A DNA stretch of 32,253 nucleotides from Acidimicrobiaceae bacterium. Its GTDB lineage: Bacteria; Actinomycetota; Acidimicrobiia; Acidimicrobiales; RAAP-2. Made by a program: the position numbers and the translations under genes. Under the pieces are notes generated by a model that did not search any database, was not told the origin of the DNA, and saw only the letters and a program-made list of their open reading frames with translations. The first letter of the stretch is position 1; every line of letters begins with the position of its first letter. Positions 1-32,253 of this stretch are shown piece after piece. The stretch is taken from NCBI GenBank assembly GCA_003155915.1, contig PMFA01000013.1, positions 1 through 32,253 on the forward strand, read 5' to 3'.

Positions 1-41
1 AAATGGGACACACGCTCTAAGGCCTCGCCCGGTTCGAGATC

Positions 42-1274
42 TCAGGTAACGGCGTTGCGCACGGCGTAGCGCTGGTCCCGGAAGGACTCAGTTTCCATGA
101 CGCCAGCGATCCGCTCGACGGCGTCAAAGACGTCGACGAAGCGCAGGTAGAGCGGCGTGAAGCCGAAGCGACAGATATCCGGCGCCCGGAAGTCACCGAT
201 GACCCGATTCTCGATGAGCGCCTGAATGATGGCGTAGCCCTCGGGGTGGCGAAGCGCCACTTGGCTGCCTCGCTTGGCGTGTTCGAGCGGCGTCACGACG
301 TCAAAGACGCCGGGCAGTCGTTCTTCGACAAGTTGTATGAAAAGGTCGGTCAGGGCCAGGCTCTTGGCCCGAACGTCCCCCATCGACGCGCGCTCCCACA
401 CGTCAAGCGCTCCGTCGAGGGCCGCAAGGGCGACAATCGACGGCGACGAGGTGACGAAGGCCTGCATGCCCTCGGCTGGCTCGTACGTCAATTCGAAATC
501 GAACGGTCGCGCGTGTCCGAGCCAGCCCGGCAAGGGATTGCGGAGCTTTCCCTGCCACGACTTTCGCACGTAGAGAAAGGCCGGGGCGCCCGGACCACCA
601 TTCAGATACTTGTACCCGCAGCCGGCGGCGAAGTCGACGTCGGCCGCGGTCACGTCGAGCGGTACGGCCCCGGCGGAGTGCGCGAAGTCCCAAAGCATCA
701 GAGCGCCGGCCGCGTGCACCTTTTCGGTGATGGTGGCCATGTCGAGTGCCTCGCCGCTGCGGTAGTCGACCTGGGTCAGTTCGACCAGGGCCACGTCGTC
801 GTTGAGCTCCTCGTCCAGGCGGTCCCGGTCGATGGTCTTCATCGTCACCGACCGGCCGGCTCGCTCGCACATCGCTTCGATGATGTAGATGTCGGAGTGG
901 AAGTTTGCCGCGTCGGTTAGGACAACGTGTCGCTCGGGGCGCTGTTCGAGCGCGGCGCCAATCAATTTGGCGATCAGGAAGGTCAGGGTGTCGGCGACGA
1001 GCACCTCGCCCGGTTGGGCGCCGATCAGCGGCGCAATCCGGTCGCCCAGCCTCGTGGGCGCGGCCATCCAACCGGCGTCGTTCCAACTGCGCACCAGTCC
1101 TCGACCCCACTCGGTGTCCAAGACCTCGTTGACGCGTCGTCGAACGGACGACGACACGGGCCCGAGGGAGTTGCCGTCGAGGTAGATCTCGCCCTCGTTG
1201 AGGGTGAACTCCTGGCGAAGGGGGGCCAGAACGTCGTCGTCGTCCAACTTCTGGCAGTCGTCGCGGGTTATCAC
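42..1274 (-). CDS. kynU: Kynureninase
   Basis: PLP-dependent hydrolase that cleaves L-kynurenine to anthranilate and alanine (or 3-hydroxykynurenine to 3-hydroxyanthranilate) in tryptophan catabolism. It is 410 residues, the usual length for the family. Visible signatures are the N-terminal YLDGNSLGP (residues 31-39), the Asp of LWDFAHS (Asp196) that contacts the PLP ring nitrogen, and the Schiff-base lysine in CGYKYLNGGPG (Lys222). The start is GTG, and GTGA overlaps the stop of the upstream dioxygenase gene, so the two are translationally coupled. No arylformamidase gene lies in the window; it may lie beyond the left edge or the step may be met elsewhere. Family assignment is firm; which of the two substrates is preferred cannot be read from sequence. 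Confidence 0.95.
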   Translation of the reverse strand: MITRDDCQKLDDDDVLAPLRQEFTLNEGEIYLDGNSLGPVSSSVRRRVNEVLDTEWGRGLVRSWNDAGWMAAPTRLGDRIAPLIGAQPGEVLVADTLTFLIAKLIGAALEQRPERHVVLTDAANFHSDIYIIEAMCERAGRSVTMKTIDRDRLDEELNDDVALVELTQVDYRSGEALDMATITEKVHAAGALMLWDFAHSAGAVPLDVTAADVDFAAGCGYKYLNGGPGAPAFLYVRKSWQGKLRNPLPGWLGHARPFDFELTYEPAEGMQAFVTSSPSIVALAALDGALDVWERASMGDVRAKSLALTDLFIQLVEERLPGVFDVVTPLEHAKRGSQVALRHPEGYAIIQALIENRVIGDFRAPDICRFGFTPLYLRFVDVFDAVERIAGVMETESFRDQRYAVRNAVT

Positions 1275-2026
1275 AGGACGGACCGAACTTCCCAGAGCGC
1301 TGGGTAGAGGCGCTGGGACAACGTCGTGTCGAGATAGGCCATGCCCTCGCTCCCGCCGGTGCCCGGGCGCCGACCGATCTGTCGTCCGGCCATCAACATG
1401 TGTTGGTGTCGCCAGACGGCCAATCGCTCGTCGTGGTCCATCAAGAGTTCGGCCACCGCGTGCAGAGCACTCAAGGCCGGATCGTCGTGCGACAGGTAGA
1501 GCGCTCGAAGGACGTCCAAGAGGTCATCGTTCGCGGCGCCGACCGTCGTTCGCAGCGAGTGCTCGAAGCCCGACCACACGGAGGGAACCGCGGCCATCTC
1601 CTTCAACCAGGCGCGCTGGTCGTCGTCAAAGATCTCGAAGCTCAGCATCGCCTGTTTCCCGGCGCCGCTGAGAAACTCGATCGCGCGGAACTGGAAGGAC
1701 TGGAATCCCGATGCCGGGTCGAGCGGGTCGCGAAAACGCAGAAATCCCTCGGGCGACATGGACTCCAGCAACTGAAGGTGCGTAAGCAAGAGATCCTCGA
1801 TCGAGACCGTCCGGCGCAGGTGCGCGACGGCGAGCCAGGGGCGATTCGCGTGCAGTTCCTGGGCGCAGCGGCGCAGTTCGTCCACGATCACCTTGAACCA
1901 GAGCTCGTAGGACTGGTGGACCACGATGAAGAGCAGCTCGTCGGGGGCGTCCTCGCTCAGCGGGATCTGCAGTTTCAAGAGGTCGTTGATTCGAAGGTAC
2001 GTCGAGTAGTCGGTGCCTTTACTCAC
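1271..2026 (-). CDS. kynA: Tryptophan 2,3-dioxygenase
   Basis: Heme enzyme that opens the indole ring of L-tryptophan to give N-formylkynurenine, the first step of the kynurenine pathway. At 251 residues it is at the short end of the bacterial family. The N-terminal VVHQSYELWFK (His37, the distal-pocket histidine region) and the C-terminal WRHQHMLMAGR with the likely proximal heme ligand His209 are present. They are followed by IGRRPGTGGSEGMAYL, the substrate-carboxylate loop. Start is GTG at 2026, six bases after a TAGTGT hexamer, which suggests a leaderless mRNA. Its last codon overlaps kynureninase by four bases, so the pair forms an operon converting tryptophan towards anthranilate. Confidence 0.95.
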   Translation of the reverse strand: MSKGTDYSTYLRINDLLKLQIPLSEDAPDELLFIVVHQSYELWFKVIVDELRRCAQELHANRPWLAVAHLRRTVSIEDLLLTHLQLLESMSPEGFLRFRDPLDPASGFQSFQFRAIEFLSGAGKQAMLSFEIFDDDQRAWLKEMAAVPSVWSGFEHSLRTTVGAANDDLLDVLRALYLSHDDPALSALHAVAELLMDHDERLAVWRHQHMLMAGRQIGRRPGTGGSEGMAYLDTTLSQRLYPALWEVRSVL

Positions 2027-2032
2027 GGGTCC

Positions 2033-2038
2033 ACACTA
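2033..2038 (-). promoter_or_regulatory. Leaderless -10 element of kynA
   Basis: On the minus strand TAGTGT is followed by six bases and then the GTG start of kynA. The same TANNNT-N6-start layout recurs at many genes of this window, which supports transcription starting at the start codon. Confidence 0.6.
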
Positions 2039-2062
2039 GAACCGCCCTCAGGGACCCTCGCT

Positions 2063-3742
2063 TCAAGAACGCGTGATCGGCTTGTAGCGAATCCGATGCG
2101 GTTGGTCGGCGTCGGTGCCGAGGCGCTTATGACGTTCGACCTCGTAGTCCGAGAAGTTCCCTTCGAACCACCGCACGACCGCGTCGCCTTCGAAGGCGAG
2201 CACGTGGGTAGCGATCCGGTCCAGGAACCAGCGGTCGTGGCTAATGACGACCGCGCAACCCGGGAACGTCAAGAGTCCGTCTTCGAGCGCGCGCAACGTG
2301 TCCACGTCGAGGTCGTTCGTCGGTTCGTCGAGGAGGAGCACGTTGCCGCCACTGCGCAGCACCTTGGCCAACTGGACCCGATTGCGCTCACCGCCCGAGA
2401 TCTCGCCCACTTTCTTCTGCTGGTCGCTGCCCTTGAAACCGAAGCTCGCGACGTAGGCGCGGGCGTGGATCTCGCGGTTGCCGACCACCATCTGTTCTTG
2501 ACCCTCGCTGATCTCGTCAAAGACCGTGGCGTCGGGGTTGAGATTGTCGCGCGACTGGTCCACGTAGGCGAAGACGACGGTACTGCCGACCTCGAAGCTC
2601 CCGGCGTCAGGCTTCTCCTGCCCGAGCATCATGCGAAAGAGCGTCGTCTTTCCCGCCCCATTCGCCCCGATGACCCCGACGATTCCGCCCGGCGGCAACA
2701 AGAAGGTCAGATTCTCGATCAAGAGCCGGTCGTCGAATCCTTTGGTGACGTCGCGCGCGTTGACGACGACGTCACCCAAACGCGGACCGGGCGGGATCGC
2801 GATCTCGAGCCGATCGGCCCGACGTTCGGTGGACTCGGACTCCGCGACCAGTTCGTTGAAGGCACTGAGTCGAGCCTTGCCTTTGCTCTGTCGCGCGCGC
2901 GGCGACATCCGGATCCACTCCAACTCTCGTTCGAGCGCCGCCTGACGGACCTTGTCCGACTTCTCTTCCTGGGCGAGTCGGGCCTGTTTCTGCTCGAGCC
3001 ACGAGGAGTAGTTGCCCTCCCAAGGGATACCGTGACCGCGGTCCAGCTCCAGGATCCACGACGCGGCGTTGTCCAAGAAGTAGCGGTCGTGGGTGATCGC
3101 GACGACCGTGCCGCTGTAGTCCTGAAGGGTCCGCTCGAGCCACGCGACGGACTCGGCGTCTAAGTGGTTCGTTGGTTCGTCGAGCAACAAGAGGTCGGGT
3201 TTCGAGAGAAGGAGTCGACAAAGCGCGACGCGTCGGCGTTCTCCACCGGATAAGACCGTCACGTCCGCGTCGGGCGGGGGCAGTCGCAACGCGTCCATCG
3301 CAATCTCGAGGGTTCGTTCGAGGTCCCAGGCGTTGGCGGCGTCGATCTTGGTCTGGAGATCGGACTGTTCACTGAGCAGCGCGTCGAAATCGGCGTCGGG
3401 GTTCCCCATCGCGGCACAGACTTCGTTGAAGCGGATCAGCAGATCTCGCTGTTCGCCGATACCGTCGGCGACGTTGCCCACGACGTCTTTCGTGGGATCG
3501 AGCTGCGGCTCTTGTGAGAGGTAGCCGACGCTGAAGCCCGGGGTCAGTCGCGCCTCGCCGCTGAATCCGTCGTCGAGGCCGGCCATGATGCGCAGCAGGG
3601 ACGACTTGCCTGATCCGTTGGCGCCGATGACGCCGATTTTCGCTCCCGGATAGAACGAAAGATTGATGCCGCGCAGGACCTCTCGATCCGGCGGGTAGAA
3701 CCGGCGGAGGTCTCGCATGGTGAAGATGAACTGAGCAACCAT
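2063..3742 (-). CDS. ettA: Energy-dependent translational throttle protein EttA (ABC-F)
   Basis: Soluble ABC-F ATPase that binds the ribosomal E site and gates entry into elongation according to energy state. From the chosen ATG it has about 559 residues, the usual EttA size. It has two ABC cassettes without membrane domains: Walker [10 protein letters not shown] then [13 protein letters not shown] and [11 protein letters not shown] in the first, GANGAGKTT then [13 protein letters not shown] and [11 protein letters not shown] in the second. The charged arm and linker lie between them. The ATG at 3742 ([12 protein letters not shown]) matches how EttA proteins begin; an in-frame GTG 33 bases further upstream gives an extension I regard as untranslated. 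A near-miss hexamer CACACT sits seven bases before this ATG. It is divergent from the MFS exporter and there is no sign of co-regulation. Confidence 0.93.
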
Positions 3743-3811
3743 GTCATCAAGTGTGGCCGAAATCGCGCACGCCACGAAAATCGCACGTCATTAAATCTAA
3801 GAGGCCACTAT

Positions 3812-3817
3812 TACAAT
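3812..3817 (+). promoter_or_regulatory. Leaderless -10 element of the MFS gene
   Basis: TACAAT (five of six matches to TATAAT) ends six bases before the ATG at 3824, placing the predicted transcription start at the start codon. Confidence 0.6.
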
Positions 3818-3823
3818 CGGAAA

Positions 3824-5311
3824 ATGTCCGACATCTCCCTCGACGTCGCCTCGACGGATCGGCACGCGCCCGACTGGTTGATCCTCTGTATTGCCTGTAT
3901 CGCGCAGTTCATGGTCGTCTTGGACGTCTCGATCGTGAACGTCGCCCTGCCGCGCATGGGTCACGATCTGCACTTCACGCAGAGCAGTGCCCAATGGGTG
4001 GTGAACGCCTACGTACTAACGTTCGCGGGGTTCTTGCTCTTGGGCGGACGGGCCTGTGACTTCTTCGGACGACGCAAGGTCTACATCACCGGCATCATCC
4101 TCTTCACGCTCGCGAGCATCGGCGCCGGCGTCGCACAAACCGGCACGCAGATGATCACGATCCGCGCGATCCAGGGAATCGGTGGCGCCATCCTCTCGCC
4201 CGCCACGCTCACCATCATCGTCACGACCTTTCACGGACCACGCCTGCCCAAGGCCATCGGCGCCTGGAGCGCAGTCGCCGGGGCGGGCGGCGCCGTCGGT
4301 GGTCTCTTGGGCGGAATCTTGACCGGATGGGCGTCGTGGCGCTGGGTCTTCTTCATCAACGTGCCCTTCGGTATCGTCGCGGGCACCGTCGCCGTGATGT
4401 ACCTGCGTGAGATGCGCAACCGCGACGCCACCACCAAGCTCGACGTCACCGGATCAGTGCTCGTCACGGGGGGTCTCGCGGCGGCGATCTACGCGGTGGT
4501 GAATACGACGACGCACAGCTGGACGTCCTCCACGACGCTCGAATGGCTCTTCTTGGGATTGGCTCTGCTGGCGGCGTTCATATTCTGGGAAGCGAAAGTG
4601 GCGTCGCATCCGCTCGTGCCGTTCAAGATTTTCAGATCCCGACCGCTCACGACGGCGAATCTCATGATGTTCCTCATTGGCGGCACGTTCTTCGCCATGT
4701 GGTACTTCTTGACCTACTACTTCCAGGGTGTCCTCGGTTACGGACCCGTGAAGGCCGGCTTCGCCTTCTTTCCGATGGCCCTCGCCATCATCGTGGGCGC
4801 CCAGATCTCGTCGCGACTCCTTTCGAGGACGGGAGTACGACCGCTGCTACAAATCGGCGCCGTGCTCGGAGCCCTCGGTTTCCTTTGGATCTCGCTCATC
4901 AAGCCCGCCGACTCCTACGCGGGACACATTCTGGTGCCGTCATTCATCTGCGCCTTCGCGATGGGCCTGCTCTTTGCGCCGCTCGCGACGGCCGCGACTT
5001 CGGGCGTTGATCGATCCGACGCCGGTCTCGCCTCGGGCATTCTCAATACCGCGCGACAGGTCGGCGGTTCGCTCGCGCTCGCGATCCTCGCCACGGTCGC
5101 GACTGACGTGAAGAACCACGCAATCGCCACTACCTCTCAAGCGGCGGCCTACACCTCGGGCTACGACCGCGTCTTCCAGATTTCCGCCCTCGTCACCGTC
5201 GTCGCGTTCTTCGTGTCCTTTGCACTACCTCGAAACACCGGTCGCGCGCTCGCTGCCCCGAGCGCGACGTCGCCCGAAGTCGCATCCCCGTTACCTCTAG
5301 AACCCGCTTAG
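3824..5311 (+). CDS. MFS multidrug exporter, DHA2 (EmrB/QacA-type) family
   Basis: Inner-membrane proton-coupled exporter of 495 residues, the length expected for a 14-helix DHA2 transporter. The protein starts its first helix after about 20 residues (WLILCIACIAQFMVVLDVSIVNVALP). The D-V-S-I-V-N-V-A-L-P stretch is motif D1 of the DHA2 family, and GGRACDFFGRRKVY between helices 2 and 3 is motif A. The motif C region in helix 5 (GAWSAVAGAGGAVGGLLGG) is also clear. Substrate cannot be told from sequence; drugs, dyes or a secreted metabolite are all possible. Start ATG follows a TACAAT box by six bases. No TetR or MarR repressor is adjacent. It runs convergently toward psuK with a 120-bp gap in which I see no strong terminator. 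Confidence 0.9.
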   Translation: MSDISLDVASTDRHAPDWLILCIACIAQFMVVLDVSIVNVALPRMGHDLHFTQSSAQWVVNAYVLTFAGFLLLGGRACDFFGRRKVYITGIILFTLASIGAGVAQTGTQMITIRAIQGIGGAILSPATLTIIVTTFHGPRLPKAIGAWSAVAGAGGAVGGLLGGILTGWASWRWVFFINVPFGIVAGTVAVMYLREMRNRDATTKLDVTGSVLVTGGLAAAIYAVVNTTTHSWTSSTTLEWLFLGLALLAAFIFWEAKVASHPLVPFKIFRSRPLTTANLMMFLIGGTFFAMWYFLTYYFQGVLGYGPVKAGFAFFPMALAIIVGAQISSRLLSRTGVRPLLQIGAVLGALGFLWISLIKPADSYAGHILVPSFICAFAMGLLFAPLATAATSGVDRSDAGLASGILNTARQVGGSLALAILATVATDVKNHAIATTSQAAAYTSGYDRVFQISALVTVVAFFVSFALPRNTGRALAAPSATSPEVASPLPLEPA

Positions 5312-5431
5312 TTTGTAGCCCTTATTCGGTACCGATCTCGACGGAGATCCTCTCGATGTTCGCGTACCTCGTCACAATTGCCGTAGTTGCCGGACGTATC
5401 GGACGCGTGCGCGCGCCGCTGACGGGAAAAC

Positions 5432-6325
5432 CTATAGGCGCGATTGGCCTCGCGAACCGAGTCCCTTGACGACGAGTGACGCAGCCGACATCGCAGCTTC
5501 GAGCGCTTCGTCCACTGAACCTTGGCGCAGGCGAACTGCCAAATAGGCACCCGTGGCGGCGTCACCGGCGCCCGTCGTGTCGACGACCTCGTCACTCAAT
5601 GTGGTCACGTCGTAATCGACGCCGTCGCGGCGAGCTCGAGCACCGTGTTCGCCTCGTGTGACAATGACTTCGATGAATTCGCGTGACAACCGATCGATCG
5701 CGTCATCCACGTCCACCCCGCCGCTCAGGGCCACGGCCTCTTCTTCGTTGGCGAACAACATGCTCGCTCCACGGGCGACCTCCATGAAGACTGCCGGCGT
5801 TGTCGCGATGAGCGGTGCGACGGAACAGACATCGACCGACGTAGAACATCCCAACTCGTTAGCCCGCGCGAGTGCGCCGCGACCGACGTCGGCCGTCAAG
5901 GGATCGAGCAAGGTATAGCCGGACACGTGGAGATGATCGAACGGTCCCTCGAGAATGTCAAGAACGTGCTCTAGACGAAGCTTGGAATTCGCACCCCGGT
6001 CAGTCATCATGGCGCGTTGGCCCGTAACGTCCACGACGGCAACGACCACGCCCGTCGCCTCGTCGACGCGTTCGAGCGAGACGTCGACGCCGGCGCGGCG
6101 AAGTGTCACTTCGAAGAGTTGTGCCGCGGGGTCGTCCCCGCACGCCCCGACGTACTTGACGTGATGACCCGCACGAGCAAGCGCCTCGGCCACGTTCGCC
6201 GCAGCGCCCCCGCGAGTGAGTCGCACCCGCGATGGCGTATCGCTGGTCGGCGCTATCTCGATATCTGGCTTCACGACGACGTCGAGCATCACGTCGCCGA
6301 CCACCACGACGTCGCGAAAGCTCAC
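5432..6325 (-). CDS. psuK: PfkB-family sugar kinase, probable pseudouridine kinase
   Basis: Ribokinase-fold kinase of 297 residues, predicted to phosphorylate pseudouridine to pseudouridine 5'-phosphate. The N-terminal PfkB signature RGGAAANVAEALARAGH and the C-terminal ATP and catalytic-base motif DTTGAGDAATGAYLA are present; the Asp of GAGD is the expected base. Substrate is inferred from its position: its GTG start overlaps the stop of the pseudouridine-5'-phosphate glycosidase gene (GTGA), so both are made from one message and form the two steps of pseudouridine breakdown. A ribokinase or other nucleoside kinase would look similar, so the specific name rests on context. Confidence 0.82.
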   Translation of the reverse strand: MSFRDVVVVGDVMLDVVVKPDIEIAPTSDTPSRVRLTRGGAAANVAEALARAGHHVKYVGACGDDPAAQLFEVTLRRAGVDVSLERVDEATGVVVAVVDVTGQRAMMTDRGANSKLRLEHVLDILEGPFDHLHVSGYTLLDPLTADVGRGALARANELGCSTSVDVCSVAPLIATTPAVFMEVARGASMLFANEEEAVALSGGVDVDDAIDRLSREFIEVIVTRGEHGARARRDGVDYDVTTLSDEVVDTTGAGDAATGAYLAVRLRQGSVDEALEAAMSAASLVVKGLGSRGQSRL

Positions 6326-7251
6326 ACCCGTGCCTTGGCGATCTCCGCGCTGATTCTTCCGGCCAGCCCGGCGTTCGCCACGACCAGTTCACGATTCACT
6401 TCAACGCTGGCGCCGGCGGTATAGCGCGCGAACTCAGCCAGCAGGACCGGCGTCACCTCTTTGCCACTCACGCCCAGAGCCTTGGCCCGTTCGAGCGCAC
6501 TCGCGAGCGCCCGGTCGTGCAATTCGACGGAGAGTTCGCTCTTAGGGTCGATCGGATTCGCGACGAGAAAGCCAGTCGCCGACAGGTCACAGTGCGCGAG
6601 AAACGCCGCGGCCGCTTCCTTCTCGTCCGAGAGCATCCAGTCCAACGAAAATCCACTTTCACTTTGATAGAAACCGGGAAATTTATCCGTTCGAAAACCG
6701 GCCACCGGGACACCGAGGGTGTCGAGGCGCTCGAGCGTCGCACCGATGTCCAGGATTGACTTCACTCCGGAGGCCACCACTAAGACCTGATTGCGCGAGA
6801 GCGCGGTGAGGTCGGCCGATTCATCGAAACTGTCGCGTACGTCGCGGTGCACTCCCCCGAGACCGCCCGTCGCCATGACTTCGATACCAACGCGCCTCGC
6901 CACGCTGATCGTCCCGGCAACTGTCGTCGCCCCGTCGTCGTGGGTCGCGAGCGCGAGACCGAGGTCGCGGGCCGACAACTTTTTCGCGTGACGAGCCGGG
7001 TCGGCCAATATTCGCAGTTGCTGTGCGCTTAGACCGACAATGACCCGACCGTCGAGCACGCCGATCGTCGCCGGTACCGAGCCGGCGTCGCGCACGGCGG
7101 ACTCGCACTCTTCGGCGACCTCCAGATTCACGGGGGCGGGAAGACCTTGCACGACGATCGTCGTCTCCAGCGCCACGATGTTTCGACCCTTCTCGAGAGT
7201 CTGGGCCACTTCGTCGTTGATCACGACCGAGGAGTTACGAAAGTTAGTCAC
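6322..7251 (-). CDS. psuG: Pseudouridine-5'-phosphate glycosidase
   Basis: Splits the C-C glycosidic bond of pseudouridine 5'-phosphate into uracil and ribose 5-phosphate (reversible). The family pattern is clear. VALETTIVVQGLPAPVNLEVA near the N-terminus holds the catalytic Glu, GLSAQQL and the DLGLALA segment lie in the middle, a glycine-rich VMATGGLGGVHR follows, then GVKSILDIGATLERL and GFRTDKFPGFY. From the GTG at 7251 it has about 309 residues, the usual size. The frame stays open upstream to 7296, but that would run into the divergent cytidine deaminase gene. A TACACT hexamer nine bases before the GTG fits a very short leader. It forms an operon with psuK and is divergent from cdd, so pseudouridine degradation is next to nucleoside salvage. 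Confidence 0.93.
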   Translation of the reverse strand: MTNFRNSSVVINDEVAQTLEKGRNIVALETTIVVQGLPAPVNLEVAEECESAVRDAGSVPATIGVLDGRVIVGLSAQQLRILADPARHAKKLSARDLGLALATHDDGATTVAGTISVARRVGIEVMATGGLGGVHRDVRDSFDESADLTALSRNQVLVVASGVKSILDIGATLERLDTLGVPVAGFRTDKFPGFYQSESGFSLDWMLSDEKEAAAAFLAHCDLSATGFLVANPIDPKSELSVELHDRALASALERAKALGVSGKEVTPVLLAEFARYTAGASVEVNRELVVANAGLAGRISAEIAKARV

Positions 7252-7260
7252 GCATTGCGA

Positions 7261-7270
7261 AGTGTAATGT
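7261..7270. promoter_or_regulatory. Overlapping divergent -10 elements of psuG and cdd
   Basis: The ten bases AGTGTAATGT contain TAATGT on the plus strand (7265-7270), six bases before the cdd GTG, and TACACT on the minus strand (7266 down to 7261), nine bases before the psuG GTG. The two boxes share the central TA, so one site would fire in both directions. Confidence 0.55.
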
Positions 7271-7276
7271 CTGACC

Positions 7277-7696
7277 GTGAGTTCATCGACGGCCATCCCT
7301 TGGAATGAGCTGCGTGAACAGGCCCGTCACGCTACCGCCACGTCGTACGCACCGTATTCGCATGTCACCGTCGGCGCGTGCGCCATTACCACCGACGGAC
7401 GCTTCGTCGTCGGTGCGAACGTCGAGAACGCGAGCTACGGCCTGACGCTGTGCGCCGAATGTTCGTTGGTGTCAGACCTCGCGCGCGTGGGCGGAGGTCG
7501 TCTTCGAGCCATCTCGATCGTCGCGGGCGACGCGAAGCCCATCGCCCCGTGCGGTCGGTGTCGTCAAGTGCTTTTCGAGCACGGGGGCAACGAACTGTTG
7601 GTTGACGCCGGCGATGGCGTCGACCCGACACCGCTTCGCGAACTCCTTCCCGGCGCCTTCGGTCCGGCAGATTTGGACGTGCGCAAGAGTCAGTGA
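7277..7696 (+). CDS. cdd: Cytidine deaminase
   Basis: Zinc enzyme that deaminates cytidine and deoxycytidine to uridine and deoxyuridine. At 139 residues it is of the short, tetrameric class. It has NVENASYGLTLCAECS, with the first zinc Cys and catalytic Glu in CAE, and PCGRCRQVL, with the two further zinc cysteines. Start is GTG, six bases after TAATGT, and its end overlaps the GTG of deoA (GTGA). The order cdd-deoA followed by add matches the nucleoside salvage locus known from mycobacteria. Confidence 0.95.
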   Translation: MSSSTAIPWNELREQARHATATSYAPYSHVTVGACAITTDGRFVVGANVENASYGLTLCAECSLVSDLARVGGGRLRAISIVAGDAKPIAPCGRCRQVLFEHGGNELLVDAGDGVDPTPLRELLPGAFGPADLDVRKSQ

Positions 7697-8973
7697 GTTA
7701 CTTCTCCGCAGTCGACATCATCACTACGAAACGTGACGACGGCGTCCTGAGCGACGACGCCATCACCTGGGTCCTCGACGCCTACGTACGTGGCGACCTC
7801 GCCGAAGAGCAGATGTCCGCGCTCTTGATGGCGATTTTCTTCAACGGACTGAGTGAGCGGGAGTTGAACACCTGGACCGACCGAATGATCGAGTCCGGTG
7901 AGCGCCTCGAACTAGGAAATCTCACGCGACCGACCGTCGACAAGCATTCGACCGGCGGAGTGGGTGACAAGATCTCACTCATCCTCGCGCCCCTCGTGGC
8001 GGCCTGCGGCGCCGCGGTCCCCCAGCTTTCCGGTCGCGGCCTCGGACATACGGGAGGGACGCTCGACAAACTCGAGTCGATCCCCGGTTGGCGCGCGTTT
8101 CTCTCGAACGACGAGATCCGCGAACAACTGGACTCGGTAGGCGCCGTGATCTGTGCCGCGGGCCAAGGACTGGCCCCGGTCGATCGCAAGCTCTACTCGC
8201 TTCGCGACGTGACCGCGACCGTAGCCTCGATTCCGCTCATCGCATCGTCGATCATGTCCAAGAAGATCGCCGAGGGAACGCACGCTCTGGTTCTCGACGT
8301 GAAAGTCGGGCGGGGCGCCTTCATCAAGAACTTGGAACAGGCGCGCGAACTCGCTTCCACGATGGTTGGTTTGGGTGTCAGTCACGGCGTGGCGACCGTC
8401 GCGCAACTCACGTCAATGGATGCTCCGCTCGGACGCGCCATCGGAAACGCGCTCGAGGTCACCGAGTCGGTGGACGTCCTTCAAGGAAAAGGTCCGAGTG
8501 ACGTCCGCGAGTTGACCCTCGCACTCGCGCGGATCATGGTCGAACTCGTCGGCCTCGACGTCGATCCCGAAACGAAACTGGACGACGGATCGGGCTACGA
8601 AGTCTATGAACGAATGATCCGCGCGCAAGGTGGCGATCCCGACGCGACGCTCCCGATCGCTTCGTGTCGCGAGGAGGTGGTGAGCGTCGAGGACGGTGTC
8701 GTTCACTCGATTGACGCGCTGGAGGTGGGCATCGCGGCGTGGCGACTCGGGGCGGGACGTGCTCGAAAAGAGGACCCGGTGAGCGCGGCCGCCGGCGTCG
8801 TGTGTCTGATTCGTGAAGGCGACGCGATCATCAAGGGCCAACCGATGTTCGAACTCCACGCCGACGATGAGACGCATCTCCAACAGGGGCGCGACGCCAT
8901 CGCGAACGCCGTCGTCGTAGGTGAACGTCCGGTGAACACCGAAGCCTTGCTGCTGGAACGTATCACCAACTAG
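7693..8973 (+). CDS. deoA: Thymidine / pyrimidine-nucleoside phosphorylase
   Basis: Phosphorolyses thymidine, deoxyuridine and possibly uridine to the free base and (deoxy)ribose 1-phosphate. It is 426 residues, as in the family. The signature KHSTGGVGDKISL (phosphate binding), the glycine-rich SGRGLGHTGGTLDKLESIPG and the SIMSKKIAEG motif are all present. The C-terminal all-beta domain includes the GVVCLIREGDAIIKGQPM stretch. GTG start overlaps the stop of cdd, giving translational coupling. The deoxyribose 1-phosphate it makes feeds the mutase and aldolase encoded on the opposite strand nearby. Confidence 0.95.
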   Translation: MSYFSAVDIITTKRDDGVLSDDAITWVLDAYVRGDLAEEQMSALLMAIFFNGLSERELNTWTDRMIESGERLELGNLTRPTVDKHSTGGVGDKISLILAPLVAACGAAVPQLSGRGLGHTGGTLDKLESIPGWRAFLSNDEIREQLDSVGAVICAAGQGLAPVDRKLYSLRDVTATVASIPLIASSIMSKKIAEGTHALVLDVKVGRGAFIKNLEQARELASTMVGLGVSHGVATVAQLTSMDAPLGRAIGNALEVTESVDVLQGKGPSDVRELTLALARIMVELVGLDVDPETKLDDGSGYEVYERMIRAQGGDPDATLPIASCREEVVSVEDGVVHSIDALEVGIAAWRLGAGRARKEDPVSAAAGVVCLIREGDAIIKGQPMFELHADDETHLQQGRDAIANAVVVGERPVNTEALLLERITN

Positions 8974-8990
8974 TCCACAGGCCTGTTGAC

Positions 8991-8996
8991 TAACCT
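8991..8996 (+). promoter_or_regulatory. Leaderless -10 element of add
   Basis: TAACCT lies exactly six bases before the ATG of add, in the 29-bp gap after deoA, so add can be transcribed by itself even though it follows deoA closely. Confidence 0.5.
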
Positions 8997-9002
8997 CTCT
9001 CT

Positions 9003-10097
9003 ATGGCAGTTGCACTCTCGCGTGACCTGATTCAACGAGCGCCGAAGGTCTTGTTGCACGACCATCTCGACGGCGGTCTGCGTCCGACGACGGTACTGGA
9101 ACTCGCGCGCGAGTCGCACTACACCGGCCTACCCACCAACGACCCCGAAGAACTGCGCCAATGGTTTATTGCCGACACGCCGGGCAGTGATCTCGTGCGC
9201 TACCTCGAAGGATTCGCGCACACGACCGCTGTGATGCAGACCAAGGATCACCTGGAGCGGGTGGCCTTCGAGGCGGTGCTCGACCTCGCGCGCGATGGCG
9301 TCGTCTACGCGGAGATTCGATTCGCTCCCGAACTGCATCTCGAAGGTGGTCTGACGTTGCACGAGGTCGTGGAAGCGGTGTTGGAGGGTTTCACTCGTGG
9401 CATGCACGACGCTGAGATCGAGGGTCACGCAATCATCGTTCGCGCGATCCTCTCGGCGATGCGACAGGCGAGTCTGAGTGAGACCATCGCAGAGCTCGCG
9501 GTCGAGTTCCGCGACCGCGGCGTCTGCGGCTTCGATATCGCGGGACCCGAGGACGGCTTCCCGCCCACGCATCACTTGCGCGCGTTTCATCTCGTGCAGC
9601 GTGAGGATTTCCACATGACGATTCACGCCGGCGAGGCATTCGGTCTTCCGTCGATCTGGGAGGCCGTTCAATTCTGTAACGCCGAGCGACTCGGACACGG
9701 GGTGCGCATCGCCGACGACATCATCGAAAAGGACGGCGACTACCATCTCGGCCGACTGGCCAACTTCGTTCGCGACCGTCGCATCCCACTTGAGGTGTGT
9801 CCCACCTCGAACGTGCATACGGGCGCCGCGGTCTCGATTGTCACGCACCCCATCGATCTTCTTCGCAAGCTTCGCTTTCGTGTGACACTCAACACCGACA
9901 ATCGCCTCATGAGCGGAATCTCCATGACGAGTGAGTTCGAGACGTGCGCCGAGACGTTCGGATGGTCATTGGCCGACATGGAGTGGCTCACACTCAACGC
10001 CGCGAAGAGTTCGTTCTTCCAGTTCGATCAACGCCTCGACATGATCAACACCGTGATCAAGCCGGGCTACGCCGCGCTGCGTTTAGAGACGCAGTAA
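9003..10097 (+). CDS. add: Adenosine deaminase
   Basis: Converts adenosine and deoxyadenosine to inosine and deoxyinosine. It is 364 residues, a TIM-barrel metallo-hydrolase. Zinc ligands are His19 and His21 (HDHLDGG), His208 in HAGE with catalytic Glu211, and Asp299. His232 in LGHG is the catalytic histidine. The canonical NTDDP motif reads NTDNR here, so the second Asp is Asn; as far as I recall this form is common in actinobacterial enzymes. Its 3' end overlaps the end of the convergent mutase gene by 15 bp. Inosine made here is the natural substrate for the purine nucleoside phosphorylase encoded a little further on. Confidence 0.93.
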   Translation: MAVALSRDLIQRAPKVLLHDHLDGGLRPTTVLELARESHYTGLPTNDPEELRQWFIADTPGSDLVRYLEGFAHTTAVMQTKDHLERVAFEAVLDLARDGVVYAEIRFAPELHLEGGLTLHEVVEAVLEGFTRGMHDAEIEGHAIIVRAILSAMRQASLSETIAELAVEFRDRGVCGFDIAGPEDGFPPTHHLRAFHLVQREDFHMTIHAGEAFGLPSIWEAVQFCNAERLGHGVRIADDIIEKDGDYHLGRLANFVRDRRIPLEVCPTSNVHTGAAVSIVTHPIDLLRKLRFRVTLNTDNRLMSGISMTSEFETCAETFGWSLADMEWLTLNAAKSSFFQFDQRLDMINTVIKPGYAALRLETQ

Positions 10098-11741
10098 CGA
10101 TTCCAGATCGGCGCGCACGGCCTCGACGAGCGCCGCGCCGTGCCGTCGTTGTTCGGCGAGTGACGTCGCATCACTCGGCGGTGAGGTGATCTCGATGTAC
10201 GCCTTCAACTTCGGCTCGGTCCCGGACGGACGCACCACGACGCGACCGGCTTCGCCGAGTCGCAACAGCACGCCGTCGGTCGAACCGAGTCCCTCGTAGC
10301 CGTTGACCAAGTCGAAGTGGTCACTTACCGCAATGCCGCCCAGCGTCGTCGGCGGCTCTTCGCGCAGTGACTGTAGCGCGTTCGTGATCGCGCCCAGGCC
10401 GCTCGGCCCCTCAGCGCGAAGCGAAAGTTGGAAGATCGAATGGACTCCGTAACGAGTCTCGATCTCATCCAAACGATCGATCAGCGTCTGGTCGTGACGG
10501 CGAAGGTCATCGGCGAGACGAGCGATCGCGAGGGCGGCCGAGAGGCCATCTTTGTCCGCGACCTCGGGATCGACCGCGAAACCGAGGGCCTCTTCGTAGC
10601 CCAGTCGCAGCACCCCGTCTCCGGCGGCGCGCGCGAGCCATTTGAATCCAGTGAGCGTCATCGTGAAAGTAACGCCCGCGTCGCGCGCCATCTCTCGCAA
10701 CAGCGTGGATGACACGATCGTCGTCGCGACGACGTCACGGGGATCGCTCATCGTGGGCAACATCGCCGACGCCAAGAGCCAGCCGATCTGGTCGCCTCGA
10801 AGCACGTGCCAACCGTCGTCGTCGCGCACGGCCGCACCCAAACGATCGGCGTCCGGGTCGTTCGCGATCACGAGACTGGAGCCCACCTCGTCGGCGCGGG
10901 CCATGGCGAGATCCAGGGCGCCCGGTTCCTCCGGGTTGGGGAACGGCAGCGTCGGGAATGCACCATCGGGTTCGAACTGGACCGCGACCGGCGTCACGGA
11001 GGAGAAGCCGGTCGCAGCGAAGAGCTCCATCATGGTCGCGCCACCGACGCCGTGGAGCGGCGTGTAGGTGATCGCGAGGTCGCTCCCACCAGGAACCGCG
11101 AATCGTTTCGCGAAGTGGGCGCGGTACTGATCGAGGACGTCCTGGGAGATCCATCGGTGGTGGGTGCTGGTTCGCTCGCCCAGTTCGGGCCTCACGACGT
11201 CGTTCGCAAATCGCTCGACGATTTCGTCGTTGGGCGGGATTATCTGGGAGCCGTCACTCGAGTACAGCTTGTAGCCGTTGTCCTGCGGTGGATTATGGCT
11301 CGCCGTCACCATAATGCCAGCGGCGGCTCCGAGTTTCTTCACGCAGTACGCGACGAGCGGCGTCGGCAGCGGCCCGGGCATTTCGTACACCTTGACGCCG
11401 GCGCCCAAGAGTACGGCGACCACCTCGTTGTTGAACAAGTCCGACCCGTTACGACCGTCGCGTCCCACGACGACGCCGCGACCAGCGTCGACGCCGATCT
11501 CATCCAGCCAGGCGATCACGCCTTGGGTCGCCCGGCGCACGGTGTAGCGATTCATTCCGGCGGGCCCGGCCATCTCCGGCCCGCGAAGTCCCGCGGTGCC
11601 AAAAGTTAATGGCGTGTCGAATCGACGGTGGAGTTCTTCTTCGTCCCCGCTCTCCAACAGTCGTTGCAGCGTTTCGCGGTCTTCAATGTCCGGGTCGCCC
11701 TCGATCCATTCGAGCACGCGATCATGGAGCGATTGGTTCAC
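10083..11741 (-). CDS. pmmB: Alpha-D-phosphohexomutase (PMM/PGM2-type), probable phosphopentomutase
   Basis: Member of the phosphoglucomutase/phosphomannomutase superfamily, 552 residues from the GTG at 11741. It has the active phosphoserine loop VTASHNPPQDNGYK (Ser148), a metal-binding loop NDPDADRLG, the sugar-binding loop GYEEALGF and the phosphate-binding RPSGTEPKLKAY near the C-terminus. The length and the FGTAGLRG start are those of the PGM2 subgroup, some members of which are phosphopentomutases. No classical deoB lies in the window, and the gene is fused by a GTGA overlap to the purine nucleoside phosphorylase. I infer that it moves phosphate from C1 to C5 of ribose and deoxyribose; hexose phosphate activity is also possible. 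The frame remains open upstream through the PNP gene, but that part is a shadow. Confidence 0.9.
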   Translation of the reverse strand: MNQSLHDRVLEWIEGDPDIEDRETLQRLLESGDEEELHRRFDTPLTFGTAGLRGPEMAGPAGMNRYTVRRATQGVIAWLDEIGVDAGRGVVVGRDGRNGSDLFNNEVVAVLLGAGVKVYEMPGPLPTPLVAYCVKKLGAAAGIMVTASHNPPQDNGYKLYSSDGSQIIPPNDEIVERFANDVVRPELGERTSTHHRWISQDVLDQYRAHFAKRFAVPGGSDLAITYTPLHGVGGATMMELFAATGFSSVTPVAVQFEPDGAFPTLPFPNPEEPGALDLAMARADEVGSSLVIANDPDADRLGAAVRDDDGWHVLRGDQIGWLLASAMLPTMSDPRDVVATTIVSSTLLREMARDAGVTFTMTLTGFKWLARAAGDGVLRLGYEEALGFAVDPEVADKDGLSAALAIARLADDLRRHDQTLIDRLDEIETRYGVHSIFQLSLRAEGPSGLGAITNALQSLREEPPTTLGGIAVSDHFDLVNGYEGLGSTDGVLLRLGEAGRVVVRPSGTEPKLKAYIEITSPPSDATSLAEQRRHGAALVEAVRADLESLLRL

Positions 11742-12556
11742 AGGACCGGGACGATATGGGTCAACAACGTGCCCAGCGACGCGGCGGCTGACTGGCCGGC
11801 TTCGAGGACCTCGAGGTGGTTCAAGTGGCCCGCCGTCACGCCCGCGGCGGGGTTCGACACGAGGCTCAATCCGAGGACCTCGGCCCCCAGATGACGCGCG
11901 GCGATGGCCTCGAGCACCGTGGACATTCCCACGAGCGTCGCACCCATCGTGCGGGCCATCACGATCTCGGCCGGGGTCTCGTAGTGCGGACCCCGAAAGC
12001 CGGCGTAGACGCCTTCGAACAGATTGGGTTCGGCCTTCTTCACGGTCGCGCGAAGTCGCGCGCTGTACAGATCGGTGAGGTCGACGAACCGGGAGCCGTA
12101 TCCCTTGGGCGGTGCGGGTCCCTCGAGGGGCGACGCGGCGGTCAAGTTGATGTGGTCGCGGATGATGACGACAGTGCCGGGGGTCCACGACGGATCGATG
12201 CCACCCGCGGCGTTGGTCAAGACGACCTTGGTCGCGCCGGCCGCGATGACGGTGCGGATCGGGTGCACGACCTGGTCGGCCGTATTTCCTTCGTAGAGAT
12301 GGACCCGTCCCGCCACCAGCGCGATTCGTCGGTCGCCGATCTTGAGCGAGAGGATCTGGCCACTGTGACCAGCCACGGTCGGCGTGACGAAGCCCGTGAG
12401 CGACGTCGTCGAGAGCACGTTGGCCGGCGTTCCCAAGGCCACCGCGCCTTCGCGCCACCCCGATCCCAGCACGATGGCGATGTCGTAGTTGTCATAGCCG
12501 CTCGCTTCGCGCAGTTCGTCGGCGGCGCGCCGGGCGAGCTTGTACGGATTTGTCAT
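11738..12556 (-). CDS. deoD: Purine nucleoside phosphorylase (trimeric, class II type)
   Basis: Phosphorolyses inosine, guanosine and deoxy forms to base and (deoxy)ribose 1-phosphate. It is 272 residues from the ATG at 12556. Signatures include VLGSGW near the start (phosphate loop), GRVHLYEG, the TNAAGGI motif and GFRGPHYETPAEI. Further on come the MSTVLEAIAARHLG and LSLVSNPAAG segments that mark the high-molecular-mass class (PNP/MTAP fold). The ATG overlaps the stop of the short ALDH gene as TGATG, and its own stop overlaps the GTG of the mutase, so it is central in a tightly coupled catabolic operon. The protein resembles mycobacterial DeoD/PunA; the symbol is chosen on that basis. Confidence 0.92.
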   Translation of the reverse strand: MTNPYKLARRAADELREASGYDNYDIAIVLGSGWREGAVALGTPANVLSTTSLTGFVTPTVAGHSGQILSLKIGDRRIALVAGRVHLYEGNTADQVVHPIRTVIAAGATKVVLTNAAGGIDPSWTPGTVVIIRDHINLTAASPLEGPAPPKGYGSRFVDLTDLYSARLRATVKKAEPNLFEGVYAGFRGPHYETPAEIVMARTMGATLVGMSTVLEAIAARHLGAEVLGLSLVSNPAAGVTAGHLNHLEVLEAGQSAAASLGTLLTHIVPVL

Positions 12557-13410
12557 CACTGTCCTATCGTGTGCCACACCGTGGACGTCTCGACGAAGGC
12601 ACGCAGGCGTCGAAGCGAGGAGTCAGTTTCATTCTCGCGGGGGCGAAAGACCCGCTTGATGGAGCCGGCGCCCAAGACGGCCAGTTCGTCGGCCGCGTCG
12701 CGAGTGACGCCGCAAATATCGAGACCATCGACGTCCTCGTGCGCGGCCAGTACCGGGGCCAATTCGCTCGTAAGACCGGTGACGATGTTGAGCACGCCCG
12801 CGGGGAAGTCCGAGGCGGACGTCATCTCGCCCAGCAACACCGCCGGCGTCGGACGGGTTTCACTGGCGAGGGCGACGACCGTATTGCCGACGCACAGTGG
12901 CGCCATGATGGCCTCAACGAATCCTTCGAGCGACTCTTGGACACCCACGACACCGACCACGCCGCTCGGCACCGGGATCGAGAAGTTGAAGAACGGGCCG
13001 GCCACGGGATTGGTCCCGCCCAGTACCTGCGCAACCTTGTCGGTCCACCCGGCGTACCAGACGATGCGATCGATCGACGCCGAGACTTTCTTTTGACTCG
13101 TCCTGACGTTCACGCCCTCCGCGAGCGCGACGTGCTCGGCGAGTTCGTCGCGACGTGATTCGGCCATCTCGGCGAGACGGTAGATGACCTGACCCCGGTT
13201 GTAGGCGGTCGCGTTCCACCATTTCGCTTGCGCTGCGCGCGCTGCGCTGACCGCGTCACGGACGTCCTTGCGAGAGCCCTGCGCGACGTTGGCGAGGAAC
13301 GCGCCCTTGGCCGAGGTCACTTCGTAACTTCGACCCGATTCCGAACGGGGATAGGCGCCGTTGATGAGCAATTTGTACGTCTTTCGGACATCCAGTCGAG
13401 CGTCAGACAT
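12556..13410 (-). CDS. Short aldehyde dehydrogenase homologue lacking the catalytic domain
   Basis: About 284 residues, against roughly 480-500 for a full ALDH. It aligns over the N-terminal and NAD-binding part: RKTYKLLINGAYPRSESG, DAVSAARAAQAKWW, then RIVWYAGWTDK, SIPVPSGVVGVVG and AGVLNIVTG. It ends shortly after the place where full enzymes have the FTGST and LELGGK motifs; here this reads LDICGVTRD. The catalytic cysteine region is absent. It is not visibly decaying: there is no internal stop, it overlaps the upstream ALDH by eight bases, and its stop overlaps the PNP start (TGATG). It may be a structural or regulatory partner of the full-length ALDH. A dead gene kept for coupling is less likely. 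Function unproven. Confidence 0.75.
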   Translation of the reverse strand: MSDARLDVRKTYKLLINGAYPRSESGRSYEVTSAKGAFLANVAQGSRKDVRDAVSAARAAQAKWWNATAYNRGQVIYRLAEMAESRRDELAEHVALAEGVNVRTSQKKVSASIDRIVWYAGWTDKVAQVLGGTNPVAGPFFNFSIPVPSGVVGVVGVQESLEGFVEAIMAPLCVGNTVVALASETRPTPAVLLGEMTSASDFPAGVLNIVTGLTSELAPVLAAHEDVDGLDICGVTRDAADELAVLGAGSIKRVFRPRENETDSSLRRLRAFVETSTVWHTIGQ

Positions 13411-14869
13411 TGAGGTACGCCTCCAGTCCGTGCCGTCCACCTTCGCGCCCGAACCCCGACTCGCGCATGCCGCCAAAGGGACTCGTCGGATCGAAGCGGT
13501 TGTACGTATTGGCCCAGATGACGCCGGCCCGGAGTCGCTCGGCGACCCAGAGCGTCCGGCTCCCCTTCTCGCTCCATATGCCGCACGCGAGTCCGTAGTT
13601 CGTGTTGTTCGCCTTGGCGACGGCCTCTTCGGGCGTGCGGAACGTCAGTACCGAGAGCACTGGACCGAAGATCTCTTCGCGCGCGATCCGGTGGGACTGC
13701 GCCACGTCGGCGAAGACCGTCGGGGCGAACCAGTAGCCCTTTTGAGGCAGCTCACACGAACTCGTGTAGCGCGTCGCGCCCTCGCTTTCGCCGAACGCCG
13801 TCAGTTCGCGAATGCGAAGGAGCTGCGCCGCGGAGTTGATCGCGCCCACGTCGGTGTTCTTGTCGAGCGGGTCACCAACGCGCAACTGTTCGACGCGACG
13901 AACCAGACGCCGCAGAACCTCGTCGGCCACTGATTCTTGAACCAACAGGCGTGAACCAGCGCAACACACGTGGCCCTGGTTGAAGAAAATGCCGTCGATG
14001 ATGCCTTCGATCATCTCGTCGATGGGTGCGTCGTCGAAGACGATGTTCGCGCCCTTGCCCCCGAGTTCGAGCGTCAGGTGTTTGTGACTCGCGGCGGTGC
14101 GCTGTTGAATCATTCGACCTACTTCGGTCGAACCGGTGAAGGCGATCTTGTCGACGTCGGGGTGATCGACCAACGCCGCACCGGTTGAACCGTCGCCCGT
14201 GACGATGTTGACGACGCCCAGCGGTAGCTCGGCCTGCTGGAGGATCTCGGCGAGCACCAGGGCACTGAGTGGTGTGGTCTCGGCGGGCTTCAGCACGCAG
14301 GTGTTACCCGCGGCCAACGCCGGAGCCAATTTCCACGCGGCCATCAACAAAGGAAAGTTCCAGGGGATTATCTGTCCGGCCACGCCGAGCGGCTTGGGGT
14401 TGGGGCCGAATCCGGCGTGATCGAGCTTGTCGGCCCATCCGGCGTAGTAGAAGAAATGGGCTGCCGCGAGCGGAATATCGACGTCGCGCGACTCGCGGAT
14501 CGGCTTACCGTTGTCGAGGGTCTCGACGACGGCCAATTCGCGCGAACGCTCCTGGATCAGTCGAGCGATCCGAAAGAGGTACTTCGAGCGCTGCGCGCCT
14601 GTTGTCTTGGACCACACCTTGTCGTAGGCGTGACGCGCGGACACGACGGCGCGGTCCACGTCCACGGCGTTTGCCTGGGCGACCATCGAAAGCGTCTCTT
14701 CGTTCGCGGGATTTATCGTCGCGAACTGGCCGTGGGACGCCGCGTCACTGAACTCGCCGTCGATGAACAGCCCATAGCTCGGCTTCAGTTTGGCGATGGC
14801 CGCCGATTCCGGGGCCGGGTCGTACTCGAGTGATCCCAGTTGCGAGTTGGCGAGTTGGCGATCGCTCAT
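13403..14869 (-). CDS. NAD(P)-dependent aldehyde dehydrogenase
   Basis: Full-length ALDH of 488 residues that oxidises an aldehyde to the acid. It carries the NAD-fold motifs IIPWNFPLLMAAWKLAPAL and FTGSTEVG, the general base Glu in LELGGKGA, the catalytic cysteine in NQGHVCCAGSR, and EIFGPVLSVL with SPFGGMRESGFGREGG near the end. Its ATG overlaps the deoC stop as TGATG. Because it is coupled to deoC, the likely substrate is acetaldehyde from deoxyribose-5-phosphate cleavage, giving acetate; this is inference from context. It is followed by the truncated homologue. Confidence 0.93.
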   Translation of the reverse strand: MSDRQLANSQLGSLEYDPAPESAAIAKLKPSYGLFIDGEFSDAASHGQFATINPANEETLSMVAQANAVDVDRAVVSARHAYDKVWSKTTGAQRSKYLFRIARLIQERSRELAVVETLDNGKPIRESRDVDIPLAAAHFFYYAGWADKLDHAGFGPNPKPLGVAGQIIPWNFPLLMAAWKLAPALAAGNTCVLKPAETTPLSALVLAEILQQAELPLGVVNIVTGDGSTGAALVDHPDVDKIAFTGSTEVGRMIQQRTAASHKHLTLELGGKGANIVFDDAPIDEMIEGIIDGIFFNQGHVCCAGSRLLVQESVADEVLRRLVRRVEQLRVGDPLDKNTDVGAINSAAQLLRIRELTAFGESEGATRYTSSCELPQKGYWFAPTVFADVAQSHRIAREEIFGPVLSVLTFRTPEEAVAKANNTNYGLACGIWSEKGSRTLWVAERLRAGVIWANTYNRFDPTSPFGGMRESGFGREGGRHGLEAYLNV

Positions 14870-15861
14870 CAGTCCGCGCTGAATTCATCGGCGCGCACGT
14901 AGGTGCCACGCTGCTGCTTGAGTCGTTGCATCAACAGGTCGTTCAAGAGCGACGACGCACCGAAGCGGAACTTGTTGGGAGTGAGCCACGTTGAGCCGAC
15001 CGTCTCGTTGACGAGGACCAAGTATCGAATGGCGTCCTTCGTGGTTCGGATCCCGCCCGCCACCTTCACGCCCACCGTCGGTCCGGCCGTTTCGGCGAAG
15101 TCGCGGACCGCTTCGAGCATCACGAGTGCCACGGGAAGCGTTGCGTTCACCGTCACTTTGCCCGTTGAGGTCTTGATGAAATCGGCACCGCCGAGCATTG
15201 CGATCCAACTGGCTCGTCGGACGTTGTCGTACGTGACCAACTCCCCTGTTTCGAGGATCACCTTGAGGTGCGCTTCGCCGCACGCCTCTTTGACGGCCAC
15301 GACTTCGTCAAAGACTTGACCGATGCGACCGGAGAGAAACGCGCCGCGGTCGATCACCATGTCGATTTCATCCGCCCCGGCACTCACCGCGTCTCGGACA
15401 TCCATCAGCTTCACCTTGAGCGAGGCGCGCCCGGACGGGAACGACGTCGCGACCGACGCCACCGCGACTGGTGAGGAGCCCAATACAGAACGGGCGTGCG
15501 CGACGAGGTCGGGGTAGACGCACACGGCGGCGACCGAAGGGATTGTGAGGTCGCGGGGATCAGGTCGCATCGCTTTGGTACACAGTGACGTCACTCGACC
15601 TGGCGTGTCGGCGCCCTCGAGCGTCGTGAGATCGACCATCGAGATCGCCATCTCGATCGCGGCCAACTTCGTCGATTTCTTGATTGACCGGGTCGAGAGT
15701 TTGGCCGCGCGCGCATCAGCGCCCACGGCGTCAACGCCCGAGAGACTCGTGAGGAGGGCCTTCAACTGCGCTTCGGACTCGATGGTGGGCACGGCGATCG
15801 TGGCGGCGATCTGGACACTGCGATCTTGTTCAGTGACCAGACGAAGCGGTGCGGTACTCAC
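14869..15861 (-). CDS. deoC: Deoxyribose-phosphate aldolase
   Basis: Class I aldolase that splits 2-deoxyribose 5-phosphate into glyceraldehyde 3-phosphate and acetaldehyde. The Schiff-base lysine lies in ADFIKTSTGK, the second active lysine in VGVKVAGGIRT, and AGADEIDMVIDRG is the typical strand before them. The start is uncertain. GTG at 15861 (about 330 residues) follows a TAGCGT box by seven bases and fits the leaderless pattern. ATG at 15894 and GTG at 15951 are in frame upstream, the latter overlapping rmlC by 41 bp. The long N-terminus before the core aldolase domain is as in other actinobacterial DeoC proteins. The stop overlaps the ALDH start. Confidence 0.9.
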   Translation of the reverse strand: MSTAPLRLVTEQDRSVQIAATIAVPTIESEAQLKALLTSLSGVDAVGADARAAKLSTRSIKKSTKLAAIEMAISMVDLTTLEGADTPGRVTSLCTKAMRPDPRDLTIPSVAAVCVYPDLVAHARSVLGSSPVAVASVATSFPSGRASLKVKLMDVRDAVSAGADEIDMVIDRGAFLSGRIGQVFDEVVAVKEACGEAHLKVILETGELVTYDNVRRASWIAMLGGADFIKTSTGKVTVNATLPVALVMLEAVRDFAETAGPTVGVKVAGGIRTTKDAIRYLVLVNETVGSTWLTPNKFRFGASSLLNDLLMQRLKQQRGTYVRADEFSAD

Positions 15862-15868
15862 TTGGACA

Positions 15869-15874
15869 ACGCTA
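15869..15874 (-). promoter_or_regulatory. Candidate internal leaderless -10 element for deoC
   Basis: On the minus strand TAGCGT is followed by seven bases and a GTG in the deoC frame. The identical hexamer and spacing precede the acetyltransferase gene at 28259. It would let the deo genes be transcribed independently of rmlBC. Confidence 0.4.
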
Positions 15875-15910
15875 GCAACGCCGCGCGCCGCCATCGCATC
15901 CGAGCCAAGG

Positions 15911-16474
15911 TCAGCGAAAGAGAGGAAGTTCCTTCGCGTCACGGCGTTCACGAAGCGAGGGCGCGCCGGCGTCTTTGGGACTCACGACGGCCTCGCCGAC
16001 AATCGTCCACGGCACGCTGATCTCAGCGTCGAAAGGATTGATCTCGAATTCGAACGCCGCGTTGAAGGGCGAGGAGAGCAGGTAGGTCAGCGCACCAAGA
16101 TCGCTGGTCACGCAGAAACCGTGCGCTACGCCGACCGGGACGTAGACCGATCGTTCCTCGCCGGCGGCGAGGTGCACAATCTCGCAGCGACCGAAGGCCG
16201 GCGAGCCGACGCGGATGTCGACGATCACGTCGTCCAACTCTCCGTGCGCGCACGTTACGACCTTGGCTTGGCCTCCTGGGGCCATCGAATAATGCAGTCC
16301 GCGAACGACGTTCTTTTTCGAAATCGAGAGGTTCGCTTGTTGCGCTCGAAAGTCGACCCCGACCTCTTTGAAGTCCTCGTCCTTGAACCATTCGCGAAAC
16401 GTTCCTCGGTCGTCGCCCCACACCGGTGATTCCAAGACGAATAACCCGGGGATCGAGAGCTCGATCAGCTTCAC
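15911..16474 (-). CDS. rmlC: dTDP-4-dehydrorhamnose 3,5-epimerase (RmlC family)
   Basis: Cupin enzyme that epimerises C3 and C5 of dTDP-4-keto-6-deoxyglucose in dTDP-L-rhamnose synthesis. About 187 residues from the GTG at 16474. Signatures are DDRGTFREWF near the start, QANLSISKKNVVRGLHYS (the His of RGLH is the catalytic base), VVTCAHGELDDVIVDIR and VPVGVAHGFCV. The GTG overlaps the stop of rmlB (GTGA), so both are made together. The C-terminal tail after the cupin is slightly long. RmlD is not in the window. Specificity towards another 6-deoxyhexose cannot be excluded. Confidence 0.9.
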   Translation of the reverse strand: MKLIELSIPGLFVLESPVWGDDRGTFREWFKDEDFKEVGVDFRAQQANLSISKKNVVRGLHYSMAPGGQAKVVTCAHGELDDVIVDIRVGSPAFGRCEIVHLAAGEERSVYVPVGVAHGFCVTSDLGALTYLLSSPFNAAFEFEINPFDAEISVPWTIVGEAVVSPKDAGAPSLRERRDAKELPLFR

Positions 16475-17445
16475 GGTCGATCCTTGAGCGGTCGCCACCA
16501 CGCCTCGTTGTCGTGGTACCACTTCACGGTGTGCGCCAGGCCCTCGTCGAAACTCATCTGAGGCTCATACCCCAACTCGTTCTTGATCTTGCTCCAATCG
16601 ACGGAGTAGCGACGATCGTGACCCAGGCGGTCCGTCGTCGCTTCGATCATCGAGTCGCTGTAGCCGCAGAGGTCAAGGAGCCGCGTGGTCAACTCTTCGT
16701 TCGTCAGTTCCGTGCCGCCACCGATGTTGTAGATCTCACCGGCGCGACCGCCTTCGAGGACGGCGAGAATCCCGCGACAGTGGTCGTCCACGAAGAGCCA
16801 GTCACGGACGTTCTGGCCGTCGCCGTAGAGGGGGACCTTCACCCCGTCGAAGAGATTCGTCACGAACAGTGGAATCACCTTCTCCGGAAACTGGCGAGGT
16901 CCGTAGTTGTTCGAACAACGCGTCACCATGACCGGAATGCCGTAGGTGCGGTGATAGGCCAAGGCGGCGAGGTCGGACCCGGCCTTACTCGACGAGTACG
17001 GCGAGTTCGGCTCGAGGATGTGGTCTTCACGCCACGACCCCTCACCGATCGATCCGTAGACCTCGTCGGTCGAGACGTGGACGAATCGCTGCACGTCACT
17101 GTGGCGCGCGCCTTCGAGCAGTTGGTGCGTGCCGATGACGTTCGTGTCGTAGAACGCTCGCGCACCGGTGATCGAACGGTCGACGTGGCTCTCCGCCGCT
17201 AAGTGCACGACGGCGTGCGCCGAGCACAGCACCTCAGTGGTGAGATCGGCGTCCGTGATCGATCCTTCAATGAAACTGACGCGCGAGTCGCGCAACACTT
17301 CGTCCATGTTCTCTCGTCGACCGGAGTAGGTCAACGCGTCAAGAAGAACGATGTCGTCGAAGTCAAGTCGTTCGGCGTTCTCGAGCAGCACTTCGGCGAA
17401 GCGTGAACCGATAAACCCAGCGGCTCCAGTTATCACAACGCGCAT
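16471..17445 (-). CDS. rmlB: dTDP-glucose 4,6-dehydratase
   Basis: Extended short-chain dehydrogenase of 324 residues making dTDP-4-keto-6-deoxyglucose from dTDP-glucose. It has the NAD-binding GAAGFIGSRF at the N-terminus, HLAAESHVDRSI, the active-site HVSTDEVYGS with the Asp and Glu used in dehydration, and the catalytic YSSSKAGSD (YxxxK). NNYGPRQFPEKVIPLF and the DDHCRGI stretch follow. Unlike many neighbours it appears to have a leader: a GAGG Shine-Dalgarno core sits about seven bases before the ATG. A minus-strand TAGTAT at 17490-17485 could be its -10, overlapping the rmlA promoter. It heads the co-directional run into rmlC and the deo genes. Confidence 0.95.
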   Translation of the reverse strand: MRVVITGAAGFIGSRFAEVLLENAERLDFDDIVLLDALTYSGRRENMDEVLRDSRVSFIEGSITDADLTTEVLCSAHAVVHLAAESHVDRSITGARAFYDTNVIGTHQLLEGARHSDVQRFVHVSTDEVYGSIGEGSWREDHILEPNSPYSSSKAGSDLAALAYHRTYGIPVMVTRCSNNYGPRQFPEKVIPLFVTNLFDGVKVPLYGDGQNVRDWLFVDDHCRGILAVLEGGRAGEIYNIGGGTELTNEELTTRLLDLCGYSDSMIEATTDRLGHDRRYSVDWSKIKNELGYEPQMSFDEGLAHTVKWYHDNEAWWRPLKDRP

Positions 17446-17460
17446 GGCGATACCTCGACC

Positions 17461-17490
17461 TTTAGAAGGGCTTGCAAGACTTCTATACTA
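17461..17490. promoter_or_regulatory. rmlA promoter with overlapping divergent rmlB -10
   Basis: On the plus strand TTTAGA (17461-17466, four matches to TTGACA), a 17-bp spacer and TATACT (17484-17489) form a good sigma-70 promoter ending six bases before the rmlA GTG. On the minus strand TAGTAT (17490 down to 17485) overlaps the same box and would give rmlB a leader of about 30 nt. Confidence 0.6.
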
Positions 17491-17495
17491 ATTCA

Positions 17496-18287
17496 GTGAA
17501 GGGAATCATTCTGGCTGGTGGTAGCGGCACACGCCTTCACCCAATAACTCGTGCGGTATCCAAGCAGTTATTGCCCATCTACGACAAGCCAATGATCTAT
17601 TACCCGCTCAGCACGTTGATGCTGACGGGACTTCGTGAAATTCTTCTCATTACGACGCCGCACGACCAAGACGCCTTTCGACGACTGCTCGGTGACGGAT
17701 CACAACTCGGCGTCGCCATCTCCTACGTCGTGCAGGACCAACCGAACGGTCTCGCCGAAGCCTTACTGCTGGGCGAAGAGTTCCTCGACGGTGACGGTTG
17801 CGCGTTGATCCTCGGCGACAACCTCTTCTACGGACCGGGCCTCGGTACGCACCTACAAGAGAACACCGCGGTCGAGGGAGCATTGATCTTCGCCTATCAG
17901 GTGAGCGACCCGTCGCACTACGGCGTCGTTGAGTTCGACGACGACGGCAAGGTCATCTCCATCGAAGAGAAACCGCTGAAGCCTAAGAGCACGTACGCCG
18001 TCCCGGGGATCTATTTTTACGATGCCAAGGCTCCGGCACTCGCACGTGAACTGAAACCGAGCGACCGCGGCGAGCTGGAGATCACGGCGCTCAACAACGC
18101 CTACCTCGAGCGAGGGGAACTTCGCGTGGAGGTCCTTTCGCGCGCGACGACGTGGCTCGATACCGGAACGCACGAATCGCTCTACGAGGCCGGTGGACTG
18201 ATCCGAACGCTGCAGCACCGAACCGGCCTGCGTATTGGCGACGTCGAGCAGATTGGCCGCGACCAGGGCTGGATTGTCGACCTCTGA
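17496..18287 (+). CDS. rmlA: Glucose-1-phosphate thymidylyltransferase
   Basis: Joins dTTP and glucose 1-phosphate to dTDP-glucose, the entry step to dTDP-rhamnose. It shows the nucleotidyltransferase signature GIILAGGSGTRLHPIT at the very N-terminus, SKQLLPIYDKPMIYYPLS with the catalytic Lys and phosphate contacts, LILGDNLFYG with the metal Asp, and VEVLSRATTWLDTGTHESL. From GTG at 17496 it has about 263 residues and begins VKGIILAGG, as RmlA proteins do. A TTG 24 bases upstream is in frame but lies before the predicted transcription start. It is divergent from rmlBC, which carry out the next steps. Confidence 0.94.
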   Translation: MKGIILAGGSGTRLHPITRAVSKQLLPIYDKPMIYYPLSTLMLTGLREILLITTPHDQDAFRRLLGDGSQLGVAISYVVQDQPNGLAEALLLGEEFLDGDGCALILGDNLFYGPGLGTHLQENTAVEGALIFAYQVSDPSHYGVVEFDDDGKVISIEEKPLKPKSTYAVPGIYFYDAKAPALARELKPSDRGELEITALNNAYLERGELRVEVLSRATTWLDTGTHESLYEAGGLIRTLQHRTGLRIGDVEQIGRDQGWIVDL

Positions 18288-18362
18288 ACTTGGAGGCTTA
18301 TTTCAAGGGAGTCGCGATAACTGCCTCTTGGTCACCCAAAATGAGCTCCAACGATCAAGAAT

Positions 18363-18974
18363 ATGGAACTGCGACGGCGCGGTCGGACACTATTTGATGT
18401 GCGCACCTACGACGAACTCGACGACGCGGACCTGTGGGAACTGTCGAAGAATGACCCGGAGGCGTTCGGCGAAGTGTTTCGACGTCACGCCCGTTCGGTC
18501 TTCGCGATCTGTTACTGGCGTACGGGCGACGCGGCCACGGCGGAGGACGTCACGAGTGTCGTTTTCCTCGAAGCGTGGAAACGCCGCGACTTGGTGGTCC
18601 TCGAACAGCGCTCGGCGCTACCCTGGTTGCTCGGAGTAGCGAACCACGCGTCGCACAACGCAACTCGTTCGCTGCGTCGCTACAGCCAAGCGCTCAAACG
18701 ACTCGATGGCCATCGCAACACGCCAAGCGATGACGCGGTGATCGACCGGATCGATGCGGAAACGTCGCTCAACCTCGTGAACGAGGTCATACGAGATCTC
18801 ACCGAACAGGAGCGCGAGATCGTGCTGCTGGTGTTCTGGAGTGGTCTCACCTACGAAGCCACGGCGGTGGCGCTCGGAGTTCCGGTGGGAACGGTTCGCT
18901 CTCGAGTATCACGCACCCGTCGAAAGTTACAACTTCGACTCGGCGGTGACCGAGTCGGTAAGGAGGCGTCATGA
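18363..18974 (+). CDS. ECF-type RNA polymerase sigma factor
   Basis: Extracytoplasmic-function sigma factor of 203 residues. Region 2 (about residues 20-85) includes DPEAFGEVFRRHARSVFAICYW, DAATAEDVTSVVFLEAWKRR and LPWLLGVANHASHN. Region 4 (about 135-195) has VIRDLTEQEREIVLLVFWSGL and a helix-turn-helix YEATAVALGVPVGTVRSRVSR. There is no region 3, as expected. The ATG at 18363 is taken; a GTG at 18399 (VRTYDELDD) would also retain both domains. Its stop overlaps the ATG of a membrane protein gene (ATGA), the usual arrangement for a sigma factor and its membrane regulator. Target promoters are unknown. Group number cannot be assigned by eye. Confidence 0.9.
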   Translation: MELRRRGRTLFDVRTYDELDDADLWELSKNDPEAFGEVFRRHARSVFAICYWRTGDAATAEDVTSVVFLEAWKRRDLVVLEQRSALPWLLGVANHASHNATRSLRRYSQALKRLDGHRNTPSDDAVIDRIDAETSLNLVNEVIRDLTEQEREIVLLVFWSGLTYEATAVALGVPVGTVRSRVSRTRRKLQLRLGGDRVGKEAS

Positions 18975-19750
18975 ATGAAGATCTCTTGACACCGGGCGTG
19001 CCCGCGCTCAGTGACGAATGGGTCACCGAACGAACGCAGTATCTCGTGGAGGAGATCGCGACGCCGTCACTGCGTCAGAAGCGGAGTTACGTCCTTGGTG
19101 GTGTTGGTGGAGGGGTGGTGGCCGTCGCGGCGGCGCTCGTCGGACTCTTGGGTCCGTGGGCGTCTCCGGCATTCGCCGGCTGGTCGGCCCAACCAACATC
19201 GGCATCTTCGGGTCAAGTCAGCACCGCCCAAACCGCGTGCGCGTCGCTCGCGGCGAACCTCGCCAACTCGCCCGGAAGTACCGCGTCGGCAACATTGCCG
19301 CCGGTCTCCTTAACTGACGCGCGCGGACCTTATACCTTGATCGTCTACGGCACCACGAGTCCCACGCTGTGCGTCCTTGGCAACGGGTTTTCCTCACTGA
19401 ACGAAAACGGAGGAACGATCGGCACGAGTGATGCGCCATCAATGGGAGGCGGCACTACCGTCGTCGGCCGATCGACCACGGAACGCGTCTCGATGAAACA
19501 ATGGGCGGCGGCAGCCTCCGCTCCCGGGGAAGCGACGGTTGAATACGAGAATTCCGCCGTCAACAGCAATGGTTGGGAATTTAGCGTGGTCGAAGGCTCA
19601 ATAGGTTCGCGCGTCTCGGGGGTCACATTGACCCTCAGCGATGGTTCGAGCGTGGTGGCCACCGTCGACAACGGAATTTTCGCCGCGTGGTGGCCAAGCC
19701 AGGCCACGGTGTCATTGATTCAAGCCACAACCACTTCGAGCGGCAACTAA
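18971..19750 (+). CDS. Single-pass membrane protein coupled to the ECF sigma factor
   Basis: 259 residues with a short cytoplasmic N-terminus (about 40 residues), one strong transmembrane helix at about 41-61 (VLGGVGGGVVAVAAALVGLL), and a Ser/Thr/Ala/Gly-rich external part. I see no HxxxCxxC zinc motif of classical ZAS anti-sigma factors. Translational coupling to the sigma gene suggests an anti-sigma or signal-sensing partner, but no known domain is recognisable. Two cysteines in the external part (in AQTACASL and PTLCVLG) could form a disulfide. The function is inferred only from position and topology. Confidence 0.8.
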   Translation: MNEDLLTPGVPALSDEWVTERTQYLVEEIATPSLRQKRSYVLGGVGGGVVAVAAALVGLLGPWASPAFAGWSAQPTSASSGQVSTAQTACASLAANLANSPGSTASATLPPVSLTDARGPYTLIVYGTTSPTLCVLGNGFSSLNENGGTIGTSDAPSMGGGTTVVGRSTTERVSMKQWAAAASAPGEATVEYENSAVNSNGWEFSVVEGSIGSRVSGVTLTLSDGSSVVATVDNGIFAAWWPSQATVSLIQATTTSSGN

Positions 19751-19765
19751 CGAAACGAAACCGCG

Positions 19766-19785
19766 ACCTTGTCAAGTAGCAAGGT
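19766..19785. terminator. Short inverted repeat between convergent genes
   Basis: ACCTTG and CAAGGT form a perfect six-base stem around an eight-base loop in the convergent gap, overlapping the last codons of the small membrane protein gene. There is no T-run on either side, so a terminator role is weakly supported. Confidence 0.25.
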
Positions 19786-20071
19786 GGGACCTCAAGGACC
19801 TGTAGCGCTTGATCGCCCACCACGTGGACCAGATCATGAAGAGCTCCAAGGCTGCAGCTAGGCCCGCGACCAGCGCGTTGTGTTCAAGACCCACCCACAG
19901 GATAAGCGCGACCTCCGCCATCACGACCACGAGTGAGATGACGGCGTAGTACCCGTATTGCGCGGCCGCCACGACGATGCGCGAGGTCGCGTCCACGTTG
20001 GTTCGCCAGAAGACGTTGAGGACGTCGCGCTTCTCCCTCCACGTGCAGCTGCGATAAACGTCGATGTTCAC
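19772..20071 (-). CDS. Small two-helix membrane protein, unknown function
   Basis: 99 residues with two predicted membrane helices (about 40-60 and 65-85), a charged amphipathic N-terminus and a basic C-terminal tail (IKRYRSLRSH). No family recognised. The gene is supported by a GTG start placed six bases after a TATCGT hexamer, the same leaderless layout as at recognised genes nearby. The product is preceded on the same strand by the crotonase gene but has its own promoter. Confidence 0.65.
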   Translation of the reverse strand: MNIDVYRSCTWREKRDVLNVFWRTNVDATSRIVVAAAQYGYYAVISLVVVMAEVALILWVGLEHNALVAGLAAALELFMIWSTWWAIKRYRSLRSHLAT

Positions 20072-20077
20072 CTACCC

Positions 20078-20083
20078 ACGATA
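20078..20083 (-). promoter_or_regulatory. Leaderless -10 element of the small membrane protein gene
   Basis: Minus-strand TATCGT, six bases before the GTG at 20071. It lies in the gap to the crotonase gene. That gap also holds a seven-base inverted repeat (CGGGTTG at 20104-20110, CAACCCG at 20142-20148). Confidence 0.5.
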
Positions 20084-20157
20084 CCTACGGGCTCGAACTT
20101 TCACGGGTTGACGAGAACAACTTCTCCACAAGCGAAGCGACCAACCCGGGACTTCGT

Positions 20158-20820
20158 TCAGAGCTCAAAGCCCAAGTAACTCGCCTCCGCGCCGTGCGCG
20201 AGACGCTTGTGCACGCTCAGTGTCGGTCGGTCCAGATTTGACATCCTCTCGGCGACCTCGAGTGCGTGCGCGAGTACGTCCGACTCGCCCATCACCGCTT
20301 CGACGATACCGAAGTGCAGTGCGTCGGGACCTGAGAATCGTCGAGCCGTCGACGCCGCGATGGTCGCCGTGGCGCGCGGAAGGCGATTCGTCAGAATCGA
20401 CCACAGCCGCTCGTCCAGGGCCAGGCCGATCTCGGCTTCGTTCATGCACCAGTACCCACGGTCCTCACGCATGACTCGATAGTCGAAGGCGCACGAGATA
20501 AGCGCACCACCGGCGAACGCGTGTCCGTTGATCGCCGCGACCGTGTAGGCCGGGAAGATGAGGAGGCGACCGATGGTCTGCTCCAAGGAGTGCAGTGTCG
20601 CCGTGAACTCGTCGCGCTTGTCGGCGAAGCGTGCGAGATCGAGTCCGTTGCAGAAGAACTTTCCGCTGCCCGTGAGGACCAGCGACACTGGGCCATCCAC
20701 GTTCTCGATATCGTCGAGGAGCTCATTCAAACGGGCCAGCGAGTCGAGGTTGATCCGGTTCTCTCCCTCATTCCACGTCAGGACTGCGACCGAGCCCTCG
20801 TAGGTCAGTGCGATGTCCAT
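20158..20820 (-). CDS. Crotonase-fold protein (enoyl-CoA hydratase/isomerase family)
   Basis: 220 residues, short for the superfamily (about 255), acting on an acyl-CoA ester. GSGKFFCNGLDL is the first oxyanion-hole segment and INGHAFAGGALISCAFDYRV the second. The position that carries the first catalytic Glu of hydratases (GGGxE) reads Leu here. The second Glu is kept in MNEAEIGLAL. One remaining acidic residue is typical of delta3-delta2-enoyl-CoA isomerases rather than hydratases, so isomerase activity is the better guess. Start ATG follows TATGCT by six bases. It is divergent from the aminopeptidase gene, with the two -10 boxes 20 bp apart. Confidence 0.83.
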   Translation of the reverse strand: MDIALTYEGSVAVLTWNEGENRINLDSLARLNELLDDIENVDGPVSLVLTGSGKFFCNGLDLARFADKRDEFTATLHSLEQTIGRLLIFPAYTVAAINGHAFAGGALISCAFDYRVMREDRGYWCMNEAEIGLALDERLWSILTNRLPRATATIAASTARRFSGPDALHFGIVEAVMGESDVLAHALEVAERMSNLDRPTLSVHKRLAHGAEASYLGFEL

Positions 20821-20826
20821 GGACGG

Positions 20827-20832
20827 AGCATA
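20827..20832 (-). promoter_or_regulatory. Leaderless -10 element of the crotonase gene
   Basis: Minus-strand TATGCT, six bases before the ATG at 20820. Confidence 0.55.
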
Positions 20833-20852
20833 TGACGTGCCGGTACTCCGGG

Positions 20853-20858
20853 TAAGTT
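20853..20858 (+). promoter_or_regulatory. Leaderless -10 element of the aminopeptidase gene
   Basis: TAAGTT, six bases before the ATG at 20865. Together with the crotonase box it makes a compact 44-bp divergent promoter region. Confidence 0.5.
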
Positions 20859-20864
20859 ACGACT

Positions 20865-22361
20865 ATGGCCGAGAATATTTCCGCTGTCCCCGAACCCGAC
20901 GTCACCGAAGAGAACCCCGTCTCCGAACACTGGATCTGGGCCGGTGACCACCGCCCCGCGGTGCCGCGCGCACTCGTTGAGCACATGACCAACAATTGGG
21001 CGACCGTCACGCCCAGTTTTGAAGTCCACCCCGCCGCGACGTACTGTGCGACGCGACGTGCGCGCATCGCCGAAGAGTTCTCGGGCCGCACGATCGTCGT
21101 CGCAACGGGCAACTTCAAAGTTCGCGCCAACGACACGGATTACCGATTCCGGGCCGGCACCGACTTCTTCTACCTCACCGGCTGCGATGAACCCGACGCG
21201 GTGCTGGTCATTGGACCGGGGAGCGACGGACCGCGTTCCACGCTCTACATCGCGGCCCGCCGTGACCAGAGCACCCACGATTTCTTCACCGATGCGCGTT
21301 ACGGCGAACTGTGGGTCGGCGCGCGCCGCGGCGTCACCGAAGCCGCCCGGTACTACGAGATCAACACCGCTCCGCTCGAGTCGCTCGAAGAGGGACTCGC
21401 CGCGTTGGCCGCGACCGAGATCGTCAGCGTTCGAGGATTCGACCAGTGGGTCGACGACTCCCTCGAGCCGAACAAGGACGACGAACTTCTGGCCGCGACG
21501 CTCAGCGAGCATCGGCTGGTGAAAGACGATTTCGAGATCGCCCAACTCCAACTGGCCGTCGATTACACCGTCAAGGGATTCCAAGACGTCGTACGAGCGC
21601 TGCCGGCCGCCGAGGGACGCGGCGAGCGCGTGATCGAAGGCGTCTTTCACCTGCGCGCGCGTGTCGAAGGCAACGACGTGGGCTACGACACCATTGCCGC
21701 CAGCGGTTCGAACGCGACGGTGTTGCACTGGATGAGGAACACCGGTGCGGTGAGACGCGGCGATCTGTTGTTGCTCGACGCCGGTGTCGAATGCCACAAC
21801 CTCTACACCGCCGACGTCACGAGGACGCTTCCGATCAACGGGAAATACTCCCCGGCGCAGCGCCGCATCTACGATCTCGTCGTCATCGCTCAGCAGGCCG
21901 GCATCGACGCGGTCAAGCCCGGCGCGACCTTCAAGGCGCCCCACGAGGCGGCGATGAAGATCCTCGCTCATGGTCTCTATGAATTGGGCATCCTCAAAGA
22001 GCCGCCCGAGGTGGCCCTTCGCCCCGATCGTCAGCTCCATCGGCGCTACACGCTGCACGGCACGAGTCACATGCTCGGACTCGACGTCCACGACTGCGCC
22101 AACGCCCGTGACGAGATGTACCGCGACGGCGTGCTCGAAGAGGGCTACGTCCTCACCGTGGAACCGGGACTGTACTTCCAGGCCAACGACCTCACCGTGC
22201 CCGAGGAGTATCGCGGCGTCGGCGTGCGCATCGAGGACGACGTACTGGTCACCGCCACCGGATCACAGAATCTCTCTGCGGCGTTGCCGCGCGACGCCGA
22301 CGAAGTTGAAGCGTGGATGGCGAAGCTGTGGAGTGAGGCGAGCCCGAATCTCGGGCTGTAA
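20865..22361 (+). CDS. pepP: Xaa-Pro aminopeptidase (M24B)
   Basis: Dimetal aminopeptidase that removes an N-terminal residue before proline. 498 residues. An N-terminal AMP_N domain (about 50-190; RARIAEEFSGRTIVVATGNF, FRAGTDFFYLTGCDEP) precedes the pita-bread catalytic domain. Metal ligands are visible in order: the two Asp of LLLDAGVECHNLYTADVTRT, the His of LHGTSHMLGLDVHD, the Glu of VEPGLYF and the Glu of GVRIEDDVLVT. An extra N-terminal stretch of about 40 residues precedes AMP_N. It stands alone and ends three bases before the convergent P450 gene. Confidence 0.93.
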   Translation: MAENISAVPEPDVTEENPVSEHWIWAGDHRPAVPRALVEHMTNNWATVTPSFEVHPAATYCATRRARIAEEFSGRTIVVATGNFKVRANDTDYRFRAGTDFFYLTGCDEPDAVLVIGPGSDGPRSTLYIAARRDQSTHDFFTDARYGELWVGARRGVTEAARYYEINTAPLESLEEGLAALAATEIVSVRGFDQWVDDSLEPNKDDELLAATLSEHRLVKDDFEIAQLQLAVDYTVKGFQDVVRALPAAEGRGERVIEGVFHLRARVEGNDVGYDTIAASGSNATVLHWMRNTGAVRRGDLLLLDAGVECHNLYTADVTRTLPINGKYSPAQRRIYDLVVIAQQAGIDAVKPGATFKAPHEAAMKILAHGLYELGILKEPPEVALRPDRQLHRRYTLHGTSHMLGLDVHDCANARDEMYRDGVLEEGYVLTVEPGLYFQANDLTVPEEYRGVGVRIEDDVLVTATGSQNLSAALPRDADEVEAWMAKLWSEASPNLGL

Positions 22362-22364
22362 CGA

Positions 22365-23597
22365 CTAGGGCAGGATCCGCAGCGGGAGGTGTCGCGGTCC
22401 GCGCACCTGGCCCGGAGCCCACGTGACCGCGTCACGGTCGGCGAGCTCAAATCTCGGAAAGCGCTTGATGAACTCTTCGATGGCGACGCGCAACTCCAGG
22501 CGCGCGAGGTTCGACCCGACGCAACGATGGATACCGAGTCCGAAGGCCGCGTGACGATTCGCCGCGCGGTCGATGATGAACTTGTCCGCGTCGGCAAAGA
22601 CCTTCGGATCGCGGTTGGCGGCGGGAAATCCCAGGAGGACCCAGTCATCTTTCTTCATCGGGCTGCCGAAGAACTCATGGTCCTCGGCCACCAAACGAGC
22701 CATCGTCACCGGTGCGTAGAAACGAAGGAACTCCTCGACCGCCACCGGCATCAACTCGGGCTCGTTCACTAGTCGCGCGAGATCATCGGGATGCTGGGCG
22801 AGGTGCCAAATCGCCGAGCCGATGGCCGACCATGTCGTGTCGATGCCGGCCACGAGGATCAGGACCATTGTCCCGGCCACGTGCTGACGCTCGAGCTTGT
22901 TGCCCCCCACCTCGACGTTCAAGAGGTAGCTCGTCAGGTCATCGCGGGGATACTCGATGTGGTCGTCGATCTGCTTAGCGAAGTACTCGCCCATCGGTTC
23001 GAAGAGCGGTCCGCGAACCTCCGTCGGCAGGTCGATCAGGTCCAGCACCAAATGGACGATGTCGCGGAAGATCTCCTCGTCCTCCGAAGGGAAGCCGAGC
23101 ATCGTCGCGATGACGCCCGGCGGGATGAACTGGGCGTAGTCGGTCCCGCCGTCGACGAACTCACGACCGACCATCTCATCGAGGTGCTTGTTGCAGAGCG
23201 CGCGAATCTGAGGCTCGAGCGCGTTGACCGGTCCCGGGGCGAAGGCCGGGAGGATCACGCGTCGAGCGATCGAGTGAAAGGGCGGGTCCGACGTGATGGG
23301 CGGCGCGCCGCCGACGGGCGCGGGAATGAAGTTCGGCGGGAACTTGTTGTGCGTGACGACAACCATGCGGCTCGTGAAGTGCTCGGTGTCATTGGCGATC
23401 GAGGTCACCATCTCGTGCGTGGTCGGGAACCAGCCTCCGCCGTAACGTTCGGTGTGGGCGACCGGGCAACGTTCGCGCAGGTCGTCCCAGATCGGGTAGG
23501 GATCGTTCACCCACTGAGGATCCGTGTGATCCCAGTCAGCGGCGAAGTCCTGGACCGGCGTCTTATGCGCCACTGACTCGTCAACGACGTCGCTCAC
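22365..23597 (-). CDS. Cytochrome P450 (second of tandem pair)
   Basis: Soluble bacterial heme monooxygenase, about 410 residues. I-helix oxygen-binding motif VAGIDTTWSAIGS, K-helix ExxR in VEEFLRFYAP, and heme-binding loop FGLGIHRCVGSNLARLE with the thiolate Cys. The start is taken as GTG at 23597 because a strong AGGGAGGG Shine-Dalgarno ends six bases before it; a TTG two codons upstream overlaps that site. It lies 12 bp after the stop of the first P450 and is a close paralogue of it throughout, apart from the first 10-15 residues. Substrate unknown; fatty acids, terpenes or steroids are all plausible. Electron supply is probably the ferredoxin at the head of the operon. Confidence 0.93.
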   Translation of the reverse strand: MSDVVDESVAHKTPVQDFAADWDHTDPQWVNDPYPIWDDLRERCPVAHTERYGGGWFPTTHEMVTSIANDTEHFTSRMVVVTHNKFPPNFIPAPVGGAPPITSDPPFHSIARRVILPAFAPGPVNALEPQIRALCNKHLDEMVGREFVDGGTDYAQFIPPGVIATMLGFPSEDEEIFRDIVHLVLDLIDLPTEVRGPLFEPMGEYFAKQIDDHIEYPRDDLTSYLLNVEVGGNKLERQHVAGTMVLILVAGIDTTWSAIGSAIWHLAQHPDDLARLVNEPELMPVAVEEFLRFYAPVTMARLVAEDHEFFGSPMKKDDWVLLGFPAANRDPKVFADADKFIIDRAANRHAAFGLGIHRCVGSNLARLELRVAIEEFIKRFPRFELADRDAVTWAPGQVRGPRHLPLRILP

Positions 23598-23609
23598 GTC
23601 CAACCCTCC

Positions 23610-24818
23610 CTACTGCAGAATTCGAATCGGCAAGTTCCGCGGCCCGCGAATCTGACCGGGCGCCCACGTCACCGCTTTCGAATCGGCCAATTCGAAGCGG
23701 GGATAGCGCTTGATGAACTCCTCGAGCGCGACGCGCATCTCGAGACGGGCCAAGTTCGATCCGGCGCAGCGGTGTATGCCCAGTCCAAAGGCGACGTGAC
23801 GATTCTCCGCTCGATCGATGATGAACTTGTCGGCGTCCTTGAACGCGACCGGGTCGCGATTGGCCGCCGGGAAACCCAGCAGAATCCAGTCGTCCTCTTT
23901 CATCGGACAGCCCTGGTACTCCATGTCATGCTTGACCAGTCGTGCCATGGTGACCGGAGCGTAGAAGCGGAGGAACTCTTCGATTGCGACGGGCATGAGA
24001 TCGGGCTCGTTGACCAACCGCGCCAAGTCCTCGGGGTTGTGGGCGAGGTGCCAGATCGCCGAACCAATCGCCGACCACGTGGTATCGATGCCGGCCACGA
24101 GAATCAGCACCATCGTGCCGAAGACGTGTTCGAGCGCCAAGTTCTGGCCGTCGAGTTCCGCGTTCAAGAGATACGACGTGAGGTCATCGCGCGGGCTGTC
24201 CATGTGCTCTTCGATCTGGGCGACGAAGTACTTCTCGACCGGCTCGAACTCGATGATGCGCTCTTCTTCCGGGTGATCGATACCCTCGAGGATGATGTGG
24301 ACGAATTCGAGGAATTGCTCGATGTCCTCTTCGGGAAAGCCCAACATGCCGCGGATGACGCTCGGCGGGATGTACTGCGCGTACTGGGTGCCCGCGTTCA
24401 CGACGTCCTCACCGGCCATGGTGTCCAGCAATTTCGAACAGAGTTCACGAATCATCGGTTCGAGCGCGTTGATCGGTCCCGGCGCGAAGGCCGGCAGGAT
24501 CAGCCGGCGCGCGATCGCGTGGAACGGCGGGTCCGAGGTGATCGGGGGTGCCACACCGATCGGTGCGGGCAGGTCGAGCTCGGTGGGTCGACCATTGCCG
24601 ATGACGACGTTGCGACTCGTGAAGTTCGTCGTGTCCTTCGCGATCTCTGAGACGCCGGCGTGGGTCGCGGGAAACCAGCCCCCGCCGTAACGATCGGTGT
24701 GCGCGACCGGGCAGCGCTGACGAAGGTCTTCCCATATTGGGTAGGGATCGGCGACCCACTGCGGATCGGAGTGATCCCAGTCGGTGGCGAAATCTTGAAC
24801 GAGAGGGTTGTCGGTCAT
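23610..24818 (-). CDS. Cytochrome P450 (first of tandem pair)
   Basis: 402 residues with VAGIDTTWSAIGS (I helix), IEEFLRFYAP (ExxR) and FGLGIHRCAGSNLARLE (heme loop). Its ATG overlaps the stop of the ferredoxin gene (ATGA), so both are coupled. Compared with its downstream copy, the core from VQDFA to the C-terminus is nearly collinear, with most substitutions in the BC-loop and FG region (around residues 65-180), where substrate contacts lie. This fits a tandem duplication followed by change of specificity. No ferredoxin reductase is encoded nearby. Confidence 0.93.
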   Translation of the reverse strand: MTDNPLVQDFATDWDHSDPQWVADPYPIWEDLRQRCPVAHTDRYGGGWFPATHAGVSEIAKDTTNFTSRNVVIGNGRPTELDLPAPIGVAPPITSDPPFHAIARRLILPAFAPGPINALEPMIRELCSKLLDTMAGEDVVNAGTQYAQYIPPSVIRGMLGFPEEDIEQFLEFVHIILEGIDHPEEERIIEFEPVEKYFVAQIEEHMDSPRDDLTSYLLNAELDGQNLALEHVFGTMVLILVAGIDTTWSAIGSAIWHLAHNPEDLARLVNEPDLMPVAIEEFLRFYAPVTMARLVKHDMEYQGCPMKEDDWILLGFPAANRDPVAFKDADKFIIDRAENRHVAFGLGIHRCAGSNLARLEMRVALEEFIKRYPRFELADSKAVTWAPGQIRGPRNLPIRILQ

Positions 24819-25015
24819 GGCGAATCCTCAATGAAAACTGCGTGCTCGGGACAGTTCGCCTGGGCGAGACGCGCCAACTCGATGGTCTCGCTCGTCAGAA
24901 GGCCGTCGCCAAGTACGACGCCGTTGCCTAATTCGTCGAAGTCAAAGATTTGCGGAGCGATCGAAAAACATCGCCCTTGACCTTGACAGATCTCAGGGTC
25001 AATGCGTACTTTCAC
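24815..25015 (-). CDS. 3Fe-4S ferredoxin, P450 electron donor
   Basis: 66 residues from GTG at 25015. Three cysteines (Cys10, Cys16, Cys55) in the pattern CQGQGRC ... NCPEHA are those of the small actinobacterial ferredoxins that serve P450 enzymes. The second ligand position of a 4Fe-4S cluster is Gln-Gly here, consistent with a 3Fe-4S cluster. AAAGGGGGG directly upstream of the GTG is a strong Shine-Dalgarno. The reading frame remains open further upstream, through the promoter region, and that part is not expected to be translated. First gene of the ferredoxin-P450-P450 operon. Confidence 0.9.
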   Translation of the reverse strand: MKVRIDPEICQGQGRCFSIAPQIFDFDELGNGVVLGDGLLTSETIELARLAQANCPEHAVFIEDSP

Positions 25016-25041
25016 GGCCCCCCCTTTGCTTGTTCTGACTG

Positions 25042-25059
25042 ACCTTACTACCCAGTAAG
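25042..25059 (-). promoter_or_regulatory. Operator-like palindrome and -10 of the P450 operon
   Basis: CTTACT-ACCC-AGTAAG (25044-25059) is a perfect inverted repeat of six-base arms with a four-base centre, of the size bound by TetR-type repressors. It overlaps a minus-strand TAAGGT (25047 down to 25042), which would place the transcript start about 20 nt before the ferredoxin GTG. No TetR gene is in the window, so the regulator would act in trans. Confidence 0.5.
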
Positions 25060-25098
25060 AGATATGATGTATGACTTGTAATTCGCGCCTGAACAACA

Positions 25099-25120
25099 CT
25101 CGGTCGCACCCCTGACCGAG
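25099..25120 (-). terminator. Hairpin downstream of serB
   Basis: CTCGGTC and GACCGAG form a perfect seven-base stem with an eight-base loop. On the minus strand the hairpin follows the serB stop by a dozen bases and is followed by TGTTGTT, a loosely T-rich tail. A modest intrinsic terminator that would insulate serB from the P450 promoter. Confidence 0.45.
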
Positions 25121-25132
25121 CACGGCCATCGA

Positions 25133-26314
25133 TTACTCCGTCTCAATTTCTTCGCGACTGATGCCCAGAAAATAAAGAACCGCGTCCAAATACGGCACCG
25201 ACAGTTGTGCGTCGGCGTGCTCTTGCACGACGGGCTTGGCATTGAAGGCAATACCCAGGCCGGCCGTCGACAGCATGTCGATGTCGTTCGCCCCGTCGCC
25301 GACCGCCACGGTTTGCTCCAACGGTACGCCCACCTCGTCAGCGAAACGACGCAGCGCCGTGGCCTTGCCCGCGCGGTCGACGATCTCGCCCACGAGTTGT
25401 CCGGACAACTTCTCTTCAACGATTTCGAGACGATTCGCAGCGAGGTGCTCGACCTGCAGTTCGGCCATCAATGGCGCAAGGACCTCCACGAATCCGCCCG
25501 ACACGACCGCGGGGACATAGCCCAGGCGCTGCAACGTGCGAAGCAACGTTCGCGCACCCGGCGTCAAACGGAGTCGAGAGCGCACGTCGTCCAGGACCGA
25601 CGCCGGCAATCCCGCCAAGAGCGCAACGCGCCGTCGAAGTGCTTCGGCGAAGTCGATCTCACCCGACATCGCCAACTCGGTGATCGCCGAGACCTCCGCC
25701 GCACACCCACACTCATCAGCGAGCAAATCAATCACTTCGTCTTGCAGCAACGTCGAGTCCGCGTCCATCACGACGAGATGCTTGGCGCGCCGATGCAGAC
25801 CCGCTCGCTGGACCGCCAAATCGACTCCCGCGTCGCGAGCGACTTCGACGAGTGACTCACGAAGCAGCGTGTGGTCCGAACTGCGCACCACCAGTTCATA
25901 ACAATCGACGGGATAACTCGCGAGGTGCACGATTCGCTCGCACGTCGATCCCGACGCGGCGATCACCGAGAAGACGTCCTCTAACTGCGTCGCGCCAATC
26001 CTCGGGGCGAGGAAGGTCACGAGGAGTCGGCGACCGTCACTCACGTCGCTCGGCGTCACCGCTTCGACGGTGGCCGTAATGCCCGCGCTGACGATGTTTC
26101 GTTGGGCCAACGCTTCTTCGATGAGCGCTTGGGTCACGGGGTTACGAGAACTGACTTCAGCGCACAGTACGAGCGCACCACGAATCGTGATCTGCGCCAC
26201 GTCGGTGATCTCAATACCGCGCGCCTCGAGTGACGTGAGAGCGGCGAACAGTTCGGCTCCGACGCCCACACGGTCGGGACCACTGACCGTCACGAGGAAC
26301 GTCGTAGAACTCAC
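25133..26314 (-). CDS. serB: Phosphoserine phosphatase with N-terminal ACT domains
   Basis: Last step of serine biosynthesis: phosphoserine to serine. 393 residues, the long actinobacterial form. Two ACT-like domains (about 5-85 and 96-170) probably sense serine. The HAD phosphatase core begins with VVMDADSTLLQDE (nucleophile Asp184, acid-base Asp186), followed by the cap with MSGEIDFAEALRRRVALL, the PAVVSGGF motif and VAVGDGANDIDML with the metal Asp pair. GTG start follows TACGCT by six bases. Monocistronic. Confidence 0.95.
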   Translation of the reverse strand: MSSTTFLVTVSGPDRVGVGAELFAALTSLEARGIEITDVAQITIRGALVLCAEVSSRNPVTQALIEEALAQRNIVSAGITATVEAVTPSDVSDGRRLLVTFLAPRIGATQLEDVFSVIAASGSTCERIVHLASYPVDCYELVVRSSDHTLLRESLVEVARDAGVDLAVQRAGLHRRAKHLVVMDADSTLLQDEVIDLLADECGCAAEVSAITELAMSGEIDFAEALRRRVALLAGLPASVLDDVRSRLRLTPGARTLLRTLQRLGYVPAVVSGGFVEVLAPLMAELQVEHLAANRLEIVEEKLSGQLVGEIVDRAGKATALRRFADEVGVPLEQTVAVGDGANDIDMLSTAGLGIAFNAKPVVQEHADAQLSVPYLDAVLYFLGISREEIETE

Positions 26315-26320
26315 CCCAGC

Positions 26321-26326
26321 AGCGTA
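26321..26326 (-). promoter_or_regulatory. Leaderless -10 element of serB
   Basis: Minus-strand TACGCT, six bases before the GTG at 26314, located in the short gap after the MFS gene. Confidence 0.5.
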
Positions 26327-26344
26327 GAGGTTGTCGCTTCGTGG

Positions 26345-27646
26345 CTAAGACTCGGAATGGTCCTCGCCCGAACGCATCTCGCGGACTTCAGCGACGTGCG
26401 GGTCGGTGCGCGCGTCAAAACTCCACAGTCGGGGCAGCGCGAGAGCGACGGCACCGACCGATCCGGTGCACGCCAGACCTCCGAAGGTGAGGGAGAAACG
26501 CAGGGTCGTCCACGCCGCCATGACGCCGGCGCGGAACTGTCCGGCCGTGGGCCCGAGTGAGTACGAGATCATCTCGATGCCGGCCATGCGACCGCGCATC
26601 TCCGGAGGAATCGACTCGTTCCACATGGTGGTGCGAAAAATGCCGCTGATCGCGTCCGCCCCGCCGCCGACGGCGAGCCCGAGCAAGACGAGCCAGAGCG
26701 ACGAGGAGTATCCGAACAGTGCGATGCCGAGGCCCCAGAGCGCCGCGGCGATCACGATCGCCCGTCCGTAACGGTGCACTCGGCGCGACCACCCGGACGT
26801 GAGCGTCGCGATGAGGGCCCCGGCGGGCAGACCGCAATAGAGAATCGCGAGGGCGTAGGTCTCGTGAAACCTGGCGGCAACGAAGGGCAACATGACGACC
26901 GGGAAGGCGAGGATCATCGCCAAGAGATCGATGATGTAGGTGCCGACGATGTCCGGTCGCGACATTGCGTAGCGCACTCCCGAACGAAGCGCCGCCACGT
27001 CGCCGTCTTCTGCGGGCACGCTGGCCGCCGTCGCGCGCAGCGAATACAGCAGAATCAGGGAGAGCGAGAACGTCACGAGATTGGCGAGGTAGACCGACGC
27101 CGGACCGAGTGCAATCGCGGCGAGGCCACCGAGGGCCGGTCCGATTATGGACGCGGTCGTCATGCGAATGTTCGCGAGCGTCGAAGCGGCTCGCTGCATT
27201 TCGTGGGGCACGAACATCTGATTCAGTGCTTCGATACTGGGGCGCTGAAGACTGCCCGCGCCCGAGGCGACGAAAGCGTCGACGTAGAGGATCCAGGCTT
27301 GGGGATGCGGCAAGAGTGCGTTGACGAAGAGCACCGCCGTCGAGATCATCAACACCTGTTCCATCGAGATGATCAGTCGTCGACGGTTGAGTCGGTCCGC
27401 GAGGACCCCTCCGTAGAGACCGAAGACGATCAATGGCAAGAACTCCGCCAAGCCGAGCGATCCGACGTCGAGCGGCGAATGCGTGAGGAGTCGAAGCTGG
27501 TACGGCACGGCCACGTAGGTGGCCTGACTTCCGAGCGCGGTGACGAACCCGGCGATGTAGAGACGGCGGTACTGCTTGGAGACCCGAAGCGGCGTGAGGT
27601 CGACGCCGAGTTTTCTACTCACTGGGCGGTCCGGATTGCCATCCAT
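26345..27646 (-). CDS. MFS exporter (EntS/MFS_3-like)
   Basis: Membrane transporter of 433 residues with about 12 helices. The first helix begins RRLYIAGFVTALGSQATYVAVPYQL. GVLADRLNRRRLI is motif A between helices 2 and 3, and IGPALGGLAAIALG lies in helix 5. It resembles the enterobactin-exporter type of MFS proteins, but the cargo is unknown. The ATG at 27646 overlaps the end of the acetyltransferase gene by 32 bp. A GTG at 27622 (VSRKLGVDL), overlapping by eight bases, is an equally reasonable start. The coupling suggests the exporter and the acetyltransferase work in one process, perhaps acetylation and efflux, which is speculative. Confidence 0.87.
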   Translation of the reverse strand: MDGNPDRPVSRKLGVDLTPLRVSKQYRRLYIAGFVTALGSQATYVAVPYQLRLLTHSPLDVGSLGLAEFLPLIVFGLYGGVLADRLNRRRLIISMEQVLMISTAVLFVNALLPHPQAWILYVDAFVASGAGSLQRPSIEALNQMFVPHEMQRAASTLANIRMTTASIIGPALGGLAAIALGPASVYLANLVTFSLSLILLYSLRATAASVPAEDGDVAALRSGVRYAMSRPDIVGTYIIDLLAMILAFPVVMLPFVAARFHETYALAILYCGLPAGALIATLTSGWSRRVHRYGRAIVIAAALWGLGIALFGYSSSLWLVLLGLAVGGGADAISGIFRTTMWNESIPPEMRGRMAGIEMISYSLGPTAGQFRAGVMAAWTTLRFSLTFGGLACTGSVGAVALALPRLWSFDARTDPHVAEVREMRSGEDHSES

Positions 27647-28259
27647 TCTCGCGCGAGTAGTGGCGCAGTACCTTCGCGGGGACGCCGCCCAATACGACGT
27701 GATCAGGGAACGTTCCGCGCACGACCGCGCCGGCCGCGACGACGGTGTTTTGGCCCAACTCGGTGCCTGGCAGGATCACGACGTTGGCCCCCAGCCAACT
27801 CCCCGATCCGATGCGCACGGCCGCTTCGGTCGGTGGCTGCCAACCAATCGGCTGATCGGGGTCCTCGTAGGAATGGTTCTCGTCGGTGATGTACACGTAG
27901 GGACCGGTTTGGATCTCATCGCCCAACACGATCGACCAGTGTCCGATGATGTGTGATCCGCGTCCGATGATGCACTTCTTCCCGATCGTCACGACCGGGG
28001 AACTCAGCATCGTCTGCTCACCGCTGATCCCGGCGGTCAGACAGACGTTCGGACCGATCAGCGTCTCATCACCGATGGCGAGGTAGCGCTCGTTGTAGAT
28101 CACGCCCTGGGGCGCCATCAAGGCCGCGCCCTTGCCGAAGTATTGGAACTCCTTCGCGTACGGGTCACTCGGTCCGACCGTCGCCACTTCGTTGACGTAC
28201 CGACGAGCAGCGCGCACCCGTGCGCCCAGGAACTGTCGGAAGCGAAGTCGATTATTCAC
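27615..28259 (-). CDS. Hexapeptide-repeat acyl/acetyltransferase
   Basis: 214 residues of left-handed beta-helix (LbH) type. Repeats of the [LIV]-G-x4 kind run from about residue 60 (YLAIGDETLIGPNVCLTAGI) to the end (IGSGSWLGANVVILPGTELGQNTVVAAGAVV, GVPAKVLR). The YITDENHSYEDPDQPI loop carries the His expected to be the catalytic base. The family covers maltose, galactoside, sugar and antibiotic O-acetyltransferases; the acceptor cannot be told. GTG start follows TAGCGT by seven bases. First gene of a pair with the MFS exporter. Confidence 0.87.
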   Translation of the reverse strand: MNNRLRFRQFLGARVRAARRYVNEVATVGPSDPYAKEFQYFGKGAALMAPQGVIYNERYLAIGDETLIGPNVCLTAGISGEQTMLSSPVVTIGKKCIIGRGSHIIGHWSIVLGDEIQTGPYVYITDENHSYEDPDQPIGWQPPTEAAVRIGSGSWLGANVVILPGTELGQNTVVAAGAVVRGTFPDHVVLGGVPAKVLRHYSRENGWQSGPPSE

Positions 28260-28266
28260 TGGGGCA

Positions 28267-28272
28267 ACGCTA
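28267..28272 (-). promoter_or_regulatory. Leaderless -10 element of the acetyltransferase gene
   Basis: Minus-strand TAGCGT, seven bases before the GTG at 28259. The rest of the gap to recA (28273-28350) shows no convincing terminator. Confidence 0.45.
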
Positions 28273-28350
28273 CTGGTACGCGCGAGCGTCGTTCATCGCC
28301 CGAGGGCCAGTGAGTCAGCCCACGTCACTGATGACGCTGACGCCGAAGGA

Positions 28351-29406
28351 TCAGTCGAGTGAGATAGGCGTGTCGATGTCCATTTCGACACCGGTACCAA
28401 CGACGTCGGGCAATAGGGCGTTGGCCATGTGCTCGCGCACGCGTCCATCGATCTCAGCCATCGTCTGCGGGTTCTCGCGAAGGAAGGCCTTCACGTTCTC
28501 GCGACCCTGGCCCATCTGCTCACCCTCGTAGGTGAACCAGGCGCCGGCCTTCTTCACGAAGCCCAACTCGACGGCGACGTCGAGGACCGAACCTTCGCGA
28601 CTGATGCCCTGGCCGTACATGATGTCGAACTCAGCCTGCTTGAAGGGCGCGGCGCACTTGTTCTTCACGACCTTCACGCGCGTGCGGTTACCCACCACTT
28701 CGGTGCCATCCTTGATCGATTCGATGCGACGAATGTCGAGACGGATTGACGCGTAAAACTTGAGGGCCCTCCCACCGGGGGTTATCTCAGGTGATCCGTA
28801 GAGGACGCCGATCTTTTCGCGCAACTGGTTGATGAAGACCGCGACGGTGTTGGACTTGGAGAGTCCTCCGGTGAGTTTGCGAAGTGCCTGACTCATGAGA
28901 CGGGCCTGCAGTCCGACGTGCGAGTCGCCCATGTCCCCTTCGATCTCGGCGCGCGGCGTCAGCGCCGCCACTGAGTCGATGATGATGACGTCAAGTGCAC
29001 CCGAGCGGATCAGCATGTCGGTGATCTCGAGGGCCTGCTCGCCGGTGTCGGGCTGGGAGATGAGGAGGTCATCGACGTTGACGCCGATGGCGCGCGCATA
29101 GACGGGGTCCATCGCGTGCTCGGCGTCGATGTAGGCACAGACGCCACCGTTTCGCTGGGCTTCGGCGACGACGTGCATCGCCAATGTCGACTTACCCGAG
29201 GACTCGGGGCCGTAGAGCTCGACGATGCGACCGCGGGGCAGCCCACCGATGCCGAGCGCCATGTCGAGCGCGAGGGCGCCGGTCGGAATCGACTCGATGT
29301 TCATGTGCAGGTTCTCGCCCATGCGCATGATCGAGCCCTTGCCGAACTGCTTCTCGATCTGGCCGAGTGCGGCGTCGAGGGCCTTCTCACGGTCGTCGGT
29401 TGCCAT
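28351..29406 (-). CDS. recA: Recombinase RecA
   Basis: DNA-dependent ATPase for strand exchange and co-protease for LexA cleavage. 351 residues from the ATG at 29406. Walker [10 protein letters not shown] at 66-74, the catalytic-Glu region [12 protein letters not shown], Walker [16 protein letters not shown]-binding loop L1 ([12 protein letters not shown]) and L2 with [21 protein letters not shown] are all intact. No intein. The start is fixed by an AAGGAG Shine-Dalgarno six bases before the ATG; the frame is open 141 bases further up but crosses the promoter. With an untranslated leader of about 70 nt and a LexA box it differs from the leaderless genes around it. recX is not adjacent downstream; an acetyltransferase follows instead. 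Confidence 0.98.
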
Positions 29407-29489
29407 TGTTGTCTCCTTGTTTTTCGTCATCGGAGGAACGCTATGAGCCTCTTGTGACATCGGTCGGTCTCCACCCGTAATCACGGTAC

Positions 29490-29507
29490 TACGAACAAGT
29501 GTTCGTA
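29490..29507. promoter_or_regulatory. LexA (SOS) box of recA
   Basis: TACGAACA-AG-TGTTCGTA is a perfect palindrome apart from its two central bases and contains the actinobacterial LexA core CGAAC-N4-GTTCG. A minus-strand TACCGT (29488 down to 29483) directly beside it could be the recA -10, so LexA would block RNA polymerase. Confidence 0.9.
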
Positions 29508-29509
29508 AA

Positions 29510-29517
29510 ATGGATAT
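29510..29517 (+). repeat. Left target-site duplication of the transposon
   Basis: ATGGATAT, identical and in the same orientation at 31863-31870 on the far side of the element. Eight bases is the duplication length known for IS1595-family insertions. Confidence 0.8.
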
Positions 29518-29543
29518 AGCGTTGTGTGCGCAAAAAAAACACG
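29518..29543 (+). repeat. Left terminal inverted repeat
   Basis: Starts AGCGTTGTGTG, then CGC, an A8 run and CACG. It matches the reverse complement of 31838-31862 with a different first base, one further substitution (C/T) and one extra A in the run. Confidence 0.8.
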
Positions 29544-29568
29544 CCATACCCCGAAAATCTACCCCCGT

Positions 29569-29574
29569 TAGGCT
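29569..29574 (+). promoter_or_regulatory. -10 element of the 46-codon passenger gene
   Basis: TAGGCT, seven bases before the ATG at 29582, again in the leaderless layout. Confidence 0.4.
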
Positions 29575-29581
29575 GGTATTT

Positions 29582-29722
29582 ATGGAAAAGAAACGCTACG
29601 ACCCCGACGAATTGGTCGGCCTCGAAATGGAACCCGAAGAGGCTTTGGAGGCAATTCTGGACGGCGCTGGGACTGCCGACGAGGACTGGGAAATGGACGA
29701 AGGCTCAGGGTCCGAGGACTAG
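29582..29722 (+). CDS. Small acidic passenger protein, unknown function
   Basis: 46 residues starting [18 protein letters not shown], very acidic after the first five residues (Asp/Glu make up over a third), ending in GSGSED. No family recognised. It could be a small DNA-mimic, antitoxin-like or chaperone-like partner, but nothing shows this directly. The ATG at 29582 is favoured because a TAGGCT box lies seven bases before it; an in-frame ATG at 29510 is within the target duplication and would translate the terminal repeat. The stop codon TAG is the first half of the -10 box of the next gene. Confidence 0.6.
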
Positions 29723-29725
29723 TTT
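29720..29725 (+). promoter_or_regulatory. -10 element of the membrane passenger gene, overlapping a stop codon
   Basis: TAGTTT starts with the TAG stop of the 46-codon gene and ends six bases before the ATG at 29732. No Shine-Dalgarno is seen there, so a leaderless start explains the gene best. Confidence 0.45.
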
Positions 29726-29731
29726 CGGGCG

Positions 29732-30424
29732 ATGGCAAGAAAATCGTCTTTGGACGGAAAGTCATTCGGACTTACAGGGGGAATCTCCTTTGCGGCAGGG
29801 AGTATCTTGCTCGCCGTGATGCTTCCAACAGGTATTTCCACGCCTGTGGAATTGGCCCTATTTTCGTTTGCCTGCCTGCTAGCAGTATGTGGTTTGGCGT
29901 CTTCGCTGTGGGGGCTGCATCTCCACCTACTTGATCGACGCATCGCACAATTTCACAAAGATCATCGCGGGTTTCTTGCGGATTCGCTGGGGGCATCTCC
30001 TCATACAGAAAACGTTCGTGGAACCGCAGAGAGCATTGTCAACGAATTACGGACCCAGGGCGTCAACGTCACGATGGCGTATGACTGGATTGTTAATGCG
30101 TTGGCCTACGCATTCCAGACGGAGACGTTCGTTAATCCAGACGATGACTGGGGATGGATGTCTGAGGCGAGATTTAGAGCTATGGCGCAGTGGGTTGTTG
30201 ATGTACAGGCCACGGTGCGCAAAGTAATGGGCAAAAAAGAAGCCGACAATTTAGACATGGATGTCAACCGGATTCGTGAAATCGAGAAAGGTGCCGATCC
30301 AAAGGGTGACATCCATGAAATGGTCAACACGCGAGGAAAGGCGCAGGATGCTTTGCGCTGGCTAGAGAACTGTGATGACGAGCGACGTTGGCCGAAGAAT
30401 GGTCCGTATGCCTCTAAGCAATGA
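29732..30424 (+). CDS. Two-helix membrane passenger protein, unknown function
   Basis: 230 residues. Two hydrophobic helices (about 14-32 and 40-62) form an N-terminal membrane anchor. A cytoplasmic-looking, Asp/Glu/Lys-rich helical part follows (65-230), with a tryptophan-rich stretch DDDWGWMSEARFRAMAQWVVD near 138-158. No catalytic motif or known family recognised. It is codirectional with the small acidic gene and convergent with the transposase, overlapping its end by 11 bp. This shows that it belongs to the transposon and is not a host gene cut by it. Anti-phage, entry-exclusion or stress roles are possible but unsupported. Confidence 0.7.
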   Translation: MARKSSLDGKSFGLTGGISFAAGSILLAVMLPTGISTPVELALFSFACLLAVCGLASSLWGLHLHLLDRRIAQFHKDHRGFLADSLGASPHTENVRGTAESIVNELRTQGVNVTMAYDWIVNALAYAFQTETFVNPDDDWGWMSEARFRAMAQWVVDVQATVRKVMGKKEADNLDMDVNRIREIEKGADPKGDIHEMVNTRGKAQDALRWLENCDDERRWPKNGPYASKQ

Positions 30425-31373
30425 CATGCGCGTAGGGCAACTTTCCTGCGAGTCTCGTACCGAGATCGGCCATGCGCTCGGAGTCAGTCAATTCACAAGT
30501 GCTGTATCGATAGTCGAACTCATTCAAGTACCGGTGCAAGTGCTTGGGGTCAACGTGAATGTGCGTGCCCTTAAGTCCGCGCTTGAGTTGAGCGAAGTAG
30601 TTCTCGCAGAGGTTCGTACCGTTCGTCTTGTCAGTGGCGTAAATACCGGCCTTGTGGTCCACAATGTAGTGACCGGCCATAGCGCGACCGACCGAGAGGT
30701 AGCCACGAAACGAGTCCGTGTGAAGCGTCGTGGTGGCGGTGTCCACGTTCATTCGGATGGCATCTCCCAACGCTTTCGAGTCGACGGACTCCAAAACCTG
30801 CGAACGGACAGTGTGAGTGTTCACGTCAATGACGGAGACAACGGGCGTCTTTTTCGAACCGCGACCAATTCCAACTTCACGGGTATCGTTGGCGTGGCGA
30901 AACTCAGGATTACCGCCGATGTAAACCTCGTCAACAACAACGTCACCGGAAAACAACACGTAGTCATCGTGGCTCATCGCCTCACGGATACGGTGCAACA
31001 TATGCCACGCAGTACGAGGGCAGAGTCCGTACTTGCGCTCAATCTCACGCGCAGCGACACCATTCTTCGAAGCGCACATTTCGAAGATCACCATGACCCA
31101 CGTACGAACAGAAATCTTGGTCGCGTGCATGATGGTGCCAGTCAAAACGCTGAACTGCTTGCGACAAGGTGTGCAACGCCACACACGGCGCGCGGACTGA
31201 GAACCGCCAGCCGTGGTGCGAGAAACGCCATTGGTCGGCGTGACGTAGTGAACGTCAGTGGACAGACACTTAGGGCACTTGGTCTCACCGTGCCAGCGCA
31301 TGTTTTCGAGATACAAGTAGGCGTCAGCCTCGCTAATAATCTCTCGGCTCAGGCTGGCAATCGTTGTCCTCAT
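30414..31373 (-). CDS. IS1595-family transposase
   Basis: 319 residues, full length for the family. An N-terminal zinc ribbon (Cys33, Cys36, Cys67, Cys70: CPKC ... CTPC) is followed by a helix-turn-helix-like segment (GVAAREIERKYGLCPRTAWHML). The ISXO2-type DDE domain comes next: Asp148 in VVVDEVYIGG, Asp220 in LHTDSFRGY, and Glu257 with Lys264 in CENYFAQLKRGLKGT. The typical ending HLHRYLNEFDYRY closes it. No frameshift or stop, so it looks active. No strong Shine-Dalgarno precedes the ATG. A LexA-type box lies about 57 bp upstream of the start, which suggests SOS control. Confidence 0.93.
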   Translation of the reverse strand: MRTTIASLSREIISEADAYLYLENMRWHGETKCPKCLSTDVHYVTPTNGVSRTTAGGSQSARRVWRCTPCRKQFSVLTGTIMHATKISVRTWVMVIFEMCASKNGVAAREIERKYGLCPRTAWHMLHRIREAMSHDDYVLFSGDVVVDEVYIGGNPEFRHANDTREVGIGRGSKKTPVVSVIDVNTHTVRSQVLESVDSKALGDAIRMNVDTATTTLHTDSFRGYLSVGRAMAGHYIVDHKAGIYATDKTNGTNLCENYFAQLKRGLKGTHIHVDPKHLHRYLNEFDYRYSTCELTDSERMADLGTRLAGKLPYAHVIA

Positions 31374-31395
31374 TCTTCAATTCTTCCAAGTAGGT

Positions 31396-31410
31396 GTGAC
31401 ATAACGTCAC
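31396..31410. repeat. Inverted repeat upstream of the transposase
   Basis: GTGAC-ATAAC-GTCAC, perfect five-base arms, 23 bases before the transposase ATG. It could bind a regulator or the transposase itself; nothing more can be said. Confidence 0.35.
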
Positions 31411-31428
31411 CCCTGATGGAAGGTGTTA

Positions 31429-31444
31429 TCGAACGCCTGTTCGT
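31429..31444. promoter_or_regulatory. LexA-type (SOS) box inside the transposon
   Basis: TCGAAC-GCCT-GTTCGT holds a perfect CGAAC-N4-GTTCG core (31430-31443) and differs from the mycobacterial consensus only in the last outer base. It is upstream of the transposase gene and is the only such core I found in the window apart from the recA box. Confidence 0.65.
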
Positions 31445-31458
31445 GTGTTTTTGCAAAG
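31442..31458 (+). repeat. Internal copy resembling the terminal repeat
   Basis: CGTGTGTTTTTGCAAAG resembles the inner part of the right terminal repeat (CGTGTTTTTTTGCACAC) at 14 of 17 positions and has the same orientation. It overlaps the LexA box by two bases and forms one arm of a seven-base inverted repeat, TGCAAAG (31452-31458) with CTTTGCA (31471-31477). Confidence 0.35.
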
Positions 31459-31569
31459 TTGTTTTTTATGCTTTGCAGAGTGTTGGGAATGATATATACA
31501 CTGAAGTTGGTTTTAAAACCGGCGTCGGCGCAAGTGAGGTGATTGCTTACGTGTGCCGTATGCAAGTGG

Positions 31570-31595
31570 ATGGGCGCTGGTTCAGCAGCGCCCAT
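31570..31595 (-). terminator. Strong hairpin just downstream of the tRNA-like gene
   Basis: ATGGGCGCTG and CAGCGCCCAT form a perfect ten-base GC-rich stem with a six-base loop (GTTCAG). It begins 13 bases after the tRNA 3' end on the minus strand. There is no T-run after it, so it could act in 3' processing or transcript stability rather than as a classical terminator. Confidence 0.45.
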
Positions 31596-31608
31596 TTGCG
31601 CTGTATTG

Positions 31609-31700
31609 CGGTAGGTAAGGGATTCGGACCCTTGAGAGGATTGATTAGATCCTCTGCGTGTGTTTCAGACACGTGCTTTAAACCACTCAGCCAACCCACC
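31609..31700 (-). tRNA. Class II serine-type tRNA with anticodon GAA (unusual)
   Basis: A 92-nt cloverleaf on the minus strand. Acceptor GGTGGGT pairs with ACCTACC (one G-T), then G73 and no encoded CCA. U8, D-stem GCT/AGC and a D-loop with A14, GG and A21 follow. The anticodon stem CGTGT/ACACG is perfect with a seven-base loop CTGAAAC, so the anticodon is GAA after U33. The variable arm is a perfect seven-base stem AGAGGAT/ATCCTCT. The T-stem AAGGG/CCCTT is perfect, but the T-loop is TCCGAAT with C at position 55. The long variable arm and G73 are serine identity features, while GAA reads phenylalanine codons. Shifting the loop to read TGA (serine) would put C at 33 and leave only three stem pairs. 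It may be a functional mis-decoding tRNA, a degenerate tRNA, or a tRNA mimic. Confidence 0.75.
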
Positions 31701-31718
31701 GTCGGTATGCCTTTGGAA

Positions 31719-31724
31719 AACTTA
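31719..31724 (-). promoter_or_regulatory. Candidate -10 of the tRNA-like gene
   Basis: Minus-strand TAAGTT, with a weak TTTGAG 17 bp upstream, would start transcription about 12 nt before the tRNA. The box is partly inside a seven-base inverted repeat, GTCGGTA (31701-31707) with TACCGAC (31723-31729), which touches the tRNA 5' end. Confidence 0.4.
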
Positions 31725-31805
31725 CCGACACCATTATCCCCCTCAAAGTGTTACAACCAGCGTCTTTTGACGGGTGCAACGAGGACAACAACTTGGGGAT
31801 TTACC

Positions 31806-31835
31806 TGTGGACAAAAAACTCGAATCTGTGGAAAA
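31806..31835 (-). other. DnaA-box-like nonamers near the right transposon end
   Basis: Minus-strand TTGTCCACA (31814 down to 31806) is the actinobacterial DnaA-box consensus, and TTTTCCACA (31835 down to 31827) is a one-mismatch variant. They lie a few bases inside the right terminal repeat. Between the tRNA and here (31701-31837) I see no coding sequence. Confidence 0.4.
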
Positions 31836-31837
31836 CC

Positions 31838-31862
31838 CGTGTTTTTTTGCACACACAACGCC
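31838..31862 (-). repeat. Right terminal inverted repeat
   Basis: Read inward on the minus strand it starts GGCGTTGTGTG, then TGC, an A7 run and CACG, pairing with the left repeat at 29518-29543. Confidence 0.8.
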
Positions 31863-31870
31863 ATGGATAT
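31863..31870 (+). repeat. Right target-site duplication of the transposon
   Basis: ATGGATAT, identical to 29510-29517. The 65 bases from here to the stop of the hydrolase gene hold nothing recognisable. Confidence 0.8.
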
Positions 31871-31935
31871 TCCGGCGACTCCTCAATTCTGCACCCTGGG
31901 GGACCGGAAATACAGTGATTTCAAGGAATTTCTCG

Positions 31936-32253
31936 TCAATCGACCAGGGCTTGGTAGACGAGTTGCTGCAGTTCTCGCCGAATCGAATAGGTGCCGCTCG
32001 GAAGCAGTTGCGTATAGAAACCAACGCACAGATCCTCGGCCGGATCGACCCAGAAGACCGTCGACGCGGCGCCGCCCCACGAGAAGGTCCCCTCCGACGT
32101 GAGGCTCTTGTTCTTCACCGAGTCGATGACGACCGAGAAACCGAGTCCGAAGCCGATTCCGGCGTAACTGGTCTCGGAGAACGAGTCGGTCGCGAACTCT
32201 TCGAGGTCGGCGTCGTTCGGAAGGTGGTTGTGGGTCATCAACTCGAGCGTGCG
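31936..32253 (-). CDS. Serine beta-lactamase-like hydrolase, C-terminal part
   Basis: The last roughly 105 residues of a protein that continues beyond the window, so the start is not seen. FGLGFSVVIDSV followed by SEGTFSWGGAASTVFWVDPAEDLCVGFYTQLLP is the C-terminal signature of the beta-lactamase class C / esterase (EstB-like) family, with WGG standing in for the KTG/HxG motif. The catalytic SxxK and YxN would be upstream. Same strand as recA; the transposon sits between the two. Esterase, transacylase or peptidase activity are all possible. Confidence 0.85.
   Translation of the reverse strand, partial: RTLELMTHNHLPNDADLEEFATDSFSETSYAGIGFGLGFSVVIDSVKNKSLTSEGTFSWGGAASTVFWVDPAEDLCVGFYTQLLPSGTYSIRRELQQLVYQALVD

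Follow-up and report, generated by a model that had tools for sequence, protein, structure and literature searches.

A serine-type tRNA with a phenylalanine anticodon, carried by a transposon beside recA, is a candidate missense tRNA

The window analysed here is a stretch of 32,253 nucleotides that makes up one whole contig of a draft genome (G000; 2.52 Mb in 29 contigs). Within it, an IS1595-type transposon of 2345 bp (29518..31862) lies beside recA (28351..29406, minus strand). The element ends in terminal inverted repeats, one on the recA side (29518..29540, plus strand) and one on the tRNA side (31840..31862, minus strand), which agree at 19 of 22 positions, and it is flanked by a target site duplication, ATGGATAT, whose recA-side copy (29510..29517) and far-side copy (31863..31870) match at 8/8 positions. 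When joined, the flanks align continuously over 265-270 bp, at 86-89% identity, to three sister genomes (G034, G109 and G137) that have no insertion at this site; in G000 the element is present in single copy. Its 319-amino acid IS1595/ISXO2-like transposase (30414..31373, minus strand) has Pfam matches to DDE_Tnp_IS1595 (2.1e-27) and Zn_ribbon_IS1595 (2.5e-10), the family pair PF12762 and PF12760. These domains, the inverted repeats and the 8-bp duplication, which is the norm in the IS1595 family, are shared with that family and place the element in it. Two passenger open reading frames (ORFs) lie on the plus strand: one of 230 amino acids (29732..30424), with no Pfam family above the cut-off, and one for a 46-amino acid acidic peptide (29582..29722), with no Pfam match. 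The recA ORF as listed (28351-29547) begins inside the transposon; its true start is likely the ATG at 29406, which was taken as the start here.

The tRNA gene lies at 31609..31700 on the minus strand. It is the sole ARAGORN tRNA in the window (31608-31700, minus strand, anticodon GAA, named Phe(GAA)) and the only Rfam match there above the gathering score. The match to RF00005 (31609-31700, minus strand) reaches 52.3 bits, where the cut-off is 29, has an E value of 1.2e-08 and spans positions 1-71 of the 71 in the model; with this score and a complete cloverleaf, the gene belongs to the family. The acceptor stem is paired at 7/7 positions, with one G-U pair and G1:C72, and the anticodon and T stems are each paired at 5/5. 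The anticodon, GAA by both ARAGORN and direct inspection of the sequence, is at 31664..31666 (minus strand). The variable arm (31635..31655, minus strand) is a perfect stem of seven Watson-Crick pairs with a 7-nt loop, set in a variable region of 23 nt, and N73 is G. A cloverleaf with the variable arm is also the minimum free energy fold, equalled by 5 of 200 shuffles. The original prediction had described a complete class II cloverleaf with a perfect seven-base variable-arm stem, G73, a five-pair anticodon stem, a GAA anticodon and a C replacing T55, carried by a transposon. All of this holds, with the strand, which the prediction left out, now given as minus; nor does the covariance model, at 52.3 bits, speak for a pseudogene. 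C55 (31627, minus strand) removes the usual pseudouridine site. C38 in the anticodon loop (31662, minus strand), where the host tRNA-Phe and tRNA-Ser loops have A, breaks the A36-A37-A38 motif needed by MiaA. Each change would weaken decoding; judged from the sequence, they could equally be tuning or early decay, which single copies cannot tell apart. The CCA tail is absent from the gene, as it is from many of the host's own tRNA genes.

Seryl-tRNA synthetase (SerRS) reads the variable arm and G73 and ignores the anticodon. The window tRNA and all eight host tRNA-Ser have G73 and a single unpaired base on either side of the variable-arm stem; this geometry differs in 8/8 host tRNA-Leu and in both tRNA-Tyr shown, a comparison that covers two of the three tRNA-Tyr and leaves out Leu(TAA), which was read as short. 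Covariance models were built from the tRNAs of G000 and G106 for Ser (8 sequences), Leu (8) and Tyr (3). With filters off, they scored the window tRNA at 57.7 (Ser), 52.0 (Tyr) and 31.8 (Leu) bits. As a control, with default filters, the same models gave nine of nine other class II tRNAs the isotype of their anticodon; three of these came from G123, in the genus of the training set, four from G091, and one each from G066 and G077. The Ser-over-Tyr margin of the window tRNA is 5.7 bits, against 25-37 bits in the three Ser controls. In pairwise alignment, its best host match is Tyr (56/82), followed by Ser(GCT) (56/89). With such closest matches, the idea that it derives from one of the host's present tRNAs was rejected, as was a phage or plasmid origin, for which only partial, weak matches were found. 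Weak phage matches came from 73 records; among the 15 listed, 10 fall within genes annotated as tRNA-Ser and none within a gene annotated as any other tRNA. Thus, the serine scaffold of the original prediction stands, with the Ser model scoring best. By these comparisons the body is serine-type but diverged, because the Ser margin is narrower than in the controls and the closest host tRNA in pairwise alignment is Tyr. Since the anticodon is none of those of serine (GGA, UGA, CGA, GCU), we speak of a serine-type body, outside the Ser decoding set. It shares the GAA anticodon with tRNA-Phe and has neither the class I body nor the A73 of that type. G000 already encodes a Phe(GAA), with A73, as well as four tRNA-Ser (UGA, GCU, GGA, CGA), so that the window tRNA looks superfluous to the host as far as the gene complement indicates.

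A protein search of genome contigs with the window transposase found two relatives, L051 (89% identical) and L052 (75%), both from permafrost metagenome-assembled genomes labelled Acidimicrobiaceae and of the same genus as the window genome. More widely, 14 of 99 genus genomes have a transposase match at 1e-30, of which five, the window genome included and G101 contributing a fragment, are at least 67% identical; at 1e-60, 11 of 397 genomes of the order give a match, with 41-57% identity in those that lie outside the genus. The L051 and L052 elements both lie upstream of recA and have 8-bp duplications. L051 occupies the same recA site as the window element and has no tRNA; its cargo slot (4368-4930) holds two adjacent small ORFs, of 74 and 120 amino acids as listed, which have no Pfam match at E 1. 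A toxin-antitoxin reading of this slot was rejected because neither ORF has such a match.

The L052 element carries a second tRNA (L052 4677-4750; Rfam 58.0 bits, also called by ARAGORN) in the same slot as the window tRNA, bounded by the far inverted repeat on one side and the transposase on the other. Its anticodon is GTC (Asp) and its acceptor has the alanine signature, G3:U70 with A73. Among the ARAGORN-called tRNAs of G000 and G106, the L052 tRNA itself aside, G3:U70 occurs in 5/5 tRNA-Ala and 0/77 others. The anticodon is not that of tRNA-Ala (NGC). Its host, G106, also encodes a regular tRNA-Asp, with G73. Alanyl-tRNA synthetase (AlaRS) recognises G3:U70 whatever the anticodon; by this rule, the L052 tRNA should be charged with alanine and should read Asp codons. 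Few synthetase systems are known to tolerate a foreign anticodon, and those for serine and alanine are among them. Two origins for the L052 tRNA were considered and rejected: a host tRNA, the closest matching at only 57/72 positions (Phe and Ala), and a phage, for which 432 records were found, those listed lying in Lys, Gly and Asn tRNAs with a best E value of 7e-8.

The leaders of the two cargo tRNAs are homologous (39/51 identical). A block of 19 nt is the same in both (31792..31810, minus strand, and L052 4577-4595), and a -10-like hexamer, GATAAT (31733..31738, minus strand), stands 32 nt before the window tRNA, a spacing repeated in L052; a promoter scan reported no tRNA promoter, GATAAT included. 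Two DnaA-box-like sequences, TTGTCCACAG (31805..31814, minus strand) and TTTTCCACAG (31826..31835, minus strand), fit the pattern TTDTCCACAG, which resembles the DnaA box. They are the window's only two and both lie upstream of the tRNA, where 0.07 were expected, for a pattern chosen after seeing the sequence. L052 has one such site (4573-4582), also upstream of its tRNA, and L051 has none. Downstream, both cargo tRNAs are followed by GC hairpins, that of the window lying 3' of the tRNA at 31570..31595 (minus strand) with no T run after it. Thus, on the alignment, one leader type precedes two unrelated tRNA bodies, both mismatched with their anticodons.

A search of 99 further genomes, 60 from the genus and 39 from the order, brought no second copy of the window tRNA, the sole match covering 30 bases of a tRNA-Ser(CGA), and a search for the L052 tRNA in the other 98 genus genomes gave nothing beyond 76-78% matches to tRNA-sized stretches. 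Exact pieces were absent from viral contigs; relatives of the transposase were likewise absent from viral contigs and, at E 1e-40, from plasmids. ARAGORN found one tRNA at 15 transposase loci of the genus (in L055, which is the same element as L052), one at 14 order-level loci (Gly(TCC) in L069, 1.4 kb off the transposase), none at eight loci found by inverted-repeat pattern, and none at 30 recA loci, among them L160, which ends short of the window tRNA. Mismatched tRNA cargoes across all loci examined therefore number two, in the window and in L052. Each is known from one genome, and there is no conservation signature.

A LexA (SOS) box, CGAACGCCTGTTCG, lies 56 bp before the transposase start (31430..31443). 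It fits CGAACNNNNGTTCG, which we take to be the LexA consensus of the group and which occurs 18 times in the 2.5-Mb genome; a box of this type also precedes recA, supporting the assignment, and the transposase is a candidate member of the LexA regulon. In the window, L051 and L052, an exact LexA-type box precedes the transposase start by 44-56 bp; in L058, L059 and L060, one lies 68 bp upstream of the part of the transposase that was matched; L072 has a box with one mismatch, and none precedes the transposase of L056. The scan covered 32 loci, 30 of them distinct and some cut by contig ends, and found no box at the window tRNA itself.

The element also sits beside an SOS box: that of recA (29492..29505) starts 12 bp beyond the element tip. 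Exactly this distance was found at six of eight element ends (the window, L051, L052, G051, G059 and L056), where the eight are those with both an inverted repeat and an acidic-peptide gene; box and tip span 29492-29518 in the window, 6803-6828 in L051, 6806-6831 in L052, 3233-3258 in L056, and 1523-1548 in L153 and L154. Five of the six are at recA, and that of L056 lies before another small gene; three of the six have a LexA box before their own transposase. The other two ends, L063 and L151 (G108), are not beside an SOS box. Left out of this count were L146, L147, L150 and L155, single pattern matches with two to three mismatches and no peptide gene, none of which has an SOS box within 60 bp. 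Both ends and the duplication were recognised only in the window, L051, L052 and L063. Among 30 recA loci of the genus, the inverted repeat is present at this place in three and absent in 27. The insertions at recA may not all be independent events, because the window and L051 elements have the same duplication. A tRNA cargo, a LexA box before the transposase and an SOS-box spacing fixed in 6/8 ends distinguish these elements from the IS1595 family as known. By this spacing, they are apparently IS1595-type transposons that target SOS boxes; a literature search for LexA sites as insertion targets listed none like them by title. All eight elements or remnants have, close to the corresponding end, a gene for a similar acidic peptide (the window, L051, L052, L056, L063, L151, L153 and L154). 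Its gene is retained even where no transposase was detected (G051, G059 and G108).

We tentatively read the window tRNA as a transposon-carried missense tRNA of dual identity, weakened in decoding, whose mild translational stress perhaps primes SOS and transposition; on the sequence evidence this is a serious candidate, held short of probable. From what is known of synthetases, host SerRS would charge the window tRNA with serine through its variable arm and G73, and host AlaRS would charge the L052 tRNA with alanine through G3:U70; as both enzymes ignore the anticodon, both tRNAs could mistranslate without any new enzyme. UUY codons would then be read as Ser, and GAY codons as Ala, at a low rate, which in the window tRNA C55 and C38 may keep bearable. 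Phenylalanyl-tRNA synthetase (PheRS) reads GAA and might also add Phe to the window tRNA. A missense tRNA of this kind could bring the cell nearer to its SOS threshold, so that LexA would come off sooner and the transposase be switched on; such a shift would help derepress the element's own LexA-boxed transposase, in an element usually inserted beside an SOS box. An editing-defective synthetase was reportedly linked to SOS mutagenesis by Bacher and Schimmel in 2007, to go by the title of their paper. Every step of this feed-forward scheme beyond the presence of the tRNA is one that we infer. If it is right, such elements may put small deliberate errors into host proteins. The original prediction had named mistranslation as a possible role; the mismatched tRNA in the same slot of L052 makes that role likelier, while charging and use are still argued from synthetase biology. 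Mistranslation is thus the best of several readings, and the L052 tRNA lends it real support. For the other roles suggested in the original prediction, a decoy, a primer or compensation for tRNA damage, nothing specific came up. A different use, in which the tRNA is needed for decoding the element's own transposase, was rejected: in an alignment of 12 transposases, inspected by eye, the window protein has no Phe where its relatives share Ser, and that of L052 no Asp where they share Ala.

Work in other organisms bears on several of these steps. PMC9956149 describes Phe codons decoded with Ser by human tRNA-Ser(AAA), and PMC6827378 describes a yeast tRNA-Ser(GAA) that induces the heat-shock response and lengthens doubling time by 50%, built with a second mutation against potential lethality. 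In E. coli, several kinds of mistranslation raise Lon and speed LexA degradation on damage, according to PMC7082066, which also reports that basal LexA was at its normal level in a mistranslating mutant and that mutagenesis gave no sign of an increase. Since LexA in that mutant was degraded only after damage, mistranslation alone need not switch SOS on. We regard as distinctly unlikely the broader proposal that a class of transposons, mostly beside LexA boxes and usually that of recA, carries swappable "alarm tRNAs" in which an anticodon-blind body (Ser, Ala) is joined to a foreign anticodon, giving low, tuned mistranslation without a partner enzyme, lowering the SOS threshold and releasing the element's own LexA-controlled transposase. 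The second end without an SOS box and the normal basal LexA in E. coli led us to lower its weight slightly.

The strongest competitor, which we rate as somewhat unlikely, is that these are captured, functionless tRNAs in early decay: the slot would have caught foreign tRNAs by chance, and their unselected anticodons would have drifted. C55 and C38 do depart from the host pattern, both cargo tRNAs are known as single copies, and both are distant from any host tRNA (56/82 for Tyr and 56/89 for Ser(GCT) in one case, 57/72 for Phe and Ala in the other). However, the stems of both are intact while both anticodons disagree with the body, and random change should strike stems as readily as anticodons; both also keep the leader with equal spacing. 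We consider it very unlikely that the window tRNA instead works as a tRNA-Phe despite its class II body, as an extra Phe decoder charged by PheRS that perhaps escapes a nuclease directed at ordinary tRNA-Phe. Although GAA is a main PheRS determinant, and some phages are known to carry tRNAs that make good nuclease damage, G73 in place of A73 and the 23-nt variable region favour SerRS, and the L052 tRNA, with its Asp anticodon, A73 and G3:U70, would be left unexplained. Equally improbable, in our judgement, is a slot whose modules stabilise the element by being harmful or addictive, comprising the missense tRNAs of the window and L052 and the two small ORFs of L051. The adjacency of those ORFs at the same recA site would suit such a slot, but their lack of a Pfam match at E 1 makes a toxin-antitoxin pair a guess, and nothing that could serve as antidote to a missense tRNA is apparent. 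Least probable is a purely structural role of the tRNA, as DNA or RNA, in which it would be a transcription roadblock, a processing signal or an insulator separating the element end from the LexA-boxed transposase, between which it does lie with DnaA-box-like sites upstream and GC hairpins downstream of both tRNAs, for such a role should need no intact anticodon arm, T arm or synthetase signature, nor an identity mismatched twice.

Under the missense reading, the closest parallels are other tRNAs that misread codons or carry an anticodon foreign to the body. The E. coli mutA and mutC alleles are point mutants of chromosomal glycine tRNAs that misread Asp codons, and their translational stress is linked to RecA-dependent mutagenesis. 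The L052 tRNA resembles them in the codons that it would misread and differs in its alanine-type body and its place on a transposon. According to PMC11415595, tRNA-ProX of Streptomyces and Kitasatospora is likewise actinobacterial, combines the body and anticodon of different amino acids, has odd bases at conserved positions and mistranslates in E. coli; it differs in its Pro body, its A34 and its co-encoded ProRSx, although E. coli ProRS can charge it as well. Here, by contrast, the bodies are of Ser and Ala type, position 34 is G and the vehicle is a transposon. The window tRNA has G1:C72 where a Pro body has C1:G72 (as in host tRNA-Pro), and none of the three ORFs of the element that were tested against Pfam (the transposase and those of 230 and 46 amino acids) matches a synthetase. 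Human tRNA-Ser(AAA) (PMC9956149) and yeast tRNA-Ser(GAA) (PMC6827378) are also serine tRNAs that read Phe codons, and the yeast tRNA has the same anticodon as the window tRNA and a weakening second mutation; the former is a human point variant and the latter a laboratory construct, and neither is cargo of a bacterial mobile element. What appears new among dual-identity tRNAs is the combination of Ser or Ala bodies, no synthetase in the element's tested ORFs, and mobility. No transposon carrying a mistranslating tRNA was found in the literature searched, chiefly non-subscription papers. If the reading is true, missense tRNAs charged by host synthetases unaided and carried on mobile elements would be a simple, transferable form of local code ambiguity, and mistranslation would be tied to DNA-damage signalling and transposition.

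The tRNA tallies used throughout are ARAGORN calls, 45 in G000 and 44 in G106 after five gapped G106 tRNAs were dropped; Rfam gave 48 tRNA matches in each genome, and those without an ARAGORN call were left unclassified. G106 also has extra tRNAs of unusual sequence, Lys(UUU), Tyr(GUA) and Val(UAC) (L131, L135 and L140), possibly from a prophage or from contamination.
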